This document shows positions 1 to 55,311 of a stretch of 55,311 bases of DNA, piece after piece. The position numbers were made by a program, and so were the translations under genes. Within the stretch, counting starts at the first letter, position 1, and each line of letters starts with the position of its first letter. Location: contig NZ_JACJPY010000021.1 in the NCBI RefSeq assembly GCF_014696345.1, forward strand, positions 1 to 55,311, given 5' to 3'. Source of the stretch: Pseudanabaena cinerea FACHB-1277 (GTDB lineage: Bacteria; Cyanobacteriota; Cyanobacteriia; Pseudanabaenales; Pseudanabaenaceae). Below the pieces are notes generated by a model, which worked only from the letters and a program-made list of their open reading frames with translations, did not search any database and had not been told where the DNA came from.

Positions 1-113
1 AAGGAATATTCTAGTAAGCTCGGATGGGACATAATCGTGTAAGACCTAAGTATGTGCAAGCAGAAAGGGCTGTGATTAGCTCAGGAATCCCCGTCGCTTC
101 ACCGCGGGGAATG
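1..113 (+). mobile_element. Probable right end of an IS200/IS605-type element (partial)
   Basis: The stretch ends with a GC-rich hairpin (CCCCG and CGGGG arms, about 91-108) followed by GTCAA. This arrangement is common at the right end of IS200/IS605 elements carrying tnpB in cyanobacteria. No reading frame with a recognisable TnpB end could be confirmed, because the window starts here. The element points rightward, and its last bases supply the stop codon of the minus-strand gene at 114-905. The call rests on hairpin shape and resemblance only. Confidence 0.4.
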
Positions 114-905
114 TCAAAAATTGAGAAATTGCAGAGGATAGCTAGGATTGGCGGCGAAGCCCAAAATACCCCGATCGCGGTGTTCGTAAATTAACTGGTT
201 TTGCGCGTCAAATAGGAATGTGCCGCCGCGTTGGGTCATATGGGATGCGTCAGGCACATAGGCTTGCCATTTGCTAAGCACTTCTGCCATGTTGCGGAGG
301 CGTAGGGTGGCGAGTTCAAAGGGTCTTTGATAGCCTTTACCACCTGCCCATTGAAAAAAAGCGCCTTTTAGTGGTGGTAATGGCGCGGCTTTGATGGTTT
401 CATCATCGCCAATTAGTTGTGGCGATCGCCGATCGCCTGTATAACCTCTGAGTACTTCTTTTAATGTGCCTGCGCTCTTGATGCCTGCACACATCAGCAT
501 GAGGTTTACCCATGCGCTTTGGGATGGCGAGAGTAGGGGATATTGGGTGGTTAGTCCTGCATAGAGATTGAGTTGTTGATGGATATTGGCGATCGCATCC
601 ACATATAACCAGTGAGGATCAAAGCCCGTGAATTTGCAGAAATATTCCCCTGACTGGCGATCGCCAATACCGATCGCTCTTACCGCAATCTGCTCAGCCT
701 TGAGGCGATCAATTTCCCGTTGAATCCACCAAATATATTCCAAACTATCAAAGTCGCCTAGCTGTGACAGCACTAAAACCAATTTGCGACTTGTCGGTGG
801 ACAATCATCAAAACAATCATCAAAGATTGAGGCGATCGCTCCATCACTGACCCTTAGTTGCGGAGTCTCATTAATTATTTGATATGGATTTTTGGTGCTG
901 GACAT
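114..905 (-). CDS. Peroxiredoxin-like (AhpC/TSA-type) thioredoxin-fold protein
   Basis: 263 aa. The pattern resembles the cyanobacterial 'AhpC/TSA family' proteins related to the PRXL2/FAM213 group: a strand-rich start with VLVLSQLGDFDSLEYIWW, then a C-terminal FLFDAQNQLIYEHRDRGILG segment like the end of a thioredoxin fold. Where a peroxidatic Cys or CxxC would be expected there is LGDFDSLEYIWW, with no cysteine, so peroxidase activity is doubtful. Cysteines elsewhere (DDCFDDC near residue 30, and about residues 90 and 140) are not in a redox motif. The gene starts 6 bp after the bioB stop on the same strand, so the two are probably cotranscribed. The start ATG is at 905. The exact function is unknown. 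Confidence 0.7.
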   Translation of the reverse strand: MSSTKNPYQIINETPQLRVSDGAIASIFDDCFDDCPPTSRKLVLVLSQLGDFDSLEYIWWIQREIDRLKAEQIAVRAIGIGDRQSGEYFCKFTGFDPHWLYVDAIANIHQQLNLYAGLTTQYPLLSPSQSAWVNLMLMCAGIKSAGTLKEVLRGYTGDRRSPQLIGDDETIKAAPLPPLKGAFFQWAGGKGYQRPFELATLRLRNMAEVLSKWQAYVPDASHMTQRGGTFLFDAQNQLIYEHRDRGILGFAANPSYPLQFLNF

Positions 906-911
906 CTGGAA

Positions 912-1850
912 TCACACTAACTCTTTGGAGACGATCCCTAATTTAGCAAACATATCTTTATCCTCCTGCCAAGAGGGATTGGTGGTGGTCAGTAATTTGT
1001 CGCTGGCAAAGATCGAGTTTGCCCCTGCAAGGAAACATAGGGCTTGTTCGGATGCCGAGAGGCGATCGCGTCCTGCGGATAGGCGCACCATGGCTCTAGG
1101 CATCAAGATTCTGGCGGTGGCGACCATTCGCACTAGTACAAGGGGATCAATCGGGGCAAGATCGCCCAAGGGGGTTCCTGTGACGGGGGCTAAGGCATTG
1201 ATCGGTACTGATTCGGGCTTGGGATTGAGATTAGCGAGGGTATGCAGTAGCTCGATGCGATCGCCCTCCGTTTCACCCATGCCCACAATGCCACCACAGC
1301 AAACTTGAATGCCTGCTTCGGCAACATTTTTAATTGTGTCGAGGCGATCGCGGTAGGTGCGCGTACTAATAATTTCAGGATAAAAACTTGCAGAGGTATC
1401 TAGATTGTGGTTATAGGCTGTTAATCCTGCTTGGGCGAGGCGCTGTGCCTGATCGGGGCGTAACATTCCCATGGTGACGCAGGCTTCCATGCCCATCCCC
1501 GCCACCGTTTCCACCATTTCTATTACCCGTTCAAAATCTTCACCATCAGGGGCATTGCGCCAAGCAGCACCCATGCAAAATCTGGTTGCCCCCTGTTGCT
1601 TAGCAGCTTGGGCTTGGCTGATCACTTCCGCTAGAGGTAATAGGGGATATTCTTCGACCGCCGTGGGGTAACGCGCACTTTGAGGGCAGTATTTACAGTC
1701 TTCAGGACAACGCCCCGATTTAATATTCGACAATGTACAGATCTGTACCGCATCAATGGGTTGGTACTGACGATGGATCGATTGCGCCTCAAATACTAGG
1801 GATAGTAATGGCTGGTGATAGATTTGGGTGACAGATTCAAGGGATATCAA
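912..1850 (-). CDS. bioB: Biotin synthase BioB (radical SAM)
   Basis: 312 aa, the usual length. It inserts sulfur into dethiobiotin to make biotin in the cytoplasm. The radical-SAM cluster motif CPEDCKYC (CxxxCxxC) lies near residue 50, followed by QSARYPTAVEEYPLLP. The later segments ACVTMGMLRPDQAQRL, YNHNLDTS and CCGGIVGMGET, and the AGRDRLS segment, are typical of BioB. No ATG or GTG is available upstream before an in-frame stop, so the start is read as TTG at 1850. A weak start such as this could be mis-set by a few codons. It lies directly upstream of the thioredoxin-fold gene at 114-905. Confidence 0.93.
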   Translation of the reverse strand: MISLESVTQIYHQPLLSLVFEAQSIHRQYQPIDAVQICTLSNIKSGRCPEDCKYCPQSARYPTAVEEYPLLPLAEVISQAQAAKQQGATRFCMGAAWRNAPDGEDFERVIEMVETVAGMGMEACVTMGMLRPDQAQRLAQAGLTAYNHNLDTSASFYPEIISTRTYRDRLDTIKNVAEAGIQVCCGGIVGMGETEGDRIELLHTLANLNPKPESVPINALAPVTGTPLGDLAPIDPLVLVRMVATARILMPRAMVRLSAGRDRLSASEQALCFLAGANSIFASDKLLTTTNPSWQEDKDMFAKLGIVSKELV

Positions 1851-2157
1851 GACGGTATCTATGCTTATTAACTTATTAACTTAGTCGTTTTAGAGCGATC
1901 GCTATTCTACCCTGAAATTTGATTTGTCTTTTGATTTACCCTAATGCTGATGACAGGTATACTTGACTATGGTTTGCATAGTGATTACTCAATGAATATG
2001 TTCGCATTAAAAAGTCAAAACAAGTCCCAGTATAAAGTTTTGATCTTTCAGGCAGCCATAGTCACCATGAGGAATGCTATTCAGCCCACTGAGACTTTGC
2101 AATCGGTCAATCAGATCGATAATTATTAGAATTAATTTAGATAATCTATTCCCCAAC
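1851..2157. other. Divergent intergenic region between bioB and cupB-like gene
   Basis: 307 bp between two diverging genes, so it must carry both promoters. A small perfect inverted repeat, ACTATG-GTTTG-CATAGT, lies at 1966-1982. No convincing sigma-70 box pair, tRNA or small RNA is seen. An open frame extends the plus-strand gene up to 2074, but the family start is better placed at 2158. Confidence 0.4.
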
Positions 2158-3300
2158 ATGGACAAATTAGCCACAAGTAGAGCGTCAACACCAATTCTAG
2201 AACCTGCCCTAGCGGATATAAAGCAGCGACTAGAGGCAGGCGGCGCATTGCTACCCGACTCCCAACAAAACCTGTTAGAAGTGGTTGGCATTCTCAAGAG
2301 CTATGGAGTAGTTTTGGGTGAATATCACAGAAATTTAACCTATATATCCGAATATCAATTTTTAGAAATATTGCCATTTTTTAAATTTTTTAATGGCGAG
2401 TTTTCCCTAGGTAAATTAGGCAAGCATCTTTGGCATGATCGCATCAATTTTGAATTTGCCGAATATTGTATGAAAGCGATGCTTTGGCATGGTGGCGGTG
2501 GATTGGATGCTTATTTAGATACGGACGAGTTTCAGCAAAATGCTCAAGCGGCGATCGCGGCTCAGATTAAAGGCAATCCCATATTACGATTGCTGCATCG
2601 CCTATTTCCCGATTTCTTGGTTGAGCAGGTGCGCCTAATGACCTACTACAGTGCCCTAGGCTACTTCTGGTCATTCATGTCTCCTTTGTTTTTACAGCTT
2701 AGCGATCGCTATGATCGGGGTGAAATTACGAGCATTCCTGAGGTGGTACAGCACGTTCAGGATGGACTAGTGGCTGCTGCTGCTGTTCCCTATACTTATA
2801 AAGTGGCGATCGCGGGACAAAATTATGAGATTGTGCCTAGCTCAGCCAATTTGAGCTTTTTGATGGATACCGCCGTTCCCTATGTTGAGGCGGTGTTTTT
2901 CCGTTCTTTTCCCTTTCGTGGCACAGTTTCCTACAATGCCCAAGCGCATCAAATATCTACGGAGATAGCCCAATTTAATTATGGTGTTCTCTATGCTGAC
3001 CCGCTTCCCGTTGGTGGTGCAGGCATTCCCCCCACGTTGCTGATGCAAGATATGCGTCATTTCATCCCCGATTATCTCCAAGATTTTTATCGTCAAAGCT
3101 CCCGTGGTGATGAGGATATTTTAGTCAAGATTTGTCTATCCTTTCAGAGATCAATGTTTTGCGTAACCACAGCCGCCCTGCGTGGTCTAGCTCCTCACCC
3201 CTTGACCACCAATGATCCTCAAGAAAAGCAGCTAAATGATCAGTTCTTAGCTCCTTGGCTGGACAGACTATCGCGATCGCAAATCTTCACATTGCAATAG
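2158..3300 (+). CDS. cupB: CO2-hydration protein of the NDH-1MS type (CupB/ChpX-like)
   Basis: 380 aa from ATG 2158. It matches the cyanobacterial CO2 hydration proteins (ChpX/ChpY, also CupA/CupB). These bind NDH-1MS complexes on the thylakoid membrane and convert CO2 to bicarbonate using photosynthetic electron flow. Recognisable segments are WHGGGGLDAYLDTDEFQ, FPDFLVEQVRLMTYYSALGYFWSFMSPLF and the C-terminal MQDMRHFIPDYLQDFY. No ndhF3/D3/cupA neighbours are present. The inducible cupA is normally inside an ndhF3-ndhD3 operon, while cupB is often solitary, so the constitutive type is the better guess. The alternative start at 2074 adds 28 residues that do not look conserved. Confidence 0.8.
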   Translation: MDKLATSRASTPILEPALADIKQRLEAGGALLPDSQQNLLEVVGILKSYGVVLGEYHRNLTYISEYQFLEILPFFKFFNGEFSLGKLGKHLWHDRINFEFAEYCMKAMLWHGGGGLDAYLDTDEFQQNAQAAIAAQIKGNPILRLLHRLFPDFLVEQVRLMTYYSALGYFWSFMSPLFLQLSDRYDRGEITSIPEVVQHVQDGLVAAAAVPYTYKVAIAGQNYEIVPSSANLSFLMDTAVPYVEAVFFRSFPFRGTVSYNAQAHQISTEIAQFNYGVLYADPLPVGGAGIPPTLLMQDMRHFIPDYLQDFYRQSSRGDEDILVKICLSFQRSMFCVTTAALRGLAPHPLTTNDPQEKQLNDQFLAPWLDRLSRSQIFTLQ

Positions 3301-3322
3301 CCCCAAAACGACTAAGTTAAAA

Positions 3323-3341
3323 TGGCAGCGCTTGGCACTGC
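3323..3341. terminator. Hairpin between convergent genes
   Basis: GGCAGCGC-TTG-GCACTGCC folds into an 8-bp stem with one mismatch. It lies between the stop of the cupB-like gene (3300, plus) and that of the CAP gene (3395, minus). It is placed to end one or both transcripts, but there is no strong T run. Confidence 0.4.
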
Positions 3342-3394
3342 CACTCTTTAGCTTCTTGATTGCTTTGTGTTGATTGCTTTGTGCTTCTGTCGTG

Positions 3395-3889
3395 CTAAGG
3401 CTTAAGGACATTGGTGGCAAAAGCACCCACCAAGTTGCCTGCGGGCGCATATTGGCAAACCACATAGAAAGCATTGTAAGTAATGCCATTAATTACCTTT
3501 TTGCCAGCCGCCGCCCCAGAGCCTAACTCAACACTGGCTTTCCATACCACCTGTGTAAAATGCCCAGTGTTAGAGGCAAACTGGGGAATAGCATAGTTGT
3601 AGTCTTTGACCTCATTATACCAACTCTTGACAGCTTCGGTGGCAAGCTGTACCTCACTAACGGTGGTGGCAGTGGTGTAATAAACATAAATATTTTCGCC
3701 TGCGTTGTGGCGCTGTGTGGCAGTACTATGCTGAAATAGGGCATTGGCAGCAAGATATTCTGCCCATTGTTGCGCGGTCATGTCGATATTGGATTGCATC
3801 ACCATGTTGGGGCTGTGATGTGTGGCGCGGTAGGAATTATGTCTAGCTAAAATTTCATTACGCAAAACCGTTAAGGCGATCGCTGTCAT
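3395..3889 (-). CDS. CAP superfamily (SCP/PR-1-like) protein
   Basis: 164 aa, essentially a single CAP domain. It begins LRNEILARHNSYRATHHSPNMV, with the HN-x-Y-R region of CAP proteins. It then shows AGENIYVYY (the GEN motif) and GHFTQVVWKAS, which fits the CAP1 signature including the conserved His. Most bacterial members are secreted, but no signal peptide is visible here; the N-terminus begins directly at the domain. The biochemical role of bacterial CAP proteins is generally not settled, with lipid or metal binding proposed. It lies convergent to the cupB-like gene and divergent from lipB. Confidence 0.85.
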   Translation of the reverse strand: MTAIALTVLRNEILARHNSYRATHHSPNMVMQSNIDMTAQQWAEYLAANALFQHSTATQRHNAGENIYVYYTTATTVSEVQLATEAVKSWYNEVKDYNYAIPQFASNTGHFTQVVWKASVELGSGAAAGKKVINGITYNAFYVVCQYAPAGNLVGAFATNVLKP

Positions 3890-3987
3890 GGATAATTACT
3901 CCCAGTGTTGCACTAGTGCTGCAAGTTATGATCCGATGATATAGCGGGTTAGACCTGTCCACTACAAGTCTTAAAATATGTCTCAAA

Positions 3988-4680
3988 ATGTCTCAAAATC
4001 CCCCTCGTACCTGTTGGCTATATCAAAGCGATCGCCCAATGCCGTACCTGACAGCATGGCAATGGCAAAAGCAACTGGTAAATGAGCGTAAACAAGCTAG
4101 ACGCGATGGCAAGGATCTCCCTGATGTTTTGTTGTTGGTTGAACATCCTGCGGTCTATACCTTGGGACAGGGTTCAAGTCTAGAGTTTCTAAAATTTGAT
4201 CCCGATGATGCTGCGATCGAATGCCATCGCGTTGAACGCGGTGGGGAAGTCACTTACCATGCGATCGGGCAGCTAGTGGGCTACCCCATTTTAAATCTAG
4301 ACTATCACCAGCGCGATCTCCATTGGTATTTGCGGCAGTTGGAAGAAACAATCATGCAGGTACTAGCCACATATGGCGTGGCATCGCATCGTATCAAGGG
4401 TTTGACGGGGGTATGGATTGAGCAAAATGGACAATTTCAAAAGATTGCTCAGGTGGGAATTAAGGTTAGTCAGTGGGTAACAATGCATGGCTTCGCGCTG
4501 AATGTGGCGATGGAGCTAGCTGGTTTTGAGAGAATTGTCCCCTGTGGCATTGCCGATTGTCAGGTGTGCAACCTTCAGGATTTTATTGCCGATGTGAGTT
4601 TGCCACAGGTGAGATCGGCGATCGCTGCTGCATTCGCCAATACATTTAACCTGCAAATGCAAGATTTCTCTGGGTTTTAA
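3988..4680 (+). CDS. lipB: Octanoyl-[acyl-carrier-protein]-protein transferase LipB
   Basis: 230 aa. It transfers octanoyl groups from acyl carrier protein to lipoyl domains, the first step of endogenous lipoate synthesis. Signatures are LLVEHPAVYTLGQGS, ERGGEVTYHAIGQLVGYPIL and IGIKVSQWVTMHGFALNV, with the catalytic Lys about residue 159 and VPCGI with the catalytic Cys about residue 186. The RGG(E)VTYH motif is intact. ATG 3988 is used; another ATG ten bases upstream is out of frame. It stands alone. A copy of the AGCGC/GCGCT dispersed repeat, degenerate here, follows the stop codon directly. Confidence 0.94.
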   Translation: MSQNPPRTCWLYQSDRPMPYLTAWQWQKQLVNERKQARRDGKDLPDVLLLVEHPAVYTLGQGSSLEFLKFDPDDAAIECHRVERGGEVTYHAIGQLVGYPILNLDYHQRDLHWYLRQLEETIMQVLATYGVASHRIKGLTGVWIEQNGQFQKIAQVGIKVSQWVTMHGFALNVAMELAGFERIVPCGIADCQVCNLQDFIADVSLPQVRSAIAAAFANTFNLQMQDFSGF

Positions 4681-5080
4681 GTAAGCGCAAAATGCTGTAA
4701 TTGTGATTATACAAGTATCCTACAATACTACATCCTTGGCTTGGTTATATCACGATTATTAAATAAATCCAAAACTTATTCCCTTTACAAAAGCATAATG
4801 CCAAATTACAGAAGTACATCAACGCTTTTGTAATTAAAACCTCCAAATCCAGTCAGGATTTTTATAAATTCAAAATTGGCGACACTTTTTTAGCTTTGGA
4901 ATAGTTTCTACAGCGCTTTGCGCTTACTGAAAACTCAGAGAATGTTTGGGAAGCGGCACTCAGCAATCCTTTTAAAAACTCCTCTGTATTACTTCTCTGT
5001 ATTACATATAGCCTCAATAGGCTGTATTCTAATTTACTGCTTAGGTATAGAAACATAAAACTCATAAATTTGGTGAAGCT
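4681..5080. other. 400-bp intergenic region with two dispersed-repeat copies
   Basis: There is no gene in this stretch. A degenerate copy of the AGCGC-AAA-GCGCT repeat follows lipB at about 4683-4700, and a good copy (ACAGCGCTTTGCGCTTA) lies at 4910-4926. The remainder is AT-rich. An 80-codon frame on the minus strand overlaps the ybjN start and looks random. The promoter of the YbjN-domain gene must lie near its end, but no clear boxes are seen. Confidence 0.5.
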
Positions 5081-5524
5081 ATGAAATTCGAGACACCTAT
5101 CCAAAAAGACTGCTACGAGAAAATCAAGAGTTGGCTCAATGATTTGTATGAAGATGTCTATACCCCCCCTTACGACTTGCCTGTGTTTGTGTTGCCCTTT
5201 GGCTCAGCAACAGCAACTGTAGAGGTGCTGCCTTGGGGCAGTACCGAAGCAATTATTTCTACTTGGTCTTATGTGGTCACAGGAGTTGATATTACTCAAG
5301 ACCTCATGCAATTCCTATTAAAACAAAATTCAGAAATGCAGTTTGGCGTTTTTAGTATTGATGATGACGGTGATATCAGGTTTCACACCACATTGGTTGG
5401 CTCAACCTGCGATCGCCATGAATTACAAACATCAGTATCATCGGTTTTGCAGACTGCCGATCATTTTGATGACACGATCGTAGCAACATGGGGTGGTGAA
5501 CGCGCCCTCGATCGCGTTGCCTAG
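5081..5524 (+). CDS. YbjN domain-containing protein
   Basis: 147 aa, acidic. It fits the YbjN/type III secretion chaperone-like fold common in cyanobacteria: PVFVLPFGSATATVEVLPWG, then STWSYVVTGVDITQDLMQFLL, then MQFGVFSIDDDGDIRFHTTLVGSTCDRHEL. Proteins of this family are small and cytosolic and are thought to modulate partner proteins; no specific partner can be named. Its 3' end lies against, and antisense to, the 3' end of the truncated HD gene. Confidence 0.75.
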   Translation: MKFETPIQKDCYEKIKSWLNDLYEDVYTPPYDLPVFVLPFGSATATVEVLPWGSTEAIISTWSYVVTGVDITQDLMQFLLKQNSEMQFGVFSIDDDGDIRFHTTLVGSTCDRHELQTSVSSVLQTADHFDDTIVATWGGERALDRVA

Positions 5525-6029
5525 TTAATTGGATTAATACCAAATAAAAAAAGGGAACTGCATATTGTTTCGTGAATACCTGCTCAAGATCGGGAAGTAA
5601 CTGCTCTGAAAAATCATGGAGAAGTTCGCCGATCTTGCCAAACTTCAATAGGTTTAGCGTCCATATTTCGTGCTGACTATGAAATACTTCTTCCGCAGCA
5701 TGGCTATAGGGACCATGACCGAGATCATGGAGCAGGGCGGCGACCAATGCCACAGGGCGATGCATCGCTAGGTATGGATATTCCAGCGCGATCGCATCAA
5801 AGGCGCGGCGGGTCAGTGCCATTACGCCGAGGGCATGGGTAAACCGCGAACCTTCGGCTCCATGAAAGGTAAAGGCAGCGATATCTAATTGGCGAATCCG
5901 TCTTAGTCGCTGAAATTCAGGTGTATCGATTAATTGAATTAACAGAGATTCGGTGCGATCGCCACCATTGAGAGTGATCGCGCCATGAATTGGATCATGG
6001 TAGGTACGGGATTTACTAAAAAACATCAA
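5376..6029 (-). pseudogene. 3'-truncated HD-domain phosphohydrolase (dNTPase/SAMHD1-like)
   Basis: The first ~162 residues match cyanobacterial HD-domain proteins of the dGTPase/SAMHD1 type: YHDPIHGAITL, TPEFQRLRRIRQLD, SRFTHALGVMALTRRA and ALLHDLGHGPYSHAAEE, including the H...HD metal ligands. After LEQVFTKQYAVPFF (about 5540) the reading frame runs into the reverse complement of the ybjN gene and gives about 55 unrelated residues. Intact members are roughly 400 aa or more, and the distal Asp ligand (in a DRLDYLxRD-type motif) is missing. It is therefore most likely a dead remnant left by a deletion whose junction lies near 5525-5545. A functional truncated protein is possible but less likely. 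Confidence 0.75.
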
Positions 6030-6152
6030 GATTCACCGAATTAAATAGACAGTTCCGCAATTAGCTTTAGAGCCGATGCGGAATGTGAAAACAAAAAGGT
6101 GACAACTATCCATGTTTGAAAGATCCTTTTCACTTGATCTCTGTGGGCAATC

Positions 6153-6728
6153 TCATTGAAATAAATTTTCGATCGCACATACACGGCACATTTGCCATCG
6201 GGACAATTCACCTTGGAGGGCGGGGCGATCGCACTTTGGGCAGGGCGACATTTGCGCTGAACGTAACTGGATCGTTTTTTGTAACCGCGCAAAGGCTTCA
6301 TGGACATTTTCGGGCGGTGGTAAGGGTGGGGCAGATTTAGTTAATTTCGGTAAATGACTGGGATGATCCTCAGTTCTGACTTGACGCATAGAGAGGGTTT
6401 GCTGTTGGGTTGCCCATTTAGCTGAGGAGAAATGAATGTCGGTAATTGGCAAGGCGATCGCTTTGCCTTGATTGAGCGGTTCGAGTAACCGATGGATTTT
6501 GCTTAAAATTCTTAATCTCTCAAAACTGAGTGCCTGTGACCATACAGGGCTTGATACCGCCACCTGCAATACTTTTTGATATACCCCCGTGGGGCTGGAC
6601 TGCTTAGCGACATTTTCACCCACAATTTCTGCCCAGCGATCGGCAATTAGCAAATATTGACAACGCTGCTGCCAACTAGTGCGCGACTGCATGTCATGGA
6701 GAATATTCGATAAACCAGATAAGGACAT
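6153..6728 (-). CDS. DUF721 protein, DciA-like, with C-terminal zinc ribbon
   Basis: 191 aa. The N-terminal ~95 residues fit DUF721 (WAEIVGENVAKQSSPTGVYQKVLQVAVSSPVWSQAL), the domain of DciA, which loads or operates the replicative helicase DnaB in bacteria lacking DnaC. The linker is proline-rich. The C-terminus carries CPKC and CRVC pairs, a likely zinc ribbon, which is seen in several cyanobacterial DUF721 proteins. It is divergent from cysH, with a long hairpin between them. The next gene downstream is the HD remnant. The replication role is inferred from the family. Confidence 0.72.
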   Translation of the reverse strand: MSLSGLSNILHDMQSRTSWQQRCQYLLIADRWAEIVGENVAKQSSPTGVYQKVLQVAVSSPVWSQALSFERLRILSKIHRLLEPLNQGKAIALPITDIHFSSAKWATQQQTLSMRQVRTEDHPSHLPKLTKSAPPLPPPENVHEAFARLQKTIQLRSAQMSPCPKCDRPALQGELSRWQMCRVCAIENLFQ

Positions 6729-6762
6729 AGGGTAAGCAACAGTTTTAAAGATATAGTTTCTT

Positions 6763-6797
6763 ATAAGATTTGCGGCACTTCGTGCCGCAAATCTTAT
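6763..6797. repeat. Perfect 16-bp hairpin in the dciA-like/cysH divergent region
   Basis: Arms 6763-6778 and 6782-6797 are perfect reverse complements around a TTC loop. The core is GCGGCAC-TTC-GTGCCGC. The hairpin lies upstream of both divergent genes, so it is not placed as a terminator for either. It resembles other long near-loopless hairpins in this window and may be a dispersed palindrome or a 5'-UTR structure. Confidence 0.7.
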
Positions 6798-6830
6798 TCT
6801 GGATTTATCGCATTTGCATTAAATTTTACA

Positions 6831-7577
6831 ATGACTCTAGAAACTGAAATCAATACCGCCGCCGCCCAACTCAAGGGCAGAACGCCACAGGAAACCTTAA
6901 CTTGGGCATTGAACCACTATAGCAAGATTGCTCTAGCCTCTAGCTTTGGTGCTGAAGATGTGGTGCTAATTGACATGATCGCCAAAATTTGCCCCGATGC
7001 ACCTGCAAATTTTTATGTTTTTACCCTAGATACAGGACGCTTGCCCGTGGAAACCTATGATGTCATGGCGCAGGTGCAACAAAAGTATCCCCAGTTAAAT
7101 TTGCAAATTATGTTTCCACAGGCTGACGCTGTGCAGGAAATGGTCAGCACGAAGGGAATCAACCTATTTTATGACAGTGTGGAAAATCGCAAACAATGCT
7201 GCTATATCCGTAAGGTCGAGCCGCTTAGTCGGGCGACACAGGGTTTAGAAGCTTGGATCACGGGGCTAAGGCGCGATCAAACGGCGAACCGTGCCACGAT
7301 GGAAACCGTGGAGTTGGATGCCGATCGCCAAATTGCCAAGATTAATCCCCTCATTGACTGGTCAAATGATGATGTGTGGGCTTATATTCGCAACCATGAT
7401 GTGCCGTATAACAAGCTGCACGATCGCAATTTTCCTAGCATTGGTTGTGCGCCCTGCACGAGGGCGATCGCTGAGGGTGAAGATCTCCGCGCTGGGCGTT
7501 GGTGGTGGGAGATGAGCAATCAGGAATGTGGTTTGCACGTCACTAGCGATGGTCGTTTGGTAAGAGCAAAGTCATAA
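6831..7577 (+). CDS. cysH: Adenylylsulfate/phosphoadenylylsulfate reductase with Fe-S cluster
   Basis: 248 aa. It reduces (phospho)adenylylsulfate to sulfite in assimilatory sulfate reduction. The N-terminal nucleotide-binding part has ASSFGAEDVVLIDMI and FTLDTGRLP. It has the CC pair at residues 123-124 (KQCCYIRKVEPL) and CAPC at 206-209, the four [4Fe-4S] ligands found in APS-type reductases but absent from E. coli-type PAPS reductases. The catalytic ECGLH (Cys about 233) is present. The cluster points to APS as a likely substrate, although some cluster-bearing enzymes also use PAPS. An alpha/beta hydrolase gene follows 16 bp later. Confidence 0.92.
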   Translation: MTLETEINTAAAQLKGRTPQETLTWALNHYSKIALASSFGAEDVVLIDMIAKICPDAPANFYVFTLDTGRLPVETYDVMAQVQQKYPQLNLQIMFPQADAVQEMVSTKGINLFYDSVENRKQCCYIRKVEPLSRATQGLEAWITGLRRDQTANRATMETVELDADRQIAKINPLIDWSNDDVWAYIRNHDVPYNKLHDRNFPSIGCAPCTRAIAEGEDLRAGRWWWEMSNQECGLHVTSDGRLVRAKS

Positions 7578-7593
7578 TTTCATTGGGAACGCA

Positions 7594-8511
7594 ATGCAAT
7601 ATCGTAATTGGTATTTTCGAGGGTGGCGATCGCGGTATGGGTTTCAGCGATCGCGCCATTTGTCGACCGATGCCCAACCACCGCAGCCACCGATTTTATT
7701 AATTCATGGTTTTGGCGCGGCGATCGATCAATGGCGGGACAATGTGCCTGCCTTAGCCGAGTCGCATATGGTCTATGCCATCGATTTGCTAGGATTTGGC
7801 GGTTCTGAAAAACCAGTCACCCATTATTCAATCGCCCTTTGGGTGGAGCAGGTTTTCCAGTTTTGGCAAAAATTTATTGGTGTGCCGATGGTGATTGTCG
7901 GTAATTCCATTGGTGCATTAGTTGCCGCGATCGCCGCGAGTCAGCATCCTGAAATGGCGGCAGGGATCATAACGATTAGTTTGCCCGATATTGATGCCTT
8001 TAATGCGATGGTTCCCAAAGCATTGCAGCCCCTTGAACGCGCTGTGAAGGCGATCGTTGCCGCCATCTTCGTCAAGCCCCTGTTTTATTTGATCCGCCAA
8101 CCCTTTGTGATTCGGTGGGTGCTGAAGAGTATTGTCTATAGCGATCGCCGCCGTGTGGATGCTCAATTAGTGGAAATCATCGCCAAACCTGCCCACGATC
8201 GCCAAGCCGCCGATGCCTTTGTTGCCCTCAACCGCAGCCTCAATGCTCCCAATTATTCCCCCAACCTGCCTGAGGCATTGTCAAAGTTGCAAGCGCCGTT
8301 ACTCATTCTTTGGGGTAAAAGCGATCGCCTAATTCCACCATCGGAAGGGAAGCGACTGCTGCAATTTGCACCTGAGGCTAGTCTCATTTATTTAGAAAAT
8401 GTCGGACATTGCGCCCATGATGATGCCCCTGATCAGGTTAATCAAATAATTTTAGATTGGGTCGCCCAAACCCAATTAGCTGTGCAATCAAGTTATGCGG
8501 TTGCACCGTAA
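7594..8511 (+). CDS. Alpha/beta-fold hydrolase
   Basis: 305 aa. A classic alpha/beta hydrolase with HGFGA (oxyanion hole, about residue 38), GNSIGA carrying the nucleophilic Ser (about residue 109), GKSDRLIP with the acid and GHCAHDDAP with the catalytic His. The closest general look is to cyanobacterial and chloroplast hydrolases of the pheophytinase-like group, but the substrate cannot be read from sequence. It follows cysH by 16 bp on the same strand, so it is probably cotranscribed, and the perfect hairpin at 8521-8553 closes the unit. Confidence 0.85.
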   Translation: MQYRNWYFRGWRSRYGFQRSRHLSTDAQPPQPPILLIHGFGAAIDQWRDNVPALAESHMVYAIDLLGFGGSEKPVTHYSIALWVEQVFQFWQKFIGVPMVIVGNSIGALVAAIAASQHPEMAAGIITISLPDIDAFNAMVPKALQPLERAVKAIVAAIFVKPLFYLIRQPFVIRWVLKSIVYSDRRRVDAQLVEIIAKPAHDRQAADAFVALNRSLNAPNYSPNLPEALSKLQAPLLILWGKSDRLIPPSEGKRLLQFAPEASLIYLENVGHCAHDDAPDQVNQIILDWVAQTQLAVQSSYAVAP

Positions 8512-8520
8512 TTTAACTCA

Positions 8521-8553
8521 AAATTAAGAAATGGCTAAGCCATTTCTTAATTT
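8521..8553. terminator. 16-bp hairpin terminator between convergent genes
   Basis: Arms 8521-8536 and 8538-8553 (AAGAAATGGCT core) are perfect complements separated by one base. The 3' arm is U-rich on either strand, so it can serve both the hydrolase gene and ccdA. It overlaps the last seven bases of ccdA. Confidence 0.7.
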
Positions 8554-9293
8554 TGCAAAGCCAATACTCTAGTCAATATGGAGATCGTGCCGAAGGCGAT
8601 TAAAATAATTCCGCTTAACCAATTTAGTCCACTTGACCAGCGCCGTAATTCTAGAAATTGCTTGATCAAGCCTGTAAATGTACCCGCGATCGCTAAGGGA
8701 ATGACGGAGCCGATCGCATATGCTAATAACAATTCGGTTCCAAATAGAATATTGCCTGAGCCAGATACCCAAGCCAATAATGTCACCAATACGGGTGTGC
8801 TGCAAGGGGAAGCGACAAACCCAAAGGACAAGCCAATCAAGAGCGATCGCCAAGATTTTGGTAAGTTTGGCGATATTTCCCAGTTGCCAAAACTCGGTAA
8901 TCGCAAGGCAATGACTTCTAATAGCTGCAATCCCATTGTGATCGCAATTATGCCCATGACGATTGACCAGCCCCAAGCGGTTTGTCCGTAGATTTTGCCG
9001 AGGAGGGCGGCGGCAAGTCCAAAGCCTGTTAGGGCGATCGCAAACCCCAAACAGAACCATGCCGACTGTTTTGCCGATTGCCATGTGTCCTTAGACTCAT
9101 AGCCGCCGATATAGCCAATGGTAAGCGGCAACATTGACAATGTGCATGGGGTTAGGCTTGTCACTAATCCTGCTAAAAAGACAATGCCCAAGGTGAGCCA
9201 AGATGCTTGATGGAGTTGGCTATCGACTAAGCCGTTGCTCCATTGCTCTAGTTGATAAAAATAATTGGGCAGCGATCGCCAGAAGTCTTGCAT
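8547..9293 (-). CDS. ccdA: Cytochrome c biogenesis protein CcdA
   Basis: 248 aa with about six membrane segments. CcdA carries reducing power across the thylakoid or plasma membrane for haem attachment to c-type cytochromes (System II). The two conserved cysteine motifs are present: SLTPCTLSMLPLTIGYIGGY near residue 50 and ASPCSTPVLVTLLAWV near residue 160. CcsA/CcsB partners are not in the window. It lies downstream of pilQ but is separated from it by a terminator. Confidence 0.92.
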   Translation of the reverse strand: MQDFWRSLPNYFYQLEQWSNGLVDSQLHQASWLTLGIVFLAGLVTSLTPCTLSMLPLTIGYIGGYESKDTWQSAKQSAWFCLGFAIALTGFGLAAALLGKIYGQTAWGWSIVMGIIAITMGLQLLEVIALRLPSFGNWEISPNLPKSWRSLLIGLSFGFVASPCSTPVLVTLLAWVSGSGNILFGTELLLAYAIGSVIPLAIAGTFTGLIKQFLELRRWSSGLNWLSGIILIAFGTISILTRVLALQN

Positions 9294-9320
9294 ATTATGA
9301 ATTTAACATAGCTTTGTAAT

Positions 9321-9355
9321 AAAAAGGGGGAAGAATTTTCTTCTTCCCCCCTTTT
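9321..9355 (-). terminator. Terminator after pilQ
   Basis: Arms 9322-9335 and 9341-9355 form a strong A/G and T/C stem with one bulged base and a 5-base loop. Read on the minus strand, the stem ends in CCCCCTTTTTATT, a typical intrinsic terminator placed just after pilQ and before ccdA. Confidence 0.75.
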
Positions 9356-9391
9356 CAAGAGACGATTGATGGCGATCTTGAGCCAGCTAAA

Positions 9392-11710
9392 TTACTGAGG
9401 CTTGATCTTGTTGCTATCCAAGATCCTCTGAGTTTCAGGTCCTGGTTGGTAGGTATAGCCCCAAGTTGCATTTTGGCTATCGTCAATAATGCGTGGTGTG
9501 ACAATGATAACAACCTCACTGCGATTATTTTGAGAACTACTAGAACGGAAAAGAGCACCAATAATTGGTAAATCCCCAAAAAACGGAACTTTACTAACAG
9601 ATTCTATATCTGAATCCTGAATTACACCAGACAGAATGAAGGTTTGACCGTCACGCAAGCGAATTTTACCAGAGTTTAGAATTCTGTTAGATAGAAGTGT
9701 TAATGGAGTCCCACCAGGTGCAGTTACACTTCCTACTGGAGCAGAGACGATTGGTGAAATGGATAGATTCACAAAACCATTGTCGTCAACTCTATCAATT
9801 TGTATAGAAAGAGTCAATCCAGCTTGTGCTTTTGTAGGTTCTATCACTGTTGTTGTTATATTGTTACTACTCGTAGTAGTAGTCCTTGTACCAGTAGATA
9901 TATCTTGTGTCAGTGCAACTGTAGCTGTTTCACCTTCTTGAACAGTTAAACTTGGATCAGTTAAAATCTTGGCATTGCCAGCATTAATTGAAGCAATAAT
10001 ACTGGCAATCAATTGCCGAGGTAATGTAACAGACTGTCCACTATCAAACCGTATTCCTATAGATTGATTATTAGTTCCGGAAATAGAAGGATTTCCACCT
10101 ATGAAATTAACTCCTCCCGCAACGGTCTGACCACCGCTAAGATTGACTTCAACAACACGAACATTGACATTGACTTGACGTTTCCGCAAGTCTAACCTGG
10201 CAAGTTGTGCTTCAGCAAATTCAACTTGCCGAGGTGAACCAATAAGAGTTAGAGAGTTAGAACGCTCTTCAGCAATAACTTGTAACCCTTTAAGTAATGG
10301 AGATGATCCAGATTCGGCAGGAATGGATATAGTTTCCAGTGTTGGTACGGCTTCAGTTGTGACATTAATGATTGCCTGAGCCGCCGTGCCAAGTGTTGCG
10401 GTCTGCACACCAGGAATTGGGCGTTGACGGCTAACCACACGGGATGCGCCTAAACCAATCAGATAAGCAGAAGCTTCTCCAGTGGTGATTTGATTGAGAC
10501 GATAGCTTTTGGTGACAAGGTTTTTGAGGGTGACAGGCAGTCTGGTTCCAACAAAGATCGTGTTGCCAATTCGATTCGCTTCTAAACAAGTAATTCTCAA
10601 AACATTATTGAAAATGTCTTGAACAGGTTCATTTTTAATGTCAATGTCAACTTTACGATCAAGCCTGGGTTTGAGACAAACATCCTCATCCGTAGGTGGT
10701 GGACTTGGCGTCGCAGGTTCGCCAGTATCTAAAGAGACAACATTTAAATCAACAATCCGACCAAGTGCAGACAAGACATCGATAGCCCTCGCGACAAACC
10801 TAAAACTTGGCACTCGTTCCGCAGTACCGAGTTCGACAATATCAGCACGGAGTCTGGCGGTCGTGGTGGCAATGTCACCAACGGGTGGCGTTTTGATTTG
10901 GCGGAATGGTGGCACGACCCCAGGTACACGCCCAGGCAATTGTGGCGAAACAGGATTATTTACAGGGGGAGGTACTGTTTGCGGCGTATTAGCTTGCGGC
11001 GCATTAGTTTGAGCAACCCGTGTTTTGCCATCAGTACCAGTCACAGAGACCTGAGGCTTGAATAGGGGCTGACCCACAGAAGAATTGACAGCCGTATTTT
11101 GAGCAACCACAGTACGGTTAGGATCAGCAGCATTATTCCCATTGATCACCCCAGCTTCGGGCAGATTGGCAGCAGAAATAGTATTAGATTGGGTTGCCGA
11201 AGGCTGCATCTCTAGGCTAAAGGTGAGGCGATCGCCACTATCTTGACGCTTAAACAAATCCTTAAACATTTCAGGATCATTAGCCGTTACCCTGATCCGT
11301 ACCCGATTGGCGGCATATTGAGTCGCCTCGATCGCCGTCACCCCAGGCACAGGATTTGCCTTGGCATAGCTGGCATTACCATTATTTAGCTGTAACTGTG
11401 CGCCATTGAGCAGCGCGATCCATGCCTTGCCCTGACGGGTATAGGTCACTTGAGGGCGATCGCTACTGGCAAAATTTAGCACCAAGTTGAGGCGATCGCC
11501 TGACACATTGGCATCAATATCTGTAATACGACTAGCAACCCCCAACACATCAGCAGGGCTAGGCGGATTTGCCGAAACCGCAGTCTGGGCATTAGCAGGG
11601 GATAGCATCAGCACATGGGGACAACTTGCAGCGATCAAAAACCAGCAAGCCAGAGACTTACTACGCAACCCGAAATTCAACCCAAAATTTAAATTGGTAT
11701 TCATATTCAT
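9392..11710 (-). CDS. pilQ: Type IV pilus secretin PilQ
   Basis: 772 aa. It forms the outer-membrane channel for type IV pili (motility, DNA uptake). There is a signal sequence with a hydrophobic stretch ending near ANAQ (about residue 42). An AMIN domain follows (ITDIDANVSGDRLNLVLNF). Then comes a proline-rich linker, a secretin N-terminal domain (VDIDIKNEPVQDIFNNVLRIT), NolW-like repeats, and the secretin core ending GDLPIIGALFRSSSSQNNRSEVVIIVTPRII. The length is normal for cyanobacteria. It follows pilO after a 433-bp gap that probably contains its own promoter. Confidence 0.95.
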   Translation of the reverse strand: MNMNTNLNFGLNFGLRSKSLACWFLIAASCPHVLMLSPANAQTAVSANPPSPADVLGVASRITDIDANVSGDRLNLVLNFASSDRPQVTYTRQGKAWIALLNGAQLQLNNGNASYAKANPVPGVTAIEATQYAANRVRIRVTANDPEMFKDLFKRQDSGDRLTFSLEMQPSATQSNTISAANLPEAGVINGNNAADPNRTVVAQNTAVNSSVGQPLFKPQVSVTGTDGKTRVAQTNAPQANTPQTVPPPVNNPVSPQLPGRVPGVVPPFRQIKTPPVGDIATTTARLRADIVELGTAERVPSFRFVARAIDVLSALGRIVDLNVVSLDTGEPATPSPPPTDEDVCLKPRLDRKVDIDIKNEPVQDIFNNVLRITCLEANRIGNTIFVGTRLPVTLKNLVTKSYRLNQITTGEASAYLIGLGASRVVSRQRPIPGVQTATLGTAAQAIINVTTEAVPTLETISIPAESGSSPLLKGLQVIAEERSNSLTLIGSPRQVEFAEAQLARLDLRKRQVNVNVRVVEVNLSGGQTVAGGVNFIGGNPSISGTNNQSIGIRFDSGQSVTLPRQLIASIIASINAGNAKILTDPSLTVQEGETATVALTQDISTGTRTTTTSSNNITTTVIEPTKAQAGLTLSIQIDRVDDNGFVNLSISPIVSAPVGSVTAPGGTPLTLLSNRILNSGKIRLRDGQTFILSGVIQDSDIESVSKVPFFGDLPIIGALFRSSSSQNNRSEVVIIVTPRIIDDSQNATWGYTYQPGPETQRILDSNKIKPQ

Positions 11711-12143
11711 AAATTACACTCCTCTAGCTTCTTAACGAAGCTCAATACACTTAATCCTTGTAGAAATCCTGTTTAGAAATCCTGTTTGGAAATCTATTCT
11801 GGTTAGGCGATCGCACAATGTAATTCCCCTGGCTAACCCCACAGAAATACAACTCAACACAAAAGTTAGACGTGAAATCAAACGTGAAATCAAACGTGAA
11901 AATCAACACTCAACACAAAAAGCCAACATAACCCGATAGGGTTAACCATAATCTCGTCAAAACCACAGAATTAACCAACTTATTTAGACGTGATTATGGA
12001 GCGAGATTATATCACAGCTTGCCATTTTTTAGTCAATACCAACTAGAGATTTATCTGTTTCCGAAAGCTATTCAGCATAAGCAAGCACAAACGACCTTAC
12101 CAAAATTAACCAAAAAGCTGACTTCAGCCCCTTGCTCCACTTA
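11711..12143 (-). promoter_or_regulatory. pilO-pilQ gap: probable pilQ promoter and tandem repeats
   Basis: This is an unusually long spacer inside the pil cluster. On the minus strand TATAAT (12011-12006) is preceded by TTGACT (12036-12031) with a 19-bp spacer, a plausible but loose sigma-70 promoter giving a ~300-nt leader. The leader contains three tandem copies of a 12-bp unit (AACGTGAAATCA, 11869-11905) and a 13-bp duplication (AGAAATCCTGTTT, 11762-11787). No gene is seen. Confidence 0.5.
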
Positions 12144-12896
12144 TTATTTTGGAGGCGCAGCCGCAGCCGCAGCCGCAGCCGCAAGCTCCTCCTGAGTTTT
12201 TGGCACAAAAGCTTGCAGCGTAAAATCTGCCCCTAGCAATGGTGGCAAGCTATCAATAATGTCCTTTTCTCGACCAGGAATAATCGGGCGTGAAAATTTA
12301 AAAGAGTCAGCAGGAATAGTTTTTTTCGTGAGCCTGAGATCCTTAACGACTAGTAATGGCTTCAGGCGCTCAATCTTTTGAATCGTGGACATGACATCTT
12401 CAAATTTGCCATCAAAGCCGATCGCAAAGGAATAGGTATAGTACTGCCCATCATCCTTGCGTTCAGAGGGCTGAAAGGAGCGCAAAGTCCCCGCCAGCTC
12501 ATAGGAGAAGTCGGGGGGCAGAGCAATAATGATTGTCTTAGGGATCTGCTCTTGAATATCGCGGATCAAAGTATCAATATTATTCACACTAGGCAGCAAA
12601 GAAAGTACAAATTTATTTTGTTCATTCGCCGCCGCAATCTTTTCAGCAACATTGCCCTTACTCGCAACCTGACCTTCTAAGGCCTGTACTGAAGATTTCG
12701 TCTTCTCAATATTTTGCTGTCCCTGTTGGTATTCATTCCAAAGTGGCACAACAAACTCATTGGCAGCATAACCACCAAGACCAATACCTGCTACCCCCAT
12801 CAAAATCCCTAAAATTTTGGAGGTAAAGGTAAATCCAAATAAAGTAATACCGCCTGCGCCTTCATCATTTCCTGCGGCAATTCCAGCGTTTGTCAT
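12144..12896 (-). CDS. pilO: Type IV pilus inner-membrane protein PilO
   Basis: 250 aa. It has one membrane span near residues 30-50 (GILMGVAGIGLGGYAA), a coiled-coil segment (QNIEKTKSSVQALEGQVA) and a periplasmic ferredoxin-like part. It pairs with PilN to form the alignment complex linking PilM to PilQ. The C-terminus is an Ala tract ending PPK, encoded by tandem GCAGCC hexamers (about 12151-12184), a simple repeat likely to vary in length. It starts 1 bp before the pilN stop, so the two are tightly coupled. Confidence 0.9.
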   Translation of the reverse strand: MTNAGIAAGNDEGAGGITLFGFTFTSKILGILMGVAGIGLGGYAANEFVVPLWNEYQQGQQNIEKTKSSVQALEGQVASKGNVAEKIAAANEQNKFVLSLLPSVNNIDTLIRDIQEQIPKTIIIALPPDFSYELAGTLRSFQPSERKDDGQYYTYSFAIGFDGKFEDVMSTIQKIERLKPLLVVKDLRLTKKTIPADSFKFSRPIIPGREKDIIDSLPPLLGADFTLQAFVPKTQEELAAAAAAAAAPPK

Positions 12897-12897
12897 T

Positions 12898-13593
12898 TTA
12901 TTTAATCACTCCCTGTTGTTTCAATAGGTTAACTCTGGCAACTAAACCATCAGCCCCCGCCTTTTGCAGGTCTGGCAGAATTTCGCTAATTGGTTTCGTG
13001 CTAAGGGCGGTTTGGATCTGGAAATTGACCAAATTAAAATTGCGATCGACCGTTGCTGCTTGCAATGTCGATGAAATCAGCCTTGTATCTGCATCGTCTA
13101 GCAATGGTGAAGCTTTGAGCAGCAGCAAAAAGTCATTCAACTCGGTATAGCTCGTTGCCTTGCCCACTAGGGAAATTGTGGTTTTGCCCTCGGCTCCTAG
13201 GGCCTGTGTCAGCGAATCCACCTGCACAGTAATTGGGGTACGTTTTCTAATGTCATCAGCGATCGCGCTTATGGGCAGATTCCCCACAAACAGATTCACC
13301 AAACCATTAGTACGTGCCTCGATCGCCTTTAGTTGATCTTCCTGCACCTTTAGTGAGTCGATGCGGCTTTTTAGCTCCGCTTCCTTAGAGGTTAGGGTTG
13401 CCACCTCTTGCCTTACACCCTCATTGATCGTGCTTAAAAATAGGTATGCACCACCCACCAATGACAAGGCAACCACCGCGATCGCACCGCCAAAAATGAG
13501 GAACTGCGAATCGGCGATCGGCTGACGCTCTACCGCATTAGCCTGCTCTATAGCTGTGCGATCGCTTAAAAAATTAATATCAAGTGTATACAT
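12898..13593 (-). CDS. pilN: Type IV pilus assembly protein PilN
   Basis: 231 aa. It has a short N-terminal cytoplasmic tail (YTLDINFLSDR, which in this family docks into PilM), a membrane span at about residues 32-54 and a coiled coil (TLTSKEAELKSRIDSLKVQEDQLKAIEA). The periplasmic domain follows. It lies between pilM (9-bp gap) and pilO, so the position and architecture agree with PilN. Confidence 0.9.
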   Translation of the reverse strand: MYTLDINFLSDRTAIEQANAVERQPIADSQFLIFGGAIAVVALSLVGGAYLFLSTINEGVRQEVATLTSKEAELKSRIDSLKVQEDQLKAIEARTNGLVNLFVGNLPISAIADDIRKRTPITVQVDSLTQALGAEGKTTISLVGKATSYTELNDFLLLLKASPLLDDADTRLISSTLQAATVDRNFNLVNFQIQTALSTKPISEILPDLQKAGADGLVARVNLLKQQGVIK

Positions 13594-13602
13594 AAATCCT
13601 AA

Positions 13603-14712
13603 TTAAACCTCCCTCAAACCAAGTCCTAGTGCGGTCGCCAGCGACATTCGATCCTGTATGGGGATATCCCCATCAAAACTTGCTCCAATCGCTGTGATTG
13701 GATCAACGGCATTGGCAGCAATGCCAAGACGTTGGCTAAAAAATTCATTTAGCTGACCAATGCAAGCCCCAGGACCTGCAATCAAAATCTGCACCACATC
13801 CGAGCCAGGAGACTGACTCGTATAAAAATCAATGGAGCGCCGCAACTCATCGGACAAGTCACCAACCACCCGCATAATCGCCGCATCCCCTGGGGTACTA
13901 CCGCCACCCATCAAACTTGCAGTATCAATGGATTGCACAGGCACAACCGTAGAACTCAACATTTCCATGTCCGTTGTCCTGCGGGGCGGCAAGTTAATTG
14001 CTCGCAGTTGTGCATTTTGAATCTGCACCGTACCAATGGGGAAAGTGCGCGAAAATTGCGGTACACCGTCAACCGCCACCGTAATTTCCGTTGACTCATA
14101 CTCAATATCCACAACTGCCACTGCCTCCGCCAAGGTGCTAAAGCGCGATAGCTCATTGTGCATGGCACGAATCAGCGCAAAGCTGCTCACCTCCACAATA
14201 TCCACCTTGAGTTGGGCTATTTCCATCGCTTGGATGTAGCTATCTGTCACCTCTTTAGGGGTTGCCACCATCAATATTTCGATGCGCTCAATGCCATCAT
14301 CATCAAGGGCAGTTCCCAATTTCTGATAGTCCACATCCGCATCTTCACGGGGGAAAGGCAAATATAAACTTGCCTCCTGATTTAAGACCATTTCCCGTAA
14401 CTCAATATCAGGAATTTCCGCAGGTAAACGGATCAAACGGCTGACGGTTTCGCGACCAGGCAGCGCTGTCGCCACCTGTTTGACCTTGATTTTCTTCTCT
14501 GTGAGCAAGCTGCGAATGACTTCTCCCAGTGCTACAGGATCAAGAATCCGCCCTTCCTCAACTGTGCCTTCGGGAAGCTCTTTACTACCATGCGCCACCA
14601 GCTTGTAGGCGGACTGACCCTTGCGGCGCAGTTGCACTAGGTTAATTTTCTCGGAAGTGATTTCAATTCCGATCCCTTTTTTAGACTTTCCGCCAAACTT
14701 TAAGCCGAACAT
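13603..14712 (-). CDS. pilM: Type IV pilus assembly ATPase-like protein PilM
   Basis: 369 aa. An actin/FtsA-like cytoplasmic protein that anchors the pilus alignment complex. It shows GIEITSEKINLVQL at the start, LPGRETVSRLIRLP, VVDIEYESTEITVAVDG (a phosphate-binding-like segment) and ILIAGPGACIGQLNEFFSQRLG. It is first in the minus-strand pilMNO unit and has a clear promoter 57 bp upstream. Confidence 0.93.
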   Translation of the reverse strand: MFGLKFGGKSKKGIGIEITSEKINLVQLRRKGQSAYKLVAHGSKELPEGTVEEGRILDPVALGEVIRSLLTEKKIKVKQVATALPGRETVSRLIRLPAEIPDIELREMVLNQEASLYLPFPREDADVDYQKLGTALDDDGIERIEILMVATPKEVTDSYIQAMEIAQLKVDIVEVSSFALIRAMHNELSRFSTLAEAVAVVDIEYESTEITVAVDGVPQFSRTFPIGTVQIQNAQLRAINLPPRRTTDMEMLSSTVVPVQSIDTASLMGGGSTPGDAAIMRVVGDLSDELRRSIDFYTSQSPGSDVVQILIAGPGACIGQLNEFFSQRLGIAANAVDPITAIGASFDGDIPIQDRMSLATALGLGLREV

Positions 14713-14768
14713 AAGCGTGTCTTTGTAAGTTTTGTAGCTTTTGTAGCACTGGAGATAATAATGCAGGG

Positions 14769-14796
14769 ATTATAGACTGATAGTGAACATTGTCAA
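14769..14796 (-). promoter_or_regulatory. Sigma-70 promoter of pilMNO
   Basis: On the minus strand a perfect TTGACA (14796-14791) and a perfect TATAAT (14774-14769) are separated by 16 bp and lie about 57 bp upstream of the pilM ATG. Both boxes match the consensus exactly. Confidence 0.75.
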
Positions 14797-14893
14797 TAGA
14801 AGTAATCAAAAATAATCCAGACTTTTACTAGCGATCGCCAACAGTAGCTAAATCCGCTTGTAACTTATAGACGATTTCGGCTGTTTGTGCAAA

Positions 14894-14919
14894 CAAAAAA
14901 AGAGGCGCTAAGCACCTCT
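14894..14919 (-). terminator. Terminator after the DUF4168-like gene
   Basis: AGAGGCGC-TAA-GCACCTCT (14901-14919, one mismatch) is followed on the minus strand by a run of seven T (14900-14894). This insulates the pilM promoter from the upstream minus-strand gene. Confidence 0.75.
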
Positions 14920-14963
14920 CTTGTTGTTGTTTTTGTTTGAGCGCAAAGACGCTGTACTGTCGA

Positions 14964-15545
14964 TTAACTGCCGCCACGCAGTTGCAACTGCCGCGTTTGG
15001 ATCATGCTTCTGAGATTTGCGTCCTGTCGTTGCTCCCTTGTAATTTGGTTGAATTCTTTGTTTGTAAAACCCCGCCGCCGAATTTCCTCTTCTGTAAAGC
15101 TGCGTAGTTGACCACATAGAGCCTGCAAAAATTCGGGCTGCTTTTCAAGATCACACACCTTAGTTTGTTGGGATTCGGCAACATTTGCGACTTGGCTCCA
15201 GTTGGGATGGCTTTTGGCAGCCCGAAATATTTCTAAACGCTTGTTTTCGATCGCATTGGCGGCGATCGCATAACGTGTGATCTGATCATCACCAAATACA
15301 GCCTGATTCAAAATATTATTTAGCTGCATGATCGTTGGTGAGGTCTGCGCCTGTGCTGCAAGGCGATCGCCAAATATTAACGGCTCAGCGATCGCGCTCA
15401 ATAAACAGATGCCCCACAAACTGACTGCATACTTAGCGAAGCTAGGACTAAACGCAAAGCTAGGACTAAATTTGATCCTAAATTTGATCCTAAAATTATT
15501 GTTCCGAAAAAATGAATGCCTCTGATGGGTCGCTTTCGTGATCAT
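14964..15545 (-). CDS. DUF4168-like secreted or membrane-anchored protein
   Basis: 193 aa. The N-terminus is basic and then hydrophobic (YAVSLWGICLLSAIAEPLI), ending near AAQAQ, consistent with export. The mature part has DDQITRYAIAANAIENKRLEIF and ends GFTNKEFNQITREQRQDANLR. This resembles DUF4168, a small all-helical domain common in cyanobacteria, of unknown function. Two cysteines (VCDLEKQ and LCGQL) could pair. The first 30 residues contain peptide duplications (FRIK-FRIK and SPSFAF-SPSFA) encoded by tandem DNA repeats at about 15430-15495. It may therefore start at a later Met or have a repeat-extended N-terminus. Confidence 0.5.
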   Translation of the reverse strand: MITKATHQRHSFFRNNNFRIKFRIKFSPSFAFSPSFAKYAVSLWGICLLSAIAEPLIFGDRLAAQAQTSPTIMQLNNILNQAVFGDDQITRYAIAANAIENKRLEIFRAAKSHPNWSQVANVAESQQTKVCDLEKQPEFLQALCGQLRSFTEEEIRRRGFTNKEFNQITREQRQDANLRSMIQTRQLQLRGGS

Positions 15546-15654
15546 CGCTATCTTTCAACCAAATTACTAACAAAGTTACTAGAGACGTAATGCCAAGGAT
15601 CGACCGCACAAAGTGCAACCTATCCTTAAGTAATCCAATACAAAACTTATTGAC

Positions 15655-16762
15655 TCAAACCAGTTGATTTTGTTGCCTTAGATAGGATTGGATAAATGGC
15701 TCTAGATCGCCATTCATCACGTTTTGGATATTTGTGGTTTCAGTGCTGGTGCGTAAATCCTTGACCAGTTGGTAAGGATGAAACACATAATTGCGGATTT
15801 GGTTGCCCCATGCCGCCTCCACCATATCGCCGCGAATATCGGCAATTTTTTGGGCGTGCTGCTCTTGGGCAATAATCATCAATTTGGCTTTGAGCAATCG
15901 CATTGCCGTTTCCTTATTTTGCAACTGCGATCGCTCTTGGGTACAACGCACCGAGATCCCTGTAGGTAAGTGCGTAATCCTTACTGCCGTCTCCACCTTA
16001 TTGACGTTCTGCCCCCCCTTGCCCCCTGCACGAGTGGTGGTTATATCTAAATCCTTGGGATCAATATCTAACGCCACATCCTCCTCGATTAGGGGCATCA
16101 CCTCCACCCCCGCGAAGCTAGTTTGGCGCTTGTCATTGGCATTAAATGGCGAAATTCGTACTAGGCGATGCGTCCCTTTTTCGGGGGCAAGGTAGCCATA
16201 GGCATAGCGCCCATGGACGAGCAAGGTCACAGACTTAATGCCTGCCTCTTCCCCCTCAGATATTTCTGATATCTCCACCCGATAGCCCTGCGACTCACAA
16301 AAGCGGGTATACATTCGCAAGAGCATTTCTGTCCAATCTTGGGCATCAGTACCACCCGCCCCCGCATTAATCGTGAGAATCGCATCATATTTGTCGTATG
16401 TCCCTGACAGCAACTGCTCTAGATCCCAGCGATCGAATTCTTGCGTAAGTTGGGCTAGGGTTTGCTTTGCCTCATCCTCAAGGGCTTGATCGTCTTCCAT
16501 TGCCAATAGCTCGGCGATCGCTTCGAGATTTTCAATGCTTTTGCGCCAACGGGCGATCGTATCGAGATAAGACTTGAGACCATCGAGTTCACGCATTGTT
16601 TTTTGCGCTTGCTCACTATTTTCCCAAAATTCTGGTTGCGCCGCCGTATGCTCAAGGTCACTAATTTTGGCAGCGATCGCAGGTACGTCAAAGATAGTCC
16701 TGAGCGATGCTCAGGCGTTGGCATAAAACTTGAGTCTGGCGATTAATTTCGGTAATGTCCAT
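15655..16762 (-). CDS. prfB: Peptide chain release factor 2, with programmed +1 frameshift
   Basis: 368 aa after frameshifting. It recognises UGA and UAA stop codons. Translation starts at ATG 16762, reads 24 codons to ...QDYL, meets an in-frame TGA at 16690-16688 in the context TATCTTTGAC, and continues in the +1 frame as [14 protein letters not shown]. The SPF stop-codon recognition tripeptide ([11 protein letters not shown]) marks RF2 and not RF1, and the GGQ catalytic loop is in [15 protein letters not shown]. With the frameshift the length is normal for RF2. The leader immediately upstream carries four 12-bp tandem repeats. Confidence 0.96.
16688..16693 (-). promoter_or_regulatory. prfB programmed frameshift site CTT-TGA
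   Basis: The slippery CTT followed by TGA and C (CTTTGAC) is the canonical RF2 autoregulatory site: low RF2 slows termination and favours slipping by +1. Just upstream, CAGGAC can act as the internal Shine-Dalgarno-like element that stimulates slipping, although it is weaker than the E. coli AGGGGG. Confidence 0.93.
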
Positions 16763-16764
16763 TT

Positions 16765-16812
16765 ATTTGGCTATGTATTTGACTATGTATTTGACTATGT
16801 ATTTGGCTATGT
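16765..16812. repeat. 12-bp tandem repeat x4 before prfB
   Basis: Four consecutive units of ATTTGRCTATGT lie at 16765-16776, 16777-16788, 16789-16800 and 16801-16812, and a degenerate fifth follows. They sit 2 bp upstream of the prfB start codon, so they form its leader. They may alter transcript spacing or translation and probably arose by slippage. Confidence 0.85.
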
Positions 16813-16937
16813 ATTTGGTCTGATACAAATTCTTTAAGATTGCTACAGTCTATAGTATAGGCAAGTGTTTGAAAGACTGAAAGCCCAAAGAGTCTCAAGC
16901 CTCTCTGTAATCCTCAATAGGCGGTAATAGATCAATA

Positions 16938-17327
16938 ATGGACAAAAAAGAAATGGACAAAAAAGCTCGTGACGAAAGCGAAATTAGCGTTAGCCTCTCC
17001 TCTGACCCCACCTTGATCGTCACCGACAATAGCGGTACTCGCAAAGTCGCACTCACTCAGGATAAATATACAATTGGGCGAGATGAAGATAATGCGATTC
17101 GCCTTGATTCAGATTTTGTATCGCGCCATCATGCCTATGTTATTAGGGTGCAAAGCCTCAAAAGTCCGAGTATGTTCAGAATCATTGATGGCAGTACATC
17201 GGGCAAGCTTAGCAAAAATGGACTAGTAGTTAATGCTATGCAAAGTGTGAGATCCCATGATCTTAACGATGGCGATATTGTCACCTTTGCGCCTGAAGTA
17301 CATATCCTTTACCTTGCTCCCAGATAA
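16938..17327 (+). CDS. FHA-domain protein (first of a tandem pair)
   Basis: 129 aa. One forkhead-associated domain with YTIGRDEDNAIRLDSDFVSRHHA (the GR...SxxH core that binds phosphothreonine) and KLSKNGLVVN (the N of the SxNG-type loop). A charged N-terminal tail of about 25 residues precedes it. The role is phosphopeptide-dependent recruitment in Ser/Thr kinase signalling; the partner is unknown. A paralogue follows 89 bp downstream. Confidence 0.85.
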   Translation: MDKKEMDKKARDESEISVSLSSDPTLIVTDNSGTRKVALTQDKYTIGRDEDNAIRLDSDFVSRHHAYVIRVQSLKSPSMFRIIDGSTSGKLSKNGLVVNAMQSVRSHDLNDGDIVTFAPEVHILYLAPR

Positions 17328-17416
17328 TCTTGTGCGCTAAGTTAAGCCAAATGCTCAGCAGTAGCATATACTTTTCGCTAGTAAGCGATATCTACTTCTT
17401 TTTCTTTGGTGAGCTA

Positions 17417-17764
17417 ATGAGCGAAACAAACGTTAGTCACACTCTATTAATTACGGACGCGAGAGGTAGTAGAAAACTCGCACTTGATGGCTTAAAATAT
17501 ACAATTGGTAGGGATGTGAATAATAACATTCAGCTTTATTCACGGTTTGTATCTCGTCAACACGCGGTCTTGCTGCGAGTTCCTGGGGAAGGGGGGCGCT
17601 ATCTCTATAGAATTATTGACGGCGATCTAACTGGCAAACCCAGCGTCAATGGCATCATTATCAACCACCATATGAAGGTGACATCCTCATACAATTTACG
17701 CAATGGCGATGTAATCACCTTGGCTCCCAATGTGGAATTGACCTATTTAAATACACAAACTTAA
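17417..17764 (+). CDS. FHA-domain protein (second of a tandem pair)
   Basis: 115 aa from ATG 17417, which has GGTGAG upstream. It is an FHA domain with YTIGRDVNNNIQLYSRFVSRQHA and KPSVNGIIIN. It aligns end to end with its neighbour (shared RKxAL, YTIGRD, FVSRxHA, RIIDG, NGDxxTxAP), so it is a local duplication. A longer open frame from 17330 adds a hydrophobic stretch (SIYFSLVSDIYFFFFGE) without a good start and is not preferred. A copy of the AGCGC-AAA-GCGCT repeat follows the stop (17780-17795). Confidence 0.85.
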   Translation: MSETNVSHTLLITDARGSRKLALDGLKYTIGRDVNNNIQLYSRFVSRQHAVLLRVPGEGGRYLYRIIDGDLTGKPSVNGIIINHHMKVTSSYNLRNGDVITLAPNVELTYLNTQT

Positions 17765-18038
17765 TTAAACCCAAAAATCACAGCGCAAAGCGCTTACACC
17801 CCAACCAAGACAAGTTTTGAAAACGTTGCAAGGCAAAGTTTTTAAAGTTTTTATTGCGATTCGATGGAGCGGTAGTTGCTGCAAGTCAGCACCAAGGGCT
17901 ATCAGCTAACGTCGCTGGGGCTTGCTATGTTCATGTTTTTGCGGACATTTTTGCTGATGATTTCTAGTCCCTGTCATAGGGCTATCAATGAAACAATGCA
18001 ATTAACGTAACCGCAATTTGGCTGAATTTGCAGACCTT

Positions 18039-18458
18039 ATGGCTCTTGTCCTATCTAATCAAGAAAACATAGATTTGTTGCTTTTTTGGTTGAAGTTAGC
18101 TGTTGGCATCTGTTGCATTGCAATCGCTACCTTAGTTGTATTTTGGCTAAGACTTAAGAATCTTGAAAGGCAAATTTCTGCACCCACAAAAAACTCTAAG
18201 TTCTCACCAAAGCAACTATCCCGACCTTCCCAACGCTTGCTGAAGTTCCCCCACCCAAAATCATCCCGTCATTACAGATCTAGGCATAAACGTTTATTTG
18301 CTAATTCGCGATCGCTATGGCGCTGGCTCTTGGCGATCGTCACCATTGCCAGTATCACAATCACTCTCAGCAATGGCTTTGTCGGTTCTGAAATAACTAC
18401 ATTTTTGTGGTTATTAGTTGGGGTGATGTTGGTTGCAGTTGCCGCCTTTGAAATATAA
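18039..18458 (+). CDS. Small membrane protein of unknown function
   Basis: 139 aa from ATG 18039; a TTG at 18018 could add 7 residues. It has hydrophobic segments at about residues 15-38 (LLLFWLKLAVGICCIAIATLVVFWL) and two near the C-terminus (LLAIVTIASITITL and TTFLWLLVGVMLVAVAA). Between them is a strongly basic loop of about 50 residues rich in Lys, Arg, His, Ser and Pro. I do not recognise a family. The basic loop would be expected in the cytoplasm. It is followed by an AT-rich tandem repeat (about 18463-18510) and a copy of the dispersed repeat at 18521. Confidence 0.5.
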   Translation: MALVLSNQENIDLLLFWLKLAVGICCIAIATLVVFWLRLKNLERQISAPTKNSKFSPKQLSRPSQRLLKFPHPKSSRHYRSRHKRLFANSRSLWRWLLAIVTIASITITLSNGFVGSEITTFLWLLVGVMLVAVAAFEI

Positions 18459-18614
18459 GTTTATTATATATTTTTGTTTTTTATTATATTTTTTTATTAT
18501 ATTTTTTTATTGTTATTTTCCACAGTGCTTTGCGCTCAAACCCAAACAAAGCAATATCTTTCTTGCGGTTCACCTGCTGTCAGTCCGCACTTTGCAGTAC
18601 CAGTCCAAACTAAT

Positions 18615-19007
18615 TCAAACCTTTTCATCTAAATGTTCGGAAACTGCTTGATAGATTTCGAGAACATGGTGATCTAGCAATTGGTAATAAACTTTGCGCT
18701 TGCTCTTGCGATAGCTAACCAAACGCATGGTGCGTAAAATTCTGAGTTGGTGCGATACCGCCGATTCACTCATCCCCACGATCGCCGCAATATCATGCAC
18801 ACAGAGTTCTTGCTTAGATAGTACCGACAAAATTCTAAGGCGACTAGGATCACCCATCATTGCAAAAAATTCTGCCATTACCTGTGCTTTGTCTAAGGGC
18901 AGAACAATATCCAGTAGCTCCCGCAAATCTTCAGGGGCGATCGCATGGATGTCACAGGTGGGCAAATCTAGAACATTCTCAAGGCTAACGGGATTGGGTT
19001 CTAACAT
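18615..19007 (-). CDS. smtB: Zinc-responsive ArsR/SmtB-family repressor
   Basis: 130 aa from ATG 19007; the longer frame to 19058 has no better start. It is a winged-helix metal sensor that represses smtA until zinc binds. The DNA-recognition part is [26 protein letters not shown]. The C-terminal helix [19 protein letters not shown] keeps the spacing of the SmtB alpha-5 zinc site (D, H at +2, H at +13, E at +16). N-terminal Cys/His (LPTCDIHA) match the alpha-3N site region. It is divergent from smtA with a TGAA-N6-TTCA operator between them. Confidence 0.92.
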
Positions 19008-19211
19008 GATTTTATTATATACTCCCCTCCCACCAAAGAAATAGACATATAAGACCAAGAATTAGCGTTGCAGCGCGAAGCTCCGCAACGTCTAATTTTC
19101 ACTGGGAAGGGAGTAGCTAACTCCAGTTTTACCGCGCAATATCGAATTGGCATATTGTAATTGGCATTGTGTTATGCCAAACCTCAATAGTCTTAGTCTA
19201 GCTTTTTGCTA

Positions 19212-19241
19212 TTGACATATGAATATACGTTCATATATAAT
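19212..19241 (+). promoter_or_regulatory. smtA promoter overlapped by SmtB operator
   Basis: TTGACA (19212-19217) and TATAAT (19236-19241) are both perfect, with an 18-bp spacer. The spacer is filled by the inverted repeat ATATGAA-TATACG-TTCATAT (19217-19236), which has the TGAA-N6-TTCA core of ArsR/SmtB operators. A bound repressor would cover the whole promoter. The ATG of smtA lies 26 bp downstream of the -10 box. Confidence 0.9.
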
Positions 19242-19266
19242 AATTGAATTCAATGGATAAACTACT

Positions 19267-19434
19267 ATGACTACCGCAACTGAAACCAAATGCGCCTGCC
19301 CCAAATGTTCTTGCATGGTCTCCCTAGAGACCGCGATCATTGCTGACGGCAAGCCTTACTGCTCTCAAGCCTGTGCCGATGGTCATCCTGAAGGTTCAAC
19401 AGGATGCAAAAAATCTGGTTGTGGATGTGGTTAA
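19267..19434 (+). CDS. smtA: Bacterial metallothionein SmtA
   Basis: 55 aa with nine Cys, at positions 9, 11, 14, 16, 32, 36, 47, 52 and 54. This is the same spacing as the zinc-cluster ligands of Synechococcus SmtA, with CACPKCSC and CSQACADGH as landmarks. It sequesters zinc and other thiophilic metals in the cytoplasm. His40 is present, but position 49, a zinc-ligand His in the classical SmtA, is Lys here, and the C-terminal His is absent. Expression should be controlled by the divergent SmtB through the operator at 19217-19236. A strong terminator follows. Confidence 0.95.
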   Translation: MTTATETKCACPKCSCMVSLETAIIADGKPYCSQACADGHPEGSTGCKKSGCGCG

Positions 19435-19475
19435 TGCGACAGCGCTTTACCGCTCAAACCCCAAAACAAAGAAAA

Positions 19476-19515
19476 GCCTTACGGGCATTGCTAAGCAATG
19501 CCCGTAAGGCTTTTT
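19476..19515 (+). terminator. Terminator downstream of smtA
   Basis: Perfect 16-bp arms (19476-19491 and 19495-19510, core CGGGCATTGC-TAA-GCAATGCCCG) are followed by TTTTT. It is a textbook intrinsic terminator. Confidence 0.9.
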
Positions 19516-19612
19516 CTATGATTCGTTTGAACAGCAATTGCGGTAAATGGAGAAGTAAATGGCGTAGCCATTCCCTCATTTAGCCATAGGAAAACTGCCA
19601 AACGCTCTAGCT

Positions 19613-21082
19613 CTAAATGCGCTTTGCTAAAACCCAGCGTAATTCCATTTGTGAATCACTAAATCTAAACAAATCTTTCCCCTTTGTCCAATTTTCAAAC
19701 CATCCTGTTGGAGGCCAGTCTGCGGTGGGTAAATGTTCCCGTTCATATTCAAAAACTGAGTCATCACTAACAATTGCTAATGGTAAATCGGCAAAAGCGG
19801 CATGGAGTTCTTGATTGGTGAACATCGAAGACCAGACCACCTCGGAAAACTGCTGCGCCACTGGTGTGACCACATAATCATCATGGGCTATGAATAGATT
19901 AAATAGGAATAGCCCTCCATGACATAGCGCTTTACTAACCTTCTCTAATAGCACCTTGATCTGCTCAACATTGCGGAAATGGGAAGCCACAACCTCCGCA
20001 CAAACGATAAAGTGATAGTGATCAGGCTGTAAATTTACCTGTGGATCGAGAATATCACCAGCGATCGCTTTTACCTCTAGTCCTTGGGCTTGAGCATCTA
20101 GAGTCAGTTGCTGTACTAGGGCAGGTGCTAGTTCTAGGGCTTCAGCTTGGCAGCCTAGTTTGGCTAAGGGCAGAATATTTCGCCCCGTGCCAGCACCGAT
20201 ATCTAACACCCTGAGGCTGGTGGGATCACCCAAACCAGCGATCGCATCCATAACCCTAGCATCGGCACTTTTGCCAAACAATGGCGGCTTGCGCGTATCT
20301 ACCCAATTTTGATATTGCTCAGCGATCGAGGTAAGGGAATATGCCACATTGTAGGTAACACCGACATTAGGGTAAAGCGCTGACTCATACTTGATCACTA
20401 ATCTAGATAAAGGCGAATATTGAAATCCATTGTCCAAATTTTCCTTTAACAACTTCCGTAAAACCGCTAAATCTGACTGATTAAAAGCTTTGCCCACCGC
20501 TTTAAACAACTTCTCTAATTTCTCCATATACACATTCATCAATGCAGGGGTGCAGGGCATCAATATCTCCCCCTTAACCCTTGTATAGAGATTTATATTT
20601 TTTAAAAAATTAGGCACATCAATAGGGTCAGCCAAATTCTTCGTGGCATTGACCTGTAAGACTTGGAGCGTTGCCTTCTTACCGCCGACCTGTACTAATG
20701 CCTTTGGTTGCTGCTCAGACTTAACTCCCAACATCGCAGGCACACGCATCTGCAAATCTCGATTATTAGGAGGTGGACTAACATCAGGATCGACGTTGTA
20801 GGAAACTGTGTAGCTAACGCCTGTATCGGGGGATTGGGTCGGATGATATTTGAGGGTTAAATAGGTGTTAGATGCGGCTTGGTATCCTTTTTGCAGATAC
20901 TCGGTTAAGATTTCGCGTAATTTCAATAAATCAGCTTTACTAAAGGGTTTGCCCAGACTGCTAAACATTTGCTCAAACCGCCCCATATAAGTCTCTAATA
21001 GTGCGGGTACACAGGGCATAGAAATTTCGCCACTGGTGTAAGTATATTTATTCAGCAGTTCTGAGAAATGTTTATCCAGCAT
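19613..21082 (-). CDS. SAM-dependent methyltransferase with duplicated N-terminal domain
   Basis: 489 aa. Two copies of an ~80-residue unit lie at about 18-96 and 171-250. Each shows GEI-MPC-PAL...YM..(F/L)E..F...GK.F...DL..LR..L...L..G(Y/F)...(S/N)...L..KY......GV.Y.V.Y. The Cys of MPC (24 and 177) is conserved. A class I methyltransferase domain follows from about 270, with motif I VLDIGAGTGRN (292-302), acidic motif II (ALEL) and YHFIVCAEVV. The substrate is unknown. The N-terminal unit is not one I can name; it could bind the substrate or a partner. It stands alone, next to the smt locus. Confidence 0.7.
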   Translation of the reverse strand: MLDKHFSELLNKYTYTSGEISMPCVPALLETYMGRFEQMFSSLGKPFSKADLLKLREILTEYLQKGYQAASNTYLTLKYHPTQSPDTGVSYTVSYNVDPDVSPPPNNRDLQMRVPAMLGVKSEQQPKALVQVGGKKATLQVLQVNATKNLADPIDVPNFLKNINLYTRVKGEILMPCTPALMNVYMEKLEKLFKAVGKAFNQSDLAVLRKLLKENLDNGFQYSPLSRLVIKYESALYPNVGVTYNVAYSLTSIAEQYQNWVDTRKPPLFGKSADARVMDAIAGLGDPTSLRVLDIGAGTGRNILPLAKLGCQAEALELAPALVQQLTLDAQAQGLEVKAIAGDILDPQVNLQPDHYHFIVCAEVVASHFRNVEQIKVLLEKVSKALCHGGLFLFNLFIAHDDYVVTPVAQQFSEVVWSSMFTNQELHAAFADLPLAIVSDDSVFEYEREHLPTADWPPTGWFENWTKGKDLFRFSDSQMELRWVLAKRI

Positions 21083-21162
21083 GGTTACAGTCTGTTGAAG
21101 CTTTAAGGGGTACAGAAAGATTTTTGAGAGCGGCGCTGTATGTAAGTTTAGTTATTGCAAAC

Positions 21163-21193
21163 TATAAAAGCGCGGCTTATCCACGCTTTTATA
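21163..21193 (-). terminator. Hairpin after the ycf23 gene
   Basis: TATAAAAGCG (21163-21172) and CGCTTTTATA (21184-21193) form a perfect 10-bp stem with an 11-base loop, 7 bp beyond the ycf23 stop on the minus strand. It is placed as a terminator, although it lacks a long T run. Confidence 0.55.
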
Positions 21194-21200
21194 ATTTATT

Positions 21201-21971
21201 TTAGGCTTCGATCGCTGAAGCAATATTGCTACTCATTTCTAAAGATTCTCTGAGGGCGCGAACGGTGGCAATCATGGAAACGACATCATGCAATTGGTTA
21301 ACCGCAGAACCAACACCAATGCCTGATGCACCCGCAGCGATCGCCATCGGTGCGGTGACATTGCTCAAACCAGAGGCACAAAGTACGGGAATGGACACAG
21401 CGCGGCTAATGGCATGGGCGGCGGCAAGGGTGGGTGCAGCCTTTTCGATCGCTCCTAATACACCTGCATGGACTGGCGCGGCACTAGTGCCACCTTCAGT
21501 TTGGATGATATCTGCACCGATCGCCTCTAGCTTTTCGGCAAGGGTGATTTGCTGATCGAGGGGAAGGGTATGGGGAACAGTAACGGAAATGGCAGTATGG
21601 GGTAACAAAGCTCTAGTTTCGATGGTCAAGGCAATAATTTCATCGGCGCTAAATTCACGACCTTGGGCATAGTAACGATCATAATTACCGATTTCCACGA
21701 GGTCAGCCCCTTGAGCCACTGCTTCAGCCAGCTTATGGGCTTCGATCGCTGATACACAGATGGGCAGAGAGCAGTTCGCCTTCGCGATCGCAATTAGCTC
21801 CGCATCGGCGGCAATATCCACAAAGGTCGCACCACCGCGATCAGCAGCTTGCACCACCATTTTTACTGACTCCCGATCAAAGTTTTGGATGCCGCTAATA
21901 ATCTTGAGAGCGTTGCGGCGGCTAAAGGCGTTGCGTAAGGAAACAGGTAAACGAGACATAAGCTTGGTCAT
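21201..21971 (-). CDS. ycf23: Ycf23/DUF561 family TIM-barrel protein
   Basis: 256 aa. It matches DUF561/Ycf23, found in cyanobacteria and some algal plastid genomes. It has a TIM-barrel-like pattern with NALKIISGIQNFDRESV, GGATFVDIAADAELI, GADLVEIGNYDRYY, IQTEGGTSAAP and AAGASGIGVGSAVNQL. No catalytic role is established; the fold resembles phosphate-binding barrels. Two N-terminal Met residues are possible (21971 and 21959). It lies 49 bp after the DUF4336 gene on the same strand and is probably cotranscribed with it. Confidence 0.88.
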   Translation of the reverse strand: MTKLMSRLPVSLRNAFSRRNALKIISGIQNFDRESVKMVVQAADRGGATFVDIAADAELIAIAKANCSLPICVSAIEAHKLAEAVAQGADLVEIGNYDRYYAQGREFSADEIIALTIETRALLPHTAISVTVPHTLPLDQQITLAEKLEAIGADIIQTEGGTSAAPVHAGVLGAIEKAAPTLAAAHAISRAVSIPVLCASGLSNVTAPMAIAAGASGIGVGSAVNQLHDVVSMIATVRALRESLEMSSNIASAIEA

Positions 21972-22020
21972 CCTAATAGACTAAATATTTAGATGTATGA
22001 CTACTTTAACGCGATTTTGT

Positions 22021-23229
22021 TTAGATCTTTTCCTTTGCCGCAAAAACCAGACGACTGTTTTCCAAAAGACTATTGATTTGTTTGAGAACCGTAAAATCTT
22101 CTTCAGGTAAATTGGGGAGAGTGGTTGCTGCGGGGCTTTTTTCGAGAAAATTAAAGGCTTGGCGAAAGTCCTTGGGAGTGGCAGCGATCGCATTGTCAAA
22201 GTGGCAAGGCACAATCATTTTAAAATTCCAACTCGCCACCCGATCCGCCCATGCAATGACCTTTTGCGGATCACGATTGAGAATCAGCGTTTGCAAAATT
22301 GGCGCAACAAAAATTCTGCCATTACCGCGCAATTTCTCAAAACTTTGATACCAATCATCGCGCCACTTAAAGGGAAATAGCCCCCAAAATGCCTTGGGCG
22401 ATCGCTCAGGAGCCTTGGCAATATCAGCGATCGCCTGCCAAAATGGCACTGTTTCCAAAACCTGTGGGCGGAAATAAAACAAAAACAAAGCCGTGCGCTG
22501 CCAGCCGCGAATCCGATTTACTTCTGTATCGACAATTGGTTCTAGGGCGCTATCCCTAGCATGAAATAGCATCGGATAGGGATCGATTTGCAAGACCTCA
22601 GGCGGCCTTTCGGGAATCGCCACAATCGTATCTGTCACCAGCAAAGTTTGCGATCGGCGATCGAACATCGCCACCTCCGCAAACTTACCCAAACCTAGCT
22701 CCACCGATCCCAAAATCGCATAATCAAACTGATCCGCAAAAGGCACTTGTCGCCCATCCTCTGGCAATACCTTCGTGCGTCCCCAAGGCAACCCCAGCCA
22801 ACTCACAGGCAAATTAAGCGGAAAACTCCATTGATGGGGCGATATGTAAACCTCTGCATCAGGAAAATTCCGCGCAAAAGGTCCCACAAACACCTTATGC
22901 TCAATCCCCGAAACCGTTGGCAAAATAATATACTTAACCGCGCCATGCTCCGCTTCCAACTCCCGCACTAGCCGCACACATTCAGGGGTCGGCGCAACGG
23001 GTGCATATACCAACAGCCCCCCCGCCGCCAACTTCACCACCGTCATGCGGATCGGCACAACCACATAAAAAATGCCCTGAATCTGGTCAAAAGTCCAAAC
23101 AGAATTTTTCACCACCTCTTGCCTGATTGTGCGCCTCTGCCCGTAAGGATAAAGCGGCACGACTTGCCAGAATTTCCAAGACCAGTCTTTATTATGAGCA
23201 GTTAATGGGGGCTTAGCAGCAGCAGTCAT
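22021..23229 (-). CDS. DUF4336 domain protein (metallo-beta-lactamase-like)
   Basis: 402 aa, matching the DUF4336 family of cyanobacteria and plants. MTVVKLAAGGLLVYAPVAPT, YIILPTVSGIEHKVFVGPFAR and MIVPCHFDNAIAATPKDFRQAF are characteristic. The fold is metallo-beta-lactamase-like, but the canonical HxHxDH is not evident, so hydrolase activity is uncertain. It is divergent from the cyanoP gene. Confidence 0.8.
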   Translation of the reverse strand: MTAAAKPPLTAHNKDWSWKFWQVVPLYPYGQRRTIRQEVVKNSVWTFDQIQGIFYVVVPIRMTVVKLAAGGLLVYAPVAPTPECVRLVRELEAEHGAVKYIILPTVSGIEHKVFVGPFARNFPDAEVYISPHQWSFPLNLPVSWLGLPWGRTKVLPEDGRQVPFADQFDYAILGSVELGLGKFAEVAMFDRRSQTLLVTDTIVAIPERPPEVLQIDPYPMLFHARDSALEPIVDTEVNRIRGWQRTALFLFYFRPQVLETVPFWQAIADIAKAPERSPKAFWGLFPFKWRDDWYQSFEKLRGNGRIFVAPILQTLILNRDPQKVIAWADRVASWNFKMIVPCHFDNAIAATPKDFRQAFNFLEKSPAATTLPNLPEEDFTVLKQINSLLENSRLVFAAKEKI

Positions 23230-23303
23230 TAATTCAGGATCTCATTCTTGATTTGGGTTAGTTGCCGCCAATTATATAGTTTTTCTAGATATAGTTTTTC
23301 TAG

Positions 23304-23327
23304 CCTAATGCTGAAGTTAGCATTAGG
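23304..23327. repeat. Inverted repeat in the DUF4336/psbP divergent region
   Basis: CCTAATGCT-GAAGTT-AGCATTAGG is a perfect 9-bp inverted repeat. Just to its left a 15-bp unit (ATATAGTTTTTCTAG, 23274-23303) is duplicated in tandem. These lie between divergent promoters and could be an operator or slippage products; no other element is seen in 23230-23496. Confidence 0.5.
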
Positions 23328-23496
23328 TACTCAAAATTGCTGAGTTAGGGTTTGCTGTATGCTGGAGATTACAGTGTATTCTAATAGTGGTAGCAATAGT
23401 AACAGTAGAACTACATCCCAATAGCTCTACGTTTACCGAAACCCAGCTTTAAAATATTAAAGATATTAAGATATTATTCACCTAGATCCTCCCATT

Positions 23497-24045
23497 ATGC
23501 TCAAACGTACCGTCTCGACATTACTTGTGATATTTGCGCTATTTCTTACCAGTTGTGCAAATACTCCCACCAGTGGGCTTGTCCCATTTGCAGATAGTAA
23601 AGACGGTTATCGCTTTTTGTATCCTAATGGCTGGACTGAAACCAAGGGAAACTCGGCAGTTGACGTTTTATTCCATGACATCATTGAGCCATCTGAGAAT
23701 GTGTCCGTGGCGATCACCAAATTACAAACCGTTAAAACCCTCGAAGAAATCGGTGATGCTGAGGCGATCGCCTTGCGGGTGCAAGAGCGTGTAGTTGCCC
23801 CAGCAGGTTCAGGTCGTCAAGCCAAATTACTTAATGTTACCCAAAGAGCAGTCAGCGATCGCAACTATTACACCTTTGAGTATGCCGTTGAACGCGCTCA
23901 AGGAGAACCGCGCCATGACCTTGTTACCCTAACAACCAATCGCGGCAACCTTTACACCCTTAGCATCTCTAGCTCTGAAAAGCGCTGGGAAAAAGTCAAG
24001 GAATTATTCTCCAGAGTGGCTAAGTCTTTCACAATTGAATCTTAG
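23497..24045 (+). CDS. psbP: CyanoP, PsbP-family photosystem II lipoprotein
   Basis: 182 aa. It starts with a lipoprotein signal (LLVIFALFLTSCANT; the lipobox Cys is about residue 21), so it is anchored to the lumenal side of the thylakoid membrane. The rest is a PsbP domain: SKDGYRFLYPNGWTE, DVLFHDIIEPSENVSVAI, NYYTFEYAVE and HDLVTLTTNRGNLYTLSISSSEKRW. CyanoP associates with photosystem II assembly intermediates. The length and start agree with the family. Confidence 0.93.
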   Translation: MLKRTVSTLLVIFALFLTSCANTPTSGLVPFADSKDGYRFLYPNGWTETKGNSAVDVLFHDIIEPSENVSVAITKLQTVKTLEEIGDAEAIALRVQERVVAPAGSGRQAKLLNVTQRAVSDRNYYTFEYAVERAQGEPRHDLVTLTTNRGNLYTLSISSSEKRWEKVKELFSRVAKSFTIES

Positions 24046-24169
24046 TTATAGCGCCTGTCAAATGGTTGCACACTCATTTGATAGCCAAAGATCTTAGTTC
24101 CCAAAGCTCAGCGATTGAATCTTAGCCAAGTAAGTACAGGGATCGGTTTTCCCTATAGTTCTGCCCTAT

Positions 24170-25324
24170 ATGTCCCAGATCTTAATCATTGACGATGATC
24201 CAACCATTAGAATGACCCTGCAAAGATTTTTGAAGAGTCAAGGCTATCGGGTAACTGTGGCTAAGGATGGGCAAGAAGGGCTAGCCAAAGCTTGGGAAGA
24301 GCGCCCATCCCTAATTATTTGCGACTGGATGATGCCCATTATCGATGGGCTGGAGGTCTGCCGTCAAATTAAAAGTAATCAGGAATTGGCAAAAATTTAC
24401 CTAATTTTACTGACCGCGAGGGATCAAGAAACCGATCTAGTGAAAGGATTGGAGATGGGCGCGGATGACTTTTTGAGTAAGCCACCAAGGATCAATGAGC
24501 TAAGGGCAAGGGTGAGGGCTGGATTGCGCCTTTACCATGCCACTGAAGAGATTCAGAAACAAAAATGCTTGATCGAGCAGGAGCTAGCGCAGGCATCAGA
24601 ATATGTGCGATCGCTTTTACCAAATCCTATTACAGGCAAAATCTCGATCCATTCTAGCTTCCTACCATCCAAACAGCTAGGCGGCGATAGCTTTGACTAT
24701 TTTTGGTTAGATGATGATCATCTTGCCCTCTATTTATTAGATGTGTCAGGGCATGGAGTGGGGTCAGCGCTATTGTCAGTATCAGTGCTAAATTTGATGC
24801 GAAGTCGCAGTCTTAGACCTAATCCCACTGCCCCAGATGGAACCAACTTCCACAGCCCTAGCGCCGTATTAACCGATTTAAATCAAACATTTCAAATGTC
24901 AATCCATAATGAAATGTACTTTACGATCTGGTATGGGGTCTACAACAAGCAAAACCACCAGCTTACCTATGCGAGTGGTGGTCATCCGCCTGCGATATTG
25001 CTGTCCAATGAAGAAATCCCGAAAATAAAATTATTGAAAACTGCGGGATTGCCCATTGGCATGATGCCCGATATAAACTATCCACAACATATCTGTGAAG
25101 TTGATACTAGTAGCCGTTTATACTTGTTTAGTGATGGGGTCTATGAAATCACGCAACCCGATCAAAGTATCTGGGGATTAAACTCACTAATCGATACTCT
25201 AATCCATACTCCCAGCAAACAGCCACGGTTAGAGCATATTCTTAATTGCGTTAAAGATGCGGCAAATGGTCAGCCATTCGATGATGATCTTTCTCTATTA
25301 GAAATTGAGTTTCATATAGATTGA
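24170..25324 (+). CDS. Response regulator with PP2C-type (RsbU/SpoIIE) phosphatase domain
   Basis: 384 aa. Receiver domain at 1-120 with acidic pocket IDDD, phospho-acceptor Asp52 (ICDWMMP), T in LLTARD and Lys in LSKPP. A coiled-coil linker (EEIQKQKCLIEQELAQASEYV) follows, then a SpoIIE/RsbU phosphatase domain with LGGDSFDYFWLDDDHLALYLLDVSGHG and ASGGHPPA, ending FDDDLSLLEIEF. Such proteins dephosphorylate a STAS anti-anti-sigma protein. A STAS gene lies convergent, 60 bp beyond its stop, and is the obvious candidate substrate. Confidence 0.9.
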   Translation: MSQILIIDDDPTIRMTLQRFLKSQGYRVTVAKDGQEGLAKAWEERPSLIICDWMMPIIDGLEVCRQIKSNQELAKIYLILLTARDQETDLVKGLEMGADDFLSKPPRINELRARVRAGLRLYHATEEIQKQKCLIEQELAQASEYVRSLLPNPITGKISIHSSFLPSKQLGGDSFDYFWLDDDHLALYLLDVSGHGVGSALLSVSVLNLMRSRSLRPNPTAPDGTNFHSPSAVLTDLNQTFQMSIHNEMYFTIWYGVYNKQNHQLTYASGGHPPAILLSNEEIPKIKLLKTAGLPIGMMPDINYPQHICEVDTSSRLYLFSDGVYEITQPDQSIWGLNSLIDTLIHTPSKQPRLEHILNCVKDAANGQPFDDDLSLLEIEFHID

Positions 25325-25383
25325 TTTAGATTAATTTAGATTAATCATAGAGAATATTGCTGCGCCAAGGGCGGCGCTACTCT

Positions 25384-25704
25384 CTACAAAGTGGCATTAA
25401 ACTCTTCTACAGTGGGATAAACCCTAAAAATCTTCGTCATACTGGTTAATTCAAATAGCATCTGTACTTGATCATTAGCACCACAGATCACCATGTCACC
25501 ATTGATGTTGCGGATTGATTTGAGGGCAGAAACCAAAGCACCTAGTCCAGAGCTATCCATAAAGTTGACATCATGCAGATCCAAAACCAAATATTTGGGA
25601 GGATTTGGCGAGGCGGCAATATCACTAACTTGGCGGCGAAATTCAGCCGCCGTTGTGACATCTAATCTGCCTTTAGGTTGGACGATCTTAGTTTGATTAC
25701 TCAT
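25384..25704 (-). CDS. STAS-domain anti-anti-sigma factor
   Basis: 106 aa from ATG 25704, chosen because AGGA lies 8 bp upstream; the longer frame to 25734 lacks this. It is an anti-anti-sigma factor of the SpoIIAA/RsbV type with YLVLDLHDVNFMDSSGLGALVSALKSI. The phosphorylatable Ser is in MDSSGLG (Ser51/52). It is expected to be switched by a kinase (not present here) and a PP2C phosphatase such as the convergent neighbour. Confidence 0.9.
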   Translation of the reverse strand: MSNQTKIVQPKGRLDVTTAAEFRRQVSDIAASPNPPKYLVLDLHDVNFMDSSGLGALVSALKSIRNINGDMVICGANDQVQMLFELTSMTKIFRVYPTVEEFNATL

Positions 25705-25934
25705 TAATTTTTCCTGATAGTACGTTTGCAACAAGTATTGATTTTTTGACTCGCATTTGGGCTTTAATAAAAGCTTGGCTTTAAGTTTAACTTGAAGTTA
25801 CTTTACCAGACCTCATCAATTTCTATGAGATTCTAGAATCTTATGTCAGTCCAGTTCCTTAAGGCTTTATGTAATACAGAGAACTTTTGCAAGGAGATCG
25901 AAACTCTACCTTCAGAAAATTCTTTGGGTTTTAA

Positions 25935-25960
25935 GTGAGCGCACAAAGCGCTGTAATTTT
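25935..25960. repeat. Dispersed repeat copy before mrp
   Basis: A copy of the AGCGC-AAA-GCGCT family (GAGCGCACAAAGCGCTGTAA) lies 35 bp upstream of the mrp start. An open frame that extends mrp upstream to 25935 runs through this repeat, an argument for the later start. Confidence 0.7.
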
Positions 25961-25994
25961 TGTAATTGTTAACTATACCGAATTATTCAAACCT

Positions 25995-27071
25995 ATGGCT
26001 GATTTGCCCAATATCCAAACCATACAGGATGTATTAAGACCGATTGTGGATCGCGATCGCCAAAAAAGTATTATTGAAGCGGAAATGGTGCGCGATATTG
26101 CAGTCAAGGCGAATGGGGTAGTTAGTTTTACGCTATTGATGGACAATCCCAATAGCCCCCACCGCGATGCCTTGATTCAAGAATGTAAAACGGCGATCAA
26201 GGCGATCGCCAATGTCACCGATGCTTGGGTGAAAGTAATCGCCAATAGCCCTGTGGTCAATAATCCTGAATCACCTACAAGCCCACTCAAGGGCATCGCT
26301 GGCGTTAAGTATGTACTGGCGGTGTCCAGTGGCAAAGGTGGCGTGGGCAAAACCTCGGTGGCGGTCAATGTGGCGGTTGCCCTTGCTGACATGGGCGCAA
26401 AGGTCGGGATTCTTGATGCGGATATTTATGGGCCTAATGTCCCCGTAATGTTGGGCATGGAGGCGGCGCAGATAAAAGTGGTCAAGGCGGAAAATGGCGC
26501 GGATGTGGTGGAGCCAGCCTTTAACTATGGGGTCAAGATGATCTCTATGGCATTTTTAATCGCGAAGGATCAGCCCGTGGTGTGGCGGGGACCAATGCTT
26601 AATGGCGTAATTCGTCAGTTTTTATACCAAGCCAATTGGGGCGAACTGGATTATTTAATTGTCGATATGCCCCCTGGTACTGGTGATGCTCAATTAACCC
26701 TCACTCAATCTGTGCCATTGGCAGGAGCCGTGATCGTGACCACACCGCAAACAGTCTCACTTTTAGACTCGCTTAAGGGCTTGAAGATGTTTCAAAATAT
26801 GGGCATCCCTGTTTTGGGCATTGTCGAGAACATGAGCTATTTTATTCCTCCCGATCTGCCTGAAAAGCAGTACGACATTTTTGGGTCGGGGGGCGGCAAA
26901 AAGGCGGCGGCAGAGCTTGGCGTGGATTTGCTTGGTTGTGTGCCTCTGGAAATTAGTCTGCGTGAAGGGGGCGATCGCGGTGTGCCGATTGTTTTAGGTC
27001 ATCCTGATTCAGCATCAGCAAAGGCGCTCAGGGAAATTGCAAAGGCGATCGCGGTGAAGGTGGCGGTATAG
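25995..27071 (+). CDS. mrp: Mrp/ApbC-type P-loop iron-sulfur carrier
   Basis: 358 aa from ATG 25995. The N-terminal MIP18/DUF59-like domain (about residues 1-85) is followed by a Mrp ATPase with the deviant Walker A SSGKGGVGKTSVAVNVA, the switch DADIYGPNVP, WRGPMLNGVIRQFL and DYLIVDMPPGTGDAQLTL. It likely binds and transfers [4Fe-4S] clusters. The CxxC that carries the cluster in E. coli-type Mrp is replaced by ENMSYFIPPDLPEKQYDIFG, with no cysteine. I recall this from other cyanobacterial members too, but could not check. Confidence 0.9.
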   Translation: MADLPNIQTIQDVLRPIVDRDRQKSIIEAEMVRDIAVKANGVVSFTLLMDNPNSPHRDALIQECKTAIKAIANVTDAWVKVIANSPVVNNPESPTSPLKGIAGVKYVLAVSSGKGGVGKTSVAVNVAVALADMGAKVGILDADIYGPNVPVMLGMEAAQIKVVKAENGADVVEPAFNYGVKMISMAFLIAKDQPVVWRGPMLNGVIRQFLYQANWGELDYLIVDMPPGTGDAQLTLTQSVPLAGAVIVTTPQTVSLLDSLKGLKMFQNMGIPVLGIVENMSYFIPPDLPEKQYDIFGSGGGKKAAAELGVDLLGCVPLEISLREGGDRGVPIVLGHPDSASAKALREIAKAIAVKVAV

Positions 27072-27185
27072 GTAAGGTGATTGGTGATTGGTGATTGGTA
27101 AATATTATTTGTTATCTTGACTTTTATTGTGATAAACTCGTAAAGGTCAAAAAATCAGATTATAAAAAGTCGCCTGTAAAAAGAA

Positions 27186-27383
27186 GTGCCTAAACTAAAA
27201 ACTCGTAAATCTGCTGCAAAGCGGTTCAAGGTGACAGGTAGCGGCAAGTTTGCACGCCGCCATGCTGGTCGCAATCACTTACTAGAACATAAGCCCACTG
27301 CCCGTAAGAGCAGATTGGGTCAGATGGCTATAGTCGATGAGACTGATAATGACAGAGTAAGTGCCATGATGCCTTACGCCTAA
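27186..27383 (+). CDS. rpmI: 50S ribosomal protein L35
   Basis: 65 aa from a GTG start, with [20 protein letters not shown] and [13 protein letters not shown]. It pairs with rplT 72 bp downstream. infC, often first in this operon, is not upstream here; mrp is. Three 7-bp GGTGATT repeats lie just after mrp (27076-27096). Confidence 0.96.
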
Positions 27384-27455
27384 ATCAAGAATTTTTTGGG
27401 GCATTTCGCGCCCTAAAAAAGTTAAGTAAACACATTTCACGATAACCAAAAAGCC

Positions 27456-27809
27456 ATGACGAGAGTAAAACGCGGTAACGTAGCTAGAAAGCGCCGCAAC
27501 AAAGTACTGAAATTAGCCAAGGGCTTTCGCGGATCGCACTCTAAGCTGTTCCGTACTGCAAACCAGCAGGTAATGAAAGCTCTGCGTAATGCCTACCGCG
27601 ATCGCCGCAAGAAAAAGCGCGATTTCCGTAGCCTCTGGATTACCCGCATTAATGCTGCTGCCCGTCAACAGGGTCTAACCTATAGCAAGTTTGCAGGTTT
27701 ACTCAAGAAAGCCAATATCGAAATTAATCGCAAAATGCTTTCTCAGATCGCCATTCTCGATCCCCAAGCTTTTACGGCGATCGTTGAAAAAGCTAAAGCT
27801 ATGATCTGA
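27456..27809 (+). CDS. rplT: 50S ribosomal protein L20
   Basis: 117 aa, normal length, with [25 protein letters not shown] and the conserved [22 protein letters not shown] end. L20 organises 23S rRNA early in 50S assembly and represses this operon in other bacteria; the leader here shows no obvious mimic by eye. A strong terminator follows. Confidence 0.97.
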
Positions 27810-27822
27810 TGAGGCGATGCAC

Positions 27823-27870
27823 AAAAAAGAAAGGGAGGACACACTGAGTGTGTCCTCCCTTTCTTTTTTG
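27823..27870 (+). terminator. Terminator of rpmI-rplT
   Basis: Very long arms (core GGGAGGACACAC-TGA-GTGTGTCCTCCC flanked by A6G and T6) form an uninterrupted stem of over 20 bp ending in a T run. Confidence 0.92.
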
Positions 27871-28113
27871 TGATAAAGATTTACAAAACTTGATGGTTTC
27901 GGTAACAGACTTGTAAGAAAATCGACTATAACTAAGCGTATTAATTTATACGTTTAATGCGTTTAGCTAAGTTGATCCCGATGCTATTAGATAGATTAGC
28001 TTTTGCAAAAGTGTTGATACGTTTTTGTGAATCGTTAATGGCTAGCCTCTGGGTTAATTTGTCATAATTTAAATTTTTTATACCCCCGTTTTTAAATCAG
28101 GAGATAGTCTGTA
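27871..28113 (+). promoter_or_regulatory. cpeC upstream region
   Basis: 243 bp between the rplT terminator and cpeC, so the cpe operon promoter should lie here. There is a CGTAT-TAATTT-ATACG inverted repeat near 27938-27953, followed by related CGTTTAATGCGTTTAG sequence. A clear Shine-Dalgarno AGGAG precedes the cpeC ATG. The TTGCACA direct repeats (L box) known from some chromatic-acclimation promoters were looked for and are not seen. Confidence 0.4.
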
Positions 28114-28974
28114 ATGCCTTTTGGACCAGCTTCACGTTTGGGTGTTAGTCTGTTTGATGAAACCCCACCCCAAGAGAGGGTGCTAGGTCAGTCCCTAGAA
28201 GAGACCGAAACAATCATTCGTGCCGTATATCGCCAAGTCTTAGGCAATGCCTATGTCATGGAAAGTGAAAGACTCACTGTTGCTGAGTCTCAGTTTAAGA
28301 ATGGTGATTTGAGTGTGCGGGAGTTTGTCCGCGCTGTGGCTAAGTCTGAGCTATATCGTTCGCGGTTTGTTAACAATGCTGCGCCTTACCGCACTACAGA
28401 GTTGAACTTTCGCCACCTGCTTGGTCGCCCTCCCATTGATTATGCAGAGGTGCGTCAACATAGCGACATTCTCAATGCTCAAGGCTTTGAAGCTGACATT
28501 GACTCCTATATTGACAGTGATGAGTACCAAAATACTTTTGGGGAAAACTTTGTTCCTTATATCCGAGGCTATAAGACTGAAGCGATCACTAATTTGGTGC
28601 AGTTTACCCATACCTTTGAACTAGTGCGTGGTGCTGCTAGCAGTAGCCTTAAGGGTGATTTGGCAGGTAATAGCCCTAAGCTCAACAGTCTAATGATCAA
28701 ATCTATCCCTACCGCCGTAATTCCATCCACTGGCGATGGTGCTTCATTCCGTACTCCTGCGGATGCGCCTTTGACCCGCCGTGGTTCTTTTGGGACAGCC
28801 ACAAGCAAGGTATACCGCGTCGAAGTTACGGGCTATCGCGCCAAAACCGTCAATAGCATTTCCAAGTTCCGCCGTAGCAACAAGGTTTACCTCGTTCCCC
28901 TCGATCAGCTTTCTCAAGAATACCAACGTATTCACCAACAAGGCGGTGTAATCGCTAGCATTACGCCTGTTTAG
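28114..28974 (+). CDS. cpeC: Phycoerythrin-associated rod linker CpeC
   Basis: 286 aa. PBS-linker domain at about 20-175 (ETETIIRAVYRQVLGNAYVMESERL, VREFVRAVAKSELYRSRF, ELNFRHLLGRPP, DIDSYIDSDEYQNTFGENFVPYIRGY), then a flexible spacer and a C-terminal CpcD domain (VYRVEVTGYRAKTVN...VYLVPLDQLSQEYQRIHQQGGVIASITPV). The start PFGPASRLGVSLFDE is typical of phycoerythrin linkers. It joins phycoerythrin hexamers in the phycobilisome rod. First gene of the cpe linker/lyase operon. Confidence 0.9.
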   Translation: MPFGPASRLGVSLFDETPPQERVLGQSLEETETIIRAVYRQVLGNAYVMESERLTVAESQFKNGDLSVREFVRAVAKSELYRSRFVNNAAPYRTTELNFRHLLGRPPIDYAEVRQHSDILNAQGFEADIDSYIDSDEYQNTFGENFVPYIRGYKTEAITNLVQFTHTFELVRGAASSSLKGDLAGNSPKLNSLMIKSIPTAVIPSTGDGASFRTPADAPLTRRGSFGTATSKVYRVEVTGYRAKTVNSISKFRRSNKVYLVPLDQLSQEYQRIHQQGGVIASITPV

Positions 28975-28979
28975 TCTTG

Positions 28980-29006
28980 GCTAGTTGGTGCTTTGCGCCA
29001 ACTAGC
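28980..29006 (+). terminator. Hairpin between cpeC and cpeD
   Basis: GCTAGTTGGTGC-TTT-GCGCCAACTAGC forms a 12-bp stem with one G-U pair, 6 bp after the cpeC stop. No T run follows, so it is more likely to stabilise the 3' end of cpeC mRNA or attenuate than to terminate fully. Linker operons often show such unequal expression. Confidence 0.5.
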
Positions 29007-29234
29007 TTGGCTGGTTGGTCATAGCTAAATTTGTAAACTAAATGCTGGGTAGCTGTTGCTTCGGCTCTGGCTGTCCAGCAACTCAGGTTTTCAGTTTATT
29101 TATGGCTAATTGTTGAATTGATGGGATCGCCAAAACTGCGATCGCTATACTAATTTTAAAATTTTCATAACAAAAACCATAATAAAACCCCCTGAGATAT
29201 TTCTTAGTATTTCTTGATACCTATTTGTATCATA

Positions 29235-29267
29235 CTTATATCTTGCTTATATCTTACTTATATCTTG
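29235..29267. repeat. 11-bp tandem repeat x3 upstream of cpeD
   Basis: CTTATATCTTR is repeated three times at 29235-29245, 29246-29256 and 29257-29267, just before the cpeD ATG (29283), in the leader region. Confidence 0.75.
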
Positions 29268-29282
29268 CTTTTACAACAACCT

Positions 29283-30032
29283 ATGGCAACTTTACTAGCA
29301 CCAGTCAAACTCTATGCCAATAGCAGTTCTGAAGATTTACAGACTGTGATTCGCTCTGTATACAAGCAGTTGGGAAATCCCCATGTAATGGACAGTGAGC
29401 GTCTAATTGCTGCCGAGTCTAAACTTGGCGATCGCTCGATCACTGTGCGTGAATTTGTACGGATCGTGGCAAAGTCAGACTTTTATCGCGATCGCTACTT
29501 TTCTGCCTGCGCTCCTTACCGTGCGGTTGAATTAAACTTTCTGCATCTGCTAGGACGCGCTCCTCAAGATCAACGTGAAGTGTCTGAGCATATCGTGCGT
29601 ACTGTCGCTGAAGGCTATGCTGCTGACATCGACTCTTACATCGATAGCGATGAATATCAAGATGCCTTTGGCGAAGACACTGTTCCCTATAGCCGTGGCA
29701 AAAACAGCGCCAACAATGCCAAGCAAGTCGGTTACAACCGTATGTTTGTGTTAGATCGTGGTGCAGCCCAATCGGATAGCGCCGTGCAGTCCTCACAGTT
29801 GGTTTTTGCTTTGGCAACCAATAGCAGCAATGTTATTAAGCCATCCACATCGAATGTGATTGGTTCTGGTACTGAGAAGCGGTTCAAGATTGTGGTGACG
29901 GGTTCTAAGTTTGATACGCGCCGTCGTGTCAGCCAAACTGAGTACATTGTTTCGCTGAGCAATATGACTGCTCAAATCCAACGGATCAATCGTACTTCTG
30001 GCAAGATCGTCAGCATCACGGCGATCGCCTAG
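29283..30032 (+). CDS. cpeD: Phycoerythrin-associated rod linker CpeD
   Basis: 249 aa from ATG 29283; the frame upstream to 29214 runs through the 11-bp repeats and is discarded. It has a PBS-linker domain (EDLQTVIRSVYKQLGNPHVMDSERL, ITVREFVRIVAKSDFYRDRYF, ELNFLHLLGRAPQDQ, DIDSYIDSDEYQDAFGEDTVPYSRG) and a C-terminal CpcD domain (KRFKIVVTGSKFDTRRRV...VSLSNMTAQIQRINRTSGKIVSIT). The APQDQ(R/A)E segment and position agree with CpeD. Linkers of this type attach successive phycoerythrin discs. Confidence 0.85.
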   Translation: MATLLAPVKLYANSSSEDLQTVIRSVYKQLGNPHVMDSERLIAAESKLGDRSITVREFVRIVAKSDFYRDRYFSACAPYRAVELNFLHLLGRAPQDQREVSEHIVRTVAEGYAADIDSYIDSDEYQDAFGEDTVPYSRGKNSANNAKQVGYNRMFVLDRGAAQSDSAVQSSQLVFALATNSSNVIKPSTSNVIGSGTEKRFKIVVTGSKFDTRRRVSQTEYIVSLSNMTAQIQRINRTSGKIVSITAIA

Positions 30033-30042
30033 AATCAGCCGA

Positions 30043-30060
30043 TTACAGCGCTTTGCGCTT
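30043..30060. repeat. Dispersed AGCGC-TTT-GCGCT repeat, reference copy
   Basis: ACAGCGCTTTGCGCTTA is the best copy of a family with consensus ACAGCGCTTTGCGCTCAAACCC. Other copies lie near 4910, 14937 (degenerate), 17780 and 18522. More are near 19438 (degenerate), 25935, 40148 and 45588. Most lie within 50 bp after a stop codon. Confidence 0.7.
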
Positions 30061-30170
30061 AATTTAAATCCAGAAATATTTTTGAGAGCCTAGCTTCGTG
30101 CTGCTTTCAGAAATATTTCTGTAATCTTCACAGCCTCATTAGGCTATATACAAACCAAGCAAGGTCTGTT

Positions 30171-30944
30171 GTGTCAACTGTAAGTAATCAAAATATCAAT
30201 AATCCTATTGCCAACCATCCTTACTGTTATAGCGATCGCCAAGGTTGTCGCGTTGTCATTGAGGTCATGGACAATGGTCGTTCGGGCATAGGTCGTGCAG
30301 GTGTCTTGGCGATCGCGGTTCCCTATGATCGTTTCTCCCAGACCTTACGCTCAATTAAACGTTCTGGCAGGAAAATTTGCAATGTTTTTATATCCCAACT
30401 ACAACTGCCCGATCAACAGGCAGATGTAATTGCAGAGACGACTGCCATAACCGTTGAGGCGCTAACTAGTGCCACTAGCTCTGAAGCCTCAGAAGTAGCG
30501 TCTGATGCTGAATCAACCGATATGCAAGCGATGGACTGCGAGGTTGGGGAAATGCAGGTGATTGGAGAATCTCTTGCTGAGGCGGCAGATGTTGATGGGG
30601 TAAAAAATGTTGTTATCGCTCTAGCTGAGCCTATGGCAGCAGATGAAGTTATAGTTAAGGAAGATTCCGCAGATATTCCCATCGTGGCTACCGCTAATGC
30701 CGATTTGCCTCTGAATGGAGAAGTTCTCGCAGAACAACCTGTTGAGCCAGTTATTGAGCCAGTTATTGAGCCAGTTATTGAGCCAACTATTGCGCTTAAG
30801 AGCGAACTTGTGGCGAATGTAGAAATTGCACCAACTGCCAATGCGAAGAAGCCCAAAGCCTCAACTAAAACGGCAGCAAGTGGTTTTAATAAACGCAAAA
30901 ATGCTCAGACCACGACTAAATCACCTCGAAAGCCCAAAAACTAA
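30171..30944 (+). CDS. CpcD-like domain protein with acidic then basic tail, in place of CpeE
   Basis: 257 aa from GTG 30171. Residues ~26-76 look like a CpcD capping domain (GCRVVIEVMDNG...VLAIAVPYDRFSQTLRSIKRSGRKICNVFIS). There is no PBS-linker domain. Residues ~80-215 are very acidic and rich in Ala, Val, Glu, Ser and Thr, with tandem EPVI units encoded by a 12-bp repeat (about 30735-30785). Residues ~216-257 are strongly basic (KKPKASTKTAAS, RKNAQTTTKSPRKPKN). It occupies the position of CpeE between cpeD and cpeS, and its stop overlaps the cpeS start by 1 bp. The function is unknown; a rod-capping or tethering role is an inference. Confidence 0.65.
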   Translation: MSTVSNQNINNPIANHPYCYSDRQGCRVVIEVMDNGRSGIGRAGVLAIAVPYDRFSQTLRSIKRSGRKICNVFISQLQLPDQQADVIAETTAITVEALTSATSSEASEVASDAESTDMQAMDCEVGEMQVIGESLAEAADVDGVKNVVIALAEPMAADEVIVKEDSADIPIVATANADLPLNGEVLAEQPVEPVIEPVIEPVIEPTIALKSELVANVEIAPTANAKKPKASTKTAASGFNKRKNAQTTTKSPRKPKN

Positions 30945-31480
30945 TGGATATTCGTGAGTTTGTTGCTGGTTCTATCGGACATTGGCGATCGCAGCGTAGC
31001 GCTCACCATTTGGCATTTGGTCACTTTGAGGCGGTGCAGTCAGAAATTGACATCACCGACTTAGCTCTGGATGCTCCCGAAGTCGTTGCGCTTTGTCAAG
31101 CTTACAGCATTGACCCCAAGGAGGCGATCGCCCCCTTTCGGATGAGTTGGGTTGGTCAGTCAGATTGGGAAGATAGTGAAGAGATCAAAGGTAATTGCGT
31201 ATTGGTTCCGATCCCCGATCCTGAACGGCCTAATTGTGGCAAGCTCCTGCGAGAACGCGGCTATGCCGAAGAGGTGGCAGCGATCGGTGAATATCACATT
31301 ACCGAAGATAATACCTTTGTTTTAGTGACTAACTATGATCGCGCCTCGGCTGAAGAAAAAATTTGGTTTGTTAACCCCAATGTCCGATGTCGGGTATCGC
31401 TGATTAAAACCAGTGCTGGTACTGGGGTGATTACTGCCTCTTTCTCTTCCGAAATTCGCCAAAGTTCGCAAAGTGCGTGA
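30944..31480 (+). CDS. cpeS: Phycoerythrobilin lyase CpeS (CpcS/CpeS family)
   Basis: 178 aa. A lipocalin-like chromophore lyase that attaches phycoerythrobilin to phycoerythrin subunits (Cys-80-type sites in characterised CpeS). MDIREFVAGSIGHWRSQRSAHHLAFGHFE, FRMSWVGQSDWE, GKLLRERGYAE and EEKIWFVNPNVRCRVSLIKT are family segments. Its ATG overlaps the stop of the preceding gene (TAATG). Confidence 0.92.
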   Translation: MDIREFVAGSIGHWRSQRSAHHLAFGHFEAVQSEIDITDLALDAPEVVALCQAYSIDPKEAIAPFRMSWVGQSDWEDSEEIKGNCVLVPIPDPERPNCGKLLRERGYAEEVAAIGEYHITEDNTFVLVTNYDRASAEEKIWFVNPNVRCRVSLIKTSAGTGVITASFSSEIRQSSQSA

Positions 31481-31547
31481 CAAAATGCTGGATAGTAGCG
31501 CTGACGCTAATACTAAGCCCTAATATTAATCTTCACTTATTAAATCT

Positions 31548-32153
31548 ATGGATCTATCCCAGTCTAATTGCCATGATTTAATTACCCTTGCCCGTTGGAT
31601 GGCAGGTGATTTCAGTAATTACCAACAAGCCGCCGCTAGTCCTAGAGACTTTGCCCATATTCATGTGTTCTTCCGTCCTCTGCCCTTTGACTTCTTTAAC
31701 GGAATTGGACTCTATTCAGAACAGGTCTATGACTATGACCTCTGGACTCCCTACCGCCAAGGTGTCCATCGTTTAGTGGATCAAGGCGATCGCATCTATA
31801 TAGAGAACTATAGCCTCAAAAATGCAATGTACTTTGCAGGGGCAGGACGCAATCTGGACATTCTCAAAACGATTAGTAAAGAGGCGATCTCAAGGCGCTA
31901 TAACTGCTCAATGGTCTTTCGGCGCGAAGGCGATCGCTATATCGGTGGCGTTGAGGGCAGTAGTTGCTTCATAGAGAAAAATGGCTGTCAAACCTATCTC
32001 GATAGCTATGTCGAGGTGACTGAAACGACATGGCTTAGTCTCGATAAAGGCATGGATATTAACACGCATCAACAAGTTTGGGGTTCAACTACTGGTCCAT
32101 TAAGATTTGAAAAAAAAGAGAGCTTTGCCAATGAAGTCCCCAATATCCTGTAA
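31548..32153 (+). CDS. cpeT: Phycobilin lyase CpeT (CpcT/CpeT family)
   Basis: 201 aa. A chromophore lyase of the CpcT/CpeT type, which acts on the Cys-165-type site of beta subunits. Landmarks are LARWMAGDFSN, HVFFRPLPFDFFNGIGLYSEQVYDYDLWTPYRQGVHRL and NCSMVFRREGDRYIGGVEGSSCFI. It lies between cpeS and cpeR; the cpeR start is inside its last 23 bp. Confidence 0.93.
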   Translation: MDLSQSNCHDLITLARWMAGDFSNYQQAAASPRDFAHIHVFFRPLPFDFFNGIGLYSEQVYDYDLWTPYRQGVHRLVDQGDRIYIENYSLKNAMYFAGAGRNLDILKTISKEAISRRYNCSMVFRREGDRYIGGVEGSSCFIEKNGCQTYLDSYVEVTETTWLSLDKGMDINTHQQVWGSTTGPLRFEKKESFANEVPNIL

Positions 32154-32490
32154 ACCGATAGAAATACCAGTCAATCTGGCAAGAATATTGCCGCCCGAAG
32201 CTCAGAAAAAAATGCAGAGTTGGATTCGCAGTCGCCATCTAATTTGTTCGGGAAATTTTTTTGTCTTTGAAAGTGTTGATTATAGTGCGGTGGAACGCTT
32301 TGGCGAATGTGTGGCAGCTTTGGGCGGTACGGTCATTACTGTTGAACCCGTTGACAAAATTTGGATGGGCGATCATCGCCAAGTGATTCTCTACCGTTCT
32401 AAAGCAAGTCTGCATACTCCTCACCATCAACTGCGTCAATATTGGATTAAGTATGGCAATTTTCGCACTAGGTTTGATGAACAAGCTTAG
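32131..32490 (+). CDS. cpeR: Phycoerythrin operon activator CpeR
   Basis: 119 aa from ATG 32131; a TTG at 32107 would add 8 residues. It has LPPEAQKKMQSWIRSRHLICSGNFFVFES, ERFGECVAALGGTVI, IWMGDHRQVILYRSKASLHTPHH and LRQYWIKYGNFRTRFDE, the conserved body of CpeR. CpeR is required for cpeBA transcription in chromatically acclimating cyanobacteria. Its presence as last gene of the operon suggests the structural genes cpeBA lie elsewhere under its control. Confidence 0.9.
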   Translation: MKSPISCKPIEIPVNLARILPPEAQKKMQSWIRSRHLICSGNFFVFESVDYSAVERFGECVAALGGTVITVEPVDKIWMGDHRQVILYRSKASLHTPHHQLRQYWIKYGNFRTRFDEQA

Positions 32491-32537
32491 TAGTTTTGCG
32501 GTATGAGATATTTGCAAAGTTTTATGCCACAAATGCC

Positions 32538-33257
32538 TCATTGGGGATTAGTCTGACTGGGAATCATCACGATCGCCCAATAGGTGACGTTATCAGGATC
32601 GACTTCAGAAATAGGCTTGATCACCTGATTGGGCAGAGTGGCGCGTTCGATATAGAGGGCGCGTTCCCAGAGATTGAGATCCTGCAAAATCGATTTTATT
32701 TTGGCAAAGTGGCGACCAAGTTTGATGATAATCGCGGCATCTGCCACCGCTAGGCGATCGTGCAGGGTGTCCGCATCCAAAGTTGCGGGCATAATGCTTA
32801 ATACATCATTACGGAAGGTGAGGGGTGCGCCGAGCATAGCGGCACTGGCAAGGGTGGAAGAAATCCCTGGGATAACTTCGGTATGGAACCTGTCAGCGAG
32901 TCGCCGAAAAATATACATGAAGGAACCATATAGCATGGGGTCGCCTTCACATAGCACCGCCACATCGCGCCCAACTTGCAAATGTTCGGCGATTTTCGCC
33001 GCAGCAATATCGTAATAGGGTTGGGAAGAACGCTCGACGCTGAAGGGCAGAGGCATCGGCACTTCGATCTGTTCGGGACGGATAAAATCCGCCACGATCG
33101 CCCTTGCTAATACCTTGCCATTTTCCATGGTGGGATAGGCAATCACAGGGACGGTGGTGATAATCCGATGAGCCTTAATGGTCAGCAATTCAGGATCGCC
33201 AGGGCCAATGCCCACGCCGTAGAGACTGCCCTTAGTCATGGTTTGAGATTCGTTCAT
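32538..33257 (-). CDS. cobI: Precorrin-2 C20-methyltransferase CobI
   Basis: 239 aa. It methylates precorrin-2 at C20 in cobalamin synthesis. GSLYGVGIGPGDPELLTIKA, the CEGDPMLYGSFMYI loop and VIPGISSTLASAAMLGAPL are typical of tetrapyrrole methylases of this subgroup. The start ATG overlaps the cobH stop by 4 bp (ATGA), indicating translational coupling. Confidence 0.92.
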   Translation of the reverse strand: MNESQTMTKGSLYGVGIGPGDPELLTIKAHRIITTVPVIAYPTMENGKVLARAIVADFIRPEQIEVPMPLPFSVERSSQPYYDIAAAKIAEHLQVGRDVAVLCEGDPMLYGSFMYIFRRLADRFHTEVIPGISSTLASAAMLGAPLTFRNDVLSIMPATLDADTLHDRLAVADAAIIIKLGRHFAKIKSILQDLNLWERALYIERATLPNQVIKPISEVDPDNVTYWAIVMIPSQTNPQ

Positions 33258-33883
33258 AATTCATTCTCCATTGCTAATGCATTGATTGCTGCTGCACAGA
33301 TCGCACTGCCACCGCGCCGCCCGTGAATCGTCAAAAAAGGAATTCCGCGACTATTGGCGGCTAGTTCTGCCTTAGACTCGATCGCCCCAACAAAACCAAC
33401 GGGGAATCCTAGTATAACGGCTGGCTTGGGAAAACCATCATCGAGTAATTCTAGTAACCGAAACAGAGCCGTGGGCGCATTACCGATCGCCACGATGGAA
33501 TTAGTAATATGCGATCGCCATAGTTCCAGCGCTGCCGCCGAGCGCGTATTGCCAATGCTTTGGGCTAGTTCAGGAACGGCAGGATCGTTTAAGGTGCAGA
33601 TTACTTGGTTCTGGGAGGGTAAACGCTTACGGGTGACACCATTCGCCACCATCTGCGCGTCACAGAGAATATTGCCGCCATTTTGCAAAGCTGCACGCCC
33701 AATCTGCACCACATCCTGCGAATAGGCAAGATCTTGGACAATATCGGTCATGCCGCAGGCATGGATCAAACGCACCGCCACCACTTCGAGATCCTGCGGT
33801 AATCTCGAAAAGTCAGCCTCAGCGCGAATTGTGGCAAAGGACTGACGATAGATCTCATTACCATCACGAATGTAATCAAGCAT
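33254..33883 (-). CDS. cobH: Precorrin-8X methylmutase CobH
   Basis: 209 aa. It moves the C11 methyl to C12 to give hydrogenobyrinate. It has RLIHACGMTDIVQDL with the catalytic His, NGGNILCDAQMVANGVT and AIGNAPTALFRLLELLDDG, ending HGRRGGSAICAAAINALA. It overlaps cobG by 8 bp upstream and cobI by 4 bp downstream. Confidence 0.94.
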   Translation of the reverse strand: MLDYIRDGNEIYRQSFATIRAEADFSRLPQDLEVVAVRLIHACGMTDIVQDLAYSQDVVQIGRAALQNGGNILCDAQMVANGVTRKRLPSQNQVICTLNDPAVPELAQSIGNTRSAAALELWRSHITNSIVAIGNAPTALFRLLELLDDGFPKPAVILGFPVGFVGAIESKAELAANSRGIPFLTIHGRRGGSAICAAAINALAMENEL

Positions 33884-35441
33884 GACCGATCGCTCCCTGT
33901 CTCAATTTTCGATTTAATTCTGGTAAATCAGATTGATTCACAAATTCACGAAAGTTCTGATTGGGTTGGCGCTGAGTTTGATAAACATTAATTAGGCGTT
34001 CCATTAACTGCGGCAATTCGCTAGCCATACATTCAGCATATAACTCGCGCCCAAAATGGATTTCGCCATCACCAATATAAATTTTGTAAGTTCGGGAATC
34101 TTGACCCACGATCGCGATGTCGCTGGCATGGTGCTGAGCGCAAGACTTATCGCAACCCGAAAAATGGAAATTAATTGGCTCGTCCAATTGCATACATTTC
34201 TCTAAATGGGAAGCGATCGCCTTAGCATCTGTCTGGGTGTCGGTATGGGCAGATTTGCAGCCTGTGATGCCCGAACAAGCGGCGATCGCAGCATAGGGAT
34301 TTGTTGGCGAAATAGATAATCCTAAGTTCGCGATTAATTCTGTAACTTTGGCAAGATCGGCGATCGTAATATCCGTTAATAAAATATTTTGCCAAGGTGT
34401 CAACCGCAAAGCGCCGCCACCATATTGTTTAGCGAGTTCTGCTAGTCCTCGCAATTGCTGAGCCGTTAATCTTCCCAATGGTACGACTATGCCAATGTAA
34501 GCCAGTCCCGCTTGTTTTTGAGGGTGGATACCGAGATGTTGATAACCTCTTGTCCCCCTCTCCCCTTTTGGGAGAGGGGCTAGGGGTGAGGGTCTTTCTA
34601 TCTGCGATTCAAGGTGTTGATCCCCCCCAGCCCCCCTTGTAAAGGGGGGAGTGGAGATTTCTTCGTCTCCCTTTTTAAGGGGGATTGAGGGGGATTTAGA
34701 GTTTAATTTCTCTGCAACTAGATCAAGATATTTGTCTATGCCCCAATCATTGAGCAGTTCTCTTAATCTGGGAGGACGCGATCGCAGGTTTTTAGAATCT
34801 TGCTCTAGTCTTTGTTCTATTTTCTGTTCTGTATAGTCGCGATAAACTTCTGTTAGGGCGGCGAGAACTGCGATTACTTGGGAGTAGGGGATTAAAATCC
34901 CTATTACTTCAGATCCTAATTGCAAGCTGAAATAAATTTCATCTTTGATTGCTAGGGCTTTAAAGCAAATATCATTGGGGCGATCGCTGATGTTAATTGA
35001 CTCGCCGCCATCAAAACAGACGCTGAATTTATTAGAGAGAATTGCTAATTCTGGATGATTTAATAAATAGAGGTTCCATTGCTTGACTAAGGGAATTGTA
35101 TTGACAAGCGCTTGTGAATCAATCCCTGCGGCGGGACTTGCCATGATGTTCCGTAAACCGTCTGTGTCGGGGCAACTAGAAGCTAATCCATAGTCTTGCA
35201 GATCGAGAAGTGTATTTTCACTGAGGGCAGCGCTGGTGCGGATTTGCAGGTTAGCGCGATTAGTGATTTGGACTTCGCCATAGCCAAATTGATTAGTGCC
35301 AAACTGATTAACAATTTCGCTAATTAGTTGACATTGCGAAGCGGTGATCAATCCCGCAGGTAAACGGATGCGCGAAAGGATGCCATCTTGAGCAGTGGTG
35401 GCATTAAAAAGACTAGGACAAATAGCGGTAGTAGATTGCAA
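33876..35441 (-). CDS. cobG: Precorrin-3B synthase CobG with repeat-derived insertion
   Basis: 521 aa. A ferredoxin-sulfite-reductase-like enzyme that oxidises precorrin-3A. Both reductase halves are present, as are the [4Fe-4S]/sirohaem ligands CSGITGC and SGCDKSC (about residues 395-445). Residues ~248-300 are foreign: SIPLKKGDEEISTPPF, TRGAGGDQH and PSPLAPLPKGERG, the translations of two palindromic repeat families at 34548-34697. The insertion keeps the frame and lies between the two reductase halves, so the enzyme may still work. Confidence 0.85.
   Translation of the reverse strand: MQSTTAICPSLFNATTAQDGILSRIRLPAGLITASQCQLISEIVNQFGTNQFGYGEVQITNRANLQIRTSAALSENTLLDLQDYGLASSCPDTDGLRNIMASPAAGIDSQALVNTIPLVKQWNLYLLNHPELAILSNKFSVCFDGGESINISDRPNDICFKALAIKDEIYFSLQLGSEVIGILIPYSQVIAVLAALTEVYRDYTEQKIEQRLEQDSKNLRSRPPRLRELLNDWGIDKYLDLVAEKLNSKSPSIPLKKGDEEISTPPFTRGAGGDQHLESQIERPSPLAPLPKGERGTRGYQHLGIHPQKQAGLAYIGIVVPLGRLTAQQLRGLAELAKQYGGGALRLTPWQNILLTDITIADLAKVTELIANLGLSISPTNPYAAIAACSGITGCKSAHTDTQTDAKAIASHLEKCMQLDEPINFHFSGCDKSCAQHHASDIAIVGQDSRTYKIYIGDGEIHFGRELYAECMASELPQLMERLINVYQTQRQPNQNFREFVNQSDLPELNRKLRQGAIGHA
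34548..34697 (-). repeat. Two palindromic repeat families inserted in frame within cobG
   Basis: 34551-34596 holds a CCCCTCTCC/GGAGAGGGG palindrome followed by TAGGGGTGAGGG. 34620-34697 holds a CCCCCCTTGTAAAGGGGGG palindrome with a second weak arm pair ending GGGGGATTT. The second family also occurs at 35517-35592 outside the gene, and part of it at 40850-40897; the first also lies at 35645-35668 (half) and 52436-52470 inside leuS. No stop codon is introduced in the cobG frame. Confidence 0.88.
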
Positions 35442-35516
35442 TTGAGGAAATTCCAGAAATAATAATCACATTGGCTACCGTTTACCACAAGTCTCTCTGT
35501 CTTCGTTTCAGGGTTT

Positions 35517-35592
35517 AGATCCCCCTCAATCCCCCTTGTAAAGGGGGAAGAAGAAAATTCTCCCCCCTTTACAAGGGGGGCTGGGGGGGATC
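35517..35592. repeat. Large palindromic repeat between cobW and cobG
   Basis: It begins AGATCCCCCTC and ends GGGGGGGATCT, and contains two CCCCC-TTGTAAA-GGGGG palindromes, one on each side of a short AT centre (AAGAAGAAAATT). The element resembles a small palindromic mobile repeat and could also act as a terminator of cobW. It is the same family as the insertion within cobG. Confidence 0.8.
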
Positions 35593-35670
35593 TTTAACTA
35601 ACGATATAACTAGTAACTTGTGTGTACGCTGTAGCGCAATAGGGAAGGGGGGGGTAGAGGGGTGAGGGAC

Positions 35671-36711
35671 TTACAAACTCAAAGCGGATTCGATTTGGGA
35701 GCGCTCTAAGCTTTGACCGATAAATACAAGACGGGTTTGGCGGACTTCATCCTTTAACCAGAGGCGATCGTAGGAAGTCTCAAGGCGATCGCCGACTCCT
35801 TGCAAGACCATTCGCATCGGCTTGTTGGGGACATTTACAAATCCCTTGATGCGATAGATTTCTTGATCAGCGATCGCCTGTTTGAGTGATGCTAATAATT
35901 GCGAAGGCTCAAAGGATTGCTCGGTAATGACATTAATCGAATTAATATCGTCGTCATGGTCATGCTCTTCTTCGTGATCGTGGTGACTGGGGCGCGAATC
36001 GAGATTGTCCTCAACGGCAGCATTAAAGCCTAACAAAATCTCAGAGCTAATTTTGCCTTGATCGCAGGCGATCGCCTTCACCCCTTGACGCAATTCTTGT
36101 TTGAGCCAAGCATGAACTTTGTTTTGAGCATCAGCATCAATTAAATCAGATTTGGTTAATAGCACCAAATCTGCACAGGCTAACTGATCCTCAAATAGTT
36201 CTTCAATGGGAGTCTCATGATCGAGATTGGGATCTTCTTGACGTTGAGCATTGAGGGCATCAAGATCGCCGACCAATTTGCCATTGGCGATCGCCTCACA
36301 ATCCACAACCGTGATCACGCCATCCACAGTCGCGCCATTGCGAATTTCTTGCCATTTAAAGGCTTGAATCAGTGGTTTAGGCAAGGCTAAACCAGAAGTC
36401 TCGATCAGGATGCAATCGATTTGATCGCGGCGCTTTAGCAATTCCTGCATCGTGGGCAGAAATTCATCCTGCACCGTACAGCAAAGACAGCCATTGGTTA
36501 GCTCGACAATGTTGGGCATAACTTCTACGCCATCTTCATCACAGACTTTGCACGATCGCAACAAATCGCCATCAATGCCAATTTCACCAAATTCATTGAC
36601 CAGTACGGCAATACGTTTGCCTTGATTATTTTGTAACTGTTGCCTAATCAGCGTGGTTTTGCCACTGCCCAAAAAGCCAGTAATCACAGTTACAGGGATT
36701 TTCGCTGCCAT
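35671..36711 (-). CDS. cobW: CobW, G3E-family GTPase for cobalamin synthesis
   Basis: 346 aa. Walker A ITGFLGSGKTTL at residues 10-21, the metal-binding NGCLCC motif (about residue 75), IETSGLALPKPLI and the G4 motif LLTKSDLID. A histidine/aspartate-rich patch (HHDHEEEHDHDDD, about residue 245) and the CobW C-terminal domain follow. CobW-type GTPases deliver Co(II) to the cobalt chelatase. It sits downstream of hupE under the B12 riboswitch. Confidence 0.92.
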   Translation of the reverse strand: MAAKIPVTVITGFLGSGKTTLIRQQLQNNQGKRIAVLVNEFGEIGIDGDLLRSCKVCDEDGVEVMPNIVELTNGCLCCTVQDEFLPTMQELLKRRDQIDCILIETSGLALPKPLIQAFKWQEIRNGATVDGVITVVDCEAIANGKLVGDLDALNAQRQEDPNLDHETPIEELFEDQLACADLVLLTKSDLIDADAQNKVHAWLKQELRQGVKAIACDQGKISSEILLGFNAAVEDNLDSRPSHHDHEEEHDHDDDINSINVITEQSFEPSQLLASLKQAIADQEIYRIKGFVNVPNKPMRMVLQGVGDRLETSYDRLWLKDEVRQTRLVFIGQSLERSQIESALSL

Positions 36712-36797
36712 AATTCTCTCTAAAAAACTTTAAAAACCTACATTATAGAAATTTCACAGTAGGGGCAATTCATGAATTGCTCCTACTATGGGGAAAT

Positions 36798-37505
36798 CTA
36801 GCTTTTAGGTACAGAGAAAATTAGAGCCGAAATATTTGAAGCCAAAAGGCTTGCGCCGATACCGCAAATGACTAAACCAGCCGATCGCAAATTCGGGGCG
36901 ATCGCCAAATCACCACTCAACACCTTTTTGCCAGCAAAAAATGCTGCGCCTGAAATAACCAGTTGAATAATCGTGAATCCTGCCAAGTAAGACCATAGCG
37001 CCACATTTTCTGCGCCAAAAATGGCCTCGCCGTAAGCGTGACCGTGAAATAACCCCGCGATCGCCGCCAAAGCGGTAACTACGAGATAATTGGGGCTGTT
37101 TTTGATGGCTAAGAGAATACCGAAGCCTAATACGGAAGTGGCAACAGCTAATTCAACTAGGGGCAGATCGATACTCATCAAGTGCAAACCTGTACCGATC
37201 GCTGCCGAACCCACAAAGGCGAGAGGTATCCAGAAACCCTGCTTTTTGACAGCCGCAAATAAACCAATGGCAACAATAAAGGCTAAATGATCAAAACCAA
37301 TCACAGGGTGAGCCAAGCCCGACATAAACCCTTCAAAGAAGTTGCTAGGCACTTTGCCGCCTAGAGGATGGTGCGCGGCGGCGGGACTGGCAAATACTAA
37401 AAAGCTAAAAGCAAAAATCCATGCACAGGCGATCGCCAATACCTTGTTCTGCACAGAAGCAAGAACTGACGAACAAAAACCTGATAAACCCTTAGACAAA
37501 TTCAT
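36798..37505 (-). CDS. hupE: HupE/UreJ-family cobalt (or nickel) transporter
   Basis: 235 aa from ATG 37505; the longer frame to 37595 runs through the riboswitch region and is rejected. It has an export-like start (ending SPAAAHHPLGGK) that exposes a metal-binding N-terminal HH motif, then about six further membrane segments. The HupE motifs HPVIGFDHLAFIVAIG and IAGLFHGHAYGEA are intact. A B12 riboswitch directly upstream indicates cobalt as the likely substrate. Confidence 0.9.
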   Translation of the reverse strand: MNLSKGLSGFCSSVLASVQNKVLAIACAWIFAFSFLVFASPAAAHHPLGGKVPSNFFEGFMSGLAHPVIGFDHLAFIVAIGLFAAVKKQGFWIPLAFVGSAAIGTGLHLMSIDLPLVELAVATSVLGFGILLAIKNSPNYLVVTALAAIAGLFHGHAYGEAIFGAENVALWSYLAGFTIIQLVISGAAFFAGKKVLSGDLAIAPNLRSAGLVICGIGASLLASNISALIFSVPKS

Positions 37506-37540
37506 GATCTGTAACTCGCAGATATGGATAAACAAAACAT

Positions 37541-37690
37541 ACAAACCTAGCTCTAGCGGGCATCCTGACTTTAGGACAGCAATTTGGTTTGCCAACGGGA
37601 AAACAAATTGCTATAGCGCCTTTTACAGTTGCGGTACAGCGTTGGACTCTCACCAAACTTTCCCCATTTGCAAAACTAAATAAATCCAAA
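37541..37690 (-). ncRNA. Cobalamin (B12) riboswitch
   Basis: Read on the minus strand, the leader of hupE shows the conserved blocks in order: GGGGAAAG, TTGGTGAGAGTCCAACGCTG, TACCGCAACTGTAA and, after a variable arm, the B12 box AAAGTCAGGATGCCCGCTAG. These are the diagnostic elements of the AdoCbl/MeCbl riboswitch. The ATG lies about 50 nt after the B12 box, so control of translation initiation is plausible. It should shut off hupE, and possibly cobW-cobG-cobH-cobI, when B12 is plentiful. Confidence 0.95.
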
Positions 37691-37799
37691 CAATCTACTT
37701 AATTTCACTTTTCTAACGGCTGTTCCCCGTTAAAACTAGAACGGCTTTACGACTCTACAATAATTTGCTAACTTTAAGAGCAAATGTTACCAGATTTAT

Positions 37800-37902
37800 A
37801 GGCTTGAATTTATCAGGCTTGAATTTATCAGGCTTGCAAATCTTACTCGGACTATAAAACAGTTCATGAAAAATAGTTCATGAAAAATAGTTCATGAAAA
37901 AG
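37800..37902. repeat. Short tandem repeats upstream of the unknown 728-aa gene
   Basis: A 15-bp unit (AGGCTTGAATTTATC) is repeated at 37800-37840. A 14-bp unit (AGTTCATGAAAAAT) is present three times at 37861-37902. They lie between the riboswitch side and the rightward gene, presumably in its promoter or leader. Confidence 0.8.
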
Positions 37903-37955
37903 TGACAACACCATCGACTTCTATTGTGATAGGCTATGGCAGTCTCAAATCGATG

Positions 37956-40142
37956 ATGTCGTGCATGGATTATCTGCCTGAATCCTCAAGCCCTAATAGC
38001 GATATCGCAATACCAGAGGATAACCCTTGCGATCGCTTCACATGGTCTAACTTAGGTTTAGTCTTGAGCATACCTGCATTGTTTGCCTTCGCAGGGTTTG
38101 GACTGGTTTGTTTGTACGATCCCACCGCAATTAGTTGGTTATCCCCTTCAGAATCATCGGTTTATTATACTAACTCCTTTTGGAACCTTCCCAAAAGCTC
38201 AAAGGAGATTCAAGGGGAGCTCGCAAAGGTGCAATTGCAACTAGGCGAAAGCTATGATTTAAAAGCTGGGGAAATTATCTATACAGTTTTAGAGAAGGAA
38301 ACAAAAAATATCAGGGAAATCCGTCTCTACCAAAAAATAGAGGATCGGGGCGAAGAGAAATTACTTTTAGTCAGCACCACAACGATCGCAGGTATTGATG
38401 AATACTTTGTGCGATCGCCTTTACTGAAATATGTCACCTATGACCTTCCCGAACGACTGCAACCCAATCGCAACCGCCTCCCGCTCAAAAAGCTGTCCCT
38501 TTTAGCCAATACCCCCAAGGAATATGGTGGGCTATGGTTTACCACTTCCGCAACAGTCGATGGGATTACCTATGGACAGATCTATCATTTTGTCTCAGGC
38601 AAGCGATCGCAACTCTATGAAATGGAAGCATGGACTAGCCCTGCGGCAGAACTTCCCCAATGGCGCAATGTCTTAGCTTCCTCGAAAAATAAAGCACAGC
38701 AGTTGGTTGTCAATCAAACCCAGTTTGTGGAACCCGCGTTTTTAGTATGGCAACTAGAACCAAGTGCCGCGCAACCGCAAACGATCGCCCCTGCGCCTTG
38801 GCAATTGCGCCAAGTAAATCTCAATGAAGCTAAAAATCAACCGCCCATCTATCGCGAAGCCTTGGTTTTGGCTAGTGCAGGGCTATGGTCGCCTGCCCTC
38901 GTCAAGTTTGATACGCTGCTAACGGATTTGCGATCGCAAGGTAAGGAGATAGCCCCATTTTTGCAAGAACAGTACGATCTAATCGCGCTCCATGCTCAAG
39001 CTACCGTTGCCCAAGCCCAGCAACCAATCAGCAACCTTGGCAAAAAAGCCCTTGTCAATATTGTTGATGGACGTTGGGATGTGGCACTGGCGATCGCTAG
39101 CGACCCCGCATACAAGGGCGAGCAAATTGCCGAAATGTTAGCCAAGTACCATCCTCATATTTGGCAGCGTGTCAATGCCATGCTCACCTTCACAGGCGTA
39201 AAGCAGGAAGTGAAGCTATGGGGTGGCTTAGTGGTTTTGCAAAAACAAGGCTTGCGCCGTGCTGAAACCTGGCTGCGATCGCAAAAAATCGCTGCCAAAG
39301 ACTATGACCCCATCTTGCAAAGATTGGACCTCGCCCCCCTCGGACTTAATCCGCAGCAACTACTGGGTACGGTTAGCCATCTGGGCAGAAACAATGGCAG
39401 CAAAGATTGGTTCTTGCCGCCGTCACCGTTAGAGCCAAATCAGGCATGGTATGAGGTTTCCATCCATTTATTTAAGGACAATCAGCAGTGGCGCAATGCC
39501 CCCATTCCAGAACTGAGCGATCGCTCTTCGCGCTTACTATGGCGTGTCCTTGGGCTAGCCCTCAATAATAACCTTGGGATCATTTTGTACGATGCCTATG
39601 GCAAGGTTCAAACCGCCACCATTACCGCCCAGTCCCTCTGGGTCAGCGATGACGGCGACCTCAGAATTTTGGCATCAGGACAAGATAGTCTAGCCAGTTT
39701 GCTCAATAGCAGCATTATCCCGCCCCTCATCACCAGTGGTGGCGCGTTTAATCCACCTAACGGCCAATCTGTGGCATGGAATAGCCTCACTCCCCAAGTG
39801 ATTGAACGCATTATTCGCAATGCCTATCGCCAGTTGCAGGGCAATGGTCAAGTCTCTGTCAGCATCGAAGAATTTAGTTTATTAGTGCAAGGACAATGGC
39901 GAATCTTGGCGGTGGATCTTGATGGTGTGGGTAAGTCTGAATATTTGCTGCTGCTAGAACGGGAACAGGTGGATCTCGGCGATCGCTACTATCCAATGGC
40001 GATCGCTTTTGCTAGTGACGGCACTCTATTGTTTAGCGATATGAATGGGGGGCGACTTTGGATCGATGTTTTGCCTAGCTCCACGGTCGGGCAGATTCTC
40101 ACCCTCCGCAATGGACGTTATGAAGTTTGGAACTTTCGCTAA
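37956..40142 (+). CDS. Conserved cyanobacterial membrane-anchored protein, unknown function
   Basis: 728 aa from ATG 37956; GTG 37902 and ATG 37953 or 37965 are alternatives. It has a single membrane span at about residues 32-55 (LGLVLSIPALFAFAGFGLVCL). The large remainder is rich in Ala, Leu and Gln. It includes a helical, TPR-like middle (AREALVLASAGLWSPALVKFDTLL, ALVNIVDGRWDVALAIASDP) and a C-terminal part with WRILAVDLDGVGKSEYLLLLERE, reminiscent of an FG-GAP/Asp-box-type strand. I do not recognise the family. The tail may face the lumen or periplasm. Confidence 0.6.
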   Translation: MSCMDYLPESSSPNSDIAIPEDNPCDRFTWSNLGLVLSIPALFAFAGFGLVCLYDPTAISWLSPSESSVYYTNSFWNLPKSSKEIQGELAKVQLQLGESYDLKAGEIIYTVLEKETKNIREIRLYQKIEDRGEEKLLLVSTTTIAGIDEYFVRSPLLKYVTYDLPERLQPNRNRLPLKKLSLLANTPKEYGGLWFTTSATVDGITYGQIYHFVSGKRSQLYEMEAWTSPAAELPQWRNVLASSKNKAQQLVVNQTQFVEPAFLVWQLEPSAAQPQTIAPAPWQLRQVNLNEAKNQPPIYREALVLASAGLWSPALVKFDTLLTDLRSQGKEIAPFLQEQYDLIALHAQATVAQAQQPISNLGKKALVNIVDGRWDVALAIASDPAYKGEQIAEMLAKYHPHIWQRVNAMLTFTGVKQEVKLWGGLVVLQKQGLRRAETWLRSQKIAAKDYDPILQRLDLAPLGLNPQQLLGTVSHLGRNNGSKDWFLPPSPLEPNQAWYEVSIHLFKDNQQWRNAPIPELSDRSSRLLWRVLGLALNNNLGIILYDAYGKVQTATITAQSLWVSDDGDLRILASGQDSLASLLNSSIIPPLITSGGAFNPPNGQSVAWNSLTPQVIERIIRNAYRQLQGNGQVSVSIEEFSLLVQGQWRILAVDLDGVGKSEYLLLLEREQVDLGDRYYPMAIAFASDGTLLFSDMNGGRLWIDVLPSSTVGQILTLRNGRYEVWNFR

Positions 40143-40147
40143 ATCAG

Positions 40148-40160
40148 GGCAAAGCGCTGT
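40148..40160. repeat. Dispersed repeat copy before hisG
   Basis: GGGCAAAGCGCTGTAA, a half copy of the AGCGC-AAA-GCGCT family, lies between the stop of the 728-aa gene and hisG. Confidence 0.55.
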
Positions 40161-40194
40161 AAAATGCTAGGGCAAAATCTCATCACTGCGCTCT

Positions 40195-40815
40195 ATGCTC
40201 ACCTTCGCACTGCCTAAAGGTTCCCTTTTCAAAGACTCGATTCAGCTATTGCAAAAAGCAGGACTAGACTTTAGTGCTTTTCTTGATGAGTCTAACCGTC
40301 AATTGCAAATCACCGATCCCACAGGAACAGCTAAGGCTCTATTGGTTAGGGCGCAGGATGTGCCTGTGTATGTGGAATATGGACAGGCGCAGATGGGTAT
40401 CGTTGGCGAAGATGTATTGCGTGAAAAAACCCCAAAAGTTGCCAAATTAGTTGATCTTGGCTTTGGCGGCTGTCGTATGTCGATCGCCGTTGCCCAAGCC
40501 AGTGGCTACCAATCGCCCCTTGACTTGCCGCCCCATAGCCGCATTGCCTCTAAATATGTCAATTGCGCCCGAACTTACTTTGATAGCATCGATTTACCCG
40601 TAGAAATTATTCCCCTCTATGGTTCTGTAGAATTAGGTCCGATTACAGGCATGGCTGAGGCGATCGTGGATTTGGTTTCCACGGGCAAGACCCTCAAAGA
40701 CAACGGACTCATTGAGATCGAAGTGTTGTATCACAGCACTGCCCGTTTGATCGCTCACCCTCTCAGTTATCGCCTCCACAGCGATCGCTTTGGTCAACTT
40801 ATTCAGCAAATCTAA
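40195..40815 (+). CDS. hisG: ATP phosphoribosyltransferase, short form HisG
   Basis: 206 aa, the short form, which lacks the C-terminal regulatory domain and needs HisZ (not in the window). It catalyses the first step of histidine synthesis. [49 protein letters not shown] and [21 protein letters not shown] are typical. Confidence 0.95.
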
Positions 40816-40873
40816 TAGGAGCCTGTTTTAAAAGTTTTGCTCTCCAAAAATCCCCCCCTAAATCCCCCCCTAA

Positions 40874-40900
40874 ATCCCCCTTAAAAAGGGGGATCTTTTT
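40874..40900 (+). terminator. Terminator after hisG, derived from the CCCCC/GGGGG repeat
   Basis: ATCCCCCTT-AAA-AAGGGGGAT followed by CTTTTT. Upstream are two more AAATCCCCCCCT units, so this terminator looks recruited from the palindromic repeat family also inside cobG. Confidence 0.8.
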
Positions 40901-40916
40901 AGGCTTGGCACTGGGA

Positions 40917-41678
40917 TCAACTGCCAGCCTTGATTTGGGCAAGTAGTGCTTCTAAGTCGCTCACATTGGGGACACCTGAGAAAAATACGCCGTTCATCAC
41001 GAAGGAAGGCGTACCGCGCACACCCAAGGATTTGCCTAACTCAAAATCCTTTTTCACCGCCGCCTTTGCCTCGGCACTTTGGCGATCGCGGTTAAATTTA
41101 GGAATATCAAGCTTGAAGTTATTTGCCAACTCTAGGTAAAAATCTTCACCCAAGCGGTTTTGTTGCTCAAACAAAGCATCGTAATATTCCCAAAATTTGC
41201 CCTGCTGCATCGCCGCCCATGAAGCGTAAGCCGCAGGTTGCGCCTGTTGATGAATTTCTGCTAGGGGGAAATGCTTGAATACTAAGGTTACGTCCTTTTG
41301 ATTTTTCGCCATGAATTCTTTGACCACTGCGTGACCCCTAGCGCAAAAAGGACATTCAAAATCAGAAAACTCAGCAAGGATGATTTTTTGGCTGCTTGAG
41401 CCAGTGACGGGGGAATTACGCAGTAGCAGCTTTGGTTCTTGGCGAATTTGCGATAGTACCTGCTCGCGTAACTTTTCCTCTTGCTGTGCCTGCGATCTTT
41501 GGTAGGATTGCACTGAGTCGATGATTACCTGCGGATTTTTGCGGATAATCTCTAAGACTTTGGTTTCAAGTTGAGTATCTGAAAGTTGGGCATTAGCGGA
41601 TTGTCCGAGGGAGGCGCAACTGGTGATCACTAGCAGGAGGGCGGCTAGGGCTGACCAAATAAGAGGTTTGAGACGCAT
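40917..41678 (-). CDS. DsbA-family thiol-disulfide lipoprotein
   Basis: 253 aa. Lipoprotein signal LLVITSCAS (Cys about 21), an N-terminal helical region (residues 35-90), then a DsbA-like thioredoxin domain. The active site is ECPFC in LAEFSDFECPFCARGH, followed by VFKHFPLAEIHQQAQPAA, with cis-Pro RGTPSFVMNGVFFSG. It probably oxidises or isomerises disulfides on the periplasmic or lumenal side. It is divergent from the 5-oxoprolinase gene. Confidence 0.88.
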   Translation of the reverse strand: MRLKPLIWSALAALLLVITSCASLGQSANAQLSDTQLETKVLEIIRKNPQVIIDSVQSYQRSQAQQEEKLREQVLSQIRQEPKLLLRNSPVTGSSSQKIILAEFSDFECPFCARGHAVVKEFMAKNQKDVTLVFKHFPLAEIHQQAQPAAYASWAAMQQGKFWEYYDALFEQQNRLGEDFYLELANNFKLDIPKFNRDRQSAEAKAAVKKDFELGKSLGVRGTPSFVMNGVFFSGVPNVSDLEALLAQIKAGS

Positions 41679-41685
41679 ATTGAGT

Positions 41686-41721
41686 AAGGAAAAAGTAGAA
41701 AGGAAAAAGGAAAAAGTAGAA
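41686..41721. repeat. 36-bp A/G-rich repeat, copy outside the 5-oxoprolinase gene
   Basis: Built from GGAAAAAGTAGAAA units. It is identical over 36 bases to 43667-43702, which lies inside the 5-oxoprolinase reading frame. It lies just upstream of that gene. Confidence 0.9.
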
Positions 41722-41758
41722 TTGAGTGGTTGTCTGGGCTGATGTTTAGAATTTTACA

Positions 41759-44700
41759 ATGGAATTTATGGAAATAGGGCATAACGATATTGAGCATATT
41801 GCGATTGATCAGGTGCAACCTCAGCGATCGCGGTGGCAATTTTGGATCGATCGCGGTGGCACATTTACGGATATTGTCGCCCAAAGCCCCGATCGCCAAA
41901 TTATCGTCCATAAGTTATTGTCAGAAAATCCCCAACGTTACAGCGATGCACCGATACAGGGGATTCGCGATATTTTAGGGTTGGCGGAGACAGAATCTAT
42001 TCCCATTGAGCAGATTGCTGCAATTCAGATGGGAACCACGGTTGCCACTAATGCCCTATTGGAACGCAAAGGCGATCGCACAGTTTTGTTGATTACTGAA
42101 GGCTTCGGCGATGCGCTCAGGATTGGCTATCAAAATCGTCCTGATATCTTTGCTCAAAGGATTATTTTGCCAGAAATGCTCTATGAGCGCGTAATTGAAG
42201 TTAGGGAACGTTACAGCGCCCACGGTGAATTATTAATTCCCTTAGATACCGATCGCGCAATTCAGGAATTGCAAATTGCCTATGATTTAGGCATCCGTTC
42301 CTGTGCGATCACCCTATTACATGGCTATCGCTATCATGATCATGAGCAGCGTTTAGCAGCGATCGCGCAACAGATCGGATTTACGCAAATTTCCATCTCC
42401 CATGAAATTAGTTCGCTCATCAAATTCATCAATCGCGCTGACACTACCGTTGTCGATGCTTACCTATCCCCAATTCTCAAGCGCTATGTCGATCGCTTTA
42501 ATGCCGAATTACGAAATCAAGAGGATGAGAATGTTGCTTCGCAACATTCTCATCCCCAGCCCTGTAAGTTAATGTTCATGCAGTCCAATGGCGGCTTGAC
42601 CGATGCTAAATCCTTTCGTGGTAAAAACAGCATTCTCTCAGGGCCCGCAGGGGGCATTGTCGGCGCGGTGCAAACCTGCTTACAGTCAGGATTTGATAAA
42701 ATTATTAGCTTTGACATGGGCGGCACTTCTACGGATGTGGCGCACTATGCAGGACATTACGAGCGATCGCTGCATACGGAAGTGGCTGGGGTACGCCTCA
42801 GTACGCCGATGATGGCGATCCATACGGTGGCGGCGGGTGGTGGTTCGCTTTTGCGTTTTGATGGATCGCGCTATCGGGTAGGTCCTGCATCGGCGGGGGC
42901 ATTTCCAGGCCCAGCTTGCTACCGTAATGGGGGGGCATTGGCGGTCACAGATAGCAATGTGATGTTAGGCAGGTTGCAGCCCGATTATTTCCCTGCCATC
43001 TTTGGGAAGGATGGCAATTTGCCATTAGATCGGGAAATCGTACAGCAGAAATTTAGAGAACTTGCCGAAGAAATTAGTTTAGTAACGGGGCAGATCAGCA
43101 GTCCTGAAGAAGTAGCTCAAGGTTTTTTGGAAATTGCGGTGGAAAAGATGGCGATGGCAATTAAAAAAATCTCCATTCAACGGGGCTATGATGTTTCCGA
43201 ATATGTGCTGTGTTGCTTTGGGGGGGCGGGTGGACAACATGCCTGTGCGATCGCCGATCTCTTAGGTATTTCTCAAATCTTGATCCATCCCTATGCAGGG
43301 GTCTTATCCGCCTATGGCATTGGGCTTGCTGATGTTCGCACCATTCGCGATCGCTCCGTGGAGTCAATTCTCACGATTGAACTATTAACGGAACTAGCGG
43401 CGATCGCCCAAGAACTGAGTCAGGCAGCGATCGCCGAACTTAACGCAGGGGATCATGATGGTCATCTATCCTTAGAAACATCCCTCAGATTACGTTATTT
43501 CGGTACAGATTCTGCTTTAGAAATTCCTCTGGATGCAACCCTAGATCACCATCTTTTCAAGCCATTGCAAAATCAGTTTGCAGCATTACATCAAGAGCGC
43601 TATGGCTTTATTTTTAGCGATCGCGAGATTGTGGTGGAGGCGATTGTGGTGGAAGCAATTTTGCAAAAGGAAAAAGTAGAAAGGAAAAAGGAAAAAGTAG
43701 AAAGGGAAAATAGGGAAGTGGGAATTGGGAAGTGGGAAGATGGGGAACGGGAATTAGTTCGGGTTTATATACAGGGGGAATGGCGGGATGCGCCGATTTG
43801 GCGGCGGGAGGATTTGCGGGTGGGCGATCGCGTTGCGGGGGCGGCTCTGATTGTGGATACGACAGGGACAAATGTGATTGAGCCAAATTGGGAAGCGGAG
43901 TTAAACGCGGAACATTGTTTGATCTTGCGAAGGGTTAGGGCGATCGCTGAAGTTCCGATGCAAGATCAAGGGCAGAATTATTTCCCTAAGCCCGATCCGA
44001 TTAAGTTGGAGATTTTTAATAATCTATTTCAGGCGATCGCTGAGCAAATGGGCTTCACGCTGCAAAATACCAGCGCCAGTGTGAATATTCGTGAGCGTTT
44101 AGATTTTTCCTGTGCCATTTTTGACCGTCAGGGGGAACTAGTTGCTAATGCGCCGCATATCCCTGTGCATTTGGGTTCGATGGGTGAAAGTGTGAAGGCT
44201 TTAATTCGCGATCGGCGTAATGATATTGATAATGGAATTAATTACGGTGATGTTTTTGCCACTAATAATCCTTACAATGGCGGTACACATTTACCCGATC
44301 TAACGCTGATTACGCCTGTCTTTATTGATGGCGATCGCCAGCCCACCTTTTTTGTCGCCTCACGGGGACACCATGCCGACATCGGTGGCATTACTCCAGG
44401 TTCCATGCCTTCCCATAGCACCAATATCAATGAAGAAGGCATTCTCTTTGATAATTTCCCAGTGGTAAAGCATGGCAAATTCTGTGAAGCTGAAACCCTT
44501 AATTTGCTGCAATCTAGCGCCGATCCCGCCCGTAACCCGCAGCAGAATATCGCTGACATCAAGGCACAAATTGCTGCCAATGAGTGTGGCGCAAGGGAAT
44601 TGCAAACTATGGTTAAGCATTACGGCATTGCCATGACGAATGCCTATATGGGCTTCGTGCGTGACAATGCGGAGTTAGCCATTAGAAAAGCGATCGCCCA

Positions 44701-45586
44701 ACTAGCCCAAGCTTGGCAGAATGAACGCGAAGCCAATCACGAACATAACGCGAACCAGCATCAATTTATCTATCCCATGGATAATGGCAGTCAAATCCAA
44801 GTTGCCATTAGTCTCAATGCGGAGGAGGGTAGCGCTAAGATTGATTTCACTGGCACTTCGCCCCAAGCTGCTAATAACTTCAATGCACCCCTAGCGGTCT
44901 GTAAGGCTGTCGTTCTCTATGTATTCCGCACCCTTGTCACCGATGCGATTCCCTTAAATGGAGGTTGCCTTGTGCCTTTAGAAATAATTGTGCCTGAGGG
45001 TTCTCTGTTAAATCCTGTTTATCCTGCGGCGGTGGTGGCAGGGAATGTGGAAACCTCACAGGCGATCGCTAATGCTTTGTATGGCGCTCTGGGCGTGATG
45101 GCTGCGGCTCAGGGAACCATGAATAACTTCACCTTCGGCAGCGATCGCTATCAATATTACGAAACCATCTGCGGCGGCTCAGGGGCAGGCATGGATACCG
45201 ATGGCATTTTTGATGGTACTGACGCGGTACAGACCCACATGACCAATTCTCGATTAACCGATCCTGAAATTCTGGAATGGCGCTTTCCTGTGTTGTTAGA
45301 ACAATTTGCGATCCGTGCTAACAGTGGCGGTATCGGCAAAGCCAAAGGTGGCAATGGTGTAATCAGAAAAATCAAGTTTCTAGAACCAATGACTGCCGCC
45401 ATTTTATCCAGCAGTCGAGCGATCGCTCCCTTCGGTCTCAAAGGTGGTGCCGCCCAAACAGGACGCAATTATGTAATTAAATCTAACGGCGATATTCTCG
45501 ATTTACCCAGCACTGCTACGGTAAGAATGGAATCTGGCGACATCTTTGCGATCGAAACCCCTGGTGGTGGCGGTTATGGTGCTTAA
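41759..45586 (+). CDS. oplaH: 5-oxoprolinase (HyuA-HyuB fusion) with repeat insertions
   Basis: 1275 aa. An ATP-dependent 5-oxoprolinase/hydantoinase that opens 5-oxoproline to glutamate in glutathione turnover. The HyuA half (about 25-700) has WIDRGGTFTDIVA, MGTTVATNALLERKG, MQSNGGLTD, SGPAGGIVGAV and FDMGGTSTDVA. The HyuB half (about 750-1275) has ERLDFSCAIFDRQGELVANAPHIPVHLG and GGTHLPDLTLITP. Two foreign in-frame pieces are visible: a hairpin at residues ~255-266 (NVASQHSH) and a Lys/Glu/Arg-rich stretch at ~636-665 (KEKVERKKEKVEREN), the latter identical in DNA to a repeat upstream. Confidence 0.93.
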   Translation: MEFMEIGHNDIEHIAIDQVQPQRSRWQFWIDRGGTFTDIVAQSPDRQIIVHKLLSENPQRYSDAPIQGIRDILGLAETESIPIEQIAAIQMGTTVATNALLERKGDRTVLLITEGFGDALRIGYQNRPDIFAQRIILPEMLYERVIEVRERYSAHGELLIPLDTDRAIQELQIAYDLGIRSCAITLLHGYRYHDHEQRLAAIAQQIGFTQISISHEISSLIKFINRADTTVVDAYLSPILKRYVDRFNAELRNQEDENVASQHSHPQPCKLMFMQSNGGLTDAKSFRGKNSILSGPAGGIVGAVQTCLQSGFDKIISFDMGGTSTDVAHYAGHYERSLHTEVAGVRLSTPMMAIHTVAAGGGSLLRFDGSRYRVGPASAGAFPGPACYRNGGALAVTDSNVMLGRLQPDYFPAIFGKDGNLPLDREIVQQKFRELAEEISLVTGQISSPEEVAQGFLEIAVEKMAMAIKKISIQRGYDVSEYVLCCFGGAGGQHACAIADLLGISQILIHPYAGVLSAYGIGLADVRTIRDRSVESILTIELLTELAAIAQELSQAAIAELNAGDHDGHLSLETSLRLRYFGTDSALEIPLDATLDHHLFKPLQNQFAALHQERYGFIFSDREIVVEAIVVEAILQKEKVERKKEKVERENREVGIGKWEDGERELVRVYIQGEWRDAPIWRREDLRVGDRVAGAALIVDTTGTNVIEPNWEAELNAEHCLILRRVRAIAEVPMQDQGQNYFPKPDPIKLEIFNNLFQAIAEQMGFTLQNTSASVNIRERLDFSCAIFDRQGELVANAPHIPVHLGSMGESVKALIRDRRNDIDNGINYGDVFATNNPYNGGTHLPDLTLITPVFIDGDRQPTFFVASRGHHADIGGITPGSMPSHSTNINEEGILFDNFPVVKHGKFCEAETLNLLQSSADPARNPQQNIADIKAQIAANECGARELQTMVKHYGIAMTNAYMGFVRDNAELAIRKAIAQLAQAWQNEREANHEHNANQHQFIYPMDNGSQIQVAISLNAEEGSAKIDFTGTSPQAANNFNAPLAVCKAVVLYVFRTLVTDAIPLNGGCLVPLEIIVPEGSLLNPVYPAAVVAGNVETSQAIANALYGALGVMAAAQGTMNNFTFGSDRYQYYETICGGSGAGMDTDGIFDGTDAVQTHMTNSRLTDPEILEWRFPVLLEQFAIRANSGGIGKAKGGNGVIRKIKFLEPMTAAILSSSRAIAPFGLKGGAAQTGRNYVIKSNGDILDLPSTATVRMESGDIFAIETPGGGGYGA
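42523..42555 (+). repeat. Perfect hairpin inside the 5-oxoprolinase gene
   Basis: GGATGAGAATGTTGC-TTC-GCAACATTCTCATCC is a 15-bp perfect stem with a TTC loop, in frame within the coding region. It has the same design as the hairpin at 6763-6797 and is probably a dispersed palindrome that landed in the gene. Confidence 0.85.
43667..43702 (+). repeat. 36-bp A/G-rich repeat, copy inside the 5-oxoprolinase gene
   Basis: Identical to 41686-41721. It is followed by GGGAAGTGGGAATTGGGAAG-type G/A repeats to about 43745, which together encode the charged insertion. Confidence 0.9.
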
Positions 45587-45886
45587 AGTGCTTTGCACTC
45601 AAACCCACCAGAAATTTGAATAGGGTTTAGCTCATAGCCACTCGCCTAAAAATCACGACTCACAGTAATAGCGATCGCCTTTAGTAGATGATTGTTGAGG
45701 CGATCGCCTAAAAATTACGACTTATGGTAATTGCGATCTGGCTTGTCTGATTTTTAAAGATGTCTAACGCTATAATAAAGTCGCTGTCATTAAAGCATTG
45801 CACATAAGGTTTAGTTGCCTATGCAGTCTTCAAACTTTGAAAGATTCTAATTGTAACAATCAAGAATATACACAAGGGTAGTAAAT
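45587..45886. repeat. Intergenic region with dispersed repeat and first 63-bp HIP1 repeat block
   Basis: 45588-45606 is a copy of the AGTGCTTTGCACTCAAACCC type. 45641-45745 holds about 1.7 units of a 63-bp repeat. Each has TCGCCTARAAATYACGACTYAYRGTAAT, then GCGATCGCC and TTTAGnAGATGATTGTTG. No gene is seen. Confidence 0.75.
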
Positions 45887-46126
45887 ATGATTACTCAAAC
45901 AATGGTGCAACCTTCTTTCTGGATAGAGGTTGGCATTCAAATCCAAAAGGTAAGAGGTCTTAACCTTTTTAAGTTCAATGATGATCTTCAATTGCGCCTC
46001 GAAATCCTCATCGAACGCAAAAAAAATAACATCCTCACCCTAGAGGAAAGTGCTGAGCTTGCTGGCATCACTGAACTTGATCGCATTTTCACACTTATGA
46101 ATGCTCGCATTATTGCCGAGTCATGA
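45887..46126 (+). CDS. Small conserved protein, possible orphan antitoxin-like
   Basis: 79 aa with GTAG upstream of ATG 45887. It is a compact, mostly helical protein: FWIEVGIQIQKVRGLNLFKFNDDLQLRLEILIERKKNN followed by LTLEESAELAGITELDRIFTLMNARIIAE. The second half (EExAELAGIxELDRIF) recurs in small cyanobacterial proteins that I associate with toxin-antitoxin-like or HNH-neighbouring genes. No partner gene is beside it. It lies between two blocks of 63-bp repeats, next to a real toxin-antitoxin pair. Confidence 0.55.
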   Translation: MITQTMVQPSFWIEVGIQIQKVRGLNLFKFNDDLQLRLEILIERKKNNILTLEESAELAGITELDRIFTLMNARIIAES

Positions 46127-46127
46127 C

Positions 46128-46200
46128 TATCGCCTAGAAATTACGACTTATGGGAATAGCGATCGCCTTGAAAAGATAGATTGTTGGTGCGATCGCCTGA
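46128..46200. repeat. 63-bp HIP1 repeat, second block
   Basis: Slightly more than one unit: ATCGCCTAGAAATTACGACT, TATGGGAATAGCGATCGCC, TTGAAAAGATAGATTGTTGG, then GCGATCGCC. It begins 2 bp after the stop of the 79-aa gene. Confidence 0.8.
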
Positions 46201-46305
46201 CTTGGAGGGTGTGAAGAGTTTAGGATTGACGTAACGTTATAATTTAGGTAATAGAAAATAATATTTTGCTAAATTCATGAATAACACTTAAGGAAATTAA
46301 CACTT

Positions 46306-46533
46306 ATGCTAACTTTACAAATTACAAAAGATCAGGTTTTTACTTTGATCGATCAACTTTCACTTAATGAGCAGCAAGAAGTTTTGCAATATTTAGTCGA
46401 AAAAAACCGTGAGGATCTTGATGATACCCCTGATGATATTGTTATCGAGGGTATTAGACAAGGACTCAAAGAGGCGATGAGTGGTCAAACTATTCCTCTA
46501 TCTCAGATGTGGGAGGGGATTGATGTCGAGTAA
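46306..46533 (+). CDS. Type II antitoxin of a RelE/ParE-type module
   Basis: 75 aa. Helical N-terminal part (LTLQITKDQVFTLIDQLSLNEQQEVLQYLVEKN) and an acidic C-terminal toxin-wrapping tail (PDDIVIEGIRQGLKEAMSGQ...WEGIDVE). It overlaps the toxin gene by 11 bp. A short palindrome TAACGTTA (46232-46239) about 70 bp upstream could be the autoregulatory operator. The family is inferred from gene order and composition. Confidence 0.75.
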   Translation: MLTLQITKDQVFTLIDQLSLNEQQEVLQYLVEKNREDLDDTPDDIVIEGIRQGLKEAMSGQTIPLSQMWEGIDVE

Positions 46534-46870
46534 TTCTATTGAGATTTTTCTGACTTCCCGTTTCAAAAAAGATCTCAGTCAATTAGCTAAACGTTATCGT
46601 TCAATTCGTAAGGATCTAGAACCTCTAATTGAGCAGCTTAAATCAGGAGAAATTTTAGGCGATCAAATTTCTGGTTTGAATAATCAAGTATTTAAGGTTC
46701 GTCTCAAAAACAGCTATATTCAAAAGGGAAAAAGCGCAGGTTATCGGGTTATTTATTATGTAAAAACTGAAATCAGTGTGGTTTTGGTGACGATTTATTC
46801 TAAGTCCGACACGTCAGATATAGAGAATAATGTGATCGAAAAAATTATTAAAGAATTTGTGGAGGAATAG
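46523..46870 (+). CDS. RelE/ParE-superfamily toxin
   Basis: 115 aa from ATG 46523, with GGGAGGGG just upstream inside the antitoxin gene. Pattern SRFKKDLSQLAKRYRSIRKDLEPLIEQLKSGEILGDQI, VFKVRLKNSYIQKGKSAGYRVIYYVKTE and VVLVTIYSKSDTSDI, typical of the RelE/HigB fold. RelE-type members cut mRNA on the ribosome; the exact subtype is not resolvable. The longer frame from 46481 is rejected because the overlap start has a good ribosome-binding site. Confidence 0.85.
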   Translation: MSSNSIEIFLTSRFKKDLSQLAKRYRSIRKDLEPLIEQLKSGEILGDQISGLNNQVFKVRLKNSYIQKGKSAGYRVIYYVKTEISVVLVTIYSKSDTSDIENNVIEKIIKEFVEE

Positions 46871-46900
46871 TTACGAAAACATTTTAGAGCGCTCGCAATA

Positions 46901-47115
46901 CAGCTAAATCTTAGTGGTGCAGAAAACTCTAGCCGTTTTTGAAACCCTTATCTAGCAAGGTTTTCAAAAAAATAAGCAAATATGGATTTTTTGTGTAAAT
47001 GCATGATCATAATGGCAATATCAACGAGTATAGGTGTTTACAGGCTTTTCTTAAACTAAGTCTCGCCATCTTATTTGATACGCCAAAAGTTTTCTGCACC
47101 ACTAAGCAGCTAAAT
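46901..47115. mobile_element. 197-bp miniature inverted-repeat element with 9-bp target duplication
   Basis: Perfect 19-bp terminal inverted repeats, CTTAGTGGTGCAGAAAACT at 46910-46928 and its reverse complement at 47088-47106, bound a 197-bp AT-rich body without a plausible gene. Directly outside both ends is the same 9 bp, CAGCTAAAT (46901-46909 and 47107-47115), a target-site duplication. It lies 39 bp after the toxin stop. It has no transposase of its own and should depend on one that recognises these ends. Confidence 0.93.
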
Positions 47116-47128
47116 ATACAATTGATCG

Positions 47129-47300
47129 GCGATCGCCTAGAAATTATGACTTACAGTATTAGCGATCGCCTTTAGAAGATAAATTGTTGGTGCGATCGCC
47201 TAGGAATCATGATTTATGGTAGTAGCGATCGGCTTTAGGAGATAGATTGTTGGGGCGATCGCCTAGAAATCATGATTTATGGTAATAGAGATCGCTGATC
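47129..47300. repeat. 63-bp HIP1 repeat, third block (tandem array)
   Basis: About 2.7 tandem units with exact 63-bp spacing of GATCGCC (47131, 47194, 47257). Each holds ATCGCCTAGRAATYATGAYT, TAnnGTAnTAGCGATCG and CTTTAGrAGATAGATTGTTGG. The units end in HIP1 octamers. No stretch between copies is unique. Confidence 0.88.
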
Positions 47301-47442
47301 TTGTCTGCTACATTAATGAAGTGCAACTCACCTTATTTTTGTTTATACTGACACTAACTTGAACACCGATACAATTTTTAGTTAGACTAGAGTAAGTCTT
47401 TCGCTACTCAACTGAGTAATAACTTTCAACCTAGGAGCAACC

Positions 47443-47608
47443 ATGCTAGATACAGCAACGCTTGAGCAACGCTTGAGCAACGCTTGAACAAGTGTTTTTT
47501 GATCTTCAACATAAATTTGAAAGTAAGCCTAGCTCCGACAACTGGCTTGATAAACTCATAGGTTCCATCTCCGATGACTCAGCTTTTCTTGAAGCTCTTG
47601 ACTCATGA
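47443..47608 (+). pseudogene. Small gene broken by triplication of an 11-bp unit
   Basis: An ATG at 47443 has a good AGGAG ribosome-binding site 7 bp upstream. The unit GCAACGCTTGA is present three times (47455-47487), which adds 22 bp and stops the frame after 14 codons. With a single copy the frame would read MLDTATLEQVFFDLQHKF, then ESKPSSDNWLDKLIGSISDD and SAFLEALDS, 47 residues. The family is unknown. Changing copy number could switch it on and off. Confidence 0.7.
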
Positions 47609-47689
47609 TGTCGAGCAGTTAAGCAAAGCGGAAGCGATTATCTAAAAAGGATTAAATACGGCGCTATCCAAACCAAAGCGATCGACATC

Positions 47690-47869
47690 AGAAATTTGGG
47701 CAGATTAACTCAAGACTACACCCATGAAGTACAAGCTATTTGCTCCATCAGGTGGAATATTGAGGAATTTCATCGGGAAATTAAGCAATTGTCGGGCATT
47801 GAGGCTTGCCAGTGCCGTAAATCCAGAATTCAGCGCAAACACATTGCTTGTACTATGGTTCTTGCGTAA
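47690..47869 (+). pseudogene. Transposase C-terminal remnant (IS701/IS4-like)
   Basis: An open segment ends AICSIRWNIEEFHREIKQL, SGIEACQCRKSRIQRKHIAC, TMVLA then stop. The WxIExFHRExKQLxGIExCQCRxxRxQRxHI pattern, with the catalytic Glu, is typical of IS701-like DDE transposases. The preceding part (back to about 47609) is open but degenerate, and no N-terminal half is present. It ends 11 bp before the CHAT gene. Confidence 0.8.
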
Positions 47870-47880
47870 GTCCTAAATTT

Positions 47881-50800
47881 ATGAAACCCTATTTCTTGGT
47901 TACTGCGATTGGTTTGATCGTTGCCCCTCTGAATATATTCATGGAAATATTCATGGAGACATTTACAGAGAGAGGGGCGATCGCGGCGGAGACACAACTG
48001 GCTGAGGCTGACCCAAATTTGCCTGCTAGTGCTGCGCCTGGAGTGGAGAAAAGCGCCAATGGTTTTCAATTGGTGATTGCGGGTAGGCAGTATTTGCGGT
48101 CAAGAGATTTTACGGGGGCTTTGGGTAAATTTCAAGAGGCGATCGCTATCTTTCGGAAATCTGGGGATATTTTTTCGGAAGCAAGGACTTTGAATTTGTT
48201 AGGTGATACCTATTTTGCTCAAAAGCAGTTAAAGATGGCGATCGCGAGCTATGAGCAGTCACTGCAAATCATTCAGGAGATTCTTTTAAAAGCAGGCAAT
48301 CTCCCCCCAGAAAATCTGCAACCAGTGCGCCAAGAGGAAGTGTTTGTTTTGCAGAATTTGGCATATGTGCTGAGTTCGATCAATGATGAGTCGAAGGCGA
48401 TCGCCACCTATGAACTAGCCCTGACCAAGGCGCGAGCCGCCAATTTGGGCAATCGGGAGGTGTCAATTCTCAATAGCCTTGGCTACATTTATATCGAGAT
48501 GGGTAATCCTAGTAAGGGTTTGGAATTGAGTCAGAAGGCTTTGAAAATAAATCAAAGTCTGTCTAATCCCAATCAGCCTTTGAGTATCTTGATCAATATT
48601 GGCTATGCCTATCGCCGCCTCGGTCGCTCGGATCAAGCAATAGATTATTACCGACAAGCCGAAAAAATTGCCCAAGCAGAGAAAAATATTTCGGTGCTAT
48701 CTTCTATTTTTAACAATATTGCGACTGTTTATCTGAGTCAGGGCAAATATGCTCAAGCGCTGGATTCATACAAGTCTTCACTAAAATTAGCGGAAGAGGC
48801 CTTAGAATTCCGAAAAGCAGCTATCACTAACAGCAATATTGGCAGTGTCTATAAGGCGATCGGGCAGTACGATCGCGCTTTGGAATATTATCAAAAGGCT
48901 TTAAAAGAAGTCCAAAAGTTGGGCGATCGTCAGTCAGAGAGTGTATTTCTCAGTAATATTGGTTCTATTTATGGTGATAAGGGGCAGGTGCAGCGATCGC
49001 TAGATTATTATCAACAGGCTTATAAAATTCATCAAGAACTCAAAGATCTGCCCGCCCAAGCCAAAACCCTGAATAATATTGCCCTTGCCTATGGGGAACT
49101 AGGGCAAAGCGAGCGAGCTTTGACAACCTACGATCAGATATTGGCACTTTTAAAAAAGGTAAGCAATCTCTCTACTGAGGCGATCGTCCTTGGTAATATT
49201 GGCAATATTTATACGGATCTCAAGCGTTATCCTGAAGCAATTGATCTCTATCAACAGGCGGCAACAATCCATCAACAGATCGGGGAAAGAGCCGAAGAGA
49301 GCATCGCCCTTAGTCAGCTTGGACAACTATTTGCAAATACCAATCAGCCCGAATTAGCAATTCTTTTTTATAAGCAGTCAGTAAATCTGCGCGAGCAACT
49401 GCGTAAGGAACTGCGATCGCTATCGCAAGCAGAACAGAATATCTTCACGGGCAAGGTTTCTCAAACCTATCGCGATCTAGCCGACCTATTGCTCAAGCAA
49501 AATCGGGTTTTAGAAGCGCAGCAAGTTCTAGATTTGTTGAAGGTGCAGGAACTGGATGATTATCTCAAAAATGTGCGGGGCAATGTGGATACGGCTAGGG
49601 GCATCAGTTTATTAGATCCTGAACGTCGTTTTTTGATAGATTACAATGCCATTCAAAATCGCATGATTCAATCGGGGCAGGAGGCGATCGAGATTTTAAA
49701 AATCACGCCTGAAAACCGTACTGCCGCGCAATCACAAAAATTGCAAGAACTGCTCCAAATACAAGAACTGGCATCACAACAGCTTAATAATTATATTCAA
49801 AATCCTGCGGTGGTTTCTATTTTGCAGCAGGTGACAGGAACTACTAGCGGGGATGTAAATCTCCAACAATTCACTAGTCTGCAAAGCAGTTTGCAGCAGT
49901 TATCACAAAAGTCGGTGATTTTATACCCCTTGATTTTGGAAGATCGTCTAGAGCTAATTTTGGTTCCTGCAAAAGGTGATGTGATCCGCCGTACCGTCAA
50001 TGTTAAACGCGAGGCGATTAACCAATTGATCGTAAAATTCCGTTCGGAAGTGCGCGATCCTTCTTCTTTAGATGTATTGGATTCCTCACAACAGCTTTAT
50101 CAATGGCTGATTGCCCCCATCGCTGCGGATTTGCAAAGGGCAGGAGTAGAGACGATTATCTATGCGCCCGATGGACAGTTACGCTATTTGCCGATCGCCG
50201 CGCTCCATGATGGCAAGCAATGGCTAGTGGAACGCTATGCCATCAATACAATTACGGCAGCTAGTCTCACCAAATTGAGCGATCGTCGCCGCAATCAACC
50301 TTTGCGCGTACTGGCTGGCGCTTTTATTACGGGTCGCTACATTTTTGAGGTCAATGGCGAAGTTTTCAATTTTGCTGGGTTGCCCTTTGCGGGTAAAGAA
50401 ATTGAGAATTTGACCGATAAACTTCCCAATTCCGTCAAGCTCGTAGATCAAAACTTTAGCGTCAAATCTACAGTTGATAAATTTAAAAATTATAATATTA
50501 TCCATCTCGCTACCCATGCTGCTTTTGTGACTGGAGATCCTGAAGATTCCTTTGTATTATTTGGTGATGGCAGTCGCGCCTCACTGCGGGATGTGGCTAC
50601 ATGGTCTTTGCAGAATGTGGATTTGGTGATTCTTAGTGCCTGTGAGACAGGATTGGGCGGCAAATTGGGCAATGGCACAGAAATTATGGGTTTTGGTTAT
50701 CAAATGGAATATGCGGGAGCCAAGGCGGCGATCGCTTCGCTCTGGCAAGTGTCCGATGGTGGAACACAGGCTTTGATGGATCGCTTTTACGATCTACTCT

Positions 50801-50925
50801 CAGATCCGCAGATTACCAAAGCCTCAGTTCTCGCTAAGTCTCAGCGTAGCTTGATTAAGGGTAATGATGAATTTAGTCATCCTTACTACTGGTCGCCATT
50901 TATCCTGATTGGCAATGGGTTATGA
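47881..50925 (+). CDS. Exported TPR-CHAT protein (caspase-like protease)
   Basis: 1014 aa from ATG 47881; the longer frame from 47848 starts inside the transposase remnant. Signal-like N-terminus (YFLVTAIGLIVAPLNIF), then about ten tetratricopeptide repeats (residues ~55-510; e.g. SIFNNIATVYLSQGKYAQALDSYKSSLKLAE). A linker follows, then a C-terminal CHAT domain at ~700-1014. The catalytic dyad is His879 (HLATHAAF) and Cys921 (LSACETGLGG). CHAT proteases cut target proteins; the targets are unknown and TPRs usually recruit them. It is convergent with leuS. Confidence 0.9.
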   Translation: MKPYFLVTAIGLIVAPLNIFMEIFMETFTERGAIAAETQLAEADPNLPASAAPGVEKSANGFQLVIAGRQYLRSRDFTGALGKFQEAIAIFRKSGDIFSEARTLNLLGDTYFAQKQLKMAIASYEQSLQIIQEILLKAGNLPPENLQPVRQEEVFVLQNLAYVLSSINDESKAIATYELALTKARAANLGNREVSILNSLGYIYIEMGNPSKGLELSQKALKINQSLSNPNQPLSILINIGYAYRRLGRSDQAIDYYRQAEKIAQAEKNISVLSSIFNNIATVYLSQGKYAQALDSYKSSLKLAEEALEFRKAAITNSNIGSVYKAIGQYDRALEYYQKALKEVQKLGDRQSESVFLSNIGSIYGDKGQVQRSLDYYQQAYKIHQELKDLPAQAKTLNNIALAYGELGQSERALTTYDQILALLKKVSNLSTEAIVLGNIGNIYTDLKRYPEAIDLYQQAATIHQQIGERAEESIALSQLGQLFANTNQPELAILFYKQSVNLREQLRKELRSLSQAEQNIFTGKVSQTYRDLADLLLKQNRVLEAQQVLDLLKVQELDDYLKNVRGNVDTARGISLLDPERRFLIDYNAIQNRMIQSGQEAIEILKITPENRTAAQSQKLQELLQIQELASQQLNNYIQNPAVVSILQQVTGTTSGDVNLQQFTSLQSSLQQLSQKSVILYPLILEDRLELILVPAKGDVIRRTVNVKREAINQLIVKFRSEVRDPSSLDVLDSSQQLYQWLIAPIAADLQRAGVETIIYAPDGQLRYLPIAALHDGKQWLVERYAINTITAASLTKLSDRRRNQPLRVLAGAFITGRYIFEVNGEVFNFAGLPFAGKEIENLTDKLPNSVKLVDQNFSVKSTVDKFKNYNIIHLATHAAFVTGDPEDSFVLFGDGSRASLRDVATWSLQNVDLVILSACETGLGGKLGNGTEIMGFGYQMEYAGAKAAIASLWQVSDGGTQALMDRFYDLLSDPQITKASVLAKSQRSLIKGNDEFSHPYYWSPFILIGNGL

Positions 50926-50927
50926 GT

Positions 50928-50960
50928 ATGGCTTGATGAAATGGCTTGATGAAATGGCAA
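50928..50960. repeat. 13-bp tandem repeat between the CHAT gene and leuS
   Basis: ATGGCTTGATGAA is present twice, with a partial third copy, right after the CHAT stop. Confidence 0.75.
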
Positions 50961-50993
50961 GAGTTATTTTTACACGTTGTCTTCGATTTAACC

Positions 50994-53573
50994 TTAGACA
51001 ACCACAAAATTCACCAACTTGCCAGGAACAGCAATCACCTTCTTAATCTCCTTGCCTTCGAGATACTTCTGCGCCGCACTGGAACTGCGAGCATATGCTT
51101 CCAAGGCTTGCTTATCATTGCTGGCGCTAGATGGCACTTGGAGGCTGCCGCGTACTTTGCCATTGATTTGAATGACGAGGGTAATCTCATCAACAGTGAG
51201 CGCATCGGGATCATGGGTGAGCCAAGGCTGCAAATGGATCGAGTCAGTGTGACCAATTAATGACCAAAGCTCCTCAGCGATGTGTGGTGCAAAGGGAGCA
51301 AGCAAAGTTAGGAGAGTTTCAATACCTTCTAAAAAAGTAGTAGAAGATTTATCTTCATTGTCTTGCAAAGCATTACTAAGCTTCATCAACTCGGAAATGG
51401 CGGTATTCAGTTGATAGCCGCCATCGAAATCTTCGGAAACTTCCTTAATGGCGATGTGAATGGCACGACGCAAGTTCCGATCAATTTTGTCAGAGATGCC
51501 ATTTTGCCTAGTTTCCGCAAAACTAGACACCAAGCGCCATACGCGATTTAAGAAGCGTTGCTGACCTTCGACATCGGCATCTTCCCATTCCAAATCTTTT
51601 TCAGGAGGAGCTTTGAAGAGTGTAAACATCCGCAAAGTATCGACTCCATACTTAGCGATCGCCACTTCAGGAGATACCCCATTGCCCTTAGATTTGGACA
51701 TCGTGGCATAGAGAGCTTGCAAAGGTTCGCCAGTTTTGGGATCTTTCGGATCTTTCGGGTCAACTAAAGCCGAAGGAACCCATTTGTCCTTGCCGCTTTT
51801 GTTGGGATTCATGTAGGTTAGGCCCTGTACCATGCCCTGAGTCAGCAAGCGCGTAAAGGGTTCATCAAAAGTGAGTAATCCGCGATCGCGCAAAACTTTA
51901 GTCATAAAACGGGAATAGAGCAAATGCAAAATTGCGTGTTCAACACCGCCCACATATTGATCGACGGGTAGCCAATTATTTACCGCATTGCGATCGCAAA
52001 TCTCCTGATCATTTTGGGCATCACTGAAACGCAAAAAATACCAAGAAGAATCAATAAAGGTATCCATCGTATCGGTTTCGCGCTTGGCTGGCGTGCCGCA
52101 ACAGGGACAGGGAACATTGATCCAATCTTCCTTTTGAGCGAGAGGCGAGGCTCCGCGCCCTGTGAGTTCCACATCTTCAGGCAAAATTACGGGTAAATCA
52201 GCATGGGGAACGGGAACGATGCCACATTCAGGGCAATGGATGACAGGAATTGGACAGCCCCAATATCTTTGGCGCGAAATCAGCCAATCACGCAAGCGAT
52301 AGGTAATTTTGGCAGTTCCCCATTGATTCTTTTCCGCAAGTTCAATAATTTTGGTTTTCGCAGTTACGGAATCCAATCCGTTAAACTCTCCCGAATTGAC
52401 CATGATTCCTGCTTCGGTATAGGCAGATTCTCTCACCTCCTGCCCCTCTCCCATAGGGAGAGGGGAGTTTGGAATAATTACGGTTTGAATGGGAAGATTA
52501 TACTGCTTGGCAAAGGCGAAATCACGGACATCATGGGCAGGAACGCCCATAACAGCACCTGTGCCATATTCAAAGAGAACATAATCGGCAATCCAAATGG
52601 GAACCTCTTTGCCAGTAAAAGGATTAACTACACTTGCGCCGATCGCTACACCACGCTTAGGGCGATCGTCAGAGGTGCGATCAATTTCGCTAAGATTTTT
52701 GACTTCTTGAATAAATGTTTCAACGGCTTCTTTTTGATCGGTGCTAGTCAAAGTCTCGACTAGGGGATGCTCTGGGGCAAGCACGACATAGCTCACACCG
52801 TAAACCGTATCAGGACGGGTCGTGAAAACTGTGATTTTTTCTTCACTGCCCACGATCGCAAAACTTAGCTCTGCACCTGTCGATTTGCCAATCCAATTGG
52901 CTTGCATAATTTTGACGCTAGATGGCCATTCATCTAGCTTGTCCAAATCTTGCAACAGTTGTTCGGCATAGTCGGTAATTTTCAAGAACCATTGGCGCAA
53001 TTTGCGTTTCTCCACGATCGCGCCCGAGCGCCAAGAGCGCCCTTCACTATCTACTTGCTCATTGGCAATTACGGTCTGATCGATGGGGTCCCAGTTCACC
53101 TTGGCTTCTTTTTGATAGGCCAAACCCGCTTCTAAAAATTGCAAAAAGATCCATTGCGTCCATTTGTAATATTCGGGTGAACAGGTGGCCAGTTCACGAT
53201 CCCAATCGTAGGACAAGCCCACTTGTTTAAGTTGCGATCGCATATTGTCGATATTTGCGTAAGTCCATTTCGCGGGATGGGTATTGCGATCAATCGCCGC
53301 ATTTTCCGCAGGCAATCCGAAGGCATCCCAGCCCATTGGGTGCAACACTTGATAGCCCTGCATTCTTTTATAACGGGCTATCACATCGGTAATCGTGTAG
53401 TTACGGACATGACCCATATGCAGATCGCCCGATGGGTAGGGAAACATTGACAGCGCATAGAATTTCTTTTTGTCTGCACTAACTGCATCGTTGCTTACTT
53501 TGTCAAGTTGTTTCTCTGCCCAAACTTGTTGCCATTTGGGTTCGATCTGCTGGGGGGTATATCTGGTGTCCAT
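50994..53573 (-). CDS. leuS: Leucyl-tRNA synthetase, with a repeat-derived insert
   Basis: 859 aa. It charges tRNA-Leu. HIGH motif region [17 protein letters not shown] (about residue 45) and KMSKS-type [12 protein letters not shown] (about residue 620). The CP1 editing domain holds [11 protein letters not shown] and [10 protein letters not shown]. Inside that domain, at residues ~366-381, the piece [15 protein letters not shown] is the translation of a palindromic repeat (52432-52473), the same family as in cob[10 protein letters not shown] micro-repeat occurs before the KMSKS loop. All core motifs are intact. Confidence 0.96.
52432..52473 (-). repeat. Palindromic repeat inserted in frame in leuS
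   Basis: CCCCTCTCC-CATA-GGGAGAGGGG with CTCACCTCCTG on one side. It matches the CCCCTCTCC/GGAGAGGGG family found inside cobG at 34551-34596. It adds about 14 residues to the editing domain without a stop. Confidence 0.85.
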
Positions 53574-53795
53574 TACTTATCAACTAACGCGAGAAAAATA
53601 TGATGATACAAGGGATTTAAGCAATCAATGCTAACCAAGTTAAACTAGCATAGCTTTACTATCAGCCATATATCAAGTTTAATTTTGAACTAGCGCTAAA
53701 GTTTTGGTGCGACTCAGTGATCATCGTAATTTAGATTATGATGCATACGGATAGATGTGCTATTTTTTCTTGACTTATCCTTAATTTATCTCTGT

Positions 53796-54893
53796 ATGAC
53801 ATCCAACATAGTTTATCCATCAAAAGAAAAATTATCCCCAGAACAGAGTTTTGGTTTAGAGATTGTATCTAAATTCGTTCCAAATCAAGGGCGGGAAATA
53901 TTTATAGCAATCGATCGCACTCAGAGTGTGAGGATTGAGGAGGAGGGACGCACAAGGATCACACAGCTTATTCGGGATGCTTTACAGGTTGGCGATCGCA
54001 TTTATATTGTGGATTTTGCAACGGATATAGATAATACAGAGTTGTCTAAACAGCCAATAGTTATTCGTTCTAATGAGGACAAAACTAAACTGCTGAGTAA
54101 TTTGAGCTTTGAAGCAGATCCTAAATTACGCAACACGGATATTCAAAACGCTGAGGGGAAAATTTATCGGCGATTGGCTGAACTCAATCAAGAGCGACTG
54201 ATTGCAAAGCAACCAATTTATCGTCAATCAGTAATCTGGATGACAGATGCACCATTGTTTAGCAAGTCTCCTGCTACAGAACAAGATTGGATTGAAACGC
54301 CGCCTAACAGTCCTTTTCGTGATGCTAATTCTGAACAAAGCAAGGATAGAAGCGCTTGGTTGCAAGGTTTAGATCTTTTAAATAAGCCAGAACGATCTCA
54401 TCAAATTAAAGATAATTACAAACTAACCGTAGTTGATATTGCGCCTACAGTTCAAGAGGTCTGTACCTATGCGCCTAACGGACAAAGTAATTGTTTGGTT
54501 ACACCTTATTTGGTGAATCAGTTATGGCTACCAGCATTAATCTTTGGAGTTGGTAGCATTGCTGTGTTAATAGGATTGATTCTGAGTGGTTTACATATTT
54601 ATGCCAGTCGCAAGGATTGGAAGATCTCTATTAATGATGGTGAGATTGAAAAAATGAAAGATCGATATGATTTAGGAATAGATTCTTTTGATTGTGCTGC
54701 TGGTGAATCAATAGGTTATCTGAAAAGGGAAGGAAAGGAGCTTTGGATAAAGCCGACTAGTGATAGTTTGCAAATTTTGCTTGATGGGCAGGAAATCACA
54801 AAAAGAGAAAAAGTACCCAAAAATTATTTCACTTTAACTTTGAATGGTGAAAATACTGTTCAGAAAGAATTCATTGTAAAAATCACCAAATAA
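53796..54893 (+). CDS. VWA-like domain protein with one membrane span
   Basis: 365 aa from ATG 53796; a GTG at 53757 would add 13 hydrophobic residues. Residues ~30-230 look like a von Willebrand A domain: IFIAIDRTQSVR has D40-x-T-x-S44 in the MIDAS position, then IRDALQVGDRIYIVDFATDI and SVIWMTDAPLF. A membrane span lies at ~243-268 (LPALIFGVGSIAVLIGLILSG), followed by YASRKDWK and a strand-rich ~95-residue C-terminal domain. The basic residues after the span suggest the C-terminus is cytoplasmic. I cannot name the family. Confidence 0.6.
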   Translation: MTSNIVYPSKEKLSPEQSFGLEIVSKFVPNQGREIFIAIDRTQSVRIEEEGRTRITQLIRDALQVGDRIYIVDFATDIDNTELSKQPIVIRSNEDKTKLLSNLSFEADPKLRNTDIQNAEGKIYRRLAELNQERLIAKQPIYRQSVIWMTDAPLFSKSPATEQDWIETPPNSPFRDANSEQSKDRSAWLQGLDLLNKPERSHQIKDNYKLTVVDIAPTVQEVCTYAPNGQSNCLVTPYLVNQLWLPALIFGVGSIAVLIGLILSGLHIYASRKDWKISINDGEIEKMKDRYDLGIDSFDCAAGESIGYLKREGKELWIKPTSDSLQILLDGQEITKREKVPKNYFTLTLNGENTVQKEFIVKITK

Positions 54894-54901
54894 TAGAGAC
54901 T

Positions 54902-55141
54902 TTAATCTGAGCCTAGAAACGACAGGCGTAAATTTTGCCAATAATCTGGTGTGACTATTTTGGGGTCCGAGTTTAAGCCCTCTTGCAATAAGTTCGCTAA
55001 TTTTGCTTGAGCTTCTTTTTTTTGCCGATCTTGATTTAACAGTGCTAAGAAATAGTCTGCGACTGTGTTGTAACCTCCAGACTGAATCTGTAATTGGATA
55101 TAAGTCTCAAGTTCTTGGGGGATAGGGACGCTAACATTCAT
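54902..55141 (-). CDS. ParD-like ribbon-helix-helix antitoxin, no toxin partner seen
   Basis: 79 aa. The N-terminal ribbon-helix-helix NVSVPIPQELETYIQLQIQSGGYNTVADYFLALLNQD is typical of ParD/CopG-type antitoxins, and the charged C-terminus (KKEAQAKLANLLQEGLNSDP...PDYW) fits a toxin-binding tail. A parE gene would be expected immediately downstream on the minus strand, but the VWA-like gene ends there 8 bp away on the other strand. It is therefore an orphan, or the toxin was lost. Confidence 0.8.
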   Translation of the reverse strand: MNVSVPIPQELETYIQLQIQSGGYNTVADYFLALLNQDRQKKEAQAKLANLLQEGLNSDPKIVTPDYWQNLRLSFLGSD

Positions 55142-55199
55142 GGTATTAAAGTAATAATTTATATTTCTGCCGATCGCCTAAACTACCTTATCAGAAAAA

Positions 55200-55311
55200 T
55201 GGGTTTAAAACCCCGTGCTTCCAGCACGGCTTTATATTAGAATAGCAAGTGAGTTACAGGTTGAAACACCGCCAGCATAAGCCCGACAAATTTGGCTCGA
55301 CTAGGAAAGAT
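55200..55311 (-). mobile_element. Probable IS200/IS605-type right end (runs off the window)
   Basis: A hairpin CCGTGCT-TCC-AGCACGG (55213-55229) with flanking AAACCCC lies next to TTTAAAACCCC. Read on the minus strand, this is the pattern at the end of tnpB-type IS200/IS605 elements, where the TnpB guide RNA scaffold lies. No tnpB frame can be confirmed in the ~80 bp available. Confidence 0.5.

Follow-up and report, generated by a model that had tools for sequence, protein, structure and literature searches.

A CpcD-fold protein with an acidic spacer and a constrained basic tip in the cpe operon of Pseudanabaena, a possible tether at the phycobilisome rod end

We describe here a protein, designated x, whose gene stands third in a cpe operon of Pseudanabaena cinerea FACHB-1277 and in which a CpcD-fold domain is followed by an acidic spacer and a strongly basic C-terminal tip. 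This architecture extends across the genus and is new here. The tip is constrained and the spacer changes fast, thus the two behave as a binding module and its tether would. It is probable that x docks at the end of a phycobilisome rod, and we give roughly even chances to the fuller reading, in which this rod-end protein serves also as a flexible tether. On the basis of its CpcD fold and its place in the cpe operon x is likely a phycobilisome component, as had been suggested from the sequence alone, and a new one as far as the literature searched can tell: most subscription papers lay outside that search, and within it neither x nor any CpcD-like gene at the cpeE-cpeS junction was described. 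The accessible parts of PMC10053587, PMC2246261, PMC11976284 and PMC9205905 likewise hold no description of x or of a CpcD-like gene at this junction.

The operon and the CpcD-fold domain

The window, that is the whole stretch of DNA analysed (55,311 nucleotides), is an entire contig (G000:C94) of a genome of 4.77 Mb (G000). According to the reading frames and the Pfam matches of the neighbours, the gene order at the locus is rpmI-rplT-cpeC-cpeD-x-cpeS-cpeT-cpeR on the forward strand, which bore out the original placement of x as the third gene of cpeC-D-x-S-T-R; the names rpmI, rplT and cpeR are our assumption, guided by position. Both rod linker genes, cpeC (28114..28974; PF00427 at 171.5 bits, PF01383 at 78.8 bits) and cpeD (29283..30032, the start being taken as the ATG at 29283; 155.8 and 39.7 bits, respectively), encode a PBS_linker_poly and a CpcD domain. 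The gap of 138 bases between cpeD and x contains a strong hairpin of 22 pairs (30071..30121, forward strand; RNA fold of 30033-30170, z -6.3), which gave 10 matches in its own genome, the query itself and double-strand matches counted. With six similar places elsewhere, it probably belongs to a dispersed family of palindromic repeats. The gene x (30171..30944, 257 amino acids) starts with GTG and ends with TAA, and its stop shares one base (TAATG) with the start of the bilin lyase gene cpeS (30944..31480; PF09367 at 205.1 bits). It is followed by cpeT (31548..32153; PF06206 at 225.8 bits) and by the cpeR-like gene (32137..32490), which had no Pfam or NCBIfam match and is kept at the same place in relatives. 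The scan for promoters and terminators returned sites no more numerous than in shuffles, and within 27000-33000 there was nothing above the gathering score in Rfam. The same genome has a second linker cluster (L066, G000:C112, 5781-7854), made up of a CpeD-like linker, a second CpeR and a CpcG-like linker; its version in G007 and G018 also encodes a 589-residue protein with two PBS-linker-like halves, which is absent from the G000 cluster.

The CpcD-fold domain of x occupies residues 27-76 (30249..30398). The Pfam CpcD profile, which had been proposed as a check, gave a score that straddled its cut-off of 27 bits: PF01383 reached 25.3 bits (E 1.8e-5) on the protein and 27.2 bits in a six-frame search of the genome, and both matches were partial, covering only profile positions 24-53 of 55. 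A profile built from 16 relatives was more decisive when compared with solved chains, its best match being a 66-residue chain named phycoerythrocyanin-associated rod linker (E 4.6e-9), with weaker matches to T. vulcanus CpcD (7veb, 2.9e-7) and to an FNR (7.7e-6), whereas the window's x protein alone as query reached CpcD only at 0.018. Structure prediction pointed the same way: the AlphaFold2 model of residues 1-85 has the order strand-strand-helix-strand with a mean pLDDT of 64.2 (88 in residues 51-70), and for this model Foldseek placed nothing but phycobilisome linkers and the FNR CpcD domain at ranks 1-41, the latter at rank 3 (8hfq_m), at a best E of only 1.3e-3 with none below 0.001. VIA-align of the domain was not decisive, with Z up to 6.4 against 5.2 for unrelated folds. 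PBS_linker_poly (PF00427), which CpeC and CpeD both carry, is absent from x by Pfam. Taken together, the family profile, the predicted fold with its Foldseek matches and the missing PF00427 upheld the claim that x has a CpcD-like domain and no PBS-linker domain.

The domain allows x to be compared with several known proteins. Like CpcD (PF01383; NF058509), x has a free-standing CpcD-fold domain and is a likely rod cap, but it scores 18 on the NCBIfam model rod_cap_CpcD (cut-off 80), stands on another branch of the tree, carries a tail of about 180 residues and is located here in the cpe operon. In FNR_L (PetH), too, a CpcD-fold domain is followed by a flexible linker with a second function; x, however, is without the FAD/NADP-binding catalytic domain of FNR and ends in a short basic motif, and FNR profiles matched it weakly, with 23.9 bits over the CpcD part (profile positions 33-109 of 411 only). 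With CpeE and the other phycoerythrin rod linkers x has the CpcD-fold domain and the operon in common. It had been proposed that x replaces CpeE, and this could not be maintained, since x has no PBS-linker domain, adjoins a cpeE-like linker in G007 and G013, and occurs in the order cpeC-D-E-x-S-T-R in other cyanobacteria.

The acidic spacer and the basic tip

The description of the tail as acidic and then basic agreed with the residue composition. Residues 77-215 (30399..30815) contain 30 Asp and Glu and 3 Lys and Arg, and residues 216-257 (30816..30941), which form the tip with its GFNK motif, contain 1 and 11 of them, respectively; the pI of the tip is 11.4. In the model of the full-length protein (mean pLDDT 54.3) only the CpcD-fold domain is confident, and residues 91-189 lie almost wholly below 50, a value which a shallow alignment produces likewise. 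The EPVI repeats of the spacer, which had been noted at first, are encoded by a perfect 12-bp tandem repeat of 3.7 copies (30742..30785; Tandem Repeats Finder). Being perfect at the DNA level, the repeat looks like the result of recent slippage, and EPVI was rejected as a functional motif on this ground; what the family conserves is the basic tip.

The motif GF[NS]K was found in the basic C-terminal tip of all 22 genus members. In most of them the motif recurs internally one to three times, in some cases in degenerate form; no clear internal copy was seen in the window's x or in those of G010, G024 and G017. Among the 20 members with an unbroken tail, the net charge of the spacer (here what remains of the protein without its first 80 and last 40 residues) is -8 to -68 and that of the last 40 residues is +5 to +12. 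The stricter pattern GxGF[NS]KP, which misses several x copies including the window's, had 21 matches in 17 of 26 genomes against 6 for its backward control. Sixteen lie inside x, and the other five (G007, G009, G016, G018, G019) are in open frames of 22-45 codons and were taken as chance, so the presence of the tip in another protein was discarded. With a 34-residue tip query x was the sole match in the window's genome (E 0.019).

Synonymous and non-synonymous changes were counted in eight pairs of relatives, separately for the domain (residues 1-78), the spacer and the last 42 residues. The dN/dS values were 0.21-0.44 for the domain (7 computable pairs), 0.20-0.33 for the tip (6 computable pairs) and 0.47-0.81 for the spacer in seven pairs, the eighth giving 1.23 on 15 changes. 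When six of the eight pairs were pooled (G018-G016 and G018-G009 excluded; G019-G009 kept, with 3 non-synonymous and 0 synonymous changes in its tip), the non-synonymous to synonymous differences, which are raw and not normalised by sites, were 47/41 in the tip, 60/53 in the domain and 439/193 in the spacer. By Fisher's test on these differences both the tip (P 0.003) and the domain (P 0.001) differ from the spacer, and tip and domain do not differ from each other (P 1.0). Thus the tip is under constraint equal to that of the folded domain.

Occurrence of x and its relatives

The gene x is present in 22 of the 26 genus genomes: 20 with an unbroken tail (the start in G008 being uncertain), G002, and G012, in which a masked stretch interrupts a gene readable on both sides. 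Alignment A1 is without G012 for this masked stretch and without G002, which was found later, and A3 is without L110 and L111. The profile search did not find x in G005, G006, G014 and G015, where the assemblies of G005 and G015 are 82% and 76% complete. The lengths in the genus range from 193 to about 538 residues. In six genomes, the window's and five more, x lies inside the cpe operon between the last cpe linker and cpeS, following cpeD in the window, G022, G018 and G016 and a cpeE-like linker in G013 and G007; the x stop and the cpeS start overlap by one base in five of these six, and in G022 they are 11 bases apart. In G010 x follows a cpeC-like linker beside rplT, and in the other genus genomes the sequence read around it, which in some cases stops with the contig, showed no adjoining cpe genes.

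An intact cpeR was found in 12 of the 26 genomes, and a thirteenth (G009) has only a fragment; x accompanies cpeR in 11 of the 12 and is also present in 11 of the 14 without it. Half of the x-bearing genomes (11 of 22) are thus without an intact cpeR, which means that x is not bound to phycoerythrin, and a role in phycoerythrin rods only was rejected. A cpeC-like linker is kept beside rplT without cpeR in G010 (L058, 3181-4930), which has x, and in G006 (L218, 4463-5326), which does not; a CpcD gene was found in neither genome. In G009 the cpeR fragment adjoins a shortened multi-linker gene (L219, 3787-4996), and this looks like a decaying phycoerythrin cluster.

A single sequence as query matched no more than 7 of 58 genomes, and a profile had to be used instead. 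Run across the class, the profile matched 324 of 388 genomes at E <=0.001, a figure that is no count of x, since the weaker matches are mostly linker-, CpcD- or FNR-sized frames. Short CpcD-like proteins of other lineages ranked alongside those of the genus, the matches with a name include Tolypothrix brevis and Nostoc sp. CMAA1605, and most of the best outside matches sit between the last cpe linker and cpeS. A small CpcD-like gene was present at 21 of 52 linker-cpeS junctions outside the genus and there was none at the other 31, which is not a class rate, as lower-scoring cpeR loci as well as Tolypothrix and Nostoc, taken from another collection, stand outside the count. The junctions come from two sources. 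By cpeR, found in 98 of 388 genomes, 53 stretches were fetched; 14 had no linker-cpeS junction and the G185 locus appeared twice, leaving 8 junctions with the gene and 30 without, a ratio of 8/38 that is too low by itself because genomes already fetched for an x match had been set aside beforehand. By their x match 16 class genomes were fetched: in 2 the junction was missing, and of the remaining 14 it held the gene in 13 and was without it in G262.

These junction genes, found in Nostocales and others, share with x the place in the operon and the branch in the tree, but their tails are absent or differently ended. About six of those in other genera are tail-less, and relatives with no or nearly no tail measure 69-95 amino acids overall. 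The others end in FxxGDYTFIDEW-like (Tolypothrix, Nostoc, G135), LPxLVRxLLxKL-like (G306, G206, G055) or other basic sequences (G259, G213, G380). Amphipathic ends as a trait of other lineages were a weak candidate and were set aside, with 4 of 9 beating their shuffles at P 0.05. In G165 two different x-like genes stand in tandem from cpeE to cpeS (L147, 5318-6228), one with a basic end and the other with a LPKLIRSFLKKL-like end.

The tree was calculated from 62 CpcD domains over 72 columns only, with G002, G008 and G012 left out. It joins x and the small CpcD-like junction genes (support 94/88), and x with Tolypothrix, Nostoc, G135, G165, G032 and G216 at 100/99, and it separates them from CpcD with FNR (99/92) and from the linker domains (95/68); the 19 genus rows as one clade get only 28/0. 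The domain of the window's x is divergent, with an end branch of 1.49 and identities of no more than 35% over the columns used.

Possible function at the rod end

It is known that the outer rod end carries CpcD or FNR, and the anchoring of phycobilisomes is held to go through the core or CpcL. In the mechanism that we propose, the CpcD-fold domain would cap the rod, as its fold, the operon and the docking precedent suggest, and residues 77-215 would project from the rod end as a disordered acidic spacer, a shape consistent with the composition, the low pLDDT and the fast change. The basic GF[NS]K tip, whose constraint is observed, may be a short module gripping a partner outside the rod. Since the tip is strongly basic, a negatively charged partner is favoured, the thylakoid membrane or a neighbouring phycobilisome being the likeliest candidates (among the phycobilisome subunits the pI is 5.1 for CpcB and 7.7 for CpcA). 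The invariant aromatic residue of the motif points to some specificity of this putative binding, and members with extra internal copies of the tip would bind multivalently. The constrained tip and the faster spacer thus make the tethering envisaged by the sequence-only reading plausible, with a putative partner among membrane, neighbouring phycobilisome and enzyme.

The alternative that comes nearest is that x is a plain rod cap with an entropic tail, in which the acidic part only spaces or solubilises the rods and the basic end folds back on the rod surface; we regard this as possible, though clearly less probable than the tether. It would account for the CpcD fold and for a spacer that changes fast yet stays net acidic in the members measured, and the relatives of 69-95 amino acids with little or no tail suggest that the tail is inessential to the basic role. 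What it does not explain is a tip as constrained as the folded domain, nor a tip motif whose aromatic residue and internal copies exceed what charge alone requires. The distribution of CpcD itself can be read on both sides. By PF01383 a CpcD-sized gene stands beside the ApcC type (75 amino acids) in 23 of the 26 genomes, the two being sorted by length and place on our own judgement, and the search gave none for G000, G006 and G010, of which G000 and G010 carry x. In G000 x may thus be the main rod cap, which suits a plain cap; but 20 of the 22 x genomes have CpcD as well, so x is not a required cap in those, and G006, where neither x nor CpcD was found, indicates that a cap is dispensable. According to the accessible part of PMC2246261 there is a precedent for phycoerythrin strains missing CpcD in marine Synechococcus.

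A non-structural role, with x as an assembly or maturation factor acting together with the CpeS/CpeT lyases and, for example, holding unassembled subunits, seems unlikely. That x and cpeS share one base in five of the six in-operon genus copies would fit such a coupling, and so would the cpeS match in G165, G032, G040 and G055, which starts with the final base of the x-like gene. Against this, x persists in 11 genomes without an intact cpeR, where, with the exception of G010, it had no adjoining cpe genes in the stretches read, and elsewhere the CpcD fold is known from components of rods or cores, as in the Foldseek matches.

The relation to FNR deserves attention, since the CpcD domain of FNR attaches to rod ends (PMC9319322, PMC10322944, PMC10696076, in their accessible parts). 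The accessible parts of PMC10322944 and PMC9319322 place it at the distal end of the rod, where it sits on the CpcC2 Pfam00427 domain, with the remaining FNR not resolved owing to its long flexible linker. FNR was found in 25 of the 26 genus genomes and always in the short form (from profile position 105-112 to 411). In 57 other genomes it was matched in 52 and above the cut-off in 40, and all of these 40 matches start at profile position 1-22 and so include the CpcD part; nine other members of the window's family have a near-complete catalytic match below the long-form cut-off, in frames of 303-340 residues, and in G079 and G088, outside this family, FNR is short too. Judged from these sequences, the Pseudanabaena rod ends would be left FNR-free. 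Replacement of FNR_L by x was weakened as a candidate by the distributions, because both mismatched combinations occur, a short FNR with no x-like gene at the cpe junction (G026, G028, G029, G033, G298) and a long FNR kept alongside tailed x relatives (G165, G135, G259, G306, G040), thus x is not a simple FNR substitute. That x is an adaptor, whose tip motifs bring an enzyme or regulator such as FNR to the rod ends, is the least likely of the alternatives: the short FNR of all 25 genus genomes, set against matches from position 1-22 in 40 of 57 others, and a short motif repeated at intervals along a disordered tail would suit recruitment, but loss and gain are mismatched in the ten genomes just named and the slightly basic FNR of G000 (pI 8.3) is a poor match for a basic tip. 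The absence of the CpcD domain from the genus FNR is compatible with the enzyme-adaptor reading and gives it no support.

Returning to the tether, a wider generalisation can be offered as a speculation that we hold to be rather improbable, somewhat more so than the plain cap. The x-like proteins would be modular rod-end tethers, in which the CpcD-fold dock is kept and the lineages swap the tip on a disordered acidic arm (GF[NS]K in 1-4 copies in Pseudanabaena, LPxLVRxLLxKL-like or FxxGDYTFIDEW-like), so that phycobilisomes would be cross-linked into arrays, or fastened to membranes or enzymes, by way of their rods in addition to the core. The multi-copy tails of Pseudanabaena could then be a multivalent glue, or a stand-in for the missing docking domain of FNR.

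If it is true that a widespread rod-end protein carries a constrained tip on a long tether, this would be a second way to place phycobilisomes with respect to one another, to membranes or to enzymes. It would also give a role to the recurrent gene between cpeE and cpeS, which is nameless in the literature searched.
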